Assembly (NCBI RefSeq): GCF_023566055.1
Contig: NZ_JALIQP010000001.1
Location: 1,076,059-1,140,058, forward strand
Length of the DNA stretch: 64,000 bases
DNA from: Halosolutus amylolyticus
Lineage (GTDB): Archaea > Halobacteriota > Halobacteria > Halobacteriales > Natrialbaceae
Reading direction: 5' to 3'
Shown here: positions 1-64,000 of the stretch, one piece after another
Layout: each line of letters begins with the position of its first letter
How positions within the stretch are numbered: position 1 is the first letter of the stretch
Program-made: the position numbers and the translations under genes
Notes under the pieces: generated by a model
What the model was told of the DNA's origin: nothing
What the model saw: only the letters and a program-made list of their open reading frames with translations
The model's database searches: none

Positions 1-763
1 AACAGAGAATCAGTGCGAGTGCCGCCTGCATCGCCCGGGAGAGTCGCCGCACGGTCCGTTCGGGCACGTCCAGTCGATCGCGGACCAGCGAGGGGACGGG
101 GTCCGATTCCGACTCGGACGCCGATCGCTGCGGCTCGGACGACCGGTCGGCCGTGCCCGTCGTGGAGTCCTCGGCGAGGCGGTCCGTCGTGGACCGACCG
201 TACCGATCGAAGACGACGCCCGCGAACAGGCCGGCGACCGCCGCGTAAGCGAAGTCGTACATCAGCGCCCGGTTGGCCGCGTCCTGCGATCGCCCGTCCA
301 GCACGTACGCCGTCCCGAACGCGACGTCCGAGACCCACTGGGCGACGTTCCACGCGCCCGCGACGGCGAGCGTCGTGAGCACGACGAACGCGATCGCGAA
401 CCCGTGGTTCATCCGGACCGCAGTGAAGCGATCGATCTCGACGGCGACGACGAGTGCGACAGCGGCGACGGCGACGTAGACCGCGATCGTCGTCAGGAAC
501 GATTCGTCGAGGATCGTCGCGTCGACGACGGGAAGCAAGACGAGCACCAGCAACTCCCAGGGCGGCACCGCCAGCGGATCCCGGAACGCGGCGACCGGAG
601 CCAGCACGATCGCGATCGCGAGCCCGGTGAAGGCGAACCAGCGGTACGACGCGGCCAGTGCGTGGTTGACTGCCAGTACGGCGAGGATGGTCGTGACGAT
701 CCAGCTCAGGATCGCGTTTCGGTGCGGACTGTCGACCATCCCGTCGAGTCGGGCGTCCGCCAT
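1..763 (-). CDS. Membrane protein, C-terminus beyond left edge (partial)
   Basis: The reading frame opens at an ATG complementary to 761-763 and stays open to the edge, so about 254 residues are visible and the C-terminus is missing. It starts MADARLDGMVDSPHRNAI and has about five hydrophobic segments in the first 190 residues, with a WNVAQWVSDVAFG stretch before the last one. A charged, Ser/Glu-rich cytoplasmic-looking region follows. The helix pattern with a conserved W/D segment reminds me of YjdF/DUF2238-type inner-membrane proteins, but I cannot confirm this. The function is unknown. Confidence 0.7.
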   Translation of the reverse strand, partial: MADARLDGMVDSPHRNAILSWIVTTILAVLAVNHALAASYRWFAFTGLAIAIVLAPVAAFRDPLAVPPWELLVLVLLPVVDATILDESFLTTIAVYVAVAAVALVVAVEIDRFTAVRMNHGFAIAFVVLTTLAVAGAWNVAQWVSDVAFGTAYVLDGRSQDAANRALMYDFAYAAVAGLFAGVVFDRYGRSTTDRLAEDSTTGTADRSSEPQRSASESESDPVPSLVRDRLDVPERTVRRLSRAMQAALALILC

Positions 764-856
764 ACGCTCGCTACGGGGCGGAGCCTCTAAACGCGCGACC
801 TTGCGCGACCCGCGTCTCGTGGTGCGTGCGACCCGACGATCGCTCCCGGTGTCCGC

Positions 857-1033
857 TCACTTGCCCACGAATACCGTCTTCAGGCGGCTCCCGCAGTTCG
901 GACAGCACAGCGTCTGCCACTTCGCCGGATCGAGCCCGCCGATCGTCTTCGTCCGGCGGGCGTCCGCGAAGGGGACCACGGCCCCACAGGTGTCACACTC
1001 GAACTCGTCCCCGGTCTCGTCGTGATCGGACAT
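857..1033 (-). CDS. Small zinc-ribbon protein (58 aa)
   Basis: This is a 58-residue acidic protein starting MSDHDETGDEFECDTCG. It has two Cys pairs, CDTCG near residue 13 and CCPNCG near residue 43, spaced as in a zinc ribbon. Haloarchaea carry many such tiny zinc proteins, most without an assigned role. It lies head to head with the cupin gene, with 84 nt between the two starts. The longer upstream extension of the frame is an overlap with that gene and was not used. Confidence 0.7.
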   Translation of the reverse strand: MSDHDETGDEFECDTCGAVVPFADARRTKTIGGLDPAKWQTLCCPNCGSRLKTVFVGK

Positions 1034-1117
1034 CGACGGTCTGGACGGTACGGGGTCGCCGGTGTTAGCGTTATCTGCGGCGGGTCGATTTTGAGGGCTG
1101 GACGCCGACGATCGCGT

Positions 1118-1538
1118 ATGGGCTACGACACCGCGTCGAAGACGGACGTCGACTCCGTCGTCCCCGAGGAGTGGGGCGGCATGTGGTTCCTGAAGGACGC
1201 ACTCGATACCGACGAACTCGGGTTCACGGTGCTCGAACTCGAACCCGGCGGCAAGGGAAAAGAACACGACGAGACGGAGAGTGGACAGGAGGAGGCCTAC
1301 TACGTCGTCGAGGGAACCGTCGAGGTCGAACTCGCCGACGAGACGGTCTCGCTCGAGGTCGATACGGATTGCTGTGACGATTCACCGGCGCAACCGCGAT
1401 CCGGGCGGCGGTTGCGCTGGAACTGACGTACAGTAAACCGTAGAGGAGGCGATCCGGCTCGATCCCGACGAACGCCGCCAGATCCACAACCGCGGCGACG
1501 ATCGAGCCACACTCCTGCTGGTCGGCGCACCGCTCTGA
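1118..1538 (+). pseudogene. Cupin-domain protein, interrupted by a palindromic insertion
   Basis: The protein reads as a small single-domain cupin: MGYDTASKTDVDSVVPEEW, then KEHDETESGQEEAYYVVEG and VEVELADETVSLEV. It then runs into foreign sequence and stops at 1426. The expected cupin C-terminus (IRLDPDERRQIHNRG...LLLVGAPL, stop at 1536-1538) resumes in a usable frame at about 1443. Removing 82 bp (1361-1442) restores a continuous protein of about 112 residues with GTC-GAG-GAG-GCG across the junction. The gene is therefore inactivated, or encodes a truncated 102-residue product. RmlC-like cupins of this size are of varied or unknown function. Confidence 0.8.
1363..1442. repeat. 80-bp palindromic element inserted in the cupin gene
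   Basis: The element begins TACGGATTGCTGTGAC and ends GTACAGTAAACCGTA. The two halves are imperfect inverted repeats meeting around CGCAACCGC / GCGGTTGCG. It is flanked by a 2-bp GA on each side (1361-1362 and 1443-1444), which fits a target duplication. It encodes nothing. Three related palindromes occur at 34234, 35704 and 53186. Confidence 0.8.
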
Positions 1539-1703
1539 CATCTTCCCACGGCTAACGCTGTGGGGATCCCCTACTGGGGCTGTATCCACGGCAACCCGTC
1601 GTGCAGCACTGACGAGCCGGTTGCCGCCCGTTCGCCGCCCGATCGACCGATCGCCCGCCGGACACGACGGAAGAGTGATGAGTTCGTGTGGGAACACTTG
1701 GAT

Positions 1704-2558
1704 ATGGTCGCAGTCGACGACGTCGAACTCGAACACGGGCTGGCCCGGGTCAACGGGGTCAAGATCCACTACGTTACCGCCGGCGACGCCGACGGCCCGC
1801 CGCTGGTCCTGCTCCACGGCTGGCCACAGACCTGGTACGAGTGGCGTGCGGTCATCCCGGATCTCGCGCAGGAATACACCGTCATCGCCCCCGACCTCCG
1901 CGGTCTCGGCGATTCGGGTACGCCCCGATCGGGCTACGACAAGGACACCGTCGCGACGGACGTCCGGGAACTCGTCGCCCACCTCGGCCACGACGCCGTC
2001 CTGCTCGTCGGCCACGACTGGGGGATGTCGACGGCCTACGCCTACGCCGCCCAGTACCGCGACGAGGTGCGCGCGCTGGCCGTTCTCGACGCCGGCCTGC
2101 CGGGAATCAACGAGGAGCACAAGCGACGGCTCTGGCACACGCGCTTCCACAGCGTTCCCGACCTGCCCGAGCAACTCGTCGCAGGCCGGGAGCGGCTGTA
2201 CCTCTCGTGGTTCTTCAAGGAGGGCGCGTACGATCCGTCGGCGATCGACGCCGACGCCCGGGACGAGTACGTCCGCTGTTACGCCCAGCCTGGCGGCCTC
2301 CGCGGCGGCTTCGAGTACTACCGGGCCTACGAGACGGACGCCGAGCACAACCAGCGCCACGCCGAGGACCCGCTCTCGATCCCCGTCCTCGCGCTGGGCG
2401 GGACGGAGTCGTTCGGCGAATTACCGATCCGGGACATGGAGGCCGTGGCCGAGGTCGTCGACGGCGAAGTCGTCGATCGGGCCGGCCACTGGATCCCCGA
2501 GGAGCGGCCCGGGTGGCTGGTCGATCGGCTGACGTCGTTCTTCGGGGACGCGACGTAA
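1704..2558 (+). CDS. Alpha/beta hydrolase, epoxide hydrolase / dehalogenase-like
   Basis: This 284-residue protein is a member of the alpha/beta hydrolase fold. The oxyanion-hole motif HGWPQ is near residue 40, the nucleophile elbow VGHDWG is near residue 104 with Asp as nucleophile, and the catalytic His sits in AGHWIPEERPG near the C-terminus. A GHDWG elbow with Asp points to epoxide hydrolases and haloacetate dehalogenases rather than esterases, which use Ser. I chose ATG 1704 because homologues of this family start just before such a strand; upstream in-frame codons give a non-conserved, Arg-rich tail. The substrate cannot be told from sequence. Confidence 0.85.
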   Translation: MVAVDDVELEHGLARVNGVKIHYVTAGDADGPPLVLLHGWPQTWYEWRAVIPDLAQEYTVIAPDLRGLGDSGTPRSGYDKDTVATDVRELVAHLGHDAVLLVGHDWGMSTAYAYAAQYRDEVRALAVLDAGLPGINEEHKRRLWHTRFHSVPDLPEQLVAGRERLYLSWFFKEGAYDPSAIDADARDEYVRCYAQPGGLRGGFEYYRAYETDAEHNQRHAEDPLSIPVLALGGTESFGELPIRDMEAVAEVVDGEVVDRAGHWIPEERPGWLVDRLTSFFGDAT

Positions 2559-2643
2559 CGACGCTGCTCGCTCCCGTCTCTCTCCTCCGCGGTCGATTGC
2601 CCCCAGGCCAAGACATACCCGGCGGTACGCACATCGACCACAC

Positions 2644-3633
2644 ATGAATCATCGACGACTCGGTTCGACCGGGTACGACGTCTCGGAGGTCGGACTCGGC
2701 ACGTGGAACATCGGCGGGGACTGGGGCGAGGTCTCGGACGAAACCGGTCGCGACGTCGTTCGCGCCGCCCTCGACGCGGATATCGACTTCATCGACACCG
2801 CGGACGTCTACGGCGACGGCCGCAGCGAGCGACACATCGGCCGCGTGCTCGACGAACGCGACGCGCACGACGACGTCGTCGTCGCGACGAAGGCCGGCCG
2901 ACGGCTCGACCCGCACGAGGCGGATCGGTACACGTACGACACCCTCTCCGCGCACGTCGATCGGAGCCGCGAGTACCTCGGCGAGGACACGCTGGATCTC
3001 CTGCAATTGCACTGTCCGCCGACCGAGGCGTACTACCAACCGTCGACGTTCGAGGCCCTCGAACGGCTCCGAGACGAGGGGAAGATCGCCTACGCCGGCG
3101 TCAGCGTCGAGAAAGTCGAGGAGGCGCTCAAGGCGATCGAGTACGACGTCGTGGAAACGGTCCAGATCATCTTCAATCCGTTCCGCCAGCGCCCGACGGA
3201 GTTGTTCTTCGAACAGGCCAGGAAAGAAGACGTCGGCGTCATCGTCCGCGTCCCGTACGCGTCGGGACTGCTAACCGGCGCGCTCGATCGCGAGCAGTCG
3301 TTCCCGGAGGACGATCACCGCAACTTCAACCGCGAAGGCGAGGCCTTCGACGTCGGCGAGACGTTCGCGGGAGTCCCCTACGAGACCGGCCACGACGCCG
3401 TCGAAGCGCTCGAGACCCACGTTCCCGAGAGCCTCTCGGTGGCCGAATTCACGCTCCGCTGGATCCTCGACCACGAGGCCGTCTCGACGGTCATCCCGGG
3501 CACCACGTCACCGGAGCACGTCCGTGCGAACGCCGCGGTCTCCGATCTCGAGTCGCTGTCCAACCAGGCTCACGGCGCGACACGGGACGTCTACGAGAGG
3601 CACGTCGCCGAGCACGTGCACCATCGCTGGTAG
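2644..3633 (+). CDS. Aldo/keto reductase
   Basis: This 329-residue TIM-barrel NAD(P)H-dependent oxidoreductase shows the family tetrad: Asp and Tyr in DFIDTADVYGDGRSE, Lys in VVVATKAGR and His in LLQLHCPP. The C-terminal cofactor-binding segment is STVIPGTTSPEHVRANA. This subgroup (COG0667, sugar or general aldehyde reductases) is common in haloarchaea and its substrate is usually unknown. It follows the hydrolase on the same strand after an 85-nt gap, so it probably has its own promoter. Confidence 0.85.
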   Translation: MNHRRLGSTGYDVSEVGLGTWNIGGDWGEVSDETGRDVVRAALDADIDFIDTADVYGDGRSERHIGRVLDERDAHDDVVVATKAGRRLDPHEADRYTYDTLSAHVDRSREYLGEDTLDLLQLHCPPTEAYYQPSTFEALERLRDEGKIAYAGVSVEKVEEALKAIEYDVVETVQIIFNPFRQRPTELFFEQARKEDVGVIVRVPYASGLLTGALDREQSFPEDDHRNFNREGEAFDVGETFAGVPYETGHDAVEALETHVPESLSVAEFTLRWILDHEAVSTVIPGTTSPEHVRANAAVSDLESLSNQAHGATRDVYERHVAEHVHHRW

Positions 3634-3781
3634 GCCGGATCGATGCCGCGCTGATACCACCGTCGACCGGTTTTCGGATACCGGCCGCGACCCGCGCGGA
3701 GTTTCACTCATCGATCGCGATACGGCCCGCCCGGACGCGGTACGAGCGCGGAGCATCGGTCCGGAACGAGCGTCCCAGCCG

Positions 3782-5176
3782 TTACTTCCGCGACGATAAC
3801 CAGGGGTTGACCGCGACGTTTTCGCTCACCGGATCACCGTCGCCGATCGTTCGTCCCTTCTCTCGGTTCGGCAAGTCGTCCGGAGCGTTTCCGCGATCGC
3901 GATCGGATTTCCGTCCCGGTCGCGGTCTCTCCGGTCCGCTCGGCGCACCCCAGTAGTTCCGCCCGGCGTCGAGTTGGCCGTTCGCTGCGTTTAGCGCTCC
4001 GAACTCTTCGTTTCCGACGACGTTGTTCGATCGGGCTTCGATCGTCCCCGCATCGACTTCGCCGACGGCGGCGAGTCCGTACTCGTTTCCTTCGACGTCG
4101 TTTTCGCGGATGAGGACGCGATCTACGTTCGCGGGGTCGGCGGCGTTGATCATGACCCCGATCGCGTTCGACCGAACGTCGTTCCCTCGAACGTCGAGGT
4201 TCGACAATCCGGATTCCACTCCCGAACCGGCGTAAACGGCCGCTCTTGCGCCGGAAATTTCGTTCCCCGATATCGTCGTGTCTCGAACCCACGCTTCACC
4301 CCCCGGCCCAGGGTTGACGGCGATCAGCACCGCGCGGCCGCCGTCGCAGTCGTAGATCTCGTTGCCGCGAATCGTGACGTCTCGAAGTCCGGTCGACGCG
4401 CTGTCCGCTTCCACGTCGCCGAGTATGGAGAGGAGTCGAATCGATCCACCTTCGAAGCGGCCGACGAGTTCGTTCGACGCGATCGTCACCGACTCTTGGA
4501 CGCTTTCGATCGGATCGTTCACCCTCGCGTGGAGTCTGATCCCTCGTTGGGAGTCGCCACCGGCGACGATCCGATTCGATTCGACGATCGAGTCGGAGAC
4601 GTTGTCGAACCGGACGCCGTCAGCGTCGACGTTTTCGATCCGGTTTCGTCGCACCTCCCAGCCGGACATATTCTCGGTGCCGCCGTCGAGCGCGCCGACG
4701 CCGTTTCCGGTGAGATCGTGGAGGTAGCAATCGCTGACGAGTACGGACGACGTCTCCCCGTCCGCCTTCACGCCGGTTCCCCAGCTCGATGTTCCGTATC
4801 CGCGGACCTCGAAGCCCTCGATGACGACGGCCCCGTCGCTTCCCGGATCGACGAGCCGAAAGCCAGCCGCGTCGTCTCTCCCTTCCCCGTCGAGTACGGG
4901 CGCATCTGAACCGGGCCCGACGTCGCTACTCGAACCCGGATCGCCCACGATCCGAACCGGCTTCTCGATCCACACCTGCTCGCCCGCATACGTTCCCGGC
5001 TTCACGACGACCGTTCCGCCCGGTTCGACGGCACGGACCGCGTTCTCGATCGTCTCGTAGTCGTCGGGAACCGTGAGCGTCGATTCCGCGGCGGCGGTTC
5101 CCGCTCCCACGGCTGCGACTGCACCAACCATAGCACTCTTGAGCACTGTTCGCCTATCTATACTGTACTTTAACAT
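3782..5176 (-). CDS. Secreted right-handed beta-helix repeat protein
   Basis: This 464-residue protein carries a Tat signal (SIDRRTVLKSAMVGAVAAVG, cleavage likely after GTAAA). It then shows the PDDYETIENAVRAVEPGGTV...PGTY start typical of pectate-lyase/NosD-type parallel beta helices. Repeats of the form IRGNEIYDCDGG, ISGNEISGARAAV and VRGNDVRSNAIGV continue to about residue 400, followed by NYWGAPSGP and a charged tail. No catalytic residues for polysaccharide lysis can be assigned. It is expected outside the cell, perhaps binding or cleaving glycans. Confidence 0.8.
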   Translation of the reverse strand: MLKYSIDRRTVLKSAMVGAVAAVGAGTAAAESTLTVPDDYETIENAVRAVEPGGTVVVKPGTYAGEQVWIEKPVRIVGDPGSSSDVGPGSDAPVLDGEGRDDAAGFRLVDPGSDGAVVIEGFEVRGYGTSSWGTGVKADGETSSVLVSDCYLHDLTGNGVGALDGGTENMSGWEVRRNRIENVDADGVRFDNVSDSIVESNRIVAGGDSQRGIRLHARVNDPIESVQESVTIASNELVGRFEGGSIRLLSILGDVEADSASTGLRDVTIRGNEIYDCDGGRAVLIAVNPGPGGEAWVRDTTISGNEISGARAAVYAGSGVESGLSNLDVRGNDVRSNAIGVMINAADPANVDRVLIRENDVEGNEYGLAAVGEVDAGTIEARSNNVVGNEEFGALNAANGQLDAGRNYWGAPSGPERPRPGRKSDRDRGNAPDDLPNREKGRTIGDGDPVSENVAVNPWLSSRK

Positions 5177-5401
5177 GTCAGTACAACTCGGTAACTAAGA
5201 CTTAAAGTCTCCGGCGGATCCGGTGCAACGGGTCGGCGTTTCGTTCGGCGACCGGGTCTCATCGCCTCACCCCTTCGATCGCGAATCTACTGTGCGAGTC
5301 GTCCGTTTTACTCCCCTGACGACTTCCGCGGTTCGGGAAGGTGCTCGTCGAAACGACGACGCTGCTCCGGGCAGTCACTCCGTTCACGATGACGCCACAG
5401 A

Positions 5402-5494
5402 AGGTCCGGGTGCGAGAATCGAACCGAAGGAAGACGATCGCCTCGCTTCGCTCGGCGCTGCGACTTCCAGGGTTCGATCTCGATCGGACTTTTG
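5402..5494. repeat. tRNA-His 3'-end-derived palindrome
   Basis: Positions 5402-5426 repeat the 3' end of tRNA-His (5519-5543) exactly over 25 bp in the same orientation, at an offset of 117 bp. A degenerate inverted copy of the same tRNA end follows at about 5470-5494 (GGTTCGATCTCGATCGGAC). Between the arms lies a GC-rich, self-complementary stretch around CGCTTCGCTCGG. A second short inverted repeat (ACTTTTGAC region and GTCAAAA) fills the space before the tRNA. It sits in the trailer of the tRNA transcript. No coding sequence is seen in 5177-5521. Confidence 0.7.
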
Positions 5495-5521
5495 ACTCCT
5501 CCGTGAAGTCGTCGTCAAAAG

Positions 5522-5594
5522 GTCCGGGTGCGAGAATCGAACCCGCGTCTCAGCCTCCACAAGGCTGAAGGATAACCACTACCCCAACCCGGAC
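5522..5594 (-). tRNA. tRNA-His (GTG)
   Basis: Read on the minus strand it folds as a cloverleaf: acceptor strand GTCCGGGT with an encoded G-1, pairing with ACCCGGAC and discriminator C73 (archaeal His identity). The D arm is GGGT..ATCC, the anticodon stem-loop CAGCC-TTGTGGA-GGCTG with GTG at 5558-5560, and the T arm GCGGG-TTCGATT-CTCGC. No intron is present and CCA is not encoded. Confidence 0.97.
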
Positions 5595-5750
5595 ACGCGT
5601 ACATCTCTCTCTAAACGCGGATGGCCTGAAATACGTTACGACTCGGGGACGGGAGTGTGCGACTCCGTACCGCGGGTTTTGGTCCGTGCGATCGTCACTC
5701 GCCCGCGACCGGGACGCTTTTCGGCCCGACCCCCGTAGGACCGCCAACGC

Positions 5751-6206
5751 GTGGCCATCACCGACAAGATCTACGTCAAGAACCACCGCCAGCTCAGCTC
5801 CCAGCTCGAGACGAACATCCCCAAGGGCGCGTTCAAAGGGGCGACGCTGGACATGCTCTTCCGCGGCGACGGCCTCGAGAAACTCGACGAGACGACCCGC
5901 GATCGAGTGCTCGACTTCGCCGAGGACTTCCTGGACTGCGACTGCGACGACAACCCCTACTGTGGCTGTCCGGAGCGGAAGTTCATCCGGTACCTGCTCG
6001 AGTTGCGCGCGCAGGGACTGGGACCCGATGCGATCGTCGACGTGATGACCGACGACTACATGGTGTACGCCTATCCCGGGGACGTTCTCTCATTCCTCGA
6101 CGACGGCGTTCGAACCCTCGAAGCGGCGGAATCACTCGCGCGCGTCGACGGGGCCACCGAGAAAGCCGACGAGATCCGGCAGTCGAAACGGGATCTCGCG
6201 CGGTAG
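5751..6206 (+). CDS. Conserved haloarchaeal protein with Cys-rich motif (DUF5814-like)
   Basis: This 151-residue protein has a GTG start and begins AITDKIYVKNHRQLSSQL. A striking CDCDDNPYCGCPERKF cluster near residue 64 suggests metal binding. The rest is helical. I associate the sequence with a conserved haloarchaeal family (DUF5814) that is also found attached to DEAD-box helicases, but I cannot verify this. GTG 5751 is chosen because the AITDKIYVKN start looks conserved and no upstream in-frame start is better placed. Confidence 0.75.
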   Translation: MAITDKIYVKNHRQLSSQLETNIPKGAFKGATLDMLFRGDGLEKLDETTRDRVLDFAEDFLDCDCDDNPYCGCPERKFIRYLLELRAQGLGPDAIVDVMTDDYMVYAYPGDVLSFLDDGVRTLEAAESLARVDGATEKADEIRQSKRDLAR

Positions 6207-6287
6207 CCCCGCAATCGCGATCTCTCACGGGTGTCCCGTCCGGTCCCGGACTCGATTCGTATCAGTTCGACACGGACAGCCGATCGG

Positions 6288-6701
6288 CTACCGGAGCTGT
6301 GAGGGGCCGTCGGTCTCGTCGAGGTCGTCGAGCAGGAGCACTTCGTTTTCCTCGTCATCGAGACGGTCCTGCAGGTCGGTGACGTAGGCCTTGTATTCGT
6401 CGAGTTGCTCCCGGAGGTGGTCGGCCTCGAGTTCGAGCCGCTCGTGTTCGCGGATGAAACTCTTCGAGACCTCGACGGTCGGTGGGAACGCGAGGTCCCC
6501 GTCCCCCTCGCCCCCGCCATCTGCCCCCTCGAGACGGGCCTCCGGCACGACCGCGACCTGTCCGTCGTGTTCGACGAGCTGATCGACGTAGTCCCGGAAG
6601 ACCGCGGACAACGAGATGTCGCGCTCTTCGGCGATGTCCTGGAGCGCCTCGAACGCGTCCTCGTTCACGCGAAACGAGATCGTCTTGTTCTTGTTGCCCA
6701 T
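6288..6701 (-). CDS. Ribbon-helix-helix regulator with coiled-coil tail
   Basis: This protein has 137 residues. The first 45, starting GNKNKTISFRVNEDAFEAL, form a CopG/MetJ-type ribbon-helix-helix DNA-binding domain. A Gly/Asp linker follows, then a coiled coil (ERLELEADHLREQLDEYKAYV) from about residue 85 to 125. The start at 6701 is supported by a TATA-like ACTTAATAATTTG sense/antisense stretch about 25-35 bp upstream. It probably dimerises and regulates transcription; the target is unknown. Confidence 0.8.
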   Translation of the reverse strand: MGNKNKTISFRVNEDAFEALQDIAEERDISLSAVFRDYVDQLVEHDGQVAVVPEARLEGADGGGEGDGDLAFPPTVEVSKSFIREHERLELEADHLREQLDEYKAYVTDLQDRLDDEENEVLLLDDLDETDGPSQLR

Positions 6702-6857
6702 TGATTCGGCTAGTTGACGTTCACCATACTTAATAATTTGTCGGACGGCCGCAGTCGGTCGTCCGGCACCCGAGAGACGGCGCGATCCCACTCGATCGTG
6801 GCGGGGATCGATCCAAAAAACCGCGCGGCGTGGTGGTGTGTCAGTCGATGCGATCGG

Positions 6858-7490
6858 TCAGGCCGTCGCGTCCGTTTCGATCTCTTCGAGGCTCTCGAGC
6901 GCCTGGATCACGTCCCGGCGGTAGTTCTCGACGGGCGAGTCGTACCGCTCGCGGGCCATCTGGGCGTACTCGTTCGTGGGCGCGGTCGACCCGCTCTCGG
7001 GCGCTTCCTGCTCGGCTTCCCACTCGCGGAACGCCTCGATCCGATCGAGCGTGCGCTCGGCGGTTTCGACGACCCAGCGGTCGCGGGTGTCGTCGTCGAC
7101 GACCGCGATCGACTCGGGTCGTACGGAGACGTTGACGGTACCGTCGTCGGTCTCGTAGGTGCGGGGTTTGCCGACGATGGAGACGTACGCCGGCGGTTCC
7201 GTGTCCCGCAGCACCGAGGCGGCTTCGGGCTGGTACTGGCCGGCGTAGACGAAGAACGTCCCCGTCGGGTCGACGACGCGGCCGCGCCAGTACTCGCTGT
7301 CCTCGCCGACGTCCTCGGTCTCGGTCAGGGTGCCGACGATGAACACGCGGTTCGCGCGATCGCCCGTCGGGAGGAGCGCGTAGTTCGGTGCGCGCTCGTC
7401 GTCGCTCTCTTTGAATGCGTACGTCGCGTCGTTGAATTCGGAGGCGAAGACGCGGCGGGCGACTTCGCGAGTGAGTTCTGCCTGGCTCAT
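6858..7490 (-). CDS. RPA-associated protein (Rpap, COG3390)
   Basis: This is a 210-residue protein with an OB-fold-like N-terminal half (FIVGTLTETEDVGED...WRGRVVDPTGTFFVYAGQY) and a helical C-terminal half. In Haloferax volcanii each single-strand-binding RPA is co-transcribed with such an Rpap, and both act together in DNA repair and replication. Here it starts one nucleotide after the rpa stop codon, so the two are translationally linked. Its size matches the Rpap3 type. Confidence 0.9.
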   Translation of the reverse strand: MSQAELTREVARRVFASEFNDATYAFKESDDERAPNYALLPTGDRANRVFIVGTLTETEDVGEDSEYWRGRVVDPTGTFFVYAGQYQPEAASVLRDTEPPAYVSIVGKPRTYETDDGTVNVSVRPESIAVVDDDTRDRWVVETAERTLDRIEAFREWEAEQEAPESGSTAPTNEYAQMARERYDSPVENYRRDVIQALESLEEIETDATA

Positions 7491-7491
7491 G

Positions 7492-8421
7492 TCACATCGA
7501 CCTCGCTTTGATCAGCAGTTCCTCGGGATCCGTCGGCCCGTCGAGTTCGGTGACGTCGTCGGCCAGCACGTACCGGCCGAACGTCGGCCCCTCGATGCGG
7601 TAGTAGGTGCCGACGACCTGGTCGCGGATCTCGTCGGCGACGACGGTGGTGTCGAGCGCGTCCATCGCCATGTCCTTGGCCTCTTCGAGGCTGATCCCGG
7701 TCAGGTCCTCGGTGGCGTCCTTGTCGAAGATGACCTCGTGGGCGTCGATGCCGTCGTCGACGACGGCCTTGATCCGGAGGTCGAACTCGCCCTCGACCTC
7801 GCCGTGTTCGTTACAGCGCCCGTTCTGGAGGACCCGGGTGCAGTCCTCCTCGGGACAGCGCTTGATGAGGCCACTGCCGCTTTGCATGTCCACGAGTGCG
7901 CCTTCGATCTCGCTGGTGTCGTTGCCGACCTCGATATCCTCGTCGAGTTCTTCGATGACCGTCGTCGAGTTGAGTTTGACCGAGTACCGGCCCTGGTACT
8001 CGTCGGTGACGACGTTGCGCAGTTCGTAGACGCCGCCCTCCTCGAGTGCGGGGAGGTCGGACTTGGCCCACTTGGTGAACTTGATGGTCCCCGTCGGATC
8101 GCCCAGTAGGCCGACCTGTGCGACCGAATCGCTCCGTGGATCCCAGAGTTCGATGACCTTCGCCGTGAGGTCGATCCACTGCTCCGGCTCGTCGACGGCT
8201 TCGATCTGGACCGCCTCGCTCGATCCGCCCGAGAGGTCCTCCCGATCGAGCCCCGCCTCGTCCAGGTAGTGGTTGGTGACGCTCCGGCGGGCCTCGTCGA
8301 TCGGGACCGTGTACTCGTCGACGAGCGTTCGCAGGCGCTCCTCGACGTCGTCGACGCTGATGTCGAGATGGTCCGAAAACTGGTCGTGTATGTTGTCCGC
8401 GTGCTGTCGTACGTCGCTCAT
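7492..8421 (-). CDS. Replication protein A (single-stranded DNA-binding), RPA3-type
   Basis: This is a 309-residue ssDNA-binding protein. After a helical N-terminus (about 1-65), an OB fold covers about 70-170 (VGLLGDPTGTIKFTKWAKSD...YSVKLN). A zinc finger follows at about 195-215 (CPEEDCTRVLQNGRCNEHG), then a second OB-like region to the end. One main OB fold plus a zinc finger with a downstream rpap gene is the Haloferax RPA3 arrangement. The start MSDVRQHADN is preferred over an upstream ATG because MKPKRRRDT is not RPA-like. A TATA-like TATTTTAAATAC lies about 60 bp upstream. Confidence 0.92.
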   Translation of the reverse strand: MSDVRQHADNIHDQFSDHLDISVDDVEERLRTLVDEYTVPIDEARRSVTNHYLDEAGLDREDLSGGSSEAVQIEAVDEPEQWIDLTAKVIELWDPRSDSVAQVGLLGDPTGTIKFTKWAKSDLPALEEGGVYELRNVVTDEYQGRYSVKLNSTTVIEELDEDIEVGNDTSEIEGALVDMQSGSGLIKRCPEEDCTRVLQNGRCNEHGEVEGEFDLRIKAVVDDGIDAHEVIFDKDATEDLTGISLEEAKDMAMDALDTTVVADEIRDQVVGTYYRIEGPTFGRYVLADDVTELDGPTDPEELLIKARSM

Positions 8422-8657
8422 GGTGTCACGCCTCCTCTTTGGTTTCACTGGGAGGCATACGCCGGTTCGTTCCCGATCGTATTTAAAATACCGCCACCGG
8501 AGCGAAAGTGAAGCGGACCGCGATTCACGGGCGAACGGCCCGCCGCGACGGTGATTCGGGCGTGACCGCCGTTCGACGGCGCGATCGATTCTCGGGGGAC
8601 GCGATTCGTTCCCGAACGACCAAACCTGTTTTCGTGCTGGCCGTTAACGACCCGGGC

Positions 8658-9641
8658 ATGGACGTTGGACTCATGGTGACGGCCTTCGGCGACGTGGATC
8701 TGGCCGACGTCGCCGTGCGAGCGGAGGAACGGGAGTACGACGCGGTCTGGGTCGGCGAACTCTGGGGAGCCAGCGGCGTCGTCCAGCTGACGGAGATGGC
8801 CTGTCGGACCGAATCGATCGACCTCGGGTCGGCGATCCTGAACGTCTATTCCCGGTCGCCGGCCGTCCTCGCGATGACGGCAGCGTCGCTCCAGGACGCC
8901 TCGGACGGACGGTTCACGCTGGGCCTCGGAACCAGCACCCCGAAGGCGGTCGCGGACCTCCACGGGATGTCGTTCGATCGCCCCGTCCGCCGCGCCCACG
9001 AGACGATCGAGATCGTCCACGAACTCACGGCGGGGACCGGCGACCCGGCCGCTTACGATGGCGAGGTGCTCTCGGTCGCGGACTTCCCGTCGATCGACGC
9101 CGATGTCCCGATCTATCACGCGGGGCTGGGACCGGCGAACCGCAGGGTAGTCGGGCGGCTCTGTGACGGGTGGATCCCGCACAACATTCCGTTCTCCGAA
9201 CTCGACGACGCGTTCGAGGTCGTCGCCGACGCGGCCCGCGAGCGCGACCGCGATCCGGCGGCGATCACGATCGCGCCCTACGTCCCGTCGGTCGTCAGCG
9301 ACGACCCCGAGGAAGCCCGGGACGTGCTCCGACGACACGTCGCCTACTACGTCGGCAGCGGCGAGGGGTATCGACGAGCGGTCGCGACGCGCTTCCCCGG
9401 GGCCGCCGATCGGATCGCAGAGGCGTGGCGAAACGGCGAGAAACGGGCGGCCGCCGGGGCCGTCACCGAGGAGATGCTCGCCGACCTCGGCGTCGCGGGG
9501 ACGCCCGAGGACGCCCGCGAACAGCTACGGCGCCTCGTCGCGGAGACCGGGATCGACCATCCGATCGTCGTGATCCCCGAACCCGCCTCGAGCGACCAGA
9601 CCGAACGGACGATCGACGCGCTCGCGCCCGATCGCGCGTAA
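8658..9641 (+). CDS. LLM-class (luciferase-like) oxidoreductase
   Basis: This 327-residue protein has the bacterial luciferase-like TIM barrel: MDVGLMVTAFGDVDLADVAV at the start, YDAVWVGELWG, and a DGRFTLGLGTSTPKAV segment typical of flavin or F420 binding. Haloarchaea make F420, so this is likely an F420-dependent reductase or dehydrogenase (COG2141); the substrate is unknown. ATG 8658 is chosen since the family starts immediately before this first strand. Confidence 0.85.
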   Translation: MDVGLMVTAFGDVDLADVAVRAEEREYDAVWVGELWGASGVVQLTEMACRTESIDLGSAILNVYSRSPAVLAMTAASLQDASDGRFTLGLGTSTPKAVADLHGMSFDRPVRRAHETIEIVHELTAGTGDPAAYDGEVLSVADFPSIDADVPIYHAGLGPANRRVVGRLCDGWIPHNIPFSELDDAFEVVADAARERDRDPAAITIAPYVPSVVSDDPEEARDVLRRHVAYYVGSGEGYRRAVATRFPGAADRIAEAWRNGEKRAAAGAVTEEMLADLGVAGTPEDAREQLRRLVAETGIDHPIVVIPEPASSDQTERTIDALAPDRA

Positions 9642-9824
9642 CGGACTCTGCGTCGTCGTCGCGGACCGCGAGGTCGGCGTCATCGGTCGGGTTGCAACGG
9701 CGTCCGCTGGTGCTATACTGTTTTCAGCCGGCATCTCGGATCGATCCGGTTCACCAGTCTCGGGTTTCCCAGAAGAAATCCTGTCCAGAACGCTGAAAAA
9801 CAGATGGGTGGTTTTCGAAGATTC

Positions 9825-9841
9825 AATACCCTGGTGGTATT
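9825..9841. promoter_or_regulatory. Inverted repeat upstream of nadA
   Basis: AATACC-CTGGT-GGTATT forms a perfect 6-bp inverted repeat with a 5-bp spacer, about 80 bp upstream of the nadA start. It lies upstream of the TATA-like AAGTTATTCAATA. It could be an operator for control of NAD synthesis or the tail of a terminator for the preceding gene. It is not followed by a T-run, which favours an operator. Confidence 0.4.
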
Positions 9842-9894
9842 CTCCCAGATGTGCCTATCGAAGGAAAAAGTTATTCAATAGTCGGGACTGACGT

Positions 9895-9906
9895 GTGAAT
9901 ACTCAC
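9895..9906. promoter_or_regulatory. GTGA-N4-TCAC dyad just before nadA
   Basis: GTGAATACTCAC lies 13-24 nt before the nadA start, downstream of the probable TATA box. A dyad here would block transcription if bound by a repressor, as expected for a niacin/NAD-responsive regulator. The binding protein is unknown. Confidence 0.35.
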
Positions 9907-9918
9907 AGGTGACGTGAC

Positions 9919-11052
9919 ATGGTCAAAATGGAAACGGCGGAGCTGGAGACCGACCTGAGTCTGTTCAAATACGACAACCTCGAGCAGTTGCCGCCCCGGT
10001 ACCGGGACCTCGAGGAGGGAGAACGGACCGAACGCATCGAGGCGGCGCTCGAGGAACTCGGCGACGACGTCGTGATCCTCGGACACAACTACCAGCGACG
10101 CGAGATCGTCGAGCACGCCGATTTCGTCGGTGACTCCTACCAGCTCTCGAAAGAGGCCGCGAACGCGGACGCGGAGTACGTGATCTTCGGCGGCGTCACG
10201 TTCATGGCCGAGAGCGCGGACATCATCACCGACGACGACCAGACCGTCATCTTGCCGAGCATGGAGGCCTCGTGTCCGATGGCCGGGATGGCCGAGGCCC
10301 TGCAGGTCGACAGCGCGTGGGCCGAGATCACCGCGGCCGCGCCCGACGAAGAGATCATCCCGATCACCTACATGAACTCCTACGCGGACCTGAAGGCCTT
10401 CTGTGCGAGCCAGGGCGGCCTCGTCTGCACCTCCTCGAACGCGCACAGGGCGTTCGAGTACGCCTTCGATCGGGGTGACAAGGTCCTCTTCCTGCCCGAC
10501 AAGCACCTCGGGGAGAACACGGCGCATCGGCTGGGCATGCAGGATCGGATCGCCGAGTGGGACCCGTGGGATCCCGACGGCAAGGACGCCGAGGAGGTCG
10601 CCGAGAGCGACATCATCCTCTGGGACGGCTACTGCCAGGTCCACGAACGGTTCCGCGAGGACCACATCGAAGACGTCCGTGAGGACCACCCCGACGCAAA
10701 GGTCGTCGTCCACCCCGAGTGTCGCCGCGAGGTCGTCGAGGCCGCCGACGTCGTCGGCTCGACGAGCACCATCTGCGAGACGATCGAAACGGCCGACCCC
10801 GGCGACACGTGGGCGATCGGGACCGAGATCCACCTCACGAATCACCTGCAACGGTGGCATCCCGACGTCGAGGTCCTCCCGCTGTGTGGCGACGCCTGCA
10901 TGGACTGCAACGCCATGCGCCAGATCGACCCCAACTACCTCACCTGGGTCCTGGAAGAGCTCGTCGAGGGTCGCGAACGCAACGTGATCGAGGTCGCCCC
11001 CGAGGAGAAAGACCTCGCGGAACTGGCGCTCGATCGGATGCTCGAGATCTAA
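9919..11052 (+). CDS. nadA: Quinolinate synthase
   Basis: NadA condenses iminoaspartate with dihydroxyacetone phosphate to quinolinate, using a [4Fe-4S] cluster. The 377-residue protein shows the family motifs: ILGHNYQRREIVEHADFVGDS, FGGVTFMAESADI, SMEASCPMAGMAEA (first cluster Cys), TYMNSYADLKAFC, VHPECRREV (second) and GDACMDCNAMRQ (third). It starts the NAD operon, with nadB beginning 5 nt after its stop. Confidence 0.97.
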   Translation: MVKMETAELETDLSLFKYDNLEQLPPRYRDLEEGERTERIEAALEELGDDVVILGHNYQRREIVEHADFVGDSYQLSKEAANADAEYVIFGGVTFMAESADIITDDDQTVILPSMEASCPMAGMAEALQVDSAWAEITAAAPDEEIIPITYMNSYADLKAFCASQGGLVCTSSNAHRAFEYAFDRGDKVLFLPDKHLGENTAHRLGMQDRIAEWDPWDPDGKDAEEVAESDIILWDGYCQVHERFREDHIEDVREDHPDAKVVVHPECRREVVEAADVVGSTSTICETIETADPGDTWAIGTEIHLTNHLQRWHPDVEVLPLCGDACMDCNAMRQIDPNYLTWVLEELVEGRERNVIEVAPEEKDLAELALDRMLEI

Positions 11053-11057
11053 CGACC

Positions 11058-12632
11058 ATGACTGACACACCGGACCACGAAACCGCGGACGTCCTCGTCG
11101 TCGGCAGCGGTATCGCGGGCTGTGCGGCCGCGCTACAGGCCGCACGCGAGGGAGCCGACGTCCTGCTGGTGACCAAGGCCGAACGGCCCGACGACGCCAG
11201 CACCGACTGGGCCCAGGGCGGCATCTCGACCACCCGTGGCGAGCCCGAGAGCCTCAAGGCGGACATCATCGAGGCCAGCGACGGTACCGCGGACCCCGAC
11301 GCGGTGGACGTCCTCGTCGAGAACGCCGACGACGCCGTCGAGGACGTGCTGCTCGACACGCTCGGAATCGAGTTCGACGAGACCGCTGAGGGGGACTTCG
11401 ACTACACGCGCGAGGCCGCCCACTCCGAGTACCGCATCCTCCACGTCGACGCCGCGACGGGGACGCACATCCTCCGGCCGTTCCTGAACCACGTCGACGA
11501 TCACGATCGGATCGAGGTCCGGCAGGACACCGCCGCGCTCGAACTGATCACCCACGAGGGGCGCGTGTACGGCGTGATAAGCGACGAAGAACCGACCGGC
11601 AAGCCGATCTACGCCGGCGCGACGATCCTCGCAACCGGCGGGATCGGCGCGCTGTACACCCGATCGACCAACCCGGACGACGCGACCGGCGACGGGATCG
11701 CCATGGCCGCGCTCGCGGGCGCGGACGTGGAGGACCTCGAGTACGTGCAATTTCACCCGACCGCGTACGCAGGTGACGATCCGTTCCTGCTATCGGAGGC
11801 ACTTCGGGGTGAAGGTGCGGTTCTCCGCAACGGCGACGTCTCCGAGTCGAAAGACTCGGAGGCTCGGGAGACGGAGTCTCCCGGTGGCGATCGGTTCATG
11901 GACGACTACCACCCGCAGGGCGACCTCGCCCCGCGGGACGTCGTCGCTCGCGCCGTCGAGACCGAACGCGAGGAGACCGGCGAGGTCGTGCTGGACGTCA
12001 GCCCGCTCGAGTTCGAGGCGGAGTACCCCGCAATTGCCGAGAAGTGCCGCGATCGGGGCATCGAAGGAGACGAGATCCCCGTCGCACCCTGCGAGCACTT
12101 CCTGTGTGGCGGCATCGACGTCGACGATCGCGGCCGAACGAGCCTCGATCGGCTCTACGCCGCCGGCGAGTGCGCCCGGACGGGCGTCCACGGCGCGAAT
12201 CGCCTCGCGAGTACGAGCCTGCTCGAGGGGCTCGTGTGGGGCCTGCGCGCGGGCAAGGACGCCGCCGGACTCGAAGCCGAGCCGGAGGTCGTCGAAGCGC
12301 CCGACCTCCTGGACCGGGACCCCGACCTCCCGGATCGGTTCGCCGCCGAGAAGTTCACCCGCCTCCGGCGGACGATGGACGAGTACCTGGGTCTCGAGCG
12401 CGACCCCGAGGAGATCGCCCGGGCAAGCGCCGTCCTCCGGCGGCTCAAGGGCGAGGTCGACGCCTACACGCGGACGCGAACCGCGCGCGACCTCTACGAA
12501 CTCCGGAACGCGAGCGTCGTGGCGCTGTTGATCGCCCGCGCGGCGAGCGAGAACGCCGAGTCGATCGGTTGTCACTACGTCGTGAGCGACGGGAACGCCG
12601 AACCGTCGGCGGAACGGCCGGCGGACGACTGA
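11058..12632 (+). CDS. nadB: L-aspartate oxidase
   Basis: This FAD enzyme oxidises L-aspartate to iminoaspartate for NadA. The 524-residue protein has the N-terminal dinucleotide fold (VLVVGSGIAGCAAALQAA), the STDWAQGGI active-site loop, a second FAD motif (ATILATGGIGALYTRSTNP), VQFHPTA, the arginine loop (VARAVETER), and the GGIDVDDRGRTSLDRLYAAGE closing motif. Residues about 259-276 (SESKDSEARETES) look like an insertion; the DNA there is two adjacent perfect hairpins (11839-11881). Confidence 0.96.
   Translation: MTDTPDHETADVLVVGSGIAGCAAALQAAREGADVLLVTKAERPDDASTDWAQGGISTTRGEPESLKADIIEASDGTADPDAVDVLVENADDAVEDVLLDTLGIEFDETAEGDFDYTREAAHSEYRILHVDAATGTHILRPFLNHVDDHDRIEVRQDTAALELITHEGRVYGVISDEEPTGKPIYAGATILATGGIGALYTRSTNPDDATGDGIAMAALAGADVEDLEYVQFHPTAYAGDDPFLLSEALRGEGAVLRNGDVSESKDSEARETESPGGDRFMDDYHPQGDLAPRDVVARAVETEREETGEVVLDVSPLEFEAEYPAIAEKCRDRGIEGDEIPVAPCEHFLCGGIDVDDRGRTSLDRLYAAGECARTGVHGANRLASTSLLEGLVWGLRAGKDAAGLEAEPEVVEAPDLLDRDPDLPDRFAAEKFTRLRRTMDEYLGLERDPEEIARASAVLRRLKGEVDAYTRTRTARDLYELRNASVVALLIARAASENAESIGCHYVVSDGNAEPSAERPADD
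11839..11881. repeat. Double hairpin inside nadB (in-frame insertion)
   Basis: CTCCGAGTC-GAAA-GACTCGGAG is directly followed by GGGAGAC-GGA-GTCTCCC. Both stems are perfect and the whole stretch is in frame, encoding a Ser/Glu-rich loop not expected in NadB. A related hairpin (GAGACTCCG-T-CGGAGTCTC) lies in the thioesterase at 49570. Confidence 0.6.
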
Positions 12633-12823
12633 CAACGGACTCCACGCCGAGGAGGCGGTCCCCCGGTTCGACGAATGATTTCTCGAGCAGGTCGTCTACG
12701 TCCAGGCCGACTGGCTGATCTTCGTTGTGTATCAGGATCGACGCGTGGAGAGCCGTCGAGTCTGTTGGTGTGTACTCGTTTCGGAAACAACGGGAAAACT
12801 ATCCGTCGATCGAGAAGACACGT

Positions 12824-13090
12824 CTAGATCGTCACGTATCCCCTGTATAGAAAGAAGGATCCGAAGAGGAGGAAGGCGACGATTGCTATCCAGACGATCG
12901 CCCGATCGAACGCACGGAGGACGAGGGGATTGTGTTCGAACGTCGCGGGAGACGATTCGCGAACCGCTATGGCTCTCAGTTCTGTATGCAGATACCACCC
13001 GGCGACACTTAGCAGAAAGACTCCGATGCCCATAACTAGCCAATTAATCCTCGGGACGTGACCGATGGTCTCGTAAAGCCGATCGATCAT
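12824..13090 (-). CDS. Small two-helix membrane protein (88 aa)
   Basis: This 88-residue protein starts MIDRLYETIGHVPRINW and has two membrane helices (WLVMGIGVFLLSVAGWYL at about 18-36 and IVWIAIVAFLLFGSFFLY at about 65-82). Its base composition is clearly lower in GC than nadB and nadC, suggesting later arrival. A TATA-like TTATACAAT lies about 25 bp before the start. It is antisense to, and separates, the nad genes. No family was recognised. Confidence 0.6.
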   Translation of the reverse strand: MIDRLYETIGHVPRINWLVMGIGVFLLSVAGWYLHTELRAIAVRESSPATFEHNPLVLRAFDRAIVWIAIVAFLLFGSFFLYRGYVTI

Positions 13091-13267
13091 CCACCGACGT
13101 ATTGTATAACTGGTACGTAAAGGTGCCGAACACTACACCGATGTCATTCCATGTGCCGCTTTCAGAGGTTCGCCGCCACCCGGATCGGCGCGTGGCGGGC
13201 GCCCGAGTCGATATTTACGATCATATGCCGCTGGATGAACAGGTCAGCAAAACGTCTGTCCTCGAAC

Positions 13268-13561
13268 TCAGGCGGGTTCGTTCCGAAACCGTTCGACGGA
13301 CTCCTCGACGCGATCGAAATCGTCGTCGGTACCTACGAGAAGCGTTCCGTCGACGGCAGCCGCGGTCGCGAGGGCGTAGGCGCCATCAAGTGCCATCCCG
13401 TGAGCCTCCTTCAGAACGGCGCCCCTCTCCCAGCACTCCTTCGGATCGTAGGCCGTAACGCCCACCTCCTCGAGACGCTCGAGACTCGCCCGAACGTCGC
13501 CCGGAGACGCCCCGACGACGCATATCTGGCCATGGAGAGTCGGCGGCCCGACACCGTCCAC
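13268..13561 (-). pseudogene. PIN-domain (VapC-like) remnant
   Basis: The last 60 residues (YDPKECWERGAVL...ALDGAYALATAAAVDGTLLV, then GTDDDFDRVEE) match the C-terminal half of a PIN nuclease: a D..yALAtA helix and a G(T/A)DDDF acidic loop. The N-terminal half, which carries the first catalytic Asp, is missing; upstream is only a short unrelated lead (MDGVGPPTLHGQICVVG). No antitoxin partner is next to it. It is probably a decayed toxin gene. Confidence 0.55.
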
Positions 13562-13641
13562 TACCGGATGCCGTCGTTCCGCACCCGATCGGACGGCCGA
13601 AAACAGGTCGTTTATCCGGTCACGAGTCGCACCTCGGGCAC

Positions 13642-14463
13642 ATGATCACCGACGCACAGGTCGAACGCTGGCTCCGCGAGGACGTCGGCCACCACGACGT
13701 CACCAATCAGGTACCGGGCGAGACGAGCGGTCGGCTCGTCGCGAAGGAGGACGGCGTCGTCGCCGGCCTCGAGGCCGCGACCGTCGTCTTCGACTACCTC
13801 GGGGTCGACGTGCTCGAGGCGCTCCCGGAGAGCACGGCCGTCGAACCGGGCGACGAACTCCTCCGCGTCGAGGGGGCCGCACGCGAGGTCCTCCGGGGCG
13901 AACGCGTCGCCGTGAATCTGGTGGGCCACGCCTCCGGGATCGCGACCCGCACGCGGAGCGTGGTCGACCGGGCCCGAACCGAGTCCGACGACGTCCGGAT
14001 CGCCGCAACCCGGAAGACCACGCCAGGACTGCGTGGCCTCGAGAAACGCGCCGTCGTCGCGGGCGGGGGAGATACCCACCGGCTCGACCTCTCGCACATG
14101 GTGATGGTCAAGGACAACCACGTCGCCGAGATGGGACTCGAGGGCGCGATCGAGCACTTCCGGGAGCGGACCTCGTTCGCGACGAAGATCGACGTCGAAG
14201 TCGAGACGGTCGACGACGCACCGCGAGCCGCCGCGGCGGGTGCCGATATCGTCCTGTTGGACAACATGTCGCCCGGGGAGACCCGCAACGCGGTCGATCG
14301 GCTCCGTGCCGAGGGGCACGACGACGTGCTCGCCGAGGCCAGCGGCGGGATCACCCTGGAAAACGTGGCCGACTACGCGGCCACGGGTGTCGACGTGATC
14401 TCGATGGGGAGCCTCACGCACTCCGCGCCGTCGCTGGATCTGTCGTTCCGGACCGGCAAGTAG
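13642..14463 (+). CDS. nadC: Nicotinate-nucleotide pyrophosphorylase (carboxylating)
   Basis: NadC converts quinolinate and PRPP to nicotinate mononucleotide. The 273-residue protein shows AGLEAATVVFDYL, NLVGHASGIATRTRSVV, IAATRKTTPGLRGLEKRAV, HRLDLSHMVMVKDNHVAEMG, DVEVETVDDA and EASGGITLENVADYAATGVD. All are core motifs of the type II phosphoribosyltransferase. It completes the de novo NAD set with nadAB but stands about 1 kb downstream. Confidence 0.97.
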   Translation: MITDAQVERWLREDVGHHDVTNQVPGETSGRLVAKEDGVVAGLEAATVVFDYLGVDVLEALPESTAVEPGDELLRVEGAAREVLRGERVAVNLVGHASGIATRTRSVVDRARTESDDVRIAATRKTTPGLRGLEKRAVVAGGGDTHRLDLSHMVMVKDNHVAEMGLEGAIEHFRERTSFATKIDVEVETVDDAPRAAAAGADIVLLDNMSPGETRNAVDRLRAEGHDDVLAEASGGITLENVADYAATGVDVISMGSLTHSAPSLDLSFRTGK

Positions 14464-14488
14464 GCAGTCCGGCCGCGCCCCGATCGCC

Positions 14489-14980
14489 CTACGCCGACCC
14501 GGCCCGCGATCCGGTCAACGACTTCTCCATCGAGACGACGTCCGATCCCCAGGCCGGCTGCTCCGGGCGATCGACCGGTTCGTAGCCCCGACTGTGGTAC
14601 CACTCGAGCAGGAACGGGTGATCCTCGAACGTCGTGAGCCGGAGCCGATCGTCGCCCCGCTCTCTGGCGAGCGCCTCGGCTCGATCGAGCAACAGGGTCG
14701 CGATTCCCTCCCCCTGGCGCTCCGGGACGACCGCGAGGCGTTCGACGCTCGGGACGCCATCGTCGACGAGACGAATCGTCCCGATCAGCGCCCCGTCGTC
14801 CACGGCGACGAGGCTGACGCCGTCCCGGTCGAGCCACCTGGCGATCGTCTCGGCGTCGACGTCGGCCAGACGGGTCCGGGAGCCGCGTTCGGGAGCCGTC
14901 GCGTACGCCCGCCGGTAGCAGCGGGCGATCGCGGCCGTGTCGTCGCGGATCGCACGACGGATCTCGGGGACGCTGGTCAC
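14489..14980 (-). CDS. GNAT N-acetyltransferase
   Basis: This 163-residue protein (GTG start) follows the GNAT fold: IRRAIRDDTAAIARCYRRA at the N-terminus, the acetyl-CoA loop VERLAVVPERQGEGIATLLL (R-Q-G-E-G-I), and the C-terminal LLEWYHSRGYEPV. It is convergent with nadC, 25 nt apart. GTG 14980 is preferred because upstream residues are Cys/Arg-rich and unlike the family. The substrate is unknown. Confidence 0.8.
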   Translation of the reverse strand: MTSVPEIRRAIRDDTAAIARCYRRAYATAPERGSRTRLADVDAETIARWLDRDGVSLVAVDDGALIGTIRLVDDGVPSVERLAVVPERQGEGIATLLLDRAEALARERGDDRLRLTTFEDHPFLLEWYHSRGYEPVDRPEQPAWGSDVVSMEKSLTGSRAGSA

Positions 14981-15085
14981 GGGTGAAGAGAGACGTCGGA
15001 CGGGTAAAACCGTCTCGAGAGCCTCAACTGCCGGCTTGCCCCTGCATGTCGATCCCGTATCGAAGCCGCACCGCACCTCTCACCG

Positions 15086-15268
15086 ATGCCGGACGACCTC
15101 CCGCTGACACCCGACTCGGGCTGGAACGCACTGTCTCTCGACGGCGAGTGGACCGTCCCCGGCGATCGAGACGCGATCGACGTCGAGAACCCCTACACGC
15201 GCGAGCCGCGGGCGGAACCCGTTCTGAGGGGTCGATCGGTCCCGCGCGATCGCTCGTCACTCGAATAA
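15086..15268 (+). pseudogene. Aldehyde dehydrogenase N-terminal fragment
   Basis: The 60-residue frame contains LSLDGEWTVPGDRDAIDVEN followed by PYTRE, which is the first 40 residues of the haloarchaeal aldehyde dehydrogenase family (DGEW...R..I.VENP.T.E). It then stops after a non-family tail. No remainder of the gene follows; the next gene is convergent and overlaps its end. It looks like a remnant left by a deletion. Confidence 0.55.
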
Positions 15269-15499
15269 CGAGAGGAACCGGCCCCAGCCCCAGATCGCCA
15301 GCGCGACTACGACCGCGATCAGGAAGCCGATCAGGGGTACGGCCTCGATCGCGGGCCCGCCAGGCGGCACGAGGGAGTCGAGCCAGCCGTACCGGTAGAG
15401 GATGGCGAGGCCCACGACGACGAGGACGGACCCGACGACGATCGTCGCCGCCATCCGGTTGTCCTCGACGCGCGATCGATCGCGGTCCGGAGCGCCCAT
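15257..15499 (-). CDS. Small membrane protein with two helices (80 aa)
   Basis: This 80-residue protein starts MGAPDRDRSRVEDNRMAATI. It has helices at about 16-35 (AATIVVGSVLVVVGLAILY) and 55-75 (AVPLIGFLIAVVVALAIWGW). A second in-frame ATG at residue 16 (MAATIVV) is an equally possible start. Proteins of this kind are common in haloarchaea and remain unassigned. Confidence 0.6.
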   Translation of the reverse strand: MGAPDRDRSRVEDNRMAATIVVGSVLVVVGLAILYRYGWLDSLVPPGGPAIEAVPLIGFLIAVVVALAIWGWGRFLSLFE

Positions 15500-15610
15500 G
15501 GTGTCCGTCGCGTGCGGAGTCGTGCCGGTCGCGTGAAACGGTGCGCCCTGCACCCTCCGGCCGATCGGTGGGGGGCTAATCCGATCGACTCGAACGTATC
15601 GTCTGGATTC

Positions 15611-15910
15611 TTACTGCGATCGATCGTCGACGTGACGCTCGCAGAGGACCTGGTAGACGGTCCCGTCCGTCTTGACGTCCCCACCAGGGGTCTTCTTCAC
15701 GATCGAGATGCCGTACTCCGCGTCCGCGTCGCAGTCGATGCAGGTTCCGCGCGGTCCAGTTACGCCTTCGGTCTTGTGTCCCTGCTCGCGGATCTCGGCG
15801 CAGTCGCGACAGAGCCACCACTTGCGGTCCGGCTCCGAGAGTTCGAAGAGCCGATGGGCCATCGTGTGCTGGCTGAACTGTACCGGCGCTCCACAGAAGC
15901 GACAGTTCAT
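15611..15910 (-). CDS. Zinc-finger protein with four Cys clusters (99 aa)
   Basis: Starting MNCRFCGAPVQFSQHTMAHR, this 99-residue protein has CRFCG at the N-terminus, WWLCRDCAEIR near 35, GTCIDCDADAEYG near 57 and VLCERHVDD at the end. These give enough ligands for two zinc sites. It is hydrophilic and probably cytosolic. No function can be assigned. Start 15910 is chosen as the ATG directly before the first cluster. Confidence 0.7.
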   Translation of the reverse strand: MNCRFCGAPVQFSQHTMAHRLFELSEPDRKWWLCRDCAEIREQGHKTEGVTGPRGTCIDCDADAEYGISIVKKTPGGDVKTDGTVYQVLCERHVDDRSQ

Positions 15911-16014
15911 ACGTGAGGACGCCAGTAGCACGGCCAAAATGGTTCTCCACGAATGCTAATGGCCGGTCTGTGAGCGGGTGGACTGGGGTCCGAACTACGT
16001 GACGACGAGGCTCG

Positions 16015-16629
16015 CTATCGCTCGGCAGCTATCTCTCGTATCGCGTTTTCGCATCTTTCGAAGATCTCCTCGTTTCGTTCCGCCACGTATGGACCGAACT
16101 CGTCATCAGCAGCGAGTGGCTCGATGATCTCGCCGTTTGCCCTCCCGAGTACCACGACGGGAGCCAACGTCTCCGGATCGTTCAACTGGATCACGGACTC
16201 GGATTCAACGCCGTCGACCGAATTGTACGAATTCTTGACGGTCGCCGCGTACATCTCTTGATTCTCGTAAATGTGTCGCAGATTGTATTCGGTTCCGGCG
16301 AATCCGAGCGTAAATCGCACGAGATTCGTGGGGTGGTCGTGCGAACTCCCATCGAAAAAGAACTCCCTCATCTTGTTGAATTGACGGATGATCTCGTTCG
16401 CGCCAGTCGCCTGCCGCACTGCATATTCGGACTTCAACTCGTAGACGAATCCGTTGGCGTTCGGCCGATCGTCGCTCTCCTCGACGATGTACAGGTCAGC
16501 AACCCCACGGTTGCCGTAGTGGTTGTAATGGGCTTCGGGATAGGCGTCGAAGTCGTACTCCATGATCTCGCTCAACTGTCGATGTTCGTCGATGATCGAG
16601 TTGGCGAGTTCGTCCTCCGTAATTCCCAT
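16015..16629 (-). CDS. PD-(D/E)XK nuclease-like accessory protein
   Basis: This 204-residue protein has a possible restriction-endonuclease-like core: GVADLYIVEE (Asp) then GFVYELKSEYAV (E-x-K) about 25 residues later, followed by a helix with a conserved Gln (EIIRQFNKMREFFF). That order of D, ExK and a QxxxY-like helix fits the PD-(D/E)XK fold. Its GC is well below that of its neighbours, and it lies next to the tRNA-Leu repeat region. It may be a defence or mobile-element gene, but no methylase or integrase partner is present. Confidence 0.6.
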   Translation of the reverse strand: MGITEDELANSIIDEHRQLSEIMEYDFDAYPEAHYNHYGNRGVADLYIVEESDDRPNANGFVYELKSEYAVRQATGANEIIRQFNKMREFFFDGSSHDHPTNLVRFTLGFAGTEYNLRHIYENQEMYAATVKNSYNSVDGVESESVIQLNDPETLAPVVVLGRANGEIIEPLAADDEFGPYVAERNEEIFERCENAIREIAAER

Positions 16630-16788
16630 CGACAGACACTCCTGCTGGAAATATAATCAATGGTGGCGTTGTGGGACGGCCGATCGATCCGCGTCGTTAC
16701 CGCAACGGGCGTCGATTCGATCCGTTCGGTTACGACGCGGTCTCCGTCGAATCCCGCCTCTCGAACGTATCACTCGCGGGTGCCAAAG

Positions 16789-16875
16789 TGCGAGGAAAGG
16801 GATTTGAACTACGCCCGAGAACCTGCTCGCTCTGCTCGCAGAACCTCGGTCTAGTTCAAATCCTTCGTTCGATCA
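16789..16875. repeat. tRNA-Leu 3'-end-derived palindrome
   Basis: Positions 16789-16809 repeat the tRNA-Leu 3' end (16906-16926) with one mismatch, at an offset of exactly 117 bp. A degenerate inverted copy follows at about 16850-16875 (TAGTTCAAATCCTTCGTTCG). The segment between the arms is self-complementary (CCGAGAACCTGC...GCAGAACCTCGG-like). This is the same design as beside tRNA-His. No gene is seen in 16630-16905. Confidence 0.7.
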
Positions 16876-16905
16876 CTGTCGCTCGCGGGTTGCTCGCGAC
16901 CATGA

Positions 16906-16989
16906 TGCGAGGGAAGGGATTTGAACCCTCGGACCTCTACAGGAGCGGGTCTTAAGCCCACCGCCGTTGGCCTGCTTGGCTACCCTCGC
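16906..16989 (-). tRNA. tRNA-Leu (TAA)
   Basis: This is a class II tRNA of 84 nt. On the minus strand it reads GCGAGGGTAGCCAAGCAGGC, with anticodon loop CTTAAGA giving TAA (16952-16954 on the plus strand is TTA), a variable arm, T arm GAGGGTTCAAATCCCTT and discriminator A73. There is no intron. Confidence 0.96.
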
Positions 16990-17058
16990 ACAGAAACGCA
17001 CCCGGATGTAGTGGCCCACCGGGAATGTGCGTTTCGATGTTCGGCCCGGCGCGCGACG

Positions 17059-17403
17059 CTACCAGTCGACGCTCAGCGTCCCATCGCCGTGCGGATCGGG
17101 CGCGATCTCCTCGTCGGTACGCCGATCGACGACGTGGATACAGCCGTCGTCTTTCTTCGCGGGGCAGACCTCCGCGGCGCGGACGTTGTGGTCGAGGTCC
17201 TCCTCGCCGATGAAGTAGGTGGTGGGCTGGGCCATGCCGGACTCGATCGACATCTCCCAGGTGTCGCTGACCTCCGCGCACTTGCCCGCGCCGAAGCACT
17301 TGTTCGCCTCGAAGATGATCTTGTAGGGCTTTTCCTCGATCGGCGGGGCGTCGCCCGAACCGACGTCGCTGGGGTCCTGTATCTCGGCGTCCAGGTCGCT
17401 CAT
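17059..17403 (-). CDS. Ferredoxin, 3Fe-4S/4Fe-4S type
   Basis: This 114-residue acidic protein has the cluster ligands ANKCFGAGKCAEV near residue 36 and AAEVCPAKKDDGCIHVVD near 83. The spacing (C-x5-C, later CP) is that of single-cluster ferredoxins used with P450s and other oxidoreductases. An N-terminal acidic extension precedes the fold (MSDLDAEIQDPSDVGSGD). It is soluble. It is on the same strand as the downstream SDR gene but about 80 nt away; its redox partner is unknown. Confidence 0.8.
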   Translation of the reverse strand: MSDLDAEIQDPSDVGSGDAPPIEEKPYKIIFEANKCFGAGKCAEVSDTWEMSIESGMAQPTTYFIGEEDLDHNVRAAEVCPAKKDDGCIHVVDRRTDEEIAPDPHGDGTLSVDW

Positions 17404-17485
17404 TACGTATCCCTTCGCGTGCGTCGTCTTTCGCGTTACGGTCGATCGGCGGTGCGGGGTCGGGCCACGGGTCGGGCGGGTGCAG

Positions 17486-18460
17486 TCACCGGGTCGCTCC
17501 GGACTCGGGGTCCGCGCTCGCCGCCGGCCTCGGCAAGTCGTAGGTGACGCCGGTCAGGTCGGTCGAGACCCCCCACAGGCGTCGCGCGGTCGCTTCGTCG
17601 TACGATCGGTCCGACGAGGCCTGTCGTTCGGGCGCGCCGCGCATGTTCAGGAGGCCGCCGGGGCCGTAGTACGCGCCGCCCTCGACGTCCGGCGCGGTCG
17701 CGGCGTACAGCGTCGGGAGCGCGCCCTTCGCGGCCGACTGGGCCATCACCGCGTTCATGACTCCCATCGCCGCTTTCCGGAGTCGCTGGCCGTTCTGTTC
17801 GGGGCCGCGAAACTGCAGATTCGTGTCCGCGTAGCCCGGATGGACCGCGACGCTCTTCGCGGTCGCTCCCGCCGTGAGCAACCGTCGCTCGAGTTCGTAC
17901 GCGAACAGCACGTTCGCCAGTTTCGACTTGCCGTAGGCGTCCCACGGGTCGTAGGAGTCCTCGCCCTGCAGGTCGTCGAAATCGATCGCGCCCCGTTCGT
18001 GCATCCCGCTCGAGACGGTGACGATTCGCGACTCGTGTTCGTCGTCGCCCGCCGCGAGGAGGGTCTCGAGTACCAGTCCCGTGAGCGCGAAGTGGCCCAG
18101 GTGGTTGACGCCGAACTGGGTCTCGAACCCGTCGTCGGTCTCCGACCGCGGAATCGCCATCACGCCCGCGTTGTTCACGAGGACGTCGATCGGGTCGTCG
18201 CCGAGACGATCGGCGAACGCCCGGATCGAGTCGAGACTCGCCAGGTCACACGCTTCGACGCGCAGGTCGGCGTCCGGAACGTCGTCGCGGACGTCGCGGG
18301 CCGCCGTCTCGCCGCGATCGGTACTCCGGCAGGCCATGATCACGGTCGCGCCGTTGCGCGCGAGTTCGCGGGTCGCCTCGAGGCCGATCCCGCTGTTCGC
18401 GCCCGTGACGACGACCGTGCGGCCCTGCTGGTCGGGAACGTCGTCGGCTGTCCAGCTCAT
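17486..18460 (-). CDS. Short-chain dehydrogenase/reductase (retinol dehydrogenase-like)
   Basis: This 324-residue protein has a Rossmann fold with TGANSGIGLEATRELARNGA at about residue 20, NNAGVMA near 100, and the catalytic Ser (TVSSGMHERG) and Tyr/Lys (YGKSKLANVL). The length and VHPGYADTNLQFRGP segment resemble the extended WWOX/retinol-dehydrogenase-like SDR subgroup common in haloarchaea. ATG 18460 (MSWTADDVPDQQGRTVV) is chosen; the longer frame adds unrelated Arg-rich sequence. Confidence 0.87.
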   Translation of the reverse strand: MSWTADDVPDQQGRTVVVTGANSGIGLEATRELARNGATVIMACRSTDRGETAARDVRDDVPDADLRVEACDLASLDSIRAFADRLGDDPIDVLVNNAGVMAIPRSETDDGFETQFGVNHLGHFALTGLVLETLLAAGDDEHESRIVTVSSGMHERGAIDFDDLQGEDSYDPWDAYGKSKLANVLFAYELERRLLTAGATAKSVAVHPGYADTNLQFRGPEQNGQRLRKAAMGVMNAVMAQSAAKGALPTLYAATAPDVEGGAYYGPGGLLNMRGAPERQASSDRSYDEATARRLWGVSTDLTGVTYDLPRPAASADPESGATR

Positions 18461-18536
18461 GGGCCGCTTACGGCCCGTCCACTCAAAATCGGTTGGGCAC
18501 CGGCGATTCGCGAGGGCACGCCGGCGAGTCGCCGAC

Positions 18537-21500
18537 TCACCGATCGTCGTCCATCGCGGGGAGCGTGAACGAGAACGTCGAGCCCTCACCGGGGTCGGAC
18601 TCGACCCAGATGTCGCCGCCGTGGCGTTCGACGATGCGTTCACAGAGGGCCAGCCCGATGCCCGTTCCCTCGTACTCCTCGCGGCTGTGGAGCCGATCGA
18701 AGATGGTGAACACCCGGTCCTGGTCGTCGGGATCGATCCCGATCCCCTCGTCCCGGACCGAGATGACCCACTTCCGGCCCCGTCGCTCGGCGTCGACGTG
18801 TACCCGGGGCGTCTCGTCGCCGCTGTAGGCGATCGCGTTCGAGAGGAGGTTCTGAAAGACCTGGCGCAACTGGCTGGCGTCGCCCTCGACCCGGGGCAGG
18901 TCCGCCGTCGTGATCTCCGCGTCGCTCTCGTCGATCCGGAGCGACAGGTCCGCGAGCACCTCGTCGACGATTGCGTCCAGGTCGACAGGTTCGAACGGAT
19001 CGCCGCGCGTTTCCACCCGCGAGTACTCGAGGAGGCCGTCGATCATCTCGCGCATCCGCTCGGCCCCGTCGACGGCGAACTGGAGGAACTCCTCGCCGTC
19101 CTCGTCGAAGGCGTCGCCGTACCGGTTCTCGAGCAACTGGAGGTAGCTCGTGACCATCCGGAGGGGCTCCTGGAGGTCGTGGCTGGCGGCGTAGGCGAAC
19201 TGTTCGAGTCGTTCGTTGGATTCTTCGAGTTTCCGTTCGTACTCCCGGCGTTCGGTGACGTCCCGGACCACGAGCATACCCGCGAAGATCTCGTCGGCGG
19301 CGTTCCTGACGGGGAGGGTGGAGGCGTACAGGTGGCGGTCGTGGAACTCGGCCTCGAACGAGTTGGCGTCGCCGTCGAGCGCCGCCTCGAAGTGGGGTTC
19401 GATCTCCTCGAGCAGGTGATCCGGATAGATCTCGTACAGGCTGTTGCCGACGCGACCCGCGCTCGAGAGACCGACCTCGTCGAAGAGGTGTCCGCCCGCG
19501 GCTGTGTACTCCAGATCCTCGTCGAACAGCGCCACGGCGCCCTCGGGGAAGTTCTCGACGAGCGTCCGGTAGCGGCGTTCGGACTCCGCGAGCTGGCGCT
19601 GGGTTTCCGTGCGCTCGGTGACGTCGGTCACGGTGACGACCCCGCGGGTCACCACGCCGGTCTCGTCCCGGATCGGCATCCCCTCCACTTCGATGATCCG
19701 GGGTTCGCCGTCGGCGCCGTCGATCTCGTAGACGTCCGGTTCCCGCACCTCCTCGCCGCGGAGCACCCGGCTGAGCGTCATCTCCTCGGGGGCCACTCGC
19801 TCGCCCGTGTCGACCCGCCTCACCGAATACCGGTCGTACTCCGCGACGGAGTCGGCGTCGAACACGTCTCCGCCCCAGATCTCCCTGGCGGTATCGTTGG
19901 CCTCGACGAGCCGTCCATCGGCGTCCGCGACTACGACGCCCACGGGGAGGATCTCGAACAGCGTCTCGAGTTGCTCGTTGTTTCGTTGCAGTTCCAGTTC
20001 GGCTCGCTTTCGCTCCGTGATGTCGGTGAGTGCGCCCGGGAACCGGACCGGATCGCCGGTCTCGTCGCACTCGACCCGGCCGCGAGCGACGACCCACCGG
20101 AGTTCGTCGTCGGCGTTCCAGACCCGGTACTCCGTCTCGTACTCGCCACAGGATTCGACCGCCGCCTCGATCTCCCGTTCGACGCGGTCGCGGTCGTCCT
20201 CGTGGATGGCTGCGATGAACCGATCGAGGGAGACGCCCTCGCGGGCCGCGTCCGGATCTACCCCGAACGTCCTGGCGAACGACGGTCCCACGACCATCTC
20301 GTCCGCCTGGATATCCCACTCCCAGGTCCCGACCGCGCCGGCCTCGGTTGCCGCCTCCAGTTGCGACTTTGCGTCCTGCAGGTACCGCTCGCGTTCCGTC
20401 TGCTCGGTGACGTCCTGGGACATCCCCAGCGCGGCGACCACGTCACCGTCGTCGCCACGAACCGGGACGATCTGAAAGTTGTAGACGCGATCGTTGGACG
20501 CGGCCTCGAACTCGCTCGACTCTCCGTTCAGTGCGGCCTCGTAGCGCGGGGCGAGTTCGTCGGCCAACTCCGGGGGCAGGACGTCCCGGACCGGTTCCCC
20601 TTCGGCCTCTTCGGTAGTGACGTCGGCCACGTCCACGGGATTGCCGCCGACGGTCCGGTACCGCAGGTCCCGGTCGACGAGGGCGACGGCACCGCTGGGG
20701 AAGTGTTCGACCAGCGTCCGGTACCGGCGCTCGGACGCCTCGAGTTTGGATTCCAGGCGCTTGCGCTCGGTGACGTCCGCGATGATCCCTTCGATCCCGA
20801 CGAGGGTGCCCGCCTCGTCGAAGACGCCTCGGCCGTAGTCCCTGACCCACCGTTCCTCGCCGTCGGCGGTCTCGATGCGGTAGGTATCGGAGAACGTCTC
20901 TCCCTCGCCCGCCTCCCGCTGGACCGTCTCCCACAGTTTTTGGCGATCCTCCTGCACCATGACGTCCTCGCCCCAGTCGACGTCACCGCGTTCGAGGGCC
21001 GCGGGATCGTAGCCGGTTAGCGCCTCACAGGCGTCGCTGACGAACTCCATCGGCCACCCGCGTTCGTTCCGACAGCGATAGACCATCCCGGGAACGTTGT
21101 CCATCAGCGTCGAAAGCTGGCGCTCGCGTCCCTTGCGCTCGGTGATGTCGCGATCGGAGACGACGACCGAGACGACCTCTCCCTCGTCGTTCGTGATGGG
21201 CCTGAAGACGCCGCTCAGGGTGTACCGACTGCCGGCCGGCCGCGTGAGATCCGCCTCGAACTCCACGTACTCCCCGTCGGCCGCGCGTTCGGTCCAACGC
21301 CTGACTTCGGCCCGGACCTCCTCGTCTACCCCCCACCACGGCGTTTCCCAGAACGGCTCGCCGGTCACGTCCGCGAGGTCGGCGTCGACGTACTCCATCG
21401 CCGTCCCGTTGACGTCGACGACCGTCCCGTCCGGATCGAGCAGGCCGACGAGGATGTTCGGATCCTCGAAGATCGCCTCGAAGCGACGCTCCTGTCGGGT

Positions 21501-22049
21501 GCACTCGCGCTCAAGTTCGCGCCGCTCGCGATCGGCCTCGACGGCCGACGCGAGCACGTCCGCGACGCGCTCGAGGAAGGCCGCGTCGGACTCGGTGAAC
21601 GCCGCCTCGTCGGTCGCGTACGCCCCCAGCACCCCCCACGGATCGTCGTTCGAACCGATGCGCGCGCCGACGCCGCTGACGACGTCGTGATCGGCGAGGA
21701 CGTCGGGCCTCGAGAACCGATCGTCCGTTTCCAGGTCGTCGGCGAGGACCGACTCTCCGGCCCGGAGCGGATTCCCCGTCGGCGAGTCGCGGTCCGCGGG
21801 GACCGTCGCCGCGTCGGCGTCGTCGGGGTGCCAGCCGACACCCTGCCTGATCCCCAACTCGTCCTCGCCGCGGCGCAGTTCGAACGCGGCGCAGTACTCG
21901 GCGTCAAGCGACTCTGCGACGGTCGCCGTCGTATCGTCCAGCAACCGGTCGAGATCGTCGGTTTCCAGCGCCTGCTGGGCGAGGTCGGCGACGACTTCGT
22001 GTCGTCGGAGCTGCGGGCGTCTCGTGTCGGAGGGCGAAGACGATCCCAT
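18537..22049 (-). CDS. Multi-PAS sensor histidine kinase (1170 aa)
   Basis: This soluble sensor kinase has no membrane segments. A GAF domain covers about 15-160 and about six PAS/PAC units follow to residue 945, each ending in a DxTERK/DVTERxxx motif. The dimerisation domain carries the phospho-acceptor in AASHDLQEPLRMV (His about 957). The ATPase domain has the N box NLLSNAIAY (about 1068), DEGIGI and GTGIGLAL. No receiver domain or response regulator is adjacent, so it is an orphan kinase. Start 22049 (MGSSSPSDTRRPQLRRHEVV) sits beside an A/T-rich ATTTTATCCACA stretch. Confidence 0.9.
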   Translation of the reverse strand: MGSSSPSDTRRPQLRRHEVVADLAQQALETDDLDRLLDDTTATVAESLDAEYCAAFELRRGEDELGIRQGVGWHPDDADAATVPADRDSPTGNPLRAGESVLADDLETDDRFSRPDVLADHDVVSGVGARIGSNDDPWGVLGAYATDEAAFTESDAAFLERVADVLASAVEADRERRELERECTRQERRFEAIFEDPNILVGLLDPDGTVVDVNGTAMEYVDADLADVTGEPFWETPWWGVDEEVRAEVRRWTERAADGEYVEFEADLTRPAGSRYTLSGVFRPITNDEGEVVSVVVSDRDITERKGRERQLSTLMDNVPGMVYRCRNERGWPMEFVSDACEALTGYDPAALERGDVDWGEDVMVQEDRQKLWETVQREAGEGETFSDTYRIETADGEERWVRDYGRGVFDEAGTLVGIEGIIADVTERKRLESKLEASERRYRTLVEHFPSGAVALVDRDLRYRTVGGNPVDVADVTTEEAEGEPVRDVLPPELADELAPRYEAALNGESSEFEAASNDRVYNFQIVPVRGDDGDVVAALGMSQDVTEQTERERYLQDAKSQLEAATEAGAVGTWEWDIQADEMVVGPSFARTFGVDPDAAREGVSLDRFIAAIHEDDRDRVEREIEAAVESCGEYETEYRVWNADDELRWVVARGRVECDETGDPVRFPGALTDITERKRAELELQRNNEQLETLFEILPVGVVVADADGRLVEANDTAREIWGGDVFDADSVAEYDRYSVRRVDTGERVAPEEMTLSRVLRGEEVREPDVYEIDGADGEPRIIEVEGMPIRDETGVVTRGVVTVTDVTERTETQRQLAESERRYRTLVENFPEGAVALFDEDLEYTAAGGHLFDEVGLSSAGRVGNSLYEIYPDHLLEEIEPHFEAALDGDANSFEAEFHDRHLYASTLPVRNAADEIFAGMLVVRDVTERREYERKLEESNERLEQFAYAASHDLQEPLRMVTSYLQLLENRYGDAFDEDGEEFLQFAVDGAERMREMIDGLLEYSRVETRGDPFEPVDLDAIVDEVLADLSLRIDESDAEITTADLPRVEGDASQLRQVFQNLLSNAIAYSGDETPRVHVDAERRGRKWVISVRDEGIGIDPDDQDRVFTIFDRLHSREEYEGTGIGLALCERIVERHGGDIWVESDPGEGSTFSFTLPAMDDDR

Positions 22050-22201
22050 TTTATCCACATACCAGCGGTCCGGGCGATAAAAGATCTCGGCCGAACTGCG
22101 GCTACAGATCGGTCGGACCGTGGCCACTCGGTCGGACCGCGACTACAGGCTCCGCTGCGATCGGCGGAGCCGAACCGACGTCTCGACGCCGGCTGGCGTC
22201 C

Positions 22202-22720
22202 CTACTCGTAGTCGACCGACACCGACTCGAGGACGACCTCCTCGCGTGGTTGATCGTTCGGGTCGGTGTCGACGTTGCCGATCTCGCGAACGACGTCCAT
22301 CCCGTCGACGACCTTGCCGAAGACGGAGTGGCGATCGTCGAGGTGTGGCTGGGCGTCGAGCGTGATGAAGAACTGCGAGCCGTTGGTGTTCGGCCCGGAG
22401 TTGGCCATGCTCAGGATGCCCTCGTCGTCGTGGCGCAGTTCCTCGTGGAACTCGTCGTCGAACTGGTAGCCGGGGCCGCCGCGACCGGTTTCGGTCGGGT
22501 CGCCACCCTGGATCATGAAGCCCTCGATGACGCGGTGGAAGGCGACGTCGTCGTACAGCGGTTCGCCCTCGACTTCCTCGCCCGACTCGGGGTCGGTCCA
22601 GGTCTTGCCGCCGGTCGCGAGGCCGACGAAGTTGTCGACCGTTCGCGGCGCGCGCTCGTCGTAGAGTTCGACCTCGATGTCGCCACGGTTCGTGTGCAGG
22701 GTGGCAGTAACGTCTCCCAT
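22202..22720 (-). CDS. Cyclophilin-type peptidyl-prolyl isomerase
   Basis: This 172-residue cytosolic cyclophilin catalyses proline cis-trans isomerisation. Motifs are [20 protein letters not shown], then [16 protein letters not shown] (catalytic Arg and Gln), [19 protein letters not shown] and [14 protein letters not shown]. The single domain is of the usual prokaryotic length with no signal peptide. Confidence 0.95.
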
Positions 22721-22869
22721 GTCTTCGGCGACGACGGGCCGAGTGAAAACGGTAGTGGTCTCGCGCCGGTCACCGCCTGCGAGGTATCCTGCCGGCCGTC
22801 GCTTCCTCGGACGGATCGCCGGCCGTCGCCTCCCGCAGGTACATACCGCGGGAGATGGTAGGCCCGGCC

Positions 22870-23847
22870 ATGACTGCCGGGACCCACACCGCCGAGTCGG
22901 TGACCCTCGCGAGGCTCCCCTCCGGCGTCGAACTCACGACCACGGTCCACACCTACCGCGGGGCGGGCGGCGGGCCGACGCTCTACGTGCAGGCGGCCCA
23001 GCACGGCCGCGAGATCAACGGCACGGAGGTCCTCCGCCGGTTCCACGATCGGCTCCCCCTGCGATCGCTGTCGGGAACCGTCGTCGCCGTCCCCGTCGTG
23101 AACCCGTTGACGTTCGATCGGGTCTCTTACACGACGCCGGAGCAACTCGACAGCGTCAACTCGAACATGAACCGGGTCTGGCCGGGCAACCCCGAGGGGA
23201 CCCTCCACCAGCGGATGGCCGCCCGCCTCTGGAAGTACGTCGAACGGGCCGACGCCGTCGTCGACCTCCACACGGGCAGTCCGGACATGCTGCCCCACGT
23301 GGTCTACCTCGAAGGTGACGAGCGCTCGCGCGAGGTCGCGCGAGCCTTCGGGACCGACCTCCTGCTCTCCGAGCAGGCCGACGAGGACGCGTCCGAGGAG
23401 TGGCATCGCCGCGGCTTCGACGGCAAACTCCGCGTCGCCGCCGCACAGGAGGGAATCCCCTCGATCACGCCGGAACTCGCCCACAACAAACAGATCGTCG
23501 AGGACGTCGTCGAGACGGGCGTCGAGGGCCTGCTCGACGTCTGCCGATCGCTCGACCTGCTCCCCGGCGAGGTCCCCGATCGAGATCGGACGATCGCCCG
23601 GAACCACCTGGGACAGGTGTCCGCGACCGACTCGGGACTCTTCCGGCCGCGACCGTCGCTCGAGGTCGGCCAGTTCGTGCCGGCCGGCGCGGATCTCGGG
23701 ACGGTCTACGACCCGACGACCTACGAGGCGCTCCAGGCGGCGACGGCCGATCGGGACGGCTTGCTCTACGCGCTCACCAGGGAAGCGACGGTCACGGCCG
23801 GCGATCAACTCGCGAGCGTCGCGCTGGTCCGGGAAGAGAACGAGTAG
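22870..23847 (+). CDS. Succinylglutamate desuccinylase/aspartoacylase-family zinc hydrolase
   Basis: This 325-residue protein is of the M14-like AstE/AspA family. Zinc ligands are His and Glu in [15 protein letters not shown] and a later His in [25 protein letters not shown] and [13 protein letters not shown] are typical substrate-pocket segments. The C-terminal beta domain spans about 235-325. It deacylates an N-acyl amino acid or related amide; the exact substrate is unknown. An ATG five codons upstream (22855) is also possible. Confidence 0.85.
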
Positions 23848-23888
23848 GAACGACCCCGGACGCAACGCGATCCGCGAGGCCGATCGGC

Positions 23889-24563
23889 TCAGTCGGCCAC
23901 CAGGTCGGCGACTTCCTGCAGCGTCGACACCTCGTAGGTGGGCGTCGTCGAGAGCGCCACGTCGCTGCAGTGCGAGCGACGGACGAACGCCGAATCGAGT
24001 CCCGCCCGGTGGGCCGCGATCACGTCGCTCTCGCTGTCGCCGACGTAGAGGGCCGACCCGGCGTCGAGGTCGGCGAGCGCCCGTTCGAGGTAGTGGGGAT
24101 TCGGTTTCTTCAGGCCGAGACTCTCGATCGTCTTCGGTCGGCCGTAGTAGGTGTCGACCCACGGCTCCAGGTCGAAAAACCACAGGACGAACTCGATCGT
24201 GCTGTGGTGGTTGTTGCTCACGATTCCGCAGTCCTGGTCGAGATCCGTGACCGCCGTCACGTCCCCGTAGCGGTCGCGAGACCCCGCACGGAACTGCTCG
24301 AACTGCGATCGCTCGTCGTGGCGCTCGCGTGCGTCCCAGAGCGAGGTCATCTCGATGTCGTAGGTCGAACAGATCTCCCGGAGTCGATCGACGGTCACGC
24401 CGGCGACGAGGGCGTCGACGTCCCGCTGGTCGGGGTCGTCGACGCCGAGTTCTCGGTACGCGGCCCGTACTGCCTCGGTCTGGGTTTCGAACGCGGGCGG
24501 TTCGACCAGGACCCCGTCGCTGTCGAACAGGATCGAATCGTATGCTATCACTTGTGTGGACAA
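23889..24563 (-). CDS. HAD-superfamily hydrolase
   Basis: This 224-residue phosphatase-like protein has HAD motif I in ILFDSDGVLVEPPAF, a helical cap, motif II in GIVSNNHHSTIEF, motif III Lys in GLKKPNPHYLERAL and motif IV in LYVGDSESDVIAA. It probably dephosphorylates a small metabolite, as phosphoglycolate phosphatase relatives do. It is convergent with the zinc hydrolase, 41 nt apart. Confidence 0.87.
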   Translation of the reverse strand: MSTQVIAYDSILFDSDGVLVEPPAFETQTEAVRAAYRELGVDDPDQRDVDALVAGVTVDRLREICSTYDIEMTSLWDARERHDERSQFEQFRAGSRDRYGDVTAVTDLDQDCGIVSNNHHSTIEFVLWFFDLEPWVDTYYGRPKTIESLGLKKPNPHYLERALADLDAGSALYVGDSESDVIAAHRAGLDSAFVRRSHCSDVALSTTPTYEVSTLQEVADLVAD

Positions 24564-24632
24564 TCCAGCGGAACGAAGTAATTGTTTCGTCGACCAGGAA
24601 CCGAGGGCTGTCCAGCACGCGCCGATCGCCGA

Positions 24633-25394
24633 TCAGCAGGTCGAGAAGCCCCCGTCGACGACCAGACCGTGGCCGCTGACGAACGAGGCCTCGTCGCTCG
24701 CGAGGAACAGGATCGCGTCGGCGATCTCCTCCGGTTCGCCAAGGCGCTTGAGCGGGTAGTCCTCGGCCATCGCCTCGCGGGCCGCCTCGGGGTCGTCCTG
24801 GGCCGCCAGGTACTGCTCCAACAGCGAGGTGTCGGTAAAGCCCGGACAGACCGTGTTCGCTCGTACCCCGTAGGGGCCCGCCTCCGCGGCGATCGCACGG
24901 GTCAGGTTCAACACTGCACCCTTGCTCAGCGAGTAGGCCGCCTGCTTCGGGAGGCCGAGGATGCTCGCGAGCGAGCCGACGTTGACGATCGAGCCGCGGC
25001 CCTGTTCTTTCATGTGCGGGAGGGCGGCGTGACAGCCGTTCCAGACGCCCTTGACGTTGACGTCGATGACGAAGTCCCGCATCGAGTCGTCGGTGTCCTC
25101 CAGGCGGGCCGAGGGGTGGCCGGTCCCCGCGTTGTTGACGACGACGTCGAGGCCGTACTCCTCGGCCACCGCGTCGACGACCGCGTGGAACTGCTCGCTG
25201 TCGGTGACGTCGAGATCGTAGAACTCAGCCTCGGCACCCGACTCCCGGAGGCTCTCGGCGACGTCCTGCCCGCCGTCGGTGTCGATGTCCGTCACGATCA
25301 CCCGCGCACCTTCCTCGGCGAACCGCTCGGCCGTCGCCTTCCCGATGCCCGACGCCGCACCCGTGATAAGCGCTGTCTCGTCTTCGAGTCGCAT
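24633..25394 (-). CDS. Short-chain dehydrogenase (FabG-like)
   Basis: This 253-residue classical SDR has ALITGAASGIGKATAERFAE, DIDTDG for cofactor choice, VVNNAGTG, the catalytic Ser (NVGSLASILG), YSLSKGAVLNLTRAIA (Tyr and Lys) and GVRANTVCPGFTDTSL. It reduces or oxidises a keto/hydroxy substrate. A TATA-like TTTATGTATCA lies about 20-30 bp before ATG 25394, so the start is well supported and leaderless. Confidence 0.9.
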   Translation of the reverse strand: MRLEDETALITGAASGIGKATAERFAEEGARVIVTDIDTDGGQDVAESLRESGAEAEFYDLDVTDSEQFHAVVDAVAEEYGLDVVVNNAGTGHPSARLEDTDDSMRDFVIDVNVKGVWNGCHAALPHMKEQGRGSIVNVGSLASILGLPKQAAYSLSKGAVLNLTRAIAAEAGPYGVRANTVCPGFTDTSLLEQYLAAQDDPEAAREAMAEDYPLKRLGEPEEIADAILFLASDEASFVSGHGLVVDGGFSTC

Positions 25395-25645
25395 ACGACC
25401 GCAATCGGACGGATGATACATAAATTCGTTCATTATTTAACCGATAATCGAAGACGATGTTTGCAGGAATCGCCTCTTTAGGAAACAGTGGTAAGAACGT
25501 CGGCGAGGGACGGCCGCACCTCGCCGACGGCGTCGTTCCAGCGGACCGGACCCGGAACTCGATCGGAGGATCGAGCGGTTCCGCGTTCGTTCGACCGTCT
25601 CCCGTCGTGCTCTTATGTGTGTGGGTGTCTAGCTAGTATCACGCT

Positions 25646-25777
25646 GTGAGGAGAATACGATGTCCGAACTGCAAGGGAGCGAGCGGGAACGAGGTCGGAG
25701 GGGAGTTGCTCGGCCCCGAAGTCAAACGCGAATTCGAATGTGAAAACTGCGGTCACACGTGGGCCACGGTGGTCTGA
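25646..25777 (+). CDS. Tiny CPxC zinc-ribbon protein (43 aa)
   Basis: With GTG 25646 as start, the frame encodes 43 residues beginning MRRIRCPNCKGASGNEV and ending FECENCGHTWATVV. Two CxxC pairs 26 residues apart form a zinc ribbon like the C-terminus of TFS/RPB9 or ssDNA-binding ribbons. Tiny CPxCG proteins are frequent and mostly unstudied in haloarchaea. There is no ribosome-binding site; a leaderless start is likely. The rest of 25395-25645 shows no gene. Confidence 0.55.
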   Translation: MRRIRCPNCKGASGNEVGGELLGPEVKREFECENCGHTWATVV

Positions 25778-25846
25778 TGACGTGTCGGCCGTCCCGATCG
25801 CCGCGTCGAGAACGGTGCCGTCACCGGTGCCGGCGAGAGGGCGATC

Positions 25847-26965
25847 TCAGTACTCGCGCAGTTCCTTCAGCACCGCCTCGGCGCTGCCGTCCGCGATCGC
25901 GTCGCGGGCCGCCTCCAGTCCGGCGTCCAGGTCGTCGACGTCCCGGCGGGCGTACATCCGGAACGCGGCGTTGAGCGCGATCGCGTCGGCGAACTGGTCG
26001 TCGCGATCGCCGGCCAGCACCTCTTCGGTGATCGTCGCGGAGTCGGCGGTCACGTCGTCGACGTTCAGGTCTTCGCTCTCCATCTCCATGCCGTAGTTCG
26101 CGGTCTCGATCTCGTAATCCTCCAGTCCGTCGCCTGCTCGCGGCTCGTCGCCGCTCGCATCGTCCGAGGCGCTACGCGCCTCGCTCTCGTTCCACTCGGC
26201 GACCTTGGTGTAGCCGGGACGGATGTCGTCGTAGCCTTCCATCCCCTGGAAGAAGATCGCGCGCGAGTAGCCCAGTTCCGCGCTCTCGTCGATCAGTTCG
26301 ACCATCTTCTTCGCGAACGCGAGGTGGTAGAACGAGCCGAGGTGGACGTCGGCGTTCGCCGGGTTGGCGACCGTCTCGATCGTGTTGACGAACGTGCGCA
26401 CGCCCATCTGGTCGCGCCGATCGTAGAGGTCCTGCACGCCAGGGTTGAACGCGGGCTGGTAGTAGAAGCCGAACCCGGTCTCGTCGGTCATGTCGGCGCT
26501 CTCGGCGGGCGTGAGGTCCGTCCGGACGCCGAGTTCGTCGAGGACGTGCTTGTACGCCGTGGCCTTCTGGGTCGGGACCCGATCGCCGGAGTGGACCACG
26601 ACGGGCGTACCCGCCGCGGCGGCGACGAGGCCGGCCCCGACGCCGAGCAGGGCGGAGGTGTGCTTGCCGTCGTAGTTCGCGCCACAGTCGATCGGATCGC
26701 AGTCGGGTTCGGCGGTGACGACCGACTCCTCGCGCATGACGTCGGTGTAGGCCGCCAGCTCCTCGGGGGTGTTTCGCTTCCAGCGGTTGGCCAGCCAGAA
26801 GGCACCGAGGGTCGTCTCGTCGGGTTCCCCCGCGAAAATGCGCTGCATCGCTTCGCGCGCCTGCTCGCGGCTCATGTCGTCGGCCGACTTCGGGCCGGAG
26901 CCGACGACCGCGGTCATCAGCCGTTTGAGCGGCCACTCGCCGAACTCCTGGGATGTCTGCGCCAT
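25847..26965 (-). CDS. Anthranilate phosphoribosyltransferase paralogue (TrpD2-like)
   Basis: This 372-residue protein is related to TrpD: N-terminal helices MSREQAREAMQRIFAGEPDE then TLGAFWLANRWK, GANYDGKHTSALLGVGAGL as the PRPP/DG-type loop, VHSGDRVPTQKATAYKHVL, and YYQPAFNPGVQDLYDRRDQMGVRT. The altered glycine-rich loop and the absence of trp neighbours suggest a TrpD2/YbiB-type paralogue, a family linked to nucleic-acid binding. Residues about 259-279 (SEARSASDDASGDEPRAGD) are an in-frame palindromic repeat also found in PaaC. Start 26965 gives MAQTSQEFGEWPLKRLM. Confidence 0.75.
   Translation of the reverse strand: MAQTSQEFGEWPLKRLMTAVVGSGPKSADDMSREQAREAMQRIFAGEPDETTLGAFWLANRWKRNTPEELAAYTDVMREESVVTAEPDCDPIDCGANYDGKHTSALLGVGAGLVAAAAGTPVVVHSGDRVPTQKATAYKHVLDELGVRTDLTPAESADMTDETGFGFYYQPAFNPGVQDLYDRRDQMGVRTFVNTIETVANPANADVHLGSFYHLAFAKKMVELIDESAELGYSRAIFFQGMEGYDDIRPGYTKVAEWNESEARSASDDASGDEPRAGDGLEDYEIETANYGMEMESEDLNVDDVTADSATITEEVLAGDRDDQFADAIALNAAFRMYARRDVDDLDAGLEAARDAIADGSAEAVLKELREY
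26131..26187. repeat. In-frame palindromic coding repeat in the TrpD2-like gene
   Basis: Read with the gene, a hairpin GAGGCGC-GTA-GCGCCTC is followed by a second hairpin GCGGC-GACGA-GCCGC and GAGCAGG. The final 26 nt match those of the PaaC repeat (46821-46846) at 23 positions. Differences at both sides of the second stem keep pairing. It adds about 18 codons with no frame change. Confidence 0.75.
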
Positions 26966-27052
26966 GGGCGGCAGTTCGGATGGAACCCGCAAAAGCGTCC
27001 CGCTTCCGGCGTCTCCGCTCCCCATCAAATGGGGGGTGGCGCGGTGAACTCC

Positions 27053-27814
27053 CTACAGCGTGATCGCCATCATCACCTCGTCGATGTACTCGTCGCCGAG
27101 TTTGTAGTGGTCCTCGCGCACTGCCTCGGTCTTCCAGCCCCGATCCTCGAAGAACTCGATCGCGTCATCGTTCGTCGAGGGGACGCTCTGGTAGACCTTC
27201 TCGTGGTCGCTCGATTCGGCCCACTCGAGAGCCCGGTCGAGCAGTCCGCTCCCGATCCCGATGCCGCGGTACTCCTCCAGGACTCCAACGGTGAGTTCCG
27301 CAGTGTGGGCGAGTTTCTCGAGGTTCGGGACGTGCAGGTGGGCCCAGCCGACGACCTCGCCGTCGACGGTCGCCACGAAGAACATCCGGGACTCGAACTC
27401 GTTGTGCCGGAGCAGGACGTTCTCGTGGTCGAGTTCGTCCGCGACGCTCTCGGCCTCGATGTAGGTCATCTCCTCGACGACCTGCCGCATCGCGCCGACG
27501 ATGCCCGAGAGATCCTCCTGTCTGGCCGGCCTGATCGTGACGTCGACGTCCTCCGCCGTGAACTCCTCGCCCGCCGCCTCGACGTCGATCGCGATGCGCA
27601 GGGTACCGTCGTCGTCCTCCTCGAGGTAGCCGTCCCGCTTGAGGATCGCGACGTTGTGCTGGAACGCACGTGAATACTGGGGATCGCCCGGCGGATCCGC
27701 CGGGAACAGTTCCTCGCGTGCGTCCTCCCGATCGACCGCGCCGTGGGCCTCGACGTAGTCGTAGATCTGTTCTCGCTCGTCGCCCTCGATCGAGATTGGT
27801 TCGGTGAGCTCCAT
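27053..27814 (-). CDS. GNAT acetyltransferase with N-terminal winged-helix-like domain
   Basis: This protein has 253 residues. Residues 1-80 (REQIYDYVEAHGAVDREDAR to LKRDGYLEEDDDGTLRIA) resemble a winged helix. Residues 90-253 form a GNAT domain with VTIRPARQEDLSGIVGAM, the CoA loop LTVGVLEEYRGIGIGSGLLD and AIEFFEDRGWKTEAV. The joining of a DNA-binding-like and an acetyltransferase domain is a known haloarchaeal arrangement of unknown target. A TATA-like ATTATTA lies about 20-30 bp before the start. Confidence 0.8.
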   Translation of the reverse strand: MELTEPISIEGDEREQIYDYVEAHGAVDREDAREELFPADPPGDPQYSRAFQHNVAILKRDGYLEEDDDGTLRIAIDVEAAGEEFTAEDVDVTIRPARQEDLSGIVGAMRQVVEEMTYIEAESVADELDHENVLLRHNEFESRMFFVATVDGEVVGWAHLHVPNLEKLAHTAELTVGVLEEYRGIGIGSGLLDRALEWAESSDHEKVYQSVPSTNDDAIEFFEDRGWKTEAVREDHYKLGDEYIDEVMMAITL

Positions 27815-27950
27815 GCATGCTGATAACGATACCCACAGTAATAATCGTTGTAGTCGGTTCTCCGTCGCCGCGGGTCGAACCCCGTTCGATCGGGCCCACC
27901 GCCTGCGGAGAGCCGAAACCCATACAGTGACGTTCTCCCTAGACCCGCCA

Positions 27951-28991
27951 ATGAGCAGTCTCTCGGGGGACTGGCGCGAAGCGATCGACGACGTCGACGC
28001 CGCGATCGTCGACGGCTACCAGAGCGGGTTCCCGATCGAGGAACGGCCGTTCCGTCGGGTCGGCGCGGAACTCGGGATCGACGAGTCGGCCGCGCTCGAT
28101 CGGGTCCGGACGCTCTCGGATCGGGGTGTCTTCCGCCGGTTCGGGGCCGTCCTCAACCCGCCGGTGATCGGATCGTCGACGCTCGCCGCGGTGCAGGCTC
28201 CCGACGATCGGTTCGACGAGATCGCCGAAACCATCAACGACTACCGGCAGGTCAACCACAACTACGCCCGCGACCACGAGTGGAACATGTGGTTCGTCGT
28301 CACGGCCGGGTCGCGGGAGCGGCGCGACGAGATCCTCGCGGAGATCGAGGAGCGAACCGGCTGTGCCGTGCTGAACCTGCCGATGCTGACCGACTACTAC
28401 ATCGACCTCGAGTTCCCCGTGGTCAACGCCGATCGGTTCGCACGAGAATCGCTGGAAGAGGGAACCGATTCATCCGCTACTCGCATCAGCGAGGAGGCCG
28501 CGGGCGACCTCTCGTCGTTCGAGGCCGACCTCCTGCTCGCGATCCAGGACGGGTTCCCGCTCTCGCGGACGCCCTATCGCGACGTTGCCGATCGGATCGG
28601 GACCGACGTGGACGACGTGCTCGCGGGGATCGAGCGGCTTCGAGACGACGGCTGTATCAAGCGCATCGGCTGCATCGTCAACCACGTCGTCACCGGCTTC
28701 GACGCGAACTGCATGGTGGTCTGGGACGTGCCGGACGAGCGCCTCGACGACTGGGGTGAGCGCGTCGGCTCTCTCCCGTACGTCACGCTCTGTTACCACC
28801 GGCCGCGCCGGCCCGAGCACGACTGGCCGTACAACCTGTTCACGATGATCCACGGGCGCGACCCTGCCGCCGTCGACGAGAAGATCGACGAACTGGCCGC
28901 CGACCACCTGCCGGTCGAGCACGAACGCCTCTACTCGACCGAGACGCTGAAGCAGACCGGCGCTCGGTACGAGGACCTGGTCGGACGCTGA
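27951..28991 (+). CDS. Fused AhbA-AhbB-type siroheme decarboxylase (Lrp/AsnC-like)
   Basis: This 346-residue protein contains two copies of the Lrp-like unit: HTH at about 10-65, ligand domain to about 165, then a second HTH from about 180 (ADLLLAIQDGFPLSRTPYRD) and a second domain ending NLFTMIHGRD. The motifs MLTDYYIDLEFPV and LCYHRPRRPEHDWPYNLF mark the NirDLGH/AhbAB family. These decarboxylate siroheme to didecarboxysiroheme in the alternative archaeal heme route. AhbA and AhbB are usually separate subunits; here they are one chain with a low-complexity linker (EEGTDSSATRISEEAAGD). Confidence 0.82.
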   Translation: MSSLSGDWREAIDDVDAAIVDGYQSGFPIEERPFRRVGAELGIDESAALDRVRTLSDRGVFRRFGAVLNPPVIGSSTLAAVQAPDDRFDEIAETINDYRQVNHNYARDHEWNMWFVVTAGSRERRDEILAEIEERTGCAVLNLPMLTDYYIDLEFPVVNADRFARESLEEGTDSSATRISEEAAGDLSSFEADLLLAIQDGFPLSRTPYRDVADRIGTDVDDVLAGIERLRDDGCIKRIGCIVNHVVTGFDANCMVVWDVPDERLDDWGERVGSLPYVTLCYHRPRRPEHDWPYNLFTMIHGRDPAAVDEKIDELAADHLPVEHERLYSTETLKQTGARYEDLVGR

Positions 28992-29031
28992 TCGGCGAAG
29001 GCTTATCGAACCCGGCGTAGTCGTCCGGCGT

Positions 29032-30390
29032 GTGACCGATGCGACGATCACGGAGTCGCCTGCCGACGCCTATCGCGGCGAGCCGACCCGCGGGAAACTC
29101 CTCGAAATCGCGGCCTACTACCTGTTCATCGGCATCGTCGGGTTCGGCGGGCCGCTGGTCCACATCGCGATGATGGAGGCCGACCTCGTCGGCGAGGACA
29201 GCCGCGAGTGGACCGACGAGTCGACGTTCATGGAAGGGCTCGCGATCTGCAACATGCTTCCCGGCCCCGCGTCGACGCAACTCGGGATCTTCATGGGCTG
29301 GCTCTACGCCGGGAACCCCGGCGCGATCGTCGCCGGCTTCTTCTTTATGCTCCCGACGTTCGTCGTCGTCGTCTTCTTCTCGTGGCTCTACTTCGCCTAC
29401 CAGGCACTGCCGTCGGTGACGGCGCTGTTCTACGGCATCAACCCGGTCGTGATCGGGTTGATCGTCGGCGCGTCGTGGTCGATGGCCCGGAGCGCCTTCG
29501 CCGAGGGACGGCGCGACCTCGAGTTCCAACTCGGCGACGAGACGGTGTCGATCGACTACCTGCTGGTCGGATTGCTCGCCGCCGCGATCGTTGCGACGGC
29601 TACGCTCGGCACGAATCCCGTCGTCCAGTTCGTCGTCGCCGGCGCGATCGCGGTCGCGATCTACCGCTCCTCGTGGGTCCGGGCGAACTGGCGGCGCGTC
29701 TCGCTGTGGACGATCGGCGGCGGCGTCGCCGGCGTCGCGTTCGCGCTCCGGGATCGGCTGTTCGACCTCCTCGGGCCGGCGGCGCGGCGGACGATCGAGG
29801 CCAGCCCGCTGTGGGGACTCCTGCTCGCGATATGGGCGAACCCGTGGGTGAAGCTCTTCGCGTTCATGGTCTACACCGGGTCGTTCATCTACGGCGGCGG
29901 ACTCGTCCTCATCCCGTTCATCGAACTCTACGTCGTCGGGGAGTTCGGCTGGATGACCGGCCGCGAGTTCGTCGACGGGATCGCGATCGGACAGCTCTCG
30001 CCCGGGCCGGTCGTGATGACGACCGCGTTCGTCGGCTACAAGCTCATGCTCGACACGTATGGGCTGGTCTCGATCGCGATCCTCGGCGCGTTCGTCGCCA
30101 TGGTCGGCGCGTTCGGCCCGTCGTTCGCGTTCATCATGGGGTTCTTCCCGTACTTCGCGCGGGTCCGGGAGAACGACGTCGTCCAGTCGGCGCTGATCGG
30201 CGTCAACGCCGCGGTCGTCGGCGCGATCCTCGGCGCGACCGTGACCCTCGCCGCGGAATCGTTCGTGGACTTGTTCACGGTCCTGCTCGCCGCCGTGACC
30301 TGCGTGCTGTTCGTCCGCGGGCTCCACGCCGCCTACCTCATCGTCGGCGGCGGCGCGATCGGGACGGCGTGGTTCTTCCTCGTGCTCTGA
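29032..30390 (+). CDS. chrA: Chromate transporter (two-domain ChrA)
   Basis: This 452-residue membrane protein has two homologous CHR halves. The first carries YYLFIGIVGFGGPLVHIAMM and CNMLPGPASTQLGIFMGWL; the second MVYTGSFIYGGGLVLIPFIE and IGQLSPGPVVMTTAFVGYK. GFGGP and LPGP/SPGP are the family signatures. About 10-12 membrane segments are visible. It exports chromate or a related oxyanion. It starts at GTG 29032, 40 nt after the siroheme decarboxylase. Confidence 0.92.
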   Translation: MTDATITESPADAYRGEPTRGKLLEIAAYYLFIGIVGFGGPLVHIAMMEADLVGEDSREWTDESTFMEGLAICNMLPGPASTQLGIFMGWLYAGNPGAIVAGFFFMLPTFVVVVFFSWLYFAYQALPSVTALFYGINPVVIGLIVGASWSMARSAFAEGRRDLEFQLGDETVSIDYLLVGLLAAAIVATATLGTNPVVQFVVAGAIAVAIYRSSWVRANWRRVSLWTIGGGVAGVAFALRDRLFDLLGPAARRTIEASPLWGLLLAIWANPWVKLFAFMVYTGSFIYGGGLVLIPFIELYVVGEFGWMTGREFVDGIAIGQLSPGPVVMTTAFVGYKLMLDTYGLVSIAILGAFVAMVGAFGPSFAFIMGFFPYFARVRENDVVQSALIGVNAAVVGAILGATVTLAAESFVDLFTVLLAAVTCVLFVRGLHAAYLIVGGGAIGTAWFFLVL

Positions 30391-30456
30391 CCGGCACGCC
30401 GTGCTCTGACCGGCACGCGGCCGTTCGCGCTCGCACGATCGCGATCCGGCCGGCGA

Positions 30457-33400
30457 TCACTCGATCGCCGCGGCCACGAGTTCGATCGGCGTCGGCGGCT
30501 CCTCGTCCGCGCCGGGGCGGTTCTCGAGTTGGGTTCGGCAGGAGGCCCCGGGAGCGACGACCCGCTCGCCGTCGCTGTCGGCGACCTGGTCGTAGAGGAT
30601 GCGGGCGATCGCGTCGCTCATCGAGGCGTGTTCGGTCTCGTAGCCGAAGCTCCCGGCCATCCCGCAACAGCCCGAGTCGAGGGGGTCGACGGCGTAGCCC
30701 GCCCGCCGGAGGACGCCGACGGCGTGATGATCCTTCCGGGTCGCCTTCTGGTGGCAGTGGCCGTGGTAGGTCAGGGTTGGCCCGCTCTCTGGGTCCCGGT
30801 CGAACGCGATCGAGTCGTCCAGCCGGAACGTATCGAGGTACTCGCAGACGCCGTAGGTGGCGTCCGCGACCCGGTCGACGGACTCCCCGGTGAGCAGGTC
30901 GCGGTAGTCCGACTGGAACATGACCGCGTCGGAGGGTTCGATCACGACCACGTCTCGGCCGTCCTCGACGAGGGGCGCGAGCGTCCGGACGTTCGTCCGG
31001 GCGGCCTCGCGGGCCGTCTCGAGGAACCCCTTCGAGAACGCCGGCCGGCCGGTGTCGCCGAGGTCGTCGGGGACCGTCACGTGGACGTTCGCCGCCTCCA
31101 GCACGCGGACGGCCGCCTTGCCCGCCTCGGGGTGGCTGTAGTTGGTGTAGGTGTCGGGGTAGAGGACGACGCGCCGATCGGCCGCGTCGGGATCGACCTG
31201 CGCCCCGCCGCGGTACGCGAACCAGTCCCGGAACGTCGTCGCGTGGAACGTCGGGAGCGGGCGATCGGCGGCGATGCCGACGGTCGCGTCGAGCAGCGTG
31301 CGAGCACCCGGGAGTTTCGGGAGGACGTTCGAGAACGGCGCGAGTTGGGACCCCCACTTCGAGAGGGTCGCGACGTTGGCGAAGAGCCGATCGCGGAGCG
31401 TCGACCCGTTTCGCTGGTGGTACTCGTGAGTCACTTCGGCCTTGAGCTTCGCCATGTCGACTTCGCTCGGGCAGTCGATCGCACAGCCCTTGCAGCCGAT
31501 GCACAGCCCCATCACCTCCTCGACGAACTCGTCGGTGAACGCATCGCCGGGCGCCAGATCGCCGCTCATCGCTCCCCGGAGCGCGTTCGCCCGCCCGCGG
31601 GTGGCCGTGATCTCCTCGCGGCTGGCGCGGTAGGTCGGACACATCACGCCGCCGGTCGTGGACTGCTCGCCGCGGCAGCCGCCACAGCCGTGACAGAGTT
31701 CGACCATCCCCTGCATTCCGTTGTCGTTGGTCCACTCGAGTTCGGGGTCGAACCCCGCCTCGAACTCGTAGTCGGGGTCGAACCGCAGGTGCTCGCGCAG
31801 GTCCGTGGGGTCGTCCTCCCGGAAGACGACCTGTCCGGGGTTGAGGAGCCAGTCGGGGTCGAACGCCGTCTTGAGGTCCTTGAAGATCTCCCAGAGCCGA
31901 TCGCCGTACAGCTTCCGGTTCCACTGGGTCCGGGCGCGGCCGTCGCCGTGTTCGCCGGAGACCGAGCCTCCGAGTTCGACGACGAGGTCCGTCACGTCGT
32001 CCGCGATGCCGTGAAGCTGGTCGAGGCCCACCTCGGTCTTCGTGTTCACGAGCGGGCGGACGTGGAGCACGCCGGGACCGGCGTGGGCGTAGAAGCTCGC
32101 ATAGGTGTCGTGAGCCTCGAGAATTGCTTCGAAGCGTTCGACGAACTCCGGGAGCTTCGCGGGTGGAATCGCGGTGTCCTCGATGAACGAGATGTGCTTC
32201 TCGTCGGTCGTTCGCGAGAGCAGGATCGGCAGGCCGGACTTGCGGAGTTTCCAGAGTTTCGCGCGCTCCGCGTCGTCGTAGGCCTCGAGCGCGTCGATCG
32301 CGAGCGGCTCGCTATTACTGCTCGGCGCGTCCGCGGCTGGTTCCCCGGCAGGCGTCGCCGATGGAACGCGATCGGCCAGCAGGCCGGCGACCTGCTCCCT
32401 GCCGTGATCGGCGTCCGCGGCGTAGAACTCCACGAGGAGGACGGCGTTCGTCCCCTCGGGGAGCATCCCGGTGACGGGGCCGAACTCCGCGGTATCGCGG
32501 GCGAGGTCGATCAGCACGTCGTCTAGCACTTCGACCGCCGCGGGATCGTGTTCGAGGATCGTCTCGACGTCCCGCATCGCCTCGTGGAGGTCCCGGTAAC
32601 AGAGCAGGGAGACCGCCTTGGTTTCGGGTACCGGTTCGAGCGAGACCGTCGCCTCGGTGACGATCGCGAGCGTCCCCTCGCTGCCCGCCAGGAGCCGCGC
32701 GAGGTTGACCGTGCCCGGCTCGCCGCCAGCTTCGGGGGTTTCACCGCCTTCGGTTCGCGACGACTCCGCCGTCGCGCTCTCCTCACTACCCGGCAGCGGC
32801 TCGCCCCGGACCTCCGCGACGAGCCGATCGAGGTTGTAGCCCGAGACGTTTCGCTTGAGATCGGGGTACGTCTTCTCGATCAGGTCGGCGTCTTCCGCGA
32901 GGATCCGATCGATCTCGGCGTAGATCCGACCCTCCAGGTCGCCGTCGGGATCGGCCCGCCGGGTGATTTCCTCGAGCGTGACCTCGCTGAACGTCGTCAC
33001 CGTGCCGTCGGCGAGAACGGCCTCGCACTCCTCGATGTAGGCGTCGGTCTTGCCGTACACGAGCGAGTGCGATCCAGTCGAGTTGTTCCCGATCGCGCCC
33101 CCGATCGCGCTCTTGTCGCCCCAGGCGGGGTCGGGTGCGAACTTCAGGTCGTGGGACGCGAGGGTCTCGTTCAGCGTCCCGAGGATCGTGCCCGGCTGGA
33201 CCGTCGCCGTCCGGGACTCGGGATCGATCTCACGGATCTCGTTCATGTGTCGCGTGAAATCCAGCACGACGGCCCGGTTGACCGTCTGGCCGGCGAGGCT
33301 CGTCCCGCCACCCCGCGGGAGAACCGGAATCCCCCGATCGGCGCAGTACTCGACGATGCCGACGACGTCGGCCGTCGACTCGGGGGCGGCGACCGCGATC

Positions 33401-33585
33401 GGGGTCACCTCGTAGGCGCTCGCGTCCGTCGCGTACAACTGGCGCGAGTAGGAGTCGGCACGCACCTCGCAGTCGACGACCGCCGTCAGGTCCGCGACGA
33501 GCGCCGGGCGATCGACGTCGTCGCTCCGGTAGTCGTAGTTCGCACGCCGGTCGGCGGCCGGGTCGGCGCTCGGCTCCGTGGCCAT
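30457..33585 (-). CDS. Large FAD/Fe-S D-2-hydroxyacid dehydrogenase (YdiJ-like)
   Basis: This protein has 1042 residues with fused domains. The FAD_binding_4 domain at about 55-240 has PVLPRGGGTSLAGQTV and GGAIGNNSTGSHSLVYGKTD. The FAD-oxidase C domain at about 300-580 has HAGPGVLHVRPLVNTK and SVSGEHGDGRARTQW. Fe-S motifs are CHGCGGCRGEQ (about 630) and CIGCKGCAIDCPSEVD (about 690), and one CCG motif (GCCGMAGSFGYETEH) is near residue 973. This layout is that of YdiJ-like D-lactate/D-2-hydroxyglutarate dehydrogenases feeding electrons to the membrane. Low-complexity inserts at about 265-295 and 415-430 are unusual. Confidence 0.87.
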   Translation of the reverse strand: MATEPSADPAADRRANYDYRSDDVDRPALVADLTAVVDCEVRADSYSRQLYATDASAYEVTPIAVAAPESTADVVGIVEYCADRGIPVLPRGGGTSLAGQTVNRAVVLDFTRHMNEIREIDPESRTATVQPGTILGTLNETLASHDLKFAPDPAWGDKSAIGGAIGNNSTGSHSLVYGKTDAYIEECEAVLADGTVTTFSEVTLEEITRRADPDGDLEGRIYAEIDRILAEDADLIEKTYPDLKRNVSGYNLDRLVAEVRGEPLPGSEESATAESSRTEGGETPEAGGEPGTVNLARLLAGSEGTLAIVTEATVSLEPVPETKAVSLLCYRDLHEAMRDVETILEHDPAAVEVLDDVLIDLARDTAEFGPVTGMLPEGTNAVLLVEFYAADADHGREQVAGLLADRVPSATPAGEPAADAPSSNSEPLAIDALEAYDDAERAKLWKLRKSGLPILLSRTTDEKHISFIEDTAIPPAKLPEFVERFEAILEAHDTYASFYAHAGPGVLHVRPLVNTKTEVGLDQLHGIADDVTDLVVELGGSVSGEHGDGRARTQWNRKLYGDRLWEIFKDLKTAFDPDWLLNPGQVVFREDDPTDLREHLRFDPDYEFEAGFDPELEWTNDNGMQGMVELCHGCGGCRGEQSTTGGVMCPTYRASREEITATRGRANALRGAMSGDLAPGDAFTDEFVEEVMGLCIGCKGCAIDCPSEVDMAKLKAEVTHEYHQRNGSTLRDRLFANVATLSKWGSQLAPFSNVLPKLPGARTLLDATVGIAADRPLPTFHATTFRDWFAYRGGAQVDPDAADRRVVLYPDTYTNYSHPEAGKAAVRVLEAANVHVTVPDDLGDTGRPAFSKGFLETAREAARTNVRTLAPLVEDGRDVVVIEPSDAVMFQSDYRDLLTGESVDRVADATYGVCEYLDTFRLDDSIAFDRDPESGPTLTYHGHCHQKATRKDHHAVGVLRRAGYAVDPLDSGCCGMAGSFGYETEHASMSDAIARILYDQVADSDGERVVAPGASCRTQLENRPGADEEPPTPIELVAAAIE

Positions 33586-34312
33586 ACCTGCCTCTTGCCA
33601 CTGGGCGGCTTAAACGGTCGGCATTATCGGCAGACGGCTGACGACGGAGAGGGAGTGATCGAAGGAAACCGTGGCCCCGTCGTTTTCCCACGTGCGCCCC
33701 CGGGGCCCCGTCCGGGTATCGGACGGTAAACGAGCGTAGGCGCTCGCCGGTCACGAACTGACTGCCTAACTGGTTGGGCAGATCTCCGCTCGGCTCGCGC
33801 CCCGCGGATCGCTCACCGATGGCCGATCGACGATGTGCGATAAAGTACCAATATAGAATTATGAGAACATAACATACATGTTGTACGATTGATTGTGGCC
33901 TGAATATGTCCCCATCCGACTGACAATGTCGGCAATATCGCCTTCTATCCGGGATTCTGCTTCTGCTCGGCAGCTATTTTGAACCATCGTCTAAATCCGT
34001 CTGTAGTCGACTAAGATAGCGCTATATCCGTCTAAGCCGGTGTTCGATCGGCAGTTGGTGATTCTATTGGCTGAGCGTTCGAAAACATTCTCTATCTATC
34101 TACTCTTCAAATTTATATGGAAGTTTGTATATCAACTAGGTGGTTTTTCTTCGGTGAGGATGCCCGTTCGCCGGGACCTTTCGTTCGGGTGGATCGCCGC
34201 AGGAATTCGCCACGCCTGCGTTCGGGCCGCTCGTACGGACTCCTGTACGCCAGTTCCGGCGCAATCGCGACCGTCCGGCGGTTGCGCCGGGAACTCGGTA
34301 CCGCAGACCGTC
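33586..34312. other. Long AT-rich intergenic region with no recognisable gene
   Basis: These 727 bp separate the large dehydrogenase from the phenylacetate island. From about 33830 to 34145 the sequence is strikingly A/T-rich for this genome (AATATAGAATTATGAGAAC, AAATTTATATGGAAG) and carries no convincing frame in any direction. A short dyad (CTGCCTAACTGGTTGGGCAG, 33762-33781) may be a terminator for neither flanking gene. A degenerate palindrome lies at 34234. The region looks like a decayed insertion. Confidence 0.6.
34234..34311. repeat. Degenerate TACGG-type palindrome
   Basis: It starts TACGGACTCCTGTACGCCAG, has a core stem CCGGCGCAATCGC / GCGGTTGCGCCGG, and decays at its right end (CAGACCGTC). 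Core and left arm match the element inside the cupin gene at 1363. It ends one base before the hydratase stop codon. Confidence 0.65.
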
Positions 34313-35077
34313 TCAGTCGAACGTCGGGGATCGCCCCTCGAGGAACGCCTCGACGCCTTCTTCGTGGGCGTCCGTTCCGTACGCGAGCGTCTGGACGTGG
34401 GCTTCCCGATCGAGTCCGTCGCGCCACGATCGGCCCAGGTTGTCGTGGATCGCCCGCTTTGCGAGCCCGACGTTCTCGGTCGGCCGGGCCGCGAGCGTCG
34501 CGAGGAGGTCGTCGACCCGATCGTCGAGTTCGTCGTCGGGCACCGTCTCGTTGACGAGTCCCAGCCGTTCGGCCTCCGCGGCGTCGACCAGTCGGCCGGT
34601 GAGCGCGAGTTCCTTCGCTTTTCGCAATCCGACGAGTCGCGGCAGCGTCACCGTGGCGCCCGCGTCGGGAACCAGGCCGACGTTGACGAACGACGCGCCG
34701 AATCGGGACGACTCGCCGGCGTAGGCGAAATCCGACGCCGCGACCAGCGAGAGCCCCGCACCGACGGCGTCGCCGTCGACTTTCGCCACGATCGGGACGG
34801 GACTCGTCAGCGCCCGCTCCGCGACGCGGCCGAGGGTGGTACGGACGCGATCGTACGCCTGCTTCGGGGTTTCCTCGCGCTCGGCCATCGCCTCGACGTC
34901 GCCGCCCGCGCTGAACGCCTCGCCCTCCCCCGCGAGGACGACGGCGTCGAGTTCGGTCGGGTCCAGATCCGCAAGGGCGTCCGCGAGTTCGCGCGCGACC
35001 GTCGCGGTGAACGCGTTTCGAACGTCGGGTCGGTCGAACGTGAGGTGCCGGACGCCATCAGCGTCGTGGACGTGCAT
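34313..35077 (-). CDS. Enoyl-CoA hydratase/isomerase
   Basis: This 254-residue crotonase-fold protein has RPDVRNAFTATVARELADAL, the oxyanion hole AFSAGGDVEAMAE, and PIVAKVDGDAVGAGLSLVAASD then SRFGASFVNVGLVPDAGATV with an Asp in the second-acid region. The position next to MaoC and PaaK suggests it serves the phenylacetate beta-oxidation-like steps (PaaF or PaaG type). An upstream ATG (35122) would add 15 residues. Confidence 0.85.
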   Translation of the reverse strand: MHVHDADGVRHLTFDRPDVRNAFTATVARELADALADLDPTELDAVVLAGEGEAFSAGGDVEAMAEREETPKQAYDRVRTTLGRVAERALTSPVPIVAKVDGDAVGAGLSLVAASDFAYAGESSRFGASFVNVGLVPDAGATVTLPRLVGLRKAKELALTGRLVDAAEAERLGLVNETVPDDELDDRVDDLLATLAARPTENVGLAKRAIHDNLGRSWRDGLDREAHVQTLAYGTDAHEEGVEAFLEGRSPTFD

Positions 35078-35200
35078 GTGATATCGTGCGTCGGCGGGCG
35101 ACTTCAACGTCCGCGTGGTCACGCGACCGACCGGCCGGCCGAGCGCGATCGCTCCCGGTGGTCTCCGCCGACCCCGGTCCGCCGGCGATCGGCGGTCAGG

Positions 35201-35659
35201 TCACTCCTTGCGGTGAATGAGGAACTTCATGTCGCCCTGGAAGACGACGGTATCGTCCTGGTTGGTCATCTCGGTGTCGAGGACGACGATCCCCGCGTCG
35301 TCGTGGTCGACGTCGTTCTTTTCGGTGACCTCCATCTCCAGCGAGATCGTGTCCCCGATGTAGACCGGGTTCGGAATGTCCATGTAGTTCATCCCGAGGA
35401 AGGCGTAGGCCGTCCGCTCGACGATCCCCGATCGGTAGACGAACCCCGTCGCGTGGACGAACGTCATCGGACCGTGGGCGATGCGGCCGTCGAACGGGCC
35501 GTCTTCGGCGTACTCCTTGTTGGTGTGAAGCTCCGTCCAGTCCCCGGCCAGCGCCGAGTGCATGACGAAGTCGGTCTCCGTGACGGTGCGTCCGACGCTC
35601 TGGAACTCCTGTCCCTCTTCGAAGTCCTCGAAGTGATGCGGTTCGTAACTGTATGCCAT
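35201..35659 (-). CDS. MaoC-family (R)-specific enoyl-CoA hydratase
   Basis: This 152-residue hotdog protein starts MAYSYEPHHFEDFEEGQEFQ. The hydratase motif includes Asp and His in FVMHSALAGDWTELHTNKEY and DGRIAHGPMTFVHATGFV. Bacterial PaaZ fuses an aldehyde dehydrogenase to such a MaoC domain that opens the oxepin-CoA ring; this could be the free-standing equivalent. The start is fixed by TATA-like CTTATTTGT at 23-32 bp upstream. A palindromic element sits just beyond that promoter. Confidence 0.85.
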   Translation of the reverse strand: MAYSYEPHHFEDFEEGQEFQSVGRTVTETDFVMHSALAGDWTELHTNKEYAEDGPFDGRIAHGPMTFVHATGFVYRSGIVERTAYAFLGMNYMDIPNPVYIGDTISLEMEVTEKNDVDHDDAGIVVLDTEMTNQDDTVVFQGDMKFLIHRKE

Positions 35660-35703
35660 ACGTAGACATCCAAACCACCGTACAAATAAGTTACTTCGAC
35701 TGA

Positions 35704-35811
35704 TACGGTTTACTGTGAGTAGTTACCGCCGTGCCGAGACGGATCGTCGGTCTCGACCGGTGAGTACGCGCTTTGCTCCAGCACCGAAGAAAATAGTCAC
35801 AGTAATCCGTA
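35704..35811. repeat. 108-bp TACGG-type palindrome in a promoter region
   Basis: The ends are perfect relatives: TACGGTTTACTGTGA at the left and TCACAGTAATCCGTA at the right. Both flanks read TGA, a possible 3-bp target duplication. The inside (around CCGAGAC...GTCTCG) is longer than in the other copies. It lies about 12 bp upstream of the MaoC TATA box, in a 360-bp gap that otherwise holds no gene. Confidence 0.75.
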
Positions 35812-36019
35812 TGAGGGATGCGGCGGATCGTCGGGAGATTGATACTGGATTTCCCGATGGACGACCGTCCGGCCACCCCGGCGTGTGCGGATCCAGCAGC
35901 GACTGGTCTCCGGAGACCCTCGTCGACGGCGGCCGTCGTCGTCAGGCACGTGGCGGCTGGCGGACCGATCGACTACCGACTCCCCCGGCGCGATCGGGAT
36001 CAGCGGCCGACCGCGGCCG

Positions 36020-37306
36020 CTACCGGTGATCGTAGACGCGCTTGACTTTCCCCACCTCGGTCCGTTCGATGCCGCCGGGATCGGCGACGATCAACTCGTC
36101 CGGCGTGAACGAGAGGACGTTCTCGAGTCGGGTGAGCACGCGGTCGCGCAACTCCGCTTCGGCGACGTCGACGTCCGGTTCGCGCTCGATCGTGAGTTCG
36201 AGGCGATCGAGGGCGTCCTCCCGGTAGAGGTCGATCCGGTAGTACGGCGCGATCGCGTCGAACTCGAGGACGACCTCTTCGATCTGGCTGGGATAGAGGT
36301 TGACCCCGCGGACGATGAGGAGGTCGTCGGCCCGGCCGGTGATGTTGTCCATGCGAACCATCGTCCGGCCGCACTCGCACTCGTCGTACGTGAGCGTGGT
36401 GAGGTCGCCGGTGCGATACCGGATGGCCGGCAGGGCCGCTTTCGACAGCGTCGTCAGTACGAGTTCGCCCTCCTCGCCCTCGGGCAGGGGTTCGCCGGTT
36501 TGCGGGTCGATCACCTCGGGGTAGAAGTGATCCTCCCAGATATGGAGCCCGTCCTGGGCCTCGTGACACTCGTTGGAGACGCCGGGGCCGATGATCTCCG
36601 AGAGGCCGTAGATGTCGATCCCGTTCGCCCCGAGTCGCTCTTCGATCTCCTCGCGCATCGGATCGGTACAGGGTTCGGCACCGAAGATGACCGTCGAGAC
36701 CGGCAGTTCCGTCGGATCGATCCCCATCTCTTCGGCCGTCTCGGCGAGGTACAGGGAGTACGAGGGCGTACACGCGATCGCGTCGCTCTCCAAGTCCTGG
36801 AGTAACTCGACCTGTCGCTGAGTCTGGCCGCCGCCGATCGGGATGACCGTCGCCCCGAGTTCTTCGATCCCGTAGTGAAGGCCGAGGCCCCCCGTGAACA
36901 GCCCGTAGCCGTAACCGTTCTGGACCGTATCACCCGGTTCCACGCCGGACGCGACGAGGCTCCGGGCGACGACCTCGCTCCACACGTCGAGGTCCTCGGC
37001 GGTGTAGGAGACGATCTTCGGCTTGCCTGTCGTCCCCGACGAGGCGTGGATGCGGCGGATGTCCTCGTCGTCGACGGCGAAGAGGCCGTCGGGGTACTCG
37101 TCGCGGAAGTCCGCCTTCGTCGTGAACGGCAACTGCTGGATGTCGTCGATCGTCTGGACGTCCCCCGGCGCGACGCCGGCCTCGTCGAACGCGTCCCGGT
37201 AGTACTCGACGTTCTCGTAGGCGTTGCGGACCGTCTCTCTGAGCCGTTCGTTCTGCAGTTCCCGAATCTCTTCCCGCGGTGCCGTCTCGATCTGCGTGTA
37301 ACTCAT
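36020..37306 (-). CDS. paaK: Phenylacetate-CoA ligase (copy 1)
   Basis: This 428-residue adenylate-forming enzyme activates phenylacetate to its CoA thioester. Motifs are PFTTKADFRDEYPDGLFAV, the P-loop-like RIHASSGTTGKPKIV, YGLSEIIGPGVSNECHEAQD, WEDHFYPEVIDPQTGEPLPE and the hinge Asp region RYRTGDLTTLTYDECECGRT then RADDLLIVRGVNLYPSQIEE, with Lys at EVGKVKRVYDHR. It is about 75% similar by eye to copy 2 at 47874. The start MSYTQIETAP is used. A 14-bp palindrome lies 41-54 bp upstream. Confidence 0.93.
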   Translation of the reverse strand: MSYTQIETAPREEIRELQNERLRETVRNAYENVEYYRDAFDEAGVAPGDVQTIDDIQQLPFTTKADFRDEYPDGLFAVDDEDIRRIHASSGTTGKPKIVSYTAEDLDVWSEVVARSLVASGVEPGDTVQNGYGYGLFTGGLGLHYGIEELGATVIPIGGGQTQRQVELLQDLESDAIACTPSYSLYLAETAEEMGIDPTELPVSTVIFGAEPCTDPMREEIEERLGANGIDIYGLSEIIGPGVSNECHEAQDGLHIWEDHFYPEVIDPQTGEPLPEGEEGELVLTTLSKAALPAIRYRTGDLTTLTYDECECGRTMVRMDNITGRADDLLIVRGVNLYPSQIEEVVLEFDAIAPYYRIDLYREDALDRLELTIEREPDVDVAEAELRDRVLTRLENVLSFTPDELIVADPGGIERTEVGKVKRVYDHR

Positions 37307-37346
37307 CCTCGTCCACCACTCTTCCGTGCCCCGACAAAAATCATGT

Positions 37347-37360
37347 GGTGTGTACACACC
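37347..37360. promoter_or_regulatory. 14-bp perfect palindrome upstream of paaK copy 1
   Basis: GGTGTGTACACACC is a perfect dyad directly upstream of the probable TATA box (ATTTTTG on the minus strand, about 30 bp before the start). This is the usual place for an activator or repressor site in haloarchaeal promoters. I see no second copy at the other paa promoters in the window. Confidence 0.55.
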
Positions 37361-37477
37361 CGACTGTGCGGAACGACGTCGCTCTCGACCGGTGACGGGG
37401 CGGTGATCGAGTTCGGCGACGAGCGTCGCCGCACTCGAGTGCCCGTTCGTGCGTTGCCCCGATCGCGTCGCCGTCGA

Positions 37478-38074
37478 TCAGTGGGCCGCCGGTCGTTCCG
37501 CGGGCGGCAACTGCACCGTCTCGACGATCGGTTCGTCGAACGGAAGCCGCATCCGGAGATCGTTCCCGCTTCGATCGATCGTCTCGAACCCCATCCGTCG
37601 GTAGACGTGTACCGCCCGCTCGTTCGTGGCGTCGACGTCGAGCACGAGCGCCTCGTGGCCCGCGTCGGCGGCGTAGGCGATCACGTGCCGACAGAGTTCG
37701 GTCCCGATGCCGCGGTCGTGGTACGCCGGATCGACGAAGACGACGAACTGGGGTTCCACGCTCGAGCACGGCGAGTAGGCCGCGTGGCCGACGACCGACC
37801 CGTCGTGGACGGCCACGACGTTGAAGCCGCGTTCGACCAGGCGCTCGAGCCACGAGGCGATGCGCTCGCGGCCGACGGGCGGAACGCCCATCGATCGGTG
37901 GGGTTCGGGATAGTCGACGTACATCGAGGCGAGCGCGTCGAAACGCGGTGGCTCGAACGGTTCGACCAGGATCGGTTCGCCGTGCTTGTCGACGAACCGG
38001 GGACAGCGAGGGGGACAGCCCGTCGCCCCTTCACAGTCTCCCGGGTCCCAGGCGGGGCAGGTGTCGATCGTCAT
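37478..38074 (-). CDS. GNAT acetyltransferase with Cys-rich N-terminus
   Basis: This protein has 198 residues. The first 28 form a possible metal-binding segment (TCPAWDPGDCEGATGCPPRC). The GNAT domain follows, with VVAVHDGSVVGHAAYSP, the CoA loop FVVFVDPAYHDRGIGTELCR and ERAVHVYRRMGFETI. The substrate is unknown. A TATA-like TTGTATAAAACCC lies about 60 bp upstream, similar to the box of the stress-protein gene next door. Confidence 0.8.
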   Translation of the reverse strand: MTIDTCPAWDPGDCEGATGCPPRCPRFVDKHGEPILVEPFEPPRFDALASMYVDYPEPHRSMGVPPVGRERIASWLERLVERGFNVVAVHDGSVVGHAAYSPCSSVEPQFVVFVDPAYHDRGIGTELCRHVIAYAADAGHEALVLDVDATNERAVHVYRRMGFETIDRSGNDLRMRLPFDEPIVETVQLPPAERPAAH

Positions 38075-38195
38075 CGGCGGTCACGGGTGTGAATTGGGCC
38101 CACACGTTCATCACTCTCGTCCCGTTTATGTATGGGTTTTATACAAGTCGGCCGGTGAGAGAGCGGTCACCCGTCGCGGTGCGGACGACTCGTCG

Positions 38196-38624
38196 CTACG
38201 GTTCACCCTCGGGACTGACGGTCACTACGGGCCTGTCGGTTCCGAGGATGACCGACTGCGTGACGCTGCCGAAGATGACCTTCCCCGTCGGCGTGCGTTT
38301 CCGTCCCGAGAGGCAGATCATGTCCGCGTCCGTCTCGTCGGCCGCGGCGATCAGTTCGGGTGCCGGTTCCCCGCTCGCCTCGTAGTACTCGTAGTCGACG
38401 CCGCGTTCGTCGAACGACGCTGCGACGTGCCGGACGCCGTCGAGTTGCTGGACCGATCGCCCCTCGGGGTTCTCCTGGAAGACGTGTGCGAGTATCGCCG
38501 TGATTTCGTCGGCCGCACCCGGCATGGACTCGATCGTCGACGCCTGTGTGGTCGCCCGTTCCACGTCGGTGTCGAGTCCGACCAGTATCCGGTACATGCC
38601 CTGTGGGTCGTTCGCACGATGCAT
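38196..38624 (-). CDS. Universal stress protein (UspA family)
   Basis: This 142-residue single Usp domain has YRILVGLDTDVERATTQAST at the start and the nucleotide-binding tail GKVIFGSVTQSVILGTDRPV. It likely binds ATP or AMP. A TATA-like GGTATAAAACCC is centred about 30 bp before 38624, supporting the longer start over the ATG at 38597. Confidence 0.87.
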   Translation of the reverse strand: MHRANDPQGMYRILVGLDTDVERATTQASTIESMPGAADEITAILAHVFQENPEGRSVQQLDGVRHVAASFDERGVDYEYYEASGEPAPELIAAADETDADMICLSGRKRTPTGKVIFGSVTQSVILGTDRPVVTVSPEGEP

Positions 38625-38851
38625 AACGATCGGCCGCTACTTGTCCGGGTTTTATACCATCCCGATCCGCGGTGAGTCGCCGTCCGTCGGCCCCGTCATC
38701 GTCGGATCCGTCGGCGTCCGGAGTCCCGTGACGAGGCCCGATCGCCGGGCGTCGTTCTGTACCGTTCGGGCGCGATTCGTTCGGGTCACGGGCCGGACTC
38801 GGAGAGTCTTGCCGGCAGTTAACATATAAAACCACGACAAACGGGGGTCTA

Positions 38852-38877
38852 TTTTTATGAGCTATTATAATTATATA
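38852..38877 (+). promoter_or_regulatory. TATA-box region of the livK-type operon
   Basis: TTTTTATG at 38852-38859 lies 27-34 bp before the substrate-binding-protein start, the distance expected of an archaeal TATA box. A second A/T run (TTATAATTATATA) follows. It probably drives the five-component transporter as one transcript. Confidence 0.6.
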
Positions 38878-38885
38878 CTGCACGT

Positions 38886-40151
38886 ATGACCAAGGGTGGC
38901 ACGGGTCACGGCCGGAGGCGAGACGTTCTCAAAGCAATAACTGCGGGAAGCGTCGCCGGACTGACTGGGTTGGCCGGTTGTGTCGGCGATCCGGAAGAGG
39001 TCTCGGAGGGTGACGACGGGGAGTTCGATACGGTCCAGTTCGGCGTCCTCGAGCCGTTCACGGGCGAGTTCAGTGACCTCGCCGAAGAGCGACACCAGGG
39101 GACCGAACTCGCGATCCAGCAGATCAACGAGAGCGACGAGTACGACTTCGAAATCGAGTACAGCGAGTACGACACGCAACTCGATCCGGCGACGGCGACG
39201 CAGCGGGCCCAGGAGGCGGTCCAGTCCGACGACGCGGGGTTCATTACCGGCTGTATCTCGAGTTCCGCCGCGCTCGCGATCAACGATTTCGCGCTCGAGA
39301 ACGAGGTGGTGTACACGCCGGGCGCGGCCGACGTCTCGATCACGGGGGACAACTGCAACGAGTACGTGTTCCGGTTCGAGACGAACACCGCACAGATCGC
39401 CGAGGCGATGGCCCAGTGGACCGCCGACGAACTCGGCGATCGGATCTTCTACCACATTGCGGACTACGCCTACGGCGAGTCGGTCCTGAACGAGGTCGAG
39501 ACGCGGATGGAGTCGATCAGCGACTCCTACGAACAGGTCGACGTGACCCGATCGGACCCGGGGTCGACCGACTTCGAGGCGTTCATCAGCCAGATCACCA
39601 ACGCGACCGACGACGCCGACGCGCTCGTCGTGGGGATGACCGGTGCCGACCTCGCGATTTTCCTCTCGCAGGCCAGCGAGCGCGGGCTCCAGGACGACAT
39701 TCCGATCGTGACGACGACGGGATCGTTCCGCGCCGTGCGGGCCGGTGCCGGCGCGGGTGCGTACAACACCTACAGCGGGGTTCGATACGTGCCCAGCATC
39801 GAGACCGGTGACAACCAGGCGTTCGTCGAGGCGTACGAGTCCGAGTACGACGCCGTCCCGGACAACTTCTCGCGCGTCGGCTACGAGTCGATCCGGATGG
39901 TCGCGAACGGGATCCGCGAGGCCGGATCGCGCGATCCGACGACGGTCGCGGAGACGCTCTCCGGACTGGAACACGAGACGATCTTCGGCCCGAACGAGTT
40001 CCGGGAGTGCGATCAGCAGGCGATGAATCCCGTCTGGATGGGCGAGTGCGTCGAACCGGACGGCGGCGACCTCGCGGACGTCGAACTCCTGACGGACCTC
40101 TCCGGGGAGGACGCGGCACCTGACTGTGAGGACACCGACTGTGGCCTGTAA
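38886..40151 (+). CDS. ABC transporter substrate-binding lipoprotein, LivK-type
   Basis: This 421-residue protein has a Tat signal (RRRDVLKAITAG) and lipobox LAGC, then a mature type I periplasmic-binding fold: FGVLEPFTGEFSDLAEERHQ, GFITGCISSSAALAINDF and SFRAVRAGAGAGAYNTYSGV. Such proteins bind branched amino acids, but relatives bind aromatic acids, amides or urea. Its position between two paaK genes suggests an aromatic acid or phenylacetate precursor as substrate (inference). Confidence 0.88.
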   Translation: MTKGGTGHGRRRDVLKAITAGSVAGLTGLAGCVGDPEEVSEGDDGEFDTVQFGVLEPFTGEFSDLAEERHQGTELAIQQINESDEYDFEIEYSEYDTQLDPATATQRAQEAVQSDDAGFITGCISSSAALAINDFALENEVVYTPGAADVSITGDNCNEYVFRFETNTAQIAEAMAQWTADELGDRIFYHIADYAYGESVLNEVETRMESISDSYEQVDVTRSDPGSTDFEAFISQITNATDDADALVVGMTGADLAIFLSQASERGLQDDIPIVTTTGSFRAVRAGAGAGAYNTYSGVRYVPSIETGDNQAFVEAYESEYDAVPDNFSRVGYESIRMVANGIREAGSRDPTTVAETLSGLEHETIFGPNEFRECDQQAMNPVWMGECVEPDGGDLADVELLTDLSGEDAAPDCEDTDCGL

Positions 40152-40178
40152 CGAGTGTGGAGCTGTTTCCAGATAACC

Positions 40179-42158
40179 ATGCTCGGAGAACTCTTCCAGG
40201 TCCTGTTCGACGGGTTGACGATCGGCGTCGCCTACGTGTTGCTCGCCGCCGGACTGTCGGTCATCTTCGGCGTCATGCACGTCATCAACTTCGCCCACGG
40301 GGAACTGTTCGCGCTCGGGGCGTACTTCGCGCTCGCACTCGTCGCCCCGTTCGGTGGGGCCGGCTTCTTCCTCGCGTTGCTCGTCGCCCCGCTGCTGGTC
40401 GGCGTCGTCGGCGTCGCGATCGAACGCTACACGGTGCGGCCGCTGTACGGTCGGAATCCCCTCTATCACATCCTGCTCACGTTCGGCCTGGTGCTGGTGA
40501 TAAACGACCTGATATACCTCGTCTGGGGGACGGGGAGCACCAGCCTCGCCCTGCCGGCGGTGCTCTCGGGATCGATCGACGTACTCGGGCTCAATACCAG
40601 CGTCTACAACGTGTTCATCATCGTCTTCGGGAGCGTCGTGGCGCTGGCCGTCTGGGCGGTCCTCGAACACACGAAGTACGGGCTGATCATCCGGGCCGGG
40701 TCCCAGGACCGGCAGATGGTTCGGAACCTCGGGATCGACATCGATCGGTACTACTCGCTGGTCTTCGGCGGGGGTGCGGCGCTCGCCGCCGTCGCGGGCA
40801 TCATCCTCGGCGGCTACAGGACGGTCAGCCCGGGGATGGGGATGTCGATCATCATTCCGGCGTTCGTCGTCGTCGTCCTCGGCGGCCTCGGCAGCTTCAG
40901 GGGCGCCGTCGTCGGCGGTCTCCTCGTCGGGATCATCCAGACGTTCCTGCGTACCTACGTCCCGTTCTTCGAGGGACTGGTGATCTTCCTGCTGATGATC
41001 GCCGTCCTCCTCTTTCGGCCCCGCGGACTGTTCGGCGTCGAATTCGAAGAAGAGGGCGGCGGCGACCTCCTGACCGGCACCGACGGCGGGATACTCGACC
41101 CGCGGACCCGGACCCGCCTCGGACTCGCGGTGGTCGGCGTGCTCGCGGTGGTTCCCCTCGGGGTTGGGACGCTGTACTCGTCGTACGCGGTCACGTTCGT
41201 GATCGAGGTCCTTATCTGGGCGCTGTTCGCGCTCAGTCTGGACTTCGTGATGGGCTACACGGGACTGGTCTCGCTCGGCCACGCGCTGTTCTACGGGCTC
41301 GGGGCTTACGCGGTCGCGATCGCCTTGCTCTACGTGAGCGGTTCCGCGATCGTCGCGATCGGGTTCGCGATCGTCGTCTCCGCGGCGATCGCCTGGTTCG
41401 TCGGCTACCTCTCGATCCGCGTCTCCGGGGTCTACTTCGCCATGATCACGCTCGCCTTCGCCGAGTTGTTCTACAACGCCCTGTACCGGGACCCGCGCGG
41501 GCTGACCGGCGGTTCGGAGGGCCAGTTCGGGCTCTCGACGTACTACGGGATCGCCGGGATGGGAGTCTCGCTCGACGACGTCGCGCTCTTTCTCGGTCCC
41601 GTCGTACTGACCGGGCAGTCGCTGTTTTACTACATCGCGCTCGCGAGTCTGGTCGCCGCGTTCCTGCTTACCAGGCGGATGCTCGAGTCGCCGTTCGGCG
41701 CGGTGCTCAAGTCCATCCGCGAGAACGAGCAGCGGGCGACGTTCCTCGGCTACGAGACGACCGTCTACAAGCGGCGCGCGTTCGTCGTCAGCGGCGCGCT
41801 GGCCGGCGTGGCCGGCGGGCTCTTCACCCTCAACGCGGGGTACGCGACGCCGTCGTTCGCCTACTGGCTCCACTCCGGCGAGGTGATCGTGATGGTCATT
41901 CTCGGGGGGCTGGGAACGCTCTACGGTCCGATCGTCGGCGCGGCGGTGTTCTTCGGCCTCGAGGGGATACTCACGGACTTCACGGGCAGGTGGCGGCTGG
42001 TGCTCGGGACGATCTTCGTCCTGTTCGTCATCTTCCTTCCGCGCGGACTGGTGTCGCTCCCGGCCCAGGTCGCCCCGTACGTGATGGGCGGCTCCGGTCC
42101 CGGCCCGGACGCCACCGAACCCACGCCGGACGAACCGGGCGTCAGAGGTGACGACTGA
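40179..42158 (+). CDS. Fused LivH-LivM ABC permease
   Basis: This protein has 659 residues. The N-terminal half (about 1-290) is LivH-like: LLAAGLSVIFGVMHVINFAH and GMSIIIPAFVVVVLGGLGSF. The C-terminal half (about 320-630) is LivM-like: SLDFVMGYTGLVSLGHALFY, RMLESPFGAVLKSIRENEQR (EAA-type loop) and HSGEVIVMVILGGLGTLYGP. A charged linker (EFEEEGGGDLLTGTDGG) joins them. The two permeases are separate genes in most operons. ATG 40179 lies 27 nt after the binding-protein gene. Confidence 0.9.
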   Translation: MLGELFQVLFDGLTIGVAYVLLAAGLSVIFGVMHVINFAHGELFALGAYFALALVAPFGGAGFFLALLVAPLLVGVVGVAIERYTVRPLYGRNPLYHILLTFGLVLVINDLIYLVWGTGSTSLALPAVLSGSIDVLGLNTSVYNVFIIVFGSVVALAVWAVLEHTKYGLIIRAGSQDRQMVRNLGIDIDRYYSLVFGGGAALAAVAGIILGGYRTVSPGMGMSIIIPAFVVVVLGGLGSFRGAVVGGLLVGIIQTFLRTYVPFFEGLVIFLLMIAVLLFRPRGLFGVEFEEEGGGDLLTGTDGGILDPRTRTRLGLAVVGVLAVVPLGVGTLYSSYAVTFVIEVLIWALFALSLDFVMGYTGLVSLGHALFYGLGAYAVAIALLYVSGSAIVAIGFAIVVSAAIAWFVGYLSIRVSGVYFAMITLAFAELFYNALYRDPRGLTGGSEGQFGLSTYYGIAGMGVSLDDVALFLGPVVLTGQSLFYYIALASLVAAFLLTRRMLESPFGAVLKSIRENEQRATFLGYETTVYKRRAFVVSGALAGVAGGLFTLNAGYATPSFAYWLHSGEVIVMVILGGLGTLYGPIVGAAVFFGLEGILTDFTGRWRLVLGTIFVLFVIFLPRGLVSLPAQVAPYVMGGSGPGPDATEPTPDEPGVRGDD

Positions 42159-42958
42159 TGGCTATGGAAACGACCACATCCGAACGATCGACGACCGACG
42201 AACCGATCCTCCGGACGGAGAACCTCGTCAAGAAGTTCGGCCAGTTCACGGCGACCGATCGGGTCGACCTGACGGTGAGACGGGGCGAGTTCCGGTGCAT
42301 CATCGGCCCGAACGGCGCGGGCAAGACCACGCTGTTCAACCTCGTCAGCGGTGCGCTCCCCGTCACCGACGGGTCGATCTACTTCGACGGCGAGGAGATC
42401 ACCACCCTGTCGCCCTCGCAGCGAGTGCGCCGCGGGATCGGCCGCTCGTTCCAGATCTCGAACATCTTCGGCGGACTCACCGTGCGCGAAAACGTCAGGC
42501 TCGCCGCGCAGTCGATCGGCCGCGACCAGTACAACGCCGTCGAATCGCTGTTCAAACCGACCGACCGGTACGACGAGATGAACGACCGGACCGATCGGAT
42601 CCTCGACCGGGTCGGCCTCGCCGACGTCGCCGACGAAACGGCGGACGCGCTCGCCTACGGGGACAAGCGACGGCTCGAGATCGGGGTCGTGCTCGCGACC
42701 GACCCCGATCTCGTCCTGTTCGACGAACCGACCGCCGGCATGAGCGTCGAGGAGACCCAGGAGACGATCGACCTGATCGAGGAGGTGCTGGTCGACCAGA
42801 CGCTGTTGCTCATCGAGCACGACATCGAACTCGTGATGGAACTCTCCGATCGAATCACCGTGTTGAATCGCGGGCAGATCCTCGCCGAGGGGACGCCCGA
42901 AGAGATCGCCGAGAATCAGGACGTACAGGACGCCTACCTCGGGGGGATGGTCGAATGA
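42158..42958 (+). CDS. ABC transporter ATPase, LivG-type
   Basis: This 266-residue ATPase has Walker A GPNGAGKTTL, Q-loop RSFQISNIFGGLTVRENV, a signature segment AYGDKRRLEIGVVLATDPDL (a variant of LSGGQ, as in LivG), Walker B VLFDEPTAGMS and the H-loop LIEHDIELVMEL. Its ATG overlaps the permease stop by one base (TGATG). It forms the cytoplasmic motor with LivF. Confidence 0.93.
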   Translation: MAMETTTSERSTTDEPILRTENLVKKFGQFTATDRVDLTVRRGEFRCIIGPNGAGKTTLFNLVSGALPVTDGSIYFDGEEITTLSPSQRVRRGIGRSFQISNIFGGLTVRENVRLAAQSIGRDQYNAVESLFKPTDRYDEMNDRTDRILDRVGLADVADETADALAYGDKRRLEIGVVLATDPDLVLFDEPTAGMSVEETQETIDLIEEVLVDQTLLLIEHDIELVMELSDRITVLNRGQILAEGTPEEIAENQDVQDAYLGGMVE

Positions 42959-43677
42959 GCGACGAGCCGTTGCTCTCGGTCGATCGGGTCGACGCGGGGT
43001 ACGGCGAGACGCAGGTGCTCCGGGACCTGTCGCTGTCGGTCGAGGAAGGCGAAATCGTCTCCCTGGTCGGTCGAAACGGCGCGGGGAAGACGACGACGCT
43101 GCGGACTATCATGGGCATCCTCACTCCCTCGAGCGGGCAGGTCACGTACCGTGGCGAGGACGTTTCGATGCTCGACGCGACGACGACGGCACAGCGCGGG
43201 GTCGCGCTCGTACCGGAAGAACGACGGATCTTCCCGGAACTCTCGGTCAGGGAGAACCTGGAACTCGCCGACCACGGCGGGGCGTCCGGCGTCGATTCGC
43301 TGTCGGTCGAGGCGGCGCTCGACACGTTCGAGAACCTGCAGGCGCGCGCCGGGAACCCCGGGTCGTCGCTGTCGGGGGGCGAACAGCAGATGCTCGCGAT
43401 CGCGCGCGCCCTCGTCGGCGGTGCCGACCTCGTCCTGCTCGACGAACCGACCGAAGGGCTCGCACCCTACATCGTCCAGGACGTGATGGACATCGTCGCC
43501 GACCTCAACGAGCGGGGGATCACCGTCCTGCTCGTCGAACAGAACGTCCACGTCTGCCTCGAACTCGCCGATCGCAACTACGTGATCAACCAGGGCGAGA
43601 TCGTCTACGAGGGCACCTCGGACGATCTTCGGGAGAGCGAGGAGGTCCTCGACAGGTACCTCGGCGTCACCGCGTAA
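42955..43677 (+). CDS. ABC transporter ATPase, LivF-type
   Basis: This 240-residue partner ATPase has Walker A GRNGAGKTTTL, ERRIFPELSVRENLEL, a canonical LSGGEQQMLAIARAL signature, Walker B LVLLDEPTEGLAP and the H-loop-region LLVEQNVHVCLEL typical of LivF. It overlaps LivG by four bases (ATGA), showing translational coupling. It is the last gene of the transporter operon. Confidence 0.94.
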   Translation: MSDEPLLSVDRVDAGYGETQVLRDLSLSVEEGEIVSLVGRNGAGKTTTLRTIMGILTPSSGQVTYRGEDVSMLDATTTAQRGVALVPEERRIFPELSVRENLELADHGGASGVDSLSVEAALDTFENLQARAGNPGSSLSGGEQQMLAIARALVGGADLVLLDEPTEGLAPYIVQDVMDIVADLNERGITVLLVEQNVHVCLELADRNYVINQGEIVYEGTSDDLRESEEVLDRYLGVTA

Positions 43678-43722
43678 CCTTCGGGAACCGCATTCCGGCC
43701 CCTTCTGCCGGACGATCCGTCC

Positions 43723-44115
43723 TCACGGCTTGTAGACGCGACCGCGGAACGTCGCGACCCGATCGTCCCCGTCGTCGGTGACGACGACCTCGAACTCGGC
43801 GGTGCGGCCGCCGTCGTGGGTCTCCTCGGCGGTCGCCGTGAGGACGGTTCCGACGTCGACGGCGTCGAGGTAGGAGACGTTCGTCTCGAGGGCGACCGCC
43901 GTCTCCCCGTACGAGTTCGAGGCGGCGGCGAACGCGGCGTCGGCGAGCGAGTAGATCGCACCGCCGTGGGGCGTTCCGTGGAAGTTCGTCAGGTCGTCGG
44001 TGATCTCGAGTCGCGTCCGCGCACGTCCCGGTTCGAGGTCGACGAGGTCGATCCCGAGCGTCTCGCAGTAGGGGTCGCTCTCGATGTGGCTGCGGATGGC
44101 CTCGGTGTCTGTCAT
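43723..44115 (-). CDS. PaaI-type hotdog thioesterase
   Basis: This 130-residue hotdog-fold protein has LGIDLVDLEPGRARTRLEI, then NFHGTPHGGAIYSLADAAFA (the HGG...D active-site helix of PaaI) and NVSYLDAVDVGTVLTA. PaaI releases CoA from hydroxyphenylacetyl-CoA dead-end products. The position beside paa genes supports that role. It is convergent with the transporter operon. Confidence 0.87.
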   Translation of the reverse strand: MTDTEAIRSHIESDPYCETLGIDLVDLEPGRARTRLEITDDLTNFHGTPHGGAIYSLADAAFAAASNSYGETAVALETNVSYLDAVDVGTVLTATAEETHDGGRTAEFEVVVTDDGDDRVATFRGRVYKP

Positions 44116-44233
44116 ATCGTCTCACACTGACGTCCACGAAAATGTATCTACTGGATCCGGAACCTCGTCATCCGATCGGCCGACGGCCAGTCGATCCGAA
44201 AGCCGATCGCTTGCCGCCAGTCGATCCGAACTC

Positions 44234-44878
44234 CTACCGGTAGATCTGCCGGAACAGCGCCGCTTCGCCGCGGCGGAGTCGCTCGAGAAACGCCGACTTG
44301 CTGATCCCGAGTTCCGCGGCGACCTCCTCGGAGGTCGTCTCGCGCGGGATCGCGAAGTACCCCATCTCGAGGGCGGTGCGAATGCACTCCTCCTGGGCCG
44401 GCGTGAGATCCCACCGCTGACTGGGCGACTCCGTCGCTTCGGACTGGAGCGGATAGACCCGCTCGAGTTTGACGCCGACGGTGTCGCCGGCCGCCTCCAT
44501 GACGCCCTTGAGGACGTCTCGGCCGACGACCGCGCCGAAGATCATCGCCGCGCCGTCCCGGTATCGCAGCGTCTCGACGATCAGTCCTCCGTCGATCAGT
44601 CGGTGGACGACGCAGGGCTGTTTCGACAGGCACCGGTACCGGTTCCGACCGTCGGTCTTCGAGACGTGCAGATACGAGATCCGTTCGTCCTCGTCTAAGA
44701 CCGCCGTCAGCCGATCGCTCGTCGGGGAACTGAACTGCAGGAGGTCGTAGCCGTCGCTCCGGCGCTGTGGCGGTTGGGCGCTGATCTCGACGTCGACGGA
44801 AGCCGCCTGTGACGCCTCCGCGAGCGGACAATCGTCGTTTTTGACCCGAAATTCGACCGCGAGACATTCGTCGATCAT
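44234..44878 (-). CDS. HTH-10 (Bat-type) transcription regulator
   Basis: This 214-residue protein has a C-terminal HTH_10 domain (WDLTPAQEECIRTALEMGYF then TSEEVAAELGISKSAFLERL) typical of haloarchaeal Bat-like activators. Its N-terminal 150 residues form a possible ligand-sensing region with ERVYPLQSE before the HTH. It is divergent from paaA, sharing a 100-bp promoter region. It is the obvious candidate to control the epoxidase operon. A TATA-like TTTTAAGTA lies about 30 bp upstream. Confidence 0.85.
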   Translation of the reverse strand: MIDECLAVEFRVKNDDCPLAEASQAASVDVEISAQPPQRRSDGYDLLQFSSPTSDRLTAVLDEDERISYLHVSKTDGRNRYRCLSKQPCVVHRLIDGGLIVETLRYRDGAAMIFGAVVGRDVLKGVMEAAGDTVGVKLERVYPLQSEATESPSQRWDLTPAQEECIRTALEMGYFAIPRETTSEEVAAELGISKSAFLERLRRGEAALFRQIYR

Positions 44879-44978
44879 CCCGATCGTCTACACGCGTCTC
44901 TCTCGCCCCGATACTTAAAACCTCGTTATATGGCGGTCAATTTCTAAGGGTCTATCCGTCGTGTATTTTCGTGAAACA

Positions 44979-45920
44979 ATGGAGCTCGACACAGTGAAAG
45001 ATCGGGCGGGGCCGCGGGAGTTCAGCCCCGCCGACGATCTCCCCGAGGAGTACCGGAAGGCGGCGACGCGGATGATCGAATTCCACGCCAACAGCGAGAT
45101 CATGGGCGCGTACCTTGAGCGGCCGTTCATCCGCCAGGCGCCGAGTATCGATCGGAAACTGGCGTTCTCGGCGAAGGTCCAGGACGAGATCGGCCACGGT
45201 CAGTTGCTCTACCGCGCCGCCGAATCGCTCGGCGTCAAGACCCGCGAGGAGATGCTCGACGACCTGGCCAACGGCGACGGAAAGTTCCTCAACTGCTTTC
45301 ACTACCCGATGGAGTCGTGGCCCGAGACGGCGATGATCGCCTTCTTCGTCGACGGCGCGGCGATGCGTCGCCAGGCCACGCTCCGGCGGACGAGCTGGGA
45401 ACCGTACGCCCACGCGATGGACAAGGTGTGTTTCGAAGAAGGGTTCCACGTCAAACACGGCGAGGACATCCTCGCAACGCTGATGAGCGGTTCGCGGAAG
45501 GAACAGCGGATGACCCAGGAGGCCTTCGAGACGTGGTGGCCCCGCATCATCCAGTTCTTCGGGCCGACCGACGACAAGAGCACGCACCACGACTTCGCGG
45601 CCTCGGTGGGGCTGAAACAGCAGTCCAACGACGAACTCCGGACTGCTTTCCTCAACCAGTACATCCCCAAGGCGGAGAAGTACGGCCTCGAGATTCCCGA
45701 CGAGCCCCGCATCCGCGAGAACGACGAGGGCGATTACGAGGTCGTCGAGAGCGACCTCGCCTGGGACGAGTTCTTCACGATCGCGAAGAACGAGTACGAA
45801 CCCGGGCTCGGCCAGATCGACGGCCGCAAGGCCGCACAGGAGGCCGTCCAGTGGGTCCGCGACACGATCGAATCCGACGCCACAGCCGCCGGCGGCCACG
45901 CGCCGCAGGCGGCCGACTGA
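44979..45920 (+). CDS. paaA: Phenylacetyl-CoA epoxidase subunit A (catalytic)
   Basis: This 313-residue di-iron protein is the catalytic subunit of the multicomponent monooxygenase that epoxidises the ring of phenylacetyl-CoA. Ferritin-like helices carry the iron ligands: AKVQDEIGHGQLLYRAAESL (E..H) and DKVCFEEGFHVKHGEDILAT (E..H). RPFIRQAPSIDRKLAFSAKV is also typical. It heads the paaABCD operon. ATG 44979 (MELDTVKDRAG) is preferred over an ATG six codons earlier. Confidence 0.95.
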   Translation: MELDTVKDRAGPREFSPADDLPEEYRKAATRMIEFHANSEIMGAYLERPFIRQAPSIDRKLAFSAKVQDEIGHGQLLYRAAESLGVKTREEMLDDLANGDGKFLNCFHYPMESWPETAMIAFFVDGAAMRRQATLRRTSWEPYAHAMDKVCFEEGFHVKHGEDILATLMSGSRKEQRMTQEAFETWWPRIIQFFGPTDDKSTHHDFAASVGLKQQSNDELRTAFLNQYIPKAEKYGLEIPDEPRIRENDEGDYEVVESDLAWDEFFTIAKNEYEPGLGQIDGRKAAQEAVQWVRDTIESDATAAGGHAPQAAD

Positions 45921-45922
45921 TC

Positions 45923-46240
45923 ATGATCTGGGAAGTGTTCCGACAGGAGAAGACCGGGGAGTACCACACCCACTGCGGCAACGTCCACGCGCCCGATCGG
46001 GAGATGGCCAAGCAGTTCGCCGCCATCCAGCACGGCCGGCGCAAGCCCACGAATAGCCTCTGGGTCGTCCCGCGGGACGAGGTCGGCGAGATCGACGCCG
46101 AGGACGTCGCCTTCGGCGGGACGACGGACAAGAGCTACCGCTGGGCGACGGCGTACAGCACGACCGGGCAGGACGCCCGCGAGGTCATCGAATCGGAGGA
46201 CGAACAGGCGACGGCCGAACGACAGCGGGGTGACGACTGA
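45923..46240 (+). CDS. paaB: Phenylacetyl-CoA epoxidase subunit B
   Basis: This small 105-residue structural subunit contains WEVFRQEKTGEYHTHCGNVH, AIQHGRRKPTNSLWVVPRDE and DKSYRWATAYSTT. It bridges PaaAC heterodimers in the bacterial complex. It starts 2 nt after the paaA stop and its own stop overlaps paaC. Confidence 0.94.
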   Translation: MIWEVFRQEKTGEYHTHCGNVHAPDREMAKQFAAIQHGRRKPTNSLWVVPRDEVGEIDAEDVAFGGTTDKSYRWATAYSTTGQDAREVIESEDEQATAERQRGDD

Positions 46241-47154
46241 TGTCGCCGACGCTCGACGATCCCGCCGACCTCGACGAGCGCGAACGCACCGCGCTCGAAA
46301 CCCTGCTGAAGCGACTGGGCGACGACGAGTTCGTCCTCGCCGAACGGTACACGGAGTGGCAGGTCCGCGCGCCCAGCCTCGAGTCCGACCTCGCGCTGGC
46401 GAACAACGCGCAGGACGAACTCGGCCACGCCCGCCTGTGGTACGACGTGCTCGCCGACCTCGGCTTCGAGGAGCGCGACCTGGTGTACGAGCGCGACCCC
46501 GAGGACTTCCGGCACAGCACGCTCGTCGAGCGGCCGTTCGCGGAGGGCGACTGGGCCGACGCCGTCCTCCGATCGTACTGCTACGACGTCGCCGAGGACC
46601 TCCGTCTCGGGGCGCTGGAAGACTCCTCGCACCCGAAGGTCGCCGATCGCGTCGGCAAGATCCGGAGCGAAGAGGAGTACCACCGCGAACACGCCCAGAA
46701 CTGGCTCGATCGCCTCGCCGACGGCGAGGAGGGCCACGAACGCCTGCAGGACGCGCTCGATCGGCTGTTCCCGCACGCGCTGACATTGTTCGAACCGTGC
46801 GCGCCGCCACGCGGCGCGAGTGCGAGCGGTGATGAACCGCGAGCAGTGGACGTCGAGGCGGACATCGTCGACCTCGGCCTTCGCGACACGACCCTCGAGG
46901 AACTGGGCGAGGAGTGGCTGTCGATCGTCGTTCCGTACCTCGAGTCCCTGGATCTCACCGTTCCCGCGAGCGGCCGATCGGACGCGGACACCGACGAGTT
47001 CGAGTTCGAAGTTACCCGCGAGATGCTCCCCGAGGCGCGCGGCCGGGACGGTTCCCACACCGACGCGTGGTTCGACCTCTACGACGAGTTCACGCACACG
47101 TACCGCGACCTCGGGCGAAGCGACACGACGAAAATCATGGACACCCCAGAATGA
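46240..47154 (+). CDS. paaC: Phenylacetyl-CoA epoxidase subunit C
   Basis: This 304-residue ferritin-like partner of PaaA has DDEFVLAERYTEWQVRAPSL, LANNAQDELGHARLWYDVLA and KIRSEEEYHREHAQNWLDRL. It is longer than bacterial PaaC (about 250). Part of the excess is a run at about residues 187-203 (APPRGASASGDEPRA) encoded by a palindromic repeat shared with the TrpD2-like gene. Its start overlaps the paaB stop by one base. Confidence 0.94.
   Translation: MSPTLDDPADLDERERTALETLLKRLGDDEFVLAERYTEWQVRAPSLESDLALANNAQDELGHARLWYDVLADLGFEERDLVYERDPEDFRHSTLVERPFAEGDWADAVLRSYCYDVAEDLRLGALEDSSHPKVADRVGKIRSEEEYHREHAQNWLDRLADGEEGHERLQDALDRLFPHALTLFEPCAPPRGASASGDEPRAVDVEADIVDLGLRDTTLEELGEEWLSIVVPYLESLDLTVPASGRSDADTDEFEFEVTREMLPEARGRDGSHTDAWFDLYDEFTHTYRDLGRSDTTKIMDTPE
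46801..46846. repeat. In-frame palindromic coding repeat in paaC
   Basis: A perfect hairpin GCGCCGC-CAC-GCGGCGC is followed by GCGGT-GATGA-ACCGC and GAGCAG. The last 26 nt match the repeat in the TrpD2-like gene (26131-26187, opposite strand) at 23 positions. Both encode ASGDEPRA in the same frame. The flanking PaaC sequence is ordinary, so the repeat looks inserted. Confidence 0.75.
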
Positions 47155-47600
47155 GCGGCGAGAGTCCGGCCCCAGGCGCGAAATCGAACTTCACCTCCGA
47201 TCCGGAGGTCGAGGCGACGCCCTGCGCGTACACCGACTACCGGGAGGGCGAGACGATCGACGACCTCCCGGCGACGGGCGAGGACGCGACCGGCGTCGAG
47301 GCCGACGTGTGGGACGCCCTCTACGGGATCGAGGACCCCGAGATGCCGATCAGCATCGTCGACCTCGGGCTGATCTACGGCGTCACCGTCGCGGACGGCG
47401 TCGCGACCGTCGACATGACGCTGACCTACTCGGGCTGTCCGGCCCGGGACATGCTCACCGACGAGGTCGAGACGCGTGTCGGCGCCGTCGACGGCGTCGC
47501 CGACGTCGACCTGCGACTGGTGTGGAGTCCGGGCTGGACCGTCGAGATGGTGACCGAACGGGGCAAAGACGATCTGCGGGAGTTCGGGCTGAGCATATGA
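47151..47600 (+). CDS. paaD: PaaD, DUF59/MIP18 domain part
   Basis: This 149-residue protein has an acidic N-terminus and a DUF59 domain: VWDALYGIEDPEMPISIVDL, then LTYSGCPARDMLTDEV and VWSPGWTVEMVTERGK. It helps assemble or mature the epoxidase, probably its Fe-S or di-iron centre. Bacterial PaaD carries an additional C-terminal zinc-ribbon; here that part is the next gene. It overlaps paaC by four bases. Confidence 0.93.
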   Translation: MSGESPAPGAKSNFTSDPEVEATPCAYTDYREGETIDDLPATGEDATGVEADVWDALYGIEDPEMPISIVDLGLIYGVTVADGVATVDMTLTYSGCPARDMLTDEVETRVGAVDGVADVDLRLVWSPGWTVEMVTERGKDDLREFGLSI

Positions 47601-47767
47601 GACGCACTCCGGATCCCAGCGTGACGACGAGCGGCGACGACAGCGGCGCGGAGTGCCCCTACTGCGAGTCGACCAACACGGTCCGCGAACACCCGAAAGG
47701 ACCGTCGCTCTGTCGGTCGATGCACTACTGTCACGACTGCGAACAGCCCTTCGAGAAGTTCGAGTAG
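47597..47767 (+). CDS. PaaD C-terminal zinc-ribbon as a separate protein (56 aa)
   Basis: This 56-residue protein contains CPYCESTNTVREHPKGPSLC, SMHYCHDCEQPFEKFE. That is the same order (CPxC, GpslC, yxC.xC..pF..F) as the tail of bacterial PaaD. It overlaps paaD by four bases, so the two are made together and probably form one functional unit. It is not PaaE: there is no flavin, NAD or ferredoxin domain. Confidence 0.85.
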   Translation: MRRTPDPSVTTSGDDSGAECPYCESTNTVREHPKGPSLCRSMHYCHDCEQPFEKFE

Positions 47768-47873
47768 CCGTGGTCGCCTCCCGAAAGTCACTCGACCTGG
47801 TACGCCGTCGATTCCTGACTTCCAGTCGAACGAAGAGTTTTGATACTCGATTACGTGTATGAGAAACGAACAC

Positions 47874-49157
47874 ATGTCTGCGACTGTCGAACGAACGTCC
47901 CGTGAGGAGTTACGGGAGTTACAGAACGAACGGCTCCGCGAAACCGTAGCGCGCGCCTACGAGCGCGTCCCGTTCTATCGCGAGACCCTCGACGAAACCG
48001 GCGTTTCGCCGTCGGATATCGAAACGGTCGACGACCTTCGGGATCTGCCGTTTACGACTAAATCCGACTTCCGTGACGAGTATCCGGATGGGCTGTTCGC
48101 CGTCGACGACGAGGAGATCCGCCGTATCCACGCCTCCTCCGGCACCACCGGCAAGCCGAAGATCGTCGCCTACACCGCCGCCGACCTCGACCGCTGGAAC
48201 GAGGTCATGGCGCGATCGATGGCGGCGGCGGGCATCGAACGGGGGGAGACGTTCCAGAACGCCTACGACTACGGGCTGTTCACGGGCGGGCTCGGATTCC
48301 ACGGCGGCGCGGAGGAACTCGGGACGACGGTGATCCCCGCGAGCAGCGGGAACACCCAGCGACAGGTCGAACTCGCGCGCGATCTGGGGAGCGACGCGAT
48401 CGGCTGTACGCCGTCGTACGCGCTGTATCTCGCCGAGACGGCCGAAGAGATGGGCGTCGACCCGCGGAACCTGTCGATCTCGACGGTTCTCTACGGAGCG
48501 GAACCCTGTACCGAACCGATGCGCGAGGAGATCGAAACGCGGCTCGACGCGACGGGGATCGAGAACTACGGCCTCTCCGAACTGATCGGGCCGGGCGTCG
48601 CCGTCGAGTGCCACGAGGCCCAGGCGGGGATGCACATATGGGAGGACCACTTCTACCCCGAGGTGATCGACCCGCAGACCGGCGAGGTGCTCCCCGAAGG
48701 CGAAGAGGGCGAACTCGTGTTGACGTCGCTGACGAAAGAAGCGCTTCCGGTACTCCGGTATCGCACCGGCGATCTCACCGCTCTCACCGCGGAGGAGTGT
48801 GACTGTGGCCGGACGATGGTCCGGATGGACAGCGTCACCGGTCGCGCCGACGACCTCCTCATCGTCCGCGGGGTCAACCTCTACCCCAGCCAGATCGAGG
48901 ACGTCGTCCTCGAGTTCGACGCGGTTGCCCCCCACTACCGGATCGACCTCTACCGGGAGGACGCCCTCGATCGGTTCGAACTCACGATCGAACTGGTGGC
49001 GGGCTTTGCCGGTGACAGGGACCGACTTCGTACGGACGTCCTCGCACGGCTACAGAACGCGCTGTCGATCACGCCCGATACGCTCGAACTTGTCGAACAC
49101 GGGTCGATCGAGCGCACCGAGGTCGGGAAGGTAAAGCGCGTCTACGACCACCGGTAA
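47874..49157 (+). CDS. paaK: Phenylacetate-CoA ligase (copy 2)
   Basis: This 427-residue ligase is closely related to copy 1, with RIHASSGTTGKPKIVAYTAA, YGLSELIGPGVAVECHEAQA, RYRTGDLTALTAEECDCGRT and EVGKVKRVYDHR. A TATA-like GTTTTGATA lies 29-37 bp before ATG 47874, supporting this start (MSATVERTSREELRELQNER). An ATG 15 nt upstream is less well placed. It follows the paa operon by about 100 nt, with its own promoter. Confidence 0.93.
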   Translation: MSATVERTSREELRELQNERLRETVARAYERVPFYRETLDETGVSPSDIETVDDLRDLPFTTKSDFRDEYPDGLFAVDDEEIRRIHASSGTTGKPKIVAYTAADLDRWNEVMARSMAAAGIERGETFQNAYDYGLFTGGLGFHGGAEELGTTVIPASSGNTQRQVELARDLGSDAIGCTPSYALYLAETAEEMGVDPRNLSISTVLYGAEPCTEPMREEIETRLDATGIENYGLSELIGPGVAVECHEAQAGMHIWEDHFYPEVIDPQTGEVLPEGEEGELVLTSLTKEALPVLRYRTGDLTALTAEECDCGRTMVRMDSVTGRADDLLIVRGVNLYPSQIEDVVLEFDAVAPHYRIDLYREDALDRFELTIELVAGFAGDRDRLRTDVLARLQNALSITPDTLELVEHGSIERTEVGKVKRVYDHR

Positions 49158-49223
49158 CGACGTCGGGGCAAACGGGTCCACTATCTGGCACATTTATTAT
49201 CGCTCGGCGGCCAACCGTGTTGC

Positions 49224-49652
49224 ATGGACATCGAAGCCTTCTTCGAAGGCATGCCGTTCGCATCCTTGCTCGGAATCGACGTGACGGAGTGTGCCGACGG
49301 CCACGCCGAGGGGCGCCTGGAGATGACGGAGGAACTCTCGTGGAACGAGGAGGAGTTGATGGCCCACGGTGGCGTCACCTTCACGCTCGCGGACACCGTC
49401 GGCGGGGCCGCGCTGGTCTCGCTGGTCGACCAGCCCGTGCCGACGATCGACATGCGGATCGACTACCTCAGCGCCGGAACGGGTGACCTCTACGCGGAGG
49501 CCGACGTCGTCCGCTGCGGGAACGACGTCGGCGTCGTCGACGTCGACGTCTACGCCACCGAAGACGGCGAGACTCCGTCGGAGTCTCGGGAAGACGGCGA
49601 AGCCGTCGGTACCCACATCGCCGACGCACGCGGCGTTTACAAGACCGGGTGA
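49224..49652 (+). CDS. PaaI-type hotdog thioesterase (second copy)
   Basis: This 142-residue hotdog protein has FASLLGIDVTECADGHAEGR, ELMAHGGVTFTLADTVGGAA (active-site motif) and MRIDYLSAGTGDLYAEADVV. It is co-directional with paaK and likely acts on phenylacetate-pathway thioesters. Residues about 113-128 (DGETPSESREDGE) are encoded by a hairpin GAGACTCCG-T-CGGAGTCTC (49570-49588) that looks like an insertion. Confidence 0.85.
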   Translation: MDIEAFFEGMPFASLLGIDVTECADGHAEGRLEMTEELSWNEEELMAHGGVTFTLADTVGGAALVSLVDQPVPTIDMRIDYLSAGTGDLYAEADVVRCGNDVGVVDVDVYATEDGETPSESREDGEAVGTHIADARGVYKTG

Positions 49653-50313
49653 TTCGGTCTCCCCGTGCGGTCGGTGCCGACACCGAACCGGGGATGCGGA
49701 TCGTCGACCCGCTCGCCCGATCGCTTCCGTCGCCGCGTCGAACCGGACGCGATTTTCGGGACTCCGGCCGCCTCTCCAGCGGTCGTTTTGGGGTATGCAC
49801 TGCATCCCAGGTCGACCGCACCCGTTCGAGCAAGTAAAACGACCGTCGGTTCGGCTGTGGCAGTCGTTCTGCGTGCGTCGGCACCCGTCACCGGAACGAC
49901 TTCGCGTCCACTGAACGCCCGCCCGACGCGATCGGACCCCGGTTTCCGGCGTGTGGCCGGCCGATCACGGATCACGATCGTCTCGTGACGCAGGCATTCG
50001 CGTCGTTCGAACGATCTGGTCTGGGGCGACGACGCAGTTCCGTCCCATCGACCGCGTCCTTACAACCATATCGGTGTAATCGGACCGTCTACGGCCGACG
50101 GACCGCTGGTTCGGCCGATCCAGTCTTCGTGGTTTCGCCACCGGAGCAAGTGAACCGTTCGGATATCTCGAACGCAAGCAGCGTGCGGTCGACGACGGCC
50201 GGTGGCGTCGAGCGATCCCGCCGCTCCTTGCGCCCCTTCGAGTACTCAGGCGGAGAGAGGAGCTGCGTTCTTCCAGAACAAAAACTAAACCGTCCCTCCT
50301 ACGATACAGGGAC
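49653..50313. other. 661-bp intergenic region with no recognised gene
   Basis: Frames here are short and Arg/Ser-rich, as expected of non-coding GC-rich DNA. The last 40 bp (AACAAAAACTAAACCG) are A-rich and serve as the IclR gene promoter. Nothing else was recognised. Confidence 0.6.
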
Positions 50314-51093
50314 ATGGAAGACAGCCCTCGATCGAATCGCCCGGTCACGACGACCGAGTCGTCCATCCGAATCCTCGAACGACTCCAGCGCGATCCCGGG
50401 CGGACGCTCGACGAGTTGACCGACGAGCTAGATCTCGCCCGCAGCACGATTCATCGACACCTCCTCACGCTCGAGGACAACGACCTGCTCGTCAGAGAGG
50501 ACGGGCGGTTCTACCTGGGCCTCCGGTTTCTCGACTTCGGGATCAGCGCTCGCAACCGCGTCCCGTTCTTCGACGTCGGACGGCGGCAGGTCGATCGGCT
50601 GGCCGAAGAGACCGGCGAGAAGGTCTGGCTCGTCGCGAAGGAGGGTGATTTCAGCGTGCACCTCTACAAAGCGTCGGGTGAGAGCCCCCTCCGGACGTCC
50701 GCCCGCGTCGGACAGCGTCGGTATCTCCACCAGCTCGCCGCCGGCAAGGCCATACTGGCGTCTCTCGACGACGACGAATTCCAGGCCATCGTCGATCGAC
50801 AGGGACTGTTGCAGATGACGGAGCACACCATCACCGACGTGGACGAACTCCGCGAGGAACTGGACGCGATCCGGGAGCGGGGCTACGCGTTCAACACCGG
50901 CGAGTCGATCGAGGGGCTGAACGCGGTCGGTGCACCGATCCGGGACGAAGACGGGACGCCGATCGGCGGAATCAGCATCTCTGGACCTGCAAACCGGGTG
51001 AAAGGTGACTACCTGAAAACCGAACTGCCGGACAAACTGCTCGCGGCGATCGACGAGATACACATCAATCTCAGATACAGTTCGACGCGGTAA
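50314..51093 (+). CDS. IclR-family transcription regulator
   Basis: This protein has 259 residues. Residues 10-75 form a winged helix (RTLDELTDELDLARSTIHRH), and residues 80-259 the IclR effector domain with GDFSVHLYKASGESPLRTSA, HQLAAGKAILASLDDDEFQA and RGYAFNTGESIEGLNAVGAP. IclR proteins usually repress nearby catabolic genes. The transporter and TPP enzymes that follow on the same strand are the likely targets. Confidence 0.92.
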   Translation: MEDSPRSNRPVTTTESSIRILERLQRDPGRTLDELTDELDLARSTIHRHLLTLEDNDLLVREDGRFYLGLRFLDFGISARNRVPFFDVGRRQVDRLAEETGEKVWLVAKEGDFSVHLYKASGESPLRTSARVGQRRYLHQLAAGKAILASLDDDEFQAIVDRQGLLQMTEHTITDVDELREELDAIRERGYAFNTGESIEGLNAVGAPIRDEDGTPIGGISISGPANRVKGDYLKTELPDKLLAAIDEIHINLRYSSTR

Positions 51094-51757
51094 CGGGACG
51101 GTCGCGGTTCGTTCGACGGGAGGGCCCGTTTTCCGGGGCCAGCGCACCCACCGCGTGCTCCCGGAAAAAGGCCGACTCGCGTCGACTCCAGTCGTCCGTC
51201 TCGACGCCACCTGCGGTCAGTTCGTCGCGACCGGCTGTCCGAGTGTCTTGGACCGCCTCGCGCTCGAATCCGGCACGGTGTTACGGCCGTATGTTTGTAA
51301 TACAGGGCGTACCTGCCGCCGATCCCGAGACGCGGAGGCCTCTCTCCCAGGTGTCCCGAGTGACCGATTCCGGTCGTATTACGCGGTGTGAGCCCGTAGC
51401 GAGTGACTTTTCGAAGCTCGGTACGACTGCGTTCGATCGAAATCCAAGTTATTCGTATCGAACGGGTCCGCCTCCGCGGAGTTCGCTCGAACCGTCTCGT
51501 CCACTTCGAGCGAAATCGGTCGGCGATCGGGTTCGTCCTGCGATCTCCCGGTCGTGTTCGATGCGAACGGGTCGCCGTCCCGGTCACTTGGACGGCCGTC
51601 GAACGAACGACTCGCTCGCGAACCAGGGTTCGAGTCGATTTCTCGGGTGTCCGTTCCGGCAACGCCTTCTTCTCCGGGACCGGACGTCTCGTGTGTCGGG
51701 TCGTGTCGGAATTACTGAAAAGTATTTATTATGCCCGTTCGTGTCGGATGATAGTAT
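51094..51757. other. 664-bp intergenic region before the transporter
   Basis: No frame here looks coding. The only clear signal is at the end: AAGTATTTATTATG (about 51720-51733) is a TATA box some 28-35 bp before the transporter start, giving a leaderless transcript. The length leaves room for regulator sites, none of which I can define. Confidence 0.6.
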
Positions 51758-53185
51758 ATGGCACGCGAAACCTGGGCGAGTCGGATCGGGTTCATACTGG
51801 CGGCGGTCGGAAGCGCCGTCGGACTGGGGAACATCTGGCGGTTCCCGTGGATGACGGCGGAGAACGGCGGGAGCGCGTTTCTGCTGATGTACTTCCTCAT
51901 CGTGCTCGGTATCGGCGTTCCGGGACTGCTGACGGCGTTCGTCATCGGCCGTCGTTCGAGGCGGAACCCGGTCGGTGCGTTCAAATCACTGAAGGGATCA
52001 CGCGCGTGGACGGTCCTCGGCGTGCTGTGTGTCGTGACGTCGATCGTGTTGATTTCGTTCTACAGCGTCGTCGGCGGCTGGATCCTCCGCTATTTCGTCG
52101 AGAGTTTCACGGGTGCGTACTTCGCCGATCCCGGCGCTCACTTCGAGACGATCAACTACGGCACGAACGCCTTCCTGTACCAGGTCGCGTTTCTCGGAAT
52201 GACCGCCCTCATCGTGATGGCCGGCGTGAGAAGAGGCATCGAGTCGGCGACGAAGTTCATGATGCCGGGCATCGCAGTCCTGCTCGTCGGCCTGGCGATC
52301 TGGGCCTCTCGACAGCCGAACGCGATCGACGGCTACCAGTTCTACCTGGCGTTCGACGGGGCGTACCTCGCCGACAACTTCCTCGCAGTTCTCGGTTCGG
52401 CCGCCGGCCAGGCGCTCTTTACGCTCTCGATCGGCGGCGGGACGATGCTCACGTACGCGTCGTATATCGACGACGAGCGATCGCTTCCGTTCGACGCGAC
52501 GATGATCGCCGGCCTCAACCTCGGTATCGGGGTCCTGGCGGGACTCGTCGTGTTTCCGCTCCTCTTTTCGTTCGCCGGGGGACCGACGGGTGGCGGACCC
52601 GGTGCGCTCTTCGTGAGCATCGCCGGTGGCTTCGCCAATCTCCCCGCGGGACGACTCTTCGGGGCGGCGTTCTTCCTCGTCGTCCTGCTCGCTGCCATCA
52701 CCAGTTCGATAAGCATCCTGGAGATTCCCGTCGCCTTCGTCGTCGACGAATTCGACGTCGAGCGATCGATGGCGACCCGGGGACTGTTCGTTCTGGTCGT
52801 GGTCACGGGTGCCCTGAACGCCTTCAACGCGGACGTGTTCGCGCTCTTTGCCGACCAGCTCGTGGACCTCCTGCTGACGCTCGGTCTGGTCGGGTTCATG
52901 TTCTACGCGGCGTGGGTGCTCGGAGCGGACGCCATCCAGGAGTATCTCACCGGCGCAGGATCGCTCTCCCGACCGTTCGCCAGTTCGTGGCGGTACGCGA
53001 TCGGAACGGTGTTCCCGACGTTCCTCCTCTTTACGTTCTACTCCGACGCGCTGAGCCTGGCAGGGTACGTACCGAGTACGGCCGCGGTTGCGATCGGTGC
53101 CCTCGTAACGACCGTTCTGGTCGTCCTGCTCGTGGTCTGGTCGGAACGGGGCGTCCTCCCCGGGAGCGTCGAAGCCGCGGACTGA
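51758..53185 (+). CDS. Sodium-dependent NSS-family transporter
   Basis: This 475-residue membrane protein has about 11-12 helices. The NSS signature is at the N-terminus: SAVGLGNIWRFPWMTAENGG then FLLMYFLIVLGIGVPGLL; SIGGGTMLTYASYIDDERS lies in the middle. It imports an amino acid or related organic solute with Na+. Its stop codon abuts a palindromic element at 53186. The position after IclR suggests it brings in the substrate of the downstream catabolic genes. Confidence 0.92.
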   Translation: MARETWASRIGFILAAVGSAVGLGNIWRFPWMTAENGGSAFLLMYFLIVLGIGVPGLLTAFVIGRRSRRNPVGAFKSLKGSRAWTVLGVLCVVTSIVLISFYSVVGGWILRYFVESFTGAYFADPGAHFETINYGTNAFLYQVAFLGMTALIVMAGVRRGIESATKFMMPGIAVLLVGLAIWASRQPNAIDGYQFYLAFDGAYLADNFLAVLGSAAGQALFTLSIGGGTMLTYASYIDDERSLPFDATMIAGLNLGIGVLAGLVVFPLLFSFAGGPTGGGPGALFVSIAGGFANLPAGRLFGAAFFLVVLLAAITSSISILEIPVAFVVDEFDVERSMATRGLFVLVVVTGALNAFNADVFALFADQLVDLLLTLGLVGFMFYAAWVLGADAIQEYLTGAGSLSRPFASSWRYAIGTVFPTFLLFTFYSDALSLAGYVPSTAAVAIGALVTTVLVVLLVVWSERGVLPGSVEAAD

Positions 53186-53263
53186 TACGGATCGTTGTAA
53201 CGTTTTACCGGTGATCGCCGCCCCGGTCGGGCGGTCACCGGTGAAGAATCACGACGGACCGTA
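53186..53263. repeat. 78-bp TACGG-type palindrome after the transporter gene
   Basis: It starts TACGGATCGTTGTAAC and ends ACGACGGACCGTA, with a strong central stem ACCGGTGATCGCC / GGCGGTCACCGGT. The preceding TGA is the transporter stop codon. It could act as a terminator as well as being a mobile palindrome. Confidence 0.75.
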
Positions 53264-53403
53264 CGAGCGCTCGGCCGGTGTTCTCGGACCACCGTTTTTA
53301 CCGGGACGACCGACGCGGCGATCCAGCCCTTTCCCGGTCGGCCCAATGGTCGCCGGCCCCCGTCGTCCATTACCGGGTGATATTGAGAGCTTGTCTCACA
53401 GAA

Positions 53404-53595
53404 CTATTAAGTGCCGTCTCGGTAATTGTATCTCATATGGCAACCGCCAGTACGCAGGAGGTTCGCGCCGCGATCGAGTCGCTTCGACGTCTCGGGGCCA
53501 GTATCGCGATCTTCCTCTGTACAGTTACACTGGCGGACGTCGCTCCGATGCGAGGCGGGAAACGCACTCGCGTCGGACACGTTCTCTGGGGATAA
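53404..53595 (+). promoter_or_regulatory. Promoter and possible leader ORF upstream of the E1 genes
   Basis: CTATTAAG at 53404-53411 fits a TATA box. Transcription from it would start near ATG 53437, which opens a 52-residue frame (MATASTQEVRAAIESLRRLG...) ending at 53595, 88 nt before the E1 alpha gene. Whether this short ORF is translated or is only a long 5' leader is unclear. The rest of 53264-53683 shows no gene. Confidence 0.35.
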
Positions 53596-53683
53596 CTCGC
53601 GGGATTCGTTCCCACCGATCCCGGGGGTACCCAGACTGGCCGTGGTACAGACCCCCGAGTAGTCACCGGTCCACACACCACCA

Positions 53684-54832
53684 ATGAGCGCATACGACGA
53701 CGCAGACCAGCACGTGAATAGCGAGCCCACGCAACTCGACGACGACCCGATCCGGGTCCTGGACGAGGACGGGAACGTCCTCCCGAACGCGGCGGTTCCG
53801 GATCTCTCGGACGAAGAGTTGCTGGCGATGTACGAAGATATCGCGCTCGCACGCCGGTTCGACCAGCGTGCGATCAGCCTCCAGCGGCAGGGCCGCATCG
53901 CGACCTACGCGCCGATGACGGGCCAGGAAGGGGCCCAGGTTGCGACGAGCTACGCCCTCGACGACCAGGACTGGCTGTTCCCGACCTACCGCGAGCACGC
54001 AGCCAAGTACGTCCACGGGATGAGCCTCGAGTCACTCCTGAAACCGCTTCGTGGCATCCGAGAGGGGTACGCGATCCCGGATGACGTCAACGTCATGCCG
54101 GAGTACATCCCAATTGCGACGCAGTTGCCCCAGGCGATGGGGATGGCCTGGGGGCAGCAACTCCAGGGTCAGACCGACAGCGCCGTCCTGTGTCACTTCG
54201 GGGACGGGGCGACCTCCGAAGGCGACTTCCACGAAGGGCTGAACTTCGCCGGCGTGTTCGACGTCCCCGCCGTGTTCGTCTGCAACAACAACCAGTGGGC
54301 CATCTCCGTGCCTCGAGACCGGCAAACTGCGAGCGAAACGATCGCGCAGAAAGCCGCCGCCTACGGTCTCGAGGGCGTTCGCGTCGACGGACTCGATCCG
54401 CTCGCCATGTACGCGGTTACGCGCGATGCACTCGCGAAGGCGAAAAACCCGACCGGTGACGAACGGCGGCCGACGCTCATCGAGGCGGTCCAGTACCGCT
54501 ACGGTGCCCACACGACTGCGGACGATCCGTCGGTCTACCGCGAGGAAGACGAGGCGGACGCGTGGCGACAGAAAGACCCCCTCGACCGCCTCCGGAACTA
54601 CCTGTCCGCGGAGGGAATCCTCGACGAGGCGGTCGACGCCGAGATCGACGATCGGGTCGATGCCCAGATCGACGATGCGCTGGCGACCGTCGAGGCCGTC
54701 GAGACCGATCCGGAGCGGATCTTCGAACACGTCTACGAGGAGATGCCCGAGCGGCTTCGCGAGCAGCGGGACGAACTGCTCGCGCTCCGCGACAAGTACG
54801 GCGACGACGCGTTCTCGGAGGTGCTAGAATGA
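53684..54832 (+). CDS. 2-oxoacid dehydrogenase E1, alpha subunit (TPP-dependent)
   Basis: This 382-residue protein starts MSAYDDADQHVNSEP. The TPP/Mg motif is GDGATSEGDFHEGLNFAGVF followed by NNNQWAIS. TGQEGAQVATSYALDDQDWL then PTYREHA and YRYGAHTTADDPSVYREEDE (phospho-loop region) are typical of PdhA/AcoA/BkdA1. With the beta subunit it decarboxylates a 2-oxoacid or acetoin-like substrate. No E2 or E3 gene is nearby, so those would have to be shared from elsewhere. Confidence 0.92.
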   Translation: MSAYDDADQHVNSEPTQLDDDPIRVLDEDGNVLPNAAVPDLSDEELLAMYEDIALARRFDQRAISLQRQGRIATYAPMTGQEGAQVATSYALDDQDWLFPTYREHAAKYVHGMSLESLLKPLRGIREGYAIPDDVNVMPEYIPIATQLPQAMGMAWGQQLQGQTDSAVLCHFGDGATSEGDFHEGLNFAGVFDVPAVFVCNNNQWAISVPRDRQTASETIAQKAAAYGLEGVRVDGLDPLAMYAVTRDALAKAKNPTGDERRPTLIEAVQYRYGAHTTADDPSVYREEDEADAWRQKDPLDRLRNYLSAEGILDEAVDAEIDDRVDAQIDDALATVEAVETDPERIFEHVYEEMPERLREQRDELLALRDKYGDDAFSEVLE

Positions 54833-55845
54833 GTTCGGCCACGAGGGCAACCGCCGAGTCCGGGACGGACAGTCTGACGATCGTCGAGGCGGTTCGCGAC
54901 GGACTCTACACGGAGATGTCGGCGGACGAGTCCGTCATGGTACTGGGCGAGGACGTCGGGAAGAACGGCGGCGTCTTCCGCGCGACCGAGGCGTTGTACG
55001 AGGAGTTCGGCGGAGATCGCGTCGTCGACACGCCGCTCGCGGAGTCCGGCATCGTCGGCACGGCGATCGGGCTGGCGCTGTCCGGGATGCGGCCGGTTGC
55101 GGAGATGCAGTTCATGGGCTTTTCGTACCCCGCGTTCGATCAACTCGTCAGTCACGCCGCCCGGATGCGGAGTCGGAGCCACGGCCAGTACTCGGTCCCG
55201 ATGGTGGTCCGGGCACCGTACGGCGGTGGCATCCGGGCACCCGAACACCACTCGGAGTCCAAGGAGGCCTTCTTCGTTCACGAACCCGGGCTGAAGGTCG
55301 TCTCCCCGAGCACGCCGTCCGACGCGAAGGGACTGCTCATCGCGTCCATCCGGGATCCGGACCCGGTCGTCTTCCTCGAGCCAAAGCTGCTCTACCGCGC
55401 GTTCCGCGAGGACGTTCCGACGGGCAGGTACGAGGTGCCGCTGAGCGACGCCGCGATCAGGCGGACGGGGACCGACGTCACGGTGTACACGTGGGGGGCG
55501 ATGACTCGCCCGAGCCTCATCGCCGCGGACAACGTCGCCGAGGAGCACGGCATCGACGTCGAAGTCGTCGATCTCCGCACGCTGTCCCCGCTGGACGTCG
55601 AGACGATCGTCGACTCGTTCACGAAGACCGGCCGGGCCGCGATCGTCCACGAAGCGCCGAAAACCGGCGGCGTCGGCGCGGAAGTGGCGACGACCATCCA
55701 GGAGCACGCGCTCTGCTATCAGGAGGCCCCGATCGAGCGCATCACCGGGTTCGACGCGCCGATGCCGTTGCACGCGCTCGAGGACTACTATCTCCCGCAG
55801 GCCGTCCATATCCAGGAAGGGATACTCGAGGCCGTCGCCTTTTGA
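54829..55845 (+). CDS. 2-oxoacid dehydrogenase E1, beta subunit
   Basis: This 338-residue partner of E1 alpha overlaps it by four bases (ATGA). Motifs are VMVLGEDVGKNGGVFRATEA, TPLAESGIVGTAIGLALSGM, PVAEMQFMGFSYPAFDQLVS, and the C-terminal YTWGAMTRPSLIAADNVAEE. It forms the heterotetramer with the catalytic TPP site at the interface. Assignment to pyruvate, branched-chain or acetoin cannot be made from sequence. Confidence 0.93.
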   Translation: MSSATRATAESGTDSLTIVEAVRDGLYTEMSADESVMVLGEDVGKNGGVFRATEALYEEFGGDRVVDTPLAESGIVGTAIGLALSGMRPVAEMQFMGFSYPAFDQLVSHAARMRSRSHGQYSVPMVVRAPYGGGIRAPEHHSESKEAFFVHEPGLKVVSPSTPSDAKGLLIASIRDPDPVVFLEPKLLYRAFREDVPTGRYEVPLSDAAIRRTGTDVTVYTWGAMTRPSLIAADNVAEEHGIDVEVVDLRTLSPLDVETIVDSFTKTGRAAIVHEAPKTGGVGAEVATTIQEHALCYQEAPIERITGFDAPMPLHALEDYYLPQAVHIQEGILEAVAF

Positions 55846-55950
55846 CGGCGAAACGCGAGCGGGTCGACCGCTGACCCACGGTCGCCGACGGCGACGGCCG
55901 GAGTCGCCCATTCACCAACGATTAAGACGGTCGTCACGAATGTGTACTGT

Positions 55951-56958
55951 ATGCAACTCGGGACCGGGCTGTTTACCGCCCAGCGGCGGCCGGACGACGA
56001 TCGCGAGGCGAGCGAACTGTACGACGAACTGCTGGCGCTGACTCGCGAGATCGAGGCCGCCGGACTCGACAGCGCGTGGGTCTCCGAACACCACTTCGCG
56101 GACGACGACTACCTCTCGGGGACGATGCCGGTGCTCGGTGCGATGGCCGCCGAAACCGAGACCCTGGAGATCGGCAGTTGCGTCGCGCTCGGGCCGCTGT
56201 ACGATCCGATCCGGCTCGCGGAAGACGCCGCGACCGTCGATCTGCTCGCCGCCGGCCGGCTGACGTTCGGGCTCGCGATCGGGTCGAACCCACGCGAGTT
56301 CGACGCGTTCGGCGTCCCGCGGGACCAGCGGGCCGATCGACTCGCCGACCTCGTGCCGTTCCTCCGGGCGGCCTGGAGCGAGGGCGAACTCGGCTACGAA
56401 TCCGGCTTCCACGACGTTCCGGACGACGTCTCGATCACGCCGAAACCGGACGACGGAGACGTTCCGATCATGCTCGGCGGCGCGGCCAAACCGGCCGTCC
56501 GGCGGGCGGCCCGGACCGCGGACGCGTGGTGTGCGCCCTCCTCGCTCTCGGTCGAGGGGGTGCGAAAGCGCGTCGAGGACATTCGACGAGTCCGCGAGGC
56601 GGACGGTCTCGAGGACGACTTCACCATCTACGTCCTCCAGCACGGGTGGGTCGGCGACTCTCGCGAGGACGCCTGGGCGACGATGCGCGAGGGCTACTTC
56701 TACATTCAGCGGCGCTACGAGGAACTCTTCTCCGGCGAGGACGTCGACGAACTCGACGACGAGCGAAAACGGGACCTGAAGAAACAGGCTATCTTCGGGA
56801 CCCCGTCGCAGGTCGTCGACGAACTCGAGACCTACCGCGACGCGCTCGGCGACGACGTGCACTTCATCTTCCGCACCTACCATCCCGGTGTCGGAACCGA
56901 GGCGATGATCGACTGCGTCCACCGTCTCGGCGACGAGGTGGCCCCCGAACTCCGGTAA
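55951..56958 (+). CDS. LLM-class (luciferase-like) flavin/F420 oxidoreductase
   Basis: This 335-residue luciferase-fold protein has AAGLDSAWVSEHHFADDDYL (the EHH motif of the monooxygenase-type group), LEIGSCVALGPLYDPIRLAE and RLTFGLAIGSNPREFDAFGV. The EHHF motif is closer to LuxA-like monooxygenases than to F420 dehydrogenases. ATG 55951 (MQLGTGLF) is preferred over a GTG three codons earlier. It follows the E1 genes and may be part of the same pathway. Confidence 0.87.
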   Translation: MQLGTGLFTAQRRPDDDREASELYDELLALTREIEAAGLDSAWVSEHHFADDDYLSGTMPVLGAMAAETETLEIGSCVALGPLYDPIRLAEDAATVDLLAAGRLTFGLAIGSNPREFDAFGVPRDQRADRLADLVPFLRAAWSEGELGYESGFHDVPDDVSITPKPDDGDVPIMLGGAAKPAVRRAARTADAWCAPSSLSVEGVRKRVEDIRRVREADGLEDDFTIYVLQHGWVGDSREDAWATMREGYFYIQRRYEELFSGEDVDELDDERKRDLKKQAIFGTPSQVVDELETYRDALGDDVHFIFRTYHPGVGTEAMIDCVHRLGDEVAPELR

Positions 56959-57053
56959 CCTCCCGGCTCACGGCTCTCGATCGGCACGGCGCCGTCGCGG
57001 ATGCGCTGGCTCTGCTGGTCTCGCGATCGGGGACGGCGTCTCCGCAGGTGCCG

Positions 57054-58328
57054 TCAGTGATCGATGACGGTTATCTCCTCGACCGGCCACTGGCTCAGGA
57101 TTTCGACGCCGTTCTCGCGGACGACGACCATCTCTTCGACGCGAACGCCCTGCCGATCGGCGGGCTCCTGGGTCTCGACGGCCATCGTCATCCCCTCCTC
57201 GATCTCGATCGGGTGGTCGGGCGAGAGGCCGCGCCAGATCAGCGGCACCTCGTACAGCTGGAGTCCGAGGCCGTGGGCCCAGTGGTTGGTCGTCATCTGC
57301 CAGTGCTCGTCGGCGTCGTAGTAGTCGGCGTGCTCGCCTTCCATGTCGGGGAAGCCCTGGGCGATCTCGTCGGTGGTCGCGCCGGGTTCGATGCGCTCGA
57401 GCACGTCGTAGAGATTGTCACGGGCGGTTTCGTAGGCTTCTTTCTGGGCCTCGGTCGGGTCGCCCATCGAGAAGGTTCGGTAGTAACACGATCGGTAGCC
57501 GAGGTAGCCGATATTGTAAAAGTCGGCGTAGACGAGATCGCCCGGCCGGATCATCCGATCGGTGGTGTTCGCCTGGTGTTTCGGCCACGTGTTCGGGCCG
57601 GAGGTGAGGTAGCCGCCGCCGACGAACGCGCCGTGGCGCCAGAGTTCGTTCACGGCCTCGCCCCACACCTCGGTCTCGCGCATGCCCGGTTTCGCCTCCT
57701 CGGTGATCCGCTGGAAGCCGGCCTCGCAGATCGCCGCGACCATCCGTAGACACTCGATCTCGTCGTCGGTCTTGACCTTCCGGGCGTCCTCCATGATCGT
57801 CGTGCAGGTGTCGACGTCGGTCTCGAGTCCCTGGTCCTCGAGCGCCGCGAGCAGGCCCCGATTGCCGACGTCGACGCCGAGCGTCTCGTCGGTGACGCCG
57901 TACTCGGACATCGCCTCGGCGACGCCCTCGGCCATCGTCTCGAGCAGGAACTGGCGGGCGGAGTCGCGGCCGGACGCGCGCGGAACGTTCCCGAGACCGG
58001 GACAGGCGTACCGGACGTCGTGCAGCCAGGGGCAGTTGAACCGCTGATTGCTTGCGTGGTCGGCGGTATCCCAGTGGACGACGTCGCCTCCCTCGGTCAA
58101 CAGGGTGTAGTGGTCCGCGCCGCTGCCGCCGGTCATCGCCAGCCCCGTCACGTAGCGGATGTTCGGGTCCGACAGCAGTAACATCGCCCCGAGATCCGTC
58201 TCCTGAAGCCGTTCGAGCGCCCGGTCCTTGCGTTCCTCCCGGAGCCGTCGGGTGTCGATCCGTTCTTCCCAGTCGACGGCCTGCGTGCCGCGGGTTCCCT
58301 CCATGAAGCGCCGCTCGTAGCCGGTCAT
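57054..58328 (-). CDS. M24-fold (creatinase/prolidase-like) enzyme with altered metal ligands
   Basis: This 424-residue pita-bread protein has an N-terminal creatinase_N domain (ALERLQETDLGAMLLLSDPN then IRYVTGL) and a C-terminal domain with SGPNTWPKHQANTTDRMIRP, YADFYNIGYLGYRSCYYRTF, WAHGLGLQLYEVPLIWRG and MTMAVETQEP...RVEEMVVV. At the usual second metal Asp (x-x-R-T) there is Cys281, while Asp269, His352, Glu385 and Glu398/399 remain. It is therefore unlikely to be an ordinary dipeptidase; a creatinase- or DddP-lyase-like reaction is possible. It is last in a minus-strand operon. Confidence 0.8.
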   Translation of the reverse strand: MTGYERRFMEGTRGTQAVDWEERIDTRRLREERKDRALERLQETDLGAMLLLSDPNIRYVTGLAMTGGSGADHYTLLTEGGDVVHWDTADHASNQRFNCPWLHDVRYACPGLGNVPRASGRDSARQFLLETMAEGVAEAMSEYGVTDETLGVDVGNRGLLAALEDQGLETDVDTCTTIMEDARKVKTDDEIECLRMVAAICEAGFQRITEEAKPGMRETEVWGEAVNELWRHGAFVGGGYLTSGPNTWPKHQANTTDRMIRPGDLVYADFYNIGYLGYRSCYYRTFSMGDPTEAQKEAYETARDNLYDVLERIEPGATTDEIAQGFPDMEGEHADYYDADEHWQMTTNHWAHGLGLQLYEVPLIWRGLSPDHPIEIEEGMTMAVETQEPADRQGVRVEEMVVVRENGVEILSQWPVEEITVIDH

Positions 58329-58447
58329 GTACGATCGTATCAACTGAGCCGAACCACATAAATCGTGGCGCTTCTCGCGATCGAGCGGTGACCCCCGCGG
58401 CGTTCGAGCGCGTCCCCTGGGTGGTCCCGGCCCGCACGGAGCGCCGA

Positions 58448-59416
58448 TCAGACCGGTTCGAGGCCGTTCTCCTCGCGCAACACGTTGATGTACTTCCGGA
58501 AGCCGGACTCGAGATCGTACTGGACCTCGTAGCCCAGATCTTCCTGTGCCTTCGTCATGTCGAGATTCTGTGTCCAGGGGAGTTCGCCGTCGTCCGAGAC
58601 GTCGACGTCGGCGTCGGGCACGATCGATTCGACGGCTTCGGCGGCCTCGCGGACCGTCGCGAGCACGCCGCGGACGTTGTAGACCCGCTGGCTCAGATCC
58701 GATTCCGGCGTAAAGGCCGCCTTCCGGAACGCCTGCGCGATGTCCTCGACGTGCTGCCAGTCGATCGCCTGATCGCCGTACTCGACGCTGTAGGGCTCGC
58801 CGAGCGCGGGCTTTTCGACGATGTTCGCCAGGAAGGCCGAGCCGCCGGTCTCGCGGTAGGGGCCGTAGGCGACGGTCGGCCGGAGCGCGACGTGATCGAG
58901 TCCGTAGTCCTCGTGGTAGACCCGCGCCTGGTGTTCGTTGTACTCCTTGGTCGCGCCGTAGAGCGTGTCGGGATAGACGAGTTCCGTCTCGTCGATCCAC
59001 TCGGCGTCGTAGTTCTCGGGCGGGGCGTACGCCGCCGCCGACGAGGCCCAGGCGACGCGCTCGACCTGGTCGTCGAGCGTTCGAGCCGCTTCGAAGACGT
59101 TGTTCGTCCCCATGACGTTCACGTCGGCCGCGGCGCGGGGGTTCTCGCGTGCGGTCGTCGTCAACAGCGCGGCCAGGTGGACGATGTGGGTCGTGCCAGT
59201 CTCCTTGACCGCCCGGATCACGTCGGTCGGCTCCGAGACGTCGCCGCGTCGCACCGTCACGTCGTCGGCGACGCCGAGTTTCTCGAGGATCTCCGTGTCC
59301 GTCGAGAGGTCGTACGCCACGACGTCGTGGCCGTGTTCGAGCAGGTCCTGTACCACGTAGGAACCGATGAATCCGGTTCCGCCCGTTACCAGTACGGTCG
59401 TATCGGTGTCGTTCAT
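58448..59416 (-). CDS. NAD-dependent epimerase/dehydratase (extended SDR)
   Basis: This 322-residue extended SDR has VLVTGGTGFIGSYVVQDLLE, HLAALLTTTARENPRAAADV, the catalytic Ser in AWASSAAAYAPPEN and YGATKEYNEHQARVYHED (Tyr and Lys). It resembles nucleotide-sugar epimerases, but the neighbours are catabolic, so it could act on a non-sugar substrate as some L-threonine-dehydrogenase-type relatives do. It lies 119 nt before the M24 gene on the same strand. Confidence 0.86.
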   Translation of the reverse strand: MNDTDTTVLVTGGTGFIGSYVVQDLLEHGHDVVAYDLSTDTEILEKLGVADDVTVRRGDVSEPTDVIRAVKETGTTHIVHLAALLTTTARENPRAAADVNVMGTNNVFEAARTLDDQVERVAWASSAAAYAPPENYDAEWIDETELVYPDTLYGATKEYNEHQARVYHEDYGLDHVALRPTVAYGPYRETGGSAFLANIVEKPALGEPYSVEYGDQAIDWQHVEDIAQAFRKAAFTPESDLSQRVYNVRGVLATVREAAEAVESIVPDADVDVSDDGELPWTQNLDMTKAQEDLGYEVQYDLESGFRKYINVLREENGLEPV

Positions 59417-59485
59417 GTCTGGATGATAGTTCGATGGGTCACGTATAGGTTGGTGTTCGTTCGCACGGCGATGCTCGGGGTCGCA

Positions 59486-61183
59486 TTACTCGTGGAGCCC
59501 CCCGACCGACTCGTAGAACGAGGACGCCAGCGTGTCGGCCATGTCCGCCTCGCGATCGATCCGGACGTCGAGGACGTGAGGGACGTCGGCCGCTTTCCCA
59601 TCCTCGAGCGCCCCGACGAGGTCGTCGGGGTCGGTCACGCGCCGACCGACCGCGCCGAACGCCTCGGCGACTTTCACGAAGTCCGTGTCGTGGAACTCGA
59701 CGCCCGCGATGTCGCCGTCCTCGCCCTGCATCTGGCGCACCATGCCGAGGCTGGTGTCGTTCAGGACGACGAACGTCGGGGCGACGCCGTACTCGACGGC
59801 CGTCTCGACGCTGTTCATCGTCATCGAGAAGCCGCCGTCGCCGGCGACGGCGATCACGTCCTCGCCGGTCGTCAGCGCCGCCGACACTGCGGCCGGGTTC
59901 GCCCACCCCATCCCGCCGACGCCGCCGCTCCCGAAGTAGGTGCGGACCGCCGGCGTCTGGAGGTAGTACAGCAGCCAGAACCGGTTGTTCCCGGAATCGG
60001 CCGTGACGATCGTCTCCTCGTCGACGACCGACTCGATCGCTTTGACCGCGCGCTGGGGTGCGATCGGGGTCGAGTCGTCCTCGCACTCGGGCGCAGTGAA
60101 CCACTCCCGGGCCTCGGCGGCCCGATCGATCGCCCACCCGTTGTCCCCGCCGCCGGCCTCGGCGAGTGCGGCCAGACTCTCCGTCGCGTCGCCGATGAGG
60201 CCCACGTCCGCGGGGTAGACCCAGCCGGCGTTTCGCGTGTCGACGTCCGCGTGAACGATCGTCTGCTCGTCGGGTCGGATGAACCCGGGCGCCTGCCAGT
60301 TAGTGTCCATCGGGTTCAGCCGGCAGCCGACGACGAGCAACGCGTCAGCCTCGCTGACGACCTGGTTCGCACCCTCGTGGCCGAACGAGCCCATGACGCC
60401 CACGGCCCGCTCGTCCGTCTCCGGGTAGGTCGACTTCCCGAGATACGAGGTCGCGACGGCGCAGTCGTAGGCCTCGGCGACCGCCGCGAGTTCGTCGTAG
60501 GCCCCCGCGGCGTGGACGCCGTTGCCCGCGACGATCACCGGCCGATCGGCCGCCTCGAGCGCCTCGGCGGCCGCGACGGTGTCCCGGGCGGTCGGCGCGG
60601 CGTCCCAGGTCCGGGTCTGGGCGCGCGCGTCCCAGGCGGGTGGCGTCCGATCGGTCGGGACGTCGCCCGTGACCGCGTCGCCGTCGAGGATCACCGCCGT
60701 GGGGCCTGGCCGGCCGGCGACGGCGTGTTTGAACGCCAACTGGGTCGAGCGTACCGTCTCGACGGGCGTGCGCGGGAACCACCACTCCTTGCTCACGCCG
60801 TCGAGGATGTTCGGCAGGCTGAACCCGCCGTAGTCGCCCCGGGCCTGCTGGTAGGGTGCGAGCGTCGAGTACTCGCCGCGTTCGGAGGCTTCCGTGAGTA
60901 CGACCATCGGCGACGACGACAGCCGCGCCTCCATCTGGCCGATCAGTCCCAGACTCCCGATCCACGGTCCCTGCCCGGCGAGGACGCCCGGATCGCCGGT
61001 CAGCCGACCGTACATCTCGGCCATCACGCTCGCCTCGCGTTCGTCGCGCGGGCGGACGAGGTCCACGTCCGAGTCCGGGAGGTGTTCGAGCAGTTCGATC
61101 ACCCGCCCGCCCGGGTAGCCGAAGACGTACTCGACGCCGAGGTCCTCGAGAGTCTCGACGAGTGCGTTGGCCGTGGTCGTCAT
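59486..61183 (-). CDS. TPP enzyme of the acetolactate synthase / benzoylformate decarboxylase family
   Basis: This 565-residue protein has three domains: PYR (1-170) with VEYVFGYPGGRVIELLEHLP and the active-site Glu in RPRDEREASVMAEMYGRLTG; a central DHS-like domain (200-330); and a PP domain with AGDGGFSMTMNSVETAVEYG and FVVLNDTSLGMVRQM (Mg/TPP motif GDG...ND). It is a decarboxylase, ligase or synthase of unknown substrate, not a canonical IlvB (no ilv neighbours, no IlvN). It overlaps the upstream EthD gene by four bases. Confidence 0.88.
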   Translation of the reverse strand: MTTTANALVETLEDLGVEYVFGYPGGRVIELLEHLPDSDVDLVRPRDEREASVMAEMYGRLTGDPGVLAGQGPWIGSLGLIGQMEARLSSSPMVVLTEASERGEYSTLAPYQQARGDYGGFSLPNILDGVSKEWWFPRTPVETVRSTQLAFKHAVAGRPGPTAVILDGDAVTGDVPTDRTPPAWDARAQTRTWDAAPTARDTVAAAEALEAADRPVIVAGNGVHAAGAYDELAAVAEAYDCAVATSYLGKSTYPETDERAVGVMGSFGHEGANQVVSEADALLVVGCRLNPMDTNWQAPGFIRPDEQTIVHADVDTRNAGWVYPADVGLIGDATESLAALAEAGGGDNGWAIDRAAEAREWFTAPECEDDSTPIAPQRAVKAIESVVDEETIVTADSGNNRFWLLYYLQTPAVRTYFGSGGVGGMGWANPAAVSAALTTGEDVIAVAGDGGFSMTMNSVETAVEYGVAPTFVVLNDTSLGMVRQMQGEDGDIAGVEFHDTDFVKVAEAFGAVGRRVTDPDDLVGALEDGKAADVPHVLDVRIDREADMADTLASSFYESVGGLHE

Positions 61184-61503
61184 TCCTCGGGGGCGACGTG
61201 GACGGTTTCTTCGACGACCATCCGCGGACCGGCACCGAGGTCGACGAACTCGGCCGCGTCGGCCTGGACCTCCCGTCCGACGTCGGAGTCGAAGGCCTCG
61301 GCCATCGCCGCCTCGCTCTCGAATGTGAGTTCGAGGACGCCGTCGTACTCCGCGCGGTCCGGGTCGGTCGGGACGGACGTGCTGTACCGGACCAGCCCCG
61401 GCAGTTCGCGCGCGAGGTCGGCGTGTTCTCCCTGCCATCGGTCGACGAACTCCTTGTGGCTGTACTCGTCCCGCCGGACGAGACACTCGACCAGTTGTAT
61501 CAT
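61180..61503 (-). CDS. EthD-family protein (single domain, 107 aa)
   Basis: This 107-residue dimeric alpha/beta-barrel protein has MIQLVECLVRRDEYSHKEFV, WQGEHADLARELPGLVRYS and EYDGVLELTFESEAAMAEAF. EthD proteins are found with monooxygenases and other catabolic enzymes. It is the first gene of the operon EthD - TPP enzyme - epimerase - M24. Relatives are the tandem EthD protein at 62171 on the other strand. Confidence 0.85.
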   Translation of the reverse strand: MIQLVECLVRRDEYSHKEFVDRWQGEHADLARELPGLVRYSTSVPTDPDRAEYDGVLELTFESEAAMAEAFDSDVGREVQADAAEFVDLGAGPRMVVEETVHVAPEE

Positions 61504-61620
61504 GCATCGTCACTGTTGTCCGCCGGCGACTTTGTTCTATCGGTGGGGCGTGTTCGCGTCGTCCGCGGTGAATGATACCGAATGCCAACTATTATGATCG
61601 CCGCCGATCGTTTCGGGCAT

Positions 61621-62106
61621 ATGACCGAACCGTCCGCAGGATCCGAGATGCCCCGGATGCGCATCGACCACGTCGGCATCGCCGTCGAATCGATCGAGGA
61701 CGCCGAAGCGCTGCTGTTCGTCCTCGGTTGCGAGAAGATCCACGAGGAATCGAGCGAGTACGGCGAGTTCACCTGGGCGACGTACGTCCTCGGGGACGCC
61801 TCCCGGATCGAACTGATCGCTCCCGACGACGGGTCGGAGTCGTTCCTGACCGCGTTTCTCGACCGCAACGGGCCCGGCCTCCACCACGTCACGCTCGAGG
61901 TCGCCGACCTCGCAACGGCGATCGACGTGCTAGATGCCCACGAGGTACGAGTCGTCGACCACGCGGAGTTCGATCACTGGGGAGAGGCGTTCGTTCCGCC
62001 GAGCAACCCGACCGGGGCGTTGCTCCAGTTGATGGAGTACGACGAGGGCTACGCGGCGCATCGCGTGGCCGGGGAACGGCTGTTCGTCGACGGCGATCCG
62101 CTCTGA
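61621..62106 (+). CDS. VOC-superfamily protein (methylmalonyl-CoA epimerase-like)
   Basis: This 161-residue protein has two beta-alpha-beta-beta-beta units: MRIDHVGIAVESIEDAEALL at the start and PGLHHVTLEVADLATAIDVL in the middle, with metal-ligand candidates His (IDHVGIA), Glu (SRIELIAP), His (HHVTLE) and Glu/Gln (LLQLMEY). It resembles methylmalonyl-CoA epimerases and glyoxalases. It is divergent from the EthD operon with 117 bp between. ATG 61621 is chosen. Confidence 0.84.
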   Translation: MTEPSAGSEMPRMRIDHVGIAVESIEDAEALLFVLGCEKIHEESSEYGEFTWATYVLGDASRIELIAPDDGSESFLTAFLDRNGPGLHHVTLEVADLATAIDVLDAHEVRVVDHAEFDHWGEAFVPPSNPTGALLQLMEYDEGYAAHRVAGERLFVDGDPL

Positions 62107-62170
62107 TCGCTCGACGAGCGTGGGTCCGGACCTCATGATTTATTGTCGAGTGCGCAAAACGTTCCACGTG

Positions 62171-62893
62171 ATGTACAAGCACGTAGCCCTACTGGTTCGT
62201 CAGGAGGGGATGTCTCACGAGGAGTTCGTCGACTACTGGCAGACGAATCACACGCCGATCGCGCGGGATATCGAGGGCGTCGTCCGGTACCAGCAGGTGC
62301 TCCCGACGGAGCCGGACCACGCCGAGTTCGACGGGCTGGCGGAACTGTACTTCGAGGACCTCGAGGACCTGCACGACGCGCTCGGGTGTCCGGGATCCCG
62401 AGATTACGACCCGACGAAGGAGGTCGCGGCGAAAGCCCGGGAGGACGTCGACAACTTCCTCGCGGTCGAGGAACGGCCGCGGTTCATCGGCGAGGAAATC
62501 GTCCAGAAGGACGAGGTCGACGGCGATACCGAGGGGCTGTACAAACACTCGGCGTTTCTCGTCCGTCAGGAGGGGATGAGCCACGCGGAGTTCGTCGACT
62601 ACTGGCAGACCAACCACACCCCGATCGCCCGGGAGATCGAGGGGGTCGTGAAGTACAACACGGTCGTCCCGACCGATCCCGAGAACGCGGAGTTCGACGG
62701 CGTCGCCGAACTCTACTTCGAGGATCTCGAGAAACTCTACGACGCGCTCGGGAGCGAGGGATCCCGAGACTACGATCCCGACCGCGGCAAGGCAAAGGAG
62801 GCCCGCGAGGACGTGGACAACTTCCTCGCGATCGACGACCGGCCCCGGTTCATCGGCCGGGAACGACTCGTCAAGAACGACCGCGAGCGCTGA
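62171..62893 (+). CDS. Tandem EthD-domain fusion (240 aa)
   Basis: Two nearly identical EthD repeats lie in one chain (about 1-115 and 122-240). Both read KHxAxLVRQEGMSHxEFVDY, WQTNHTPIAR(D/E)IEGVV, AELYFEDLE and AREDVDNFLA(V/I)..RPRFIG. EthD proteins usually dimerise, so this fusion is a covalent dimer. It starts 64 nt after the VOC gene. The single-domain relative is at 61180. Confidence 0.87.
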   Translation: MYKHVALLVRQEGMSHEEFVDYWQTNHTPIARDIEGVVRYQQVLPTEPDHAEFDGLAELYFEDLEDLHDALGCPGSRDYDPTKEVAAKAREDVDNFLAVEERPRFIGEEIVQKDEVDGDTEGLYKHSAFLVRQEGMSHAEFVDYWQTNHTPIAREIEGVVKYNTVVPTDPENAEFDGVAELYFEDLEKLYDALGSEGSRDYDPDRGKAKEAREDVDNFLAIDDRPRFIGRERLVKNDRER

Positions 62894-62898
62894 TCGCC

Positions 62899-63498
62899 AT
62901 GTCGGATTCCGATCCCGACTTCGATCGCCAGGTTCGCGACGCCTTCCCCGAACTCGAGCGCATCGAGAGCGAGGACCTGCGCAAGCGCGTCGTCGAGGCG
63001 TGGGTGCTCGGCCTGGAGCGTGGTGGGTGGCGAGACGTTGCGGACGTGCCCTACGCCTGGAACATCCAGGAGGTCACGAACGTCGACCACGTTCGCGGCG
63101 TCACCCGCATCGCGCTCGAGGCGGCCGAGGAACAGCGATCGTTCCACGGCGCGGATCCGGACGTCGACACGATCGTCGCCGCGTGTCTCCTGCACGACGT
63201 CGGCAAGTGCTACGAGTATCCCGATCACGTCGACGACGACCTGCTCGACGACCCCGACCCGCGGTACGTCAGCGAGGAGATCCCCCACTCCATCTCCGGC
63301 TACGCGCTCGCCCACGAGGTCGGCTGTCCGCTCGCCGTCCAGCGGGCGATTCCGCACTTCCTCGGCGAAGTGCCGACGCGGACGCTCGAGGCCGAACTCG
63401 TCAAGAGCGCCAACTCGGCGTCCTCGAACGCGATCACGCAGGCGACGATGGGAATCACGTTACAGGAGTGGGTCGAGGAGTACTCCCAGACCTCGTGA
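62899..63498 (+). CDS. HD-domain hydrolase
   Basis: This 199-residue protein has HD-type residues: DHVRGVTRIALEAAEEQRSF (first His), VAACLLHDVGKCYEYPDHVD (HD pair with Lys) and EEIPHSISGYALAHEVGCPL. At the position of the closing Asp the sequence reads VKSANSASSNA. It is a phosphohydrolase or, like some HD proteins, an oxygenase or isomerase of small molecules. It is 5 nt after the EthD fusion, in one operon with it and VOC. Confidence 0.82.
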   Translation: MSDSDPDFDRQVRDAFPELERIESEDLRKRVVEAWVLGLERGGWRDVADVPYAWNIQEVTNVDHVRGVTRIALEAAEEQRSFHGADPDVDTIVAACLLHDVGKCYEYPDHVDDDLLDDPDPRYVSEEIPHSISGYALAHEVGCPLAVQRAIPHFLGEVPTRTLEAELVKSANSASSNAITQATMGITLQEWVEEYSQTS

Positions 63499-63652
63499 CG
63501 GAGGTGTGAGCCGTGACGCCCACGACTGTGCGAGGCGAGAACGGGTCGCGGCGATCGACTGCGTGCGACGCGAGTCGCCATACGCCGACAACCGATCTGA
63601 ATCGTCTCTTCCTCTCGAAAAACGGTCCGACGCCGAGCGATGCCGGGGCGGC

Positions 63653-64000
63653 TCACTCCTCGGCTTCGGTGCCACCGTCCGCGATCGCTTCGGTCGGTCG
63701 GTCAGCACTCCCGGTGATCCGGCCGAGGTCCAGTACCATCTTGATGTCGTCGTCGAGCTCGGCGTACTCGCTCGTACTCGTTACGAGGGAGACGCCGACG
63801 AAGACCGCCACGGCGACGATCGTGGCGAGTTGGCCACCGAGGAAGCCGTAGGGGAGGGACAGCCCCATGTACTCGACGCCGTAGGCCAGCAGGACGGTGA
63901 GGATCAGTCCGGAGCCCCCGCCGGCGAGCGCCCCTTCGGCCGTGGCTCCGCGCCAGTTGTACGCGAGTGCGATACAGGGGAAGATGACGGCGGCGAAGAT
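63653..64000 (-). CDS. Sodium:solute symporter, C-terminal part (partial)
   Basis: The frame runs in from the right edge, so only the last 115 residues are visible: IFAAVIFPCIALAYNWRGAT, EGALAGGGSGLILTVLLAYG, YGFLGGQLATIVAVAVFVGV, then a soluble tail ending GGTEAEE. These are the last helices of the SSS (panthothenate/proline-type) symporter family. It convergently follows the HD gene. Confidence 0.8.
   Translation of the reverse strand: MFAAVIFPCIALAYNWRGATAEGALAGGGSGLILTVLLAYGVEYMGLSLPYGFLGGQLATIVAVAVFVGVSLVTSTSEYAELDDDIKMVLDLGRITGSADRPTEAIADGGTEAEE

Follow-up and report, generated by a model that had tools for sequence, protein, structure and literature searches.

The haloarchaeal units described here resemble the rtT repeats (RF00391) that follow tyrT in Escherichia coli, where non-coding units likewise stand in tandem downstream of a tRNA and each repeats its 3' end. 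rtT occupies one locus, whereas the haloarchaeal units were present behind about half of all tRNAs and throughout the class; they also contain an inverted copy of the tail and two hairpins that can be exchanged, and show compensatory changes. The RtT RNA family gave no match to the haloarchaeal units in the Rfam scans. At SNJ2-, pNOB8- and SSV-type tRNA attachment sites, direct repeats of the tRNA 3' end likewise flank inserted DNA; unlike these archaeal integrase sites, the units enclosed about 117 bp without a gene inside, and their hairpins were common to different tRNAs. Excerpts of a review (PMC8371274) describe nothing of this kind.

Trailers of tRNA-Leu(taa) and tRNA-His(gtg)

The window, i.e. 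the whole stretch of 64,000 nucleotides from Halosolutus amylolyticus that was analysed, contained units behind tRNA-Leu(taa) and tRNA-His(gtg) (Table 1). Each unit is non-coding, repeatable, and composed in order of the tRNA tail T (tRNA positions 53-73), a hairpin H1, an inverted copy T', a hairpin H2 and T again. Behind tRNA-Leu(taa), the direct 3'-end copy, the inverted copy and the self-complementary loop reported in the first-pass annotation were all found, with 20 of 21 bases equal between the two direct tails (start-to-start distance 117) and perfect 12-nt inverted-repeat arms at 16800-16811 and 16852-16863. The sequence GGATTTGAACTA was confined to these two sites in the window (0.02 expected with one mismatch). 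Compared with shuffles, folding of this trailer gave z = -4.66 as RNA (0/200) and z = -3.16 as DNA (0/200). Its H2 core shared 96% identity with that of the tRNA-Val(gac) trailer of this genome. A generic enrichment of GAGCGNAGCGAG was rejected (26 sites against 38 in the reversed control).

For tRNA-His(gtg), an offset of 117 had also been claimed, and the actual value was 118. This unit contained a match (C1:1081471-1081540, window 5413-5482, E = 4.6e-7) to a covariance model built on H2, for which the match threshold was set at E <= 0.01. Elsewhere in the window (54224-54414), ARAGORN allowing long introns called a tRNA-Cys with a 102-nt intron, which looks false.

Table 1. Features of the two unit-bearing tRNA trailers, in window positions.
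Feature	Position	Strand	Basis
tRNA-Leu(taa), host tRNA	16904..16990	-	ARAGORN; Rfam RF00005
First T, tRNA-Leu 3' end (tRNA positions 53-73)	16906-16926	-	
H1 module: hairpin GGTCGCGAGCAACCCGCGAGCGAC with GARC..GYGA motif, and spacer	16866..16905	-	fold, segmentation
T', inverted copy of T-loop and first T-stem bases (positions 53-64)	16854..16865	-	inverted repeat, position profile
H2 core, 45 nt, CTAGACCGAGGTTCTGC..GCAGGTTCTCGGGCGTA	16810..16854	-	fold
Second T, direct copy of tRNA positions 53-73, 20/21 identical	16789..16809	-	
Decayed second H1, its start (CACCCGCGAGTG)	16766..16788	-	sequence; weak repeat
tRNA-His(gtg), second host tRNA	5521..5593	-	tRNA search
tRNA-His unit, whole	5403..5520	-	direct tail copy at offset 118
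tRNA-His unit, H1	~5491-5520	-	
tRNA-His unit, T'	~5472-5491	-	
tRNA-His unit, H2 core	~5426-5471	-	
tRNA-His unit, tail copy	5403-5425	-	

Occurrence of the units and their relation to the host tRNA

All trailers of the 4.59 Mb genome, which gave 46 tRNA matches, were examined; one more tRNA, tRNA-Pro(cgg), was found in addition. The layout was present at about 23 of the 47 tRNA loci, some of them tandem arrays: 21 tRNAs were followed by a second copy of their own 3' end at offsets of about 99-154, and two tRNA-Pro genes (one with its unit displaced by an insertion) add to these. Look-alikes were excluded from this count, such as the tandem tRNA-Asp genes (L017; G000:C1:944786-947858), which are identical, 262 bp apart and followed by unrelated trailers. 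The two tRNA-Pro genes that lack an adjacent unit (L051 and L030) were each followed immediately by a cysteine-rich (zinc-ribbon-like) reading frame, and these two frames were similar. At most loci, unit-bearing trailers matched their own tRNA end far better than swapped-in ends of other tRNAs (22 against at most 10.5 for tRNA-His; 21 against 9.5 for tRNA-Asn), and this own-end match is not due to chance.

The genome-wide offsets, whose randomness would have pointed to coincidence, were clustered. Nevertheless, the 117-nt geometry proposed as fixed proved to be the mode rather than the rule, with spacings of about 96-163 in most cases. Among 90 distinct tRNA-Leu(taa) loci from named haloarchaea and family members, 67 had one to three copies, with spacings peaking at 114-118 and ranging from about 97 to 138. 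Across 42 class-wide arrays, spacings were mostly 96-163; a small number of values, shortened or merged, fell between 57 and 222.

Of the 391 Halobacteria genomes, 385 had H2 model matches; a separate phylum sample yielded 79 genomes with matches, all of them Halobacteria, and none among the 312 others. Of 44 class-wide loci chosen among high-scoring model matches, 42 came immediately after a tRNA whose tail matched and one behind an intron-containing tRNA, while the last adjoined the 3' end of an apparent tyrosine recombinase. A free-standing transposon was rejected, as model matches keep to tRNAs. The common mechanism suggested from two tRNAs is upheld, the layout being present behind half of the tRNAs of this genome and in almost all haloarchaeal genomes.

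Profiles over 104 units indicated that the direct copy spans tRNA positions 53-73, and that the inverted copy is kept mainly at 54-62. In 81 Leu units, agreement between the copy and its host tRNA was about 88-99% across positions 53-72, and 94-98% at the unpaired positions 63-67. The copy also tracked lineage changes of the host tRNA at positions 64 and 65 (about 62/66 each), both unpaired, and at positions 57 and 69 (61/66). The units are thus tRNA-templated, as first proposed, since the copies follow the sequence of their own tRNA down to lineage-specific changes. T' matched mainly in its H2-paired part (54-62 at 86-99%; elsewhere 5-58%). At its acceptor end it scored 4.05/6 against its own tRNA and 3.32/6 against other tRNAs, with 14 of 66 Leu units perfect, so that the H1 stem extends into the tRNA end.

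Competing readings of the units

The favoured reading, with a probability of about 45%, is that the units are structured DNA cassettes which undergo recombination at tRNA tails and need folded single strands for it. It is supported most strongly by a contrast between the two copies: the direct copy keeps its unpaired middle identical to the tRNA, whereas the middle of T' drifts. We infer that DNA recombination at the tail of the tRNA maintains the cassettes, by way of an enzyme, a circle and folding in vivo. Direct tails would recombine among themselves as well as with tails that arrive from elsewhere, via a tyrosine recombinase or homologous exchange, which would add, remove and homogenise units and keep T the same as the tRNA even in the middle (63-67), which has no pairing partner. 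T'-H2-T and T-H1-T' would each fold in single-stranded DNA, where the hairpin would allow T' to be corrected to match T, and the T-loop sequence common to all tRNAs would be the place at which cores are swapped. The arrangement would operate in the manner of integron cassettes, with the tRNA tail as recombination site, though it is not an integron. Against the cassette reading, homogenised arrays need nothing beyond homologous recombination. Its widest form, in which cassettes universal to haloarchaea recombine as folded single-stranded DNA, exchange modules and rewrite their flanks to the host tRNA, is put forward more tentatively.

Module exchange was visible at several scales. Among pairs from one locus whose H1 identity was 85% or more, H2 cores were mostly no more alike than unrelated ones, and two Natrinema hispanicum strains differed by exactly the H2 core block. 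Same-genus pairs combined similar H1 with dissimilar cores (0.95 and 0.67) or the reverse (0.64 and 0.96; 0.60 and 0.94), and a comparison of three congeneric genomes showed H1 and H2 being exchanged independently of each other. From these comparisons, tRNAs and genomes look to share one pool that supplies the H1 and H2 cores. H2 cores had no excess similarity within one genome (p = 0.59), which leaves movement inside a single cell unproven; homogenisation within one genome was rejected for the same lack of excess, the raw value of 27/31 reflecting best-of-many bias. Of the mobile palindrome envisaged in the first-pass annotation, the exchange of hairpin cores among tRNAs and genomes is retained, but the copies themselves stay at tRNAs, save a few displaced by integrated elements.

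The hairpins shared conserved and strand-specific features. Of 16 pairs predicted from 33 aligned H2 modules, 11 had compensatory changes on both sides, and over 176 modules the pair types of the inner stem swapped freely (e.g. CG 66, GC 63). One base on the 3' strand of the H2 stem was consistently bulged (G in 144/174) and an A.G mismatch was common. The GARC..GYGA motif occurred 152 times on the tRNA-sense strand and 3 times on the antisense strand (208 segments); GARC-loop-GYGA gives tandem G.A pairs, and its R and Y covary. The commonest H2 apex was a GNA triloop (40 of 68 loops), and GNA triloops are a stable type of DNA mini-hairpin. Inner-stem mismatches comprised G.T (20) and A.C (18) about equally, which does not discriminate DNA from RNA in this GC-rich clade; acceptor stems of the host tRNAs were likewise poor in G.T, so wobble counts do not discriminate either. 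When 12 units were folded as circles, each gave a closed rod with T:T' paired and H1 and H2 as caps (z from -3.6 to -8).

The sense-strand-only motifs, strong RNA folding, covariation and strict position behind tRNAs would also fit an RNA function, in which the unit is transcribed as the tRNA trailer and T' serves as an anti-tail, pairing either with the 3' end of its own tRNA, which would then misfold, or within H2 with the copy T, which would release the tRNA. H1 and H2 would then have a part in 3'-end processing, in termination or in the binding of proteins, and the sheared G.A pairs and the G-bulge would be RNA motifs. Hairpins that partly halt transcription in Haloferax (PMC7237163) count for this alternative, as does the fact that, at T-box sites where copy and tRNA disagree, T' sides with the tRNA by 40 to 5. 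It is nonetheless rather unlikely, as it fails to account for the identity of the unpaired positions 63-67 of the copy to the host tRNA, for the half of tRNAs without a unit, and for core turnover within a genus. In addition, a T4 tract, present directly behind the tRNA at the start of many units, may end transcription ahead of the unit, and Rfam scans returned only tRNAs at gathering score, hairpin look-alikes such as mir-239 being weak and below cut-off.

Exact tandem arrays occurred with a period of 111 in G383 and in an alternating ABA order at L177; behind tRNA-Gly(tcc) of G383, the L176 array (G383:C1:1877300-1879600) comprised at least 7 near-identical 111-bp units. The exact repeats in these arrays point to recent expansion, and L176 is a good place for following unit gain and loss. 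Such arrays, together with decayed units and the half of tRNAs that are empty, are also expected from passive duplication, i.e. functionless tandem repeats arising from the tRNA 3' end by unequal crossing-over or template switching, likened to the repeats behind E. coli tyrT. Quasi-palindrome correction would here maintain the complementarity of T' and the stems, and T' indeed matches only in its paired part, as hairpin-templated correction predicts. This explanation is unlikely, since the H1 and H2 motifs, the mismatches and the bulged G are common across tRNAs and the whole class, and correction would erase mismatches; the restriction of the units to one class (385/391 inside, 0/312 outside) is also hard to reconcile with a neutral by-product.

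Integrating elements were found at several tails; insertions with integrase genes that part tRNA and unit there count towards the cassette reading. At L063 (G000:C1:900800-905000), tRNA-Pro(tgg) was split from its old unit by an insertion of about 2.5 kb with an N-terminal integrase remnant and two pilin-like genes, and the tail CCGGGCGATCCCATAC was present in duplicate. At L178 (G045:C1:3344300-3348500), a 3-kb integrative element encoding a tyrosine recombinase (Phage_integrase domain) and a DUF7342 protein lay between two nearly identical units at tRNA-Gly(tcc), and it seems to carry a unit itself in its attachment region. With a further insertion at L355, this shows that unit tails serve as integration sites; the enzyme moving the units is not thereby identified. 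A host-kept decoy or insulator, whose tail copies absorb integrating elements or keep them off the tRNA, is very improbable: the first-pass annotation had raised it, and these insertions with integrase genes (the displaced tRNA-Pro unit, the G045 element, L355) agree with it, yet they bring no direct support, the tRNA itself being the target in the tRNA-Pro and G045 cases and the benefit being small because integrating elements usually restore the tRNA.

An SNJ2-like integrase, searched with one query protein in 20 genomes, was present in 3 of the 6 genomes without model matches and absent from several unit-rich genomes, including G383 with its perfect array; for want of co-occurrence with the units, it was rejected as sole driver. 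BLAST against haloviruses and plasmids gave only Sulfolobus virus tRNA-Gly matches, plus matches on haloarchaeal megaplasmids. A pattern scan of viral contigs was discarded, the pattern being too unspecific.

Comparison with known systems

Searches of the open-access literature found no earlier description of tRNA-tail units, subscription papers being outside this scope. The family may be an undescribed, class-wide recombining element, its novelty being provisional. It would then be a basic feature of haloarchaeal genomes unrecorded in Rfam and in the open-access literature searched, and a natural case of elements copying their target sequence. It would help to understand the attraction of tRNA tails for integrating elements, and would offer a clear test bed for folded-DNA recombination outside integrons. 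For annotation, caution is advised, as the tail copies resemble prophage attachment sites.

Like attC sites, the units have an imperfect inverted repeat in which the boxes are paired, the middle is paired less well and one base is bulged, as well as a variable terminal hairpin, strand-specific features and an array of short units. Unlike attC, their box is the tRNA tail, they lack the GTTRRRY/RYYYAAC boxes and they contain no ORFs; GTTR is absent from T because T starts with GTTC in tRNAs (C56 fixed). No integron integrase (TIGR02249) exceeded the curated cut-off in 97 Halobacteria genomes, and an integron or attC cassette array was rejected on this ground and for the missing core boxes.

PATEs and IS605-type haloarchaeal elements (PMC3119063) are similarly short and non-coding, with palindromes near their ends. 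A PATE or IS605-derived element, with genome-wide copies and fixed ends, was rejected, as covariance-model matches in the own genome were nearly all behind tRNAs. In contrast to those elements, the haloarchaeal units are not scattered, and are tied to tRNA 3' ends with tRNA-specific flanks.
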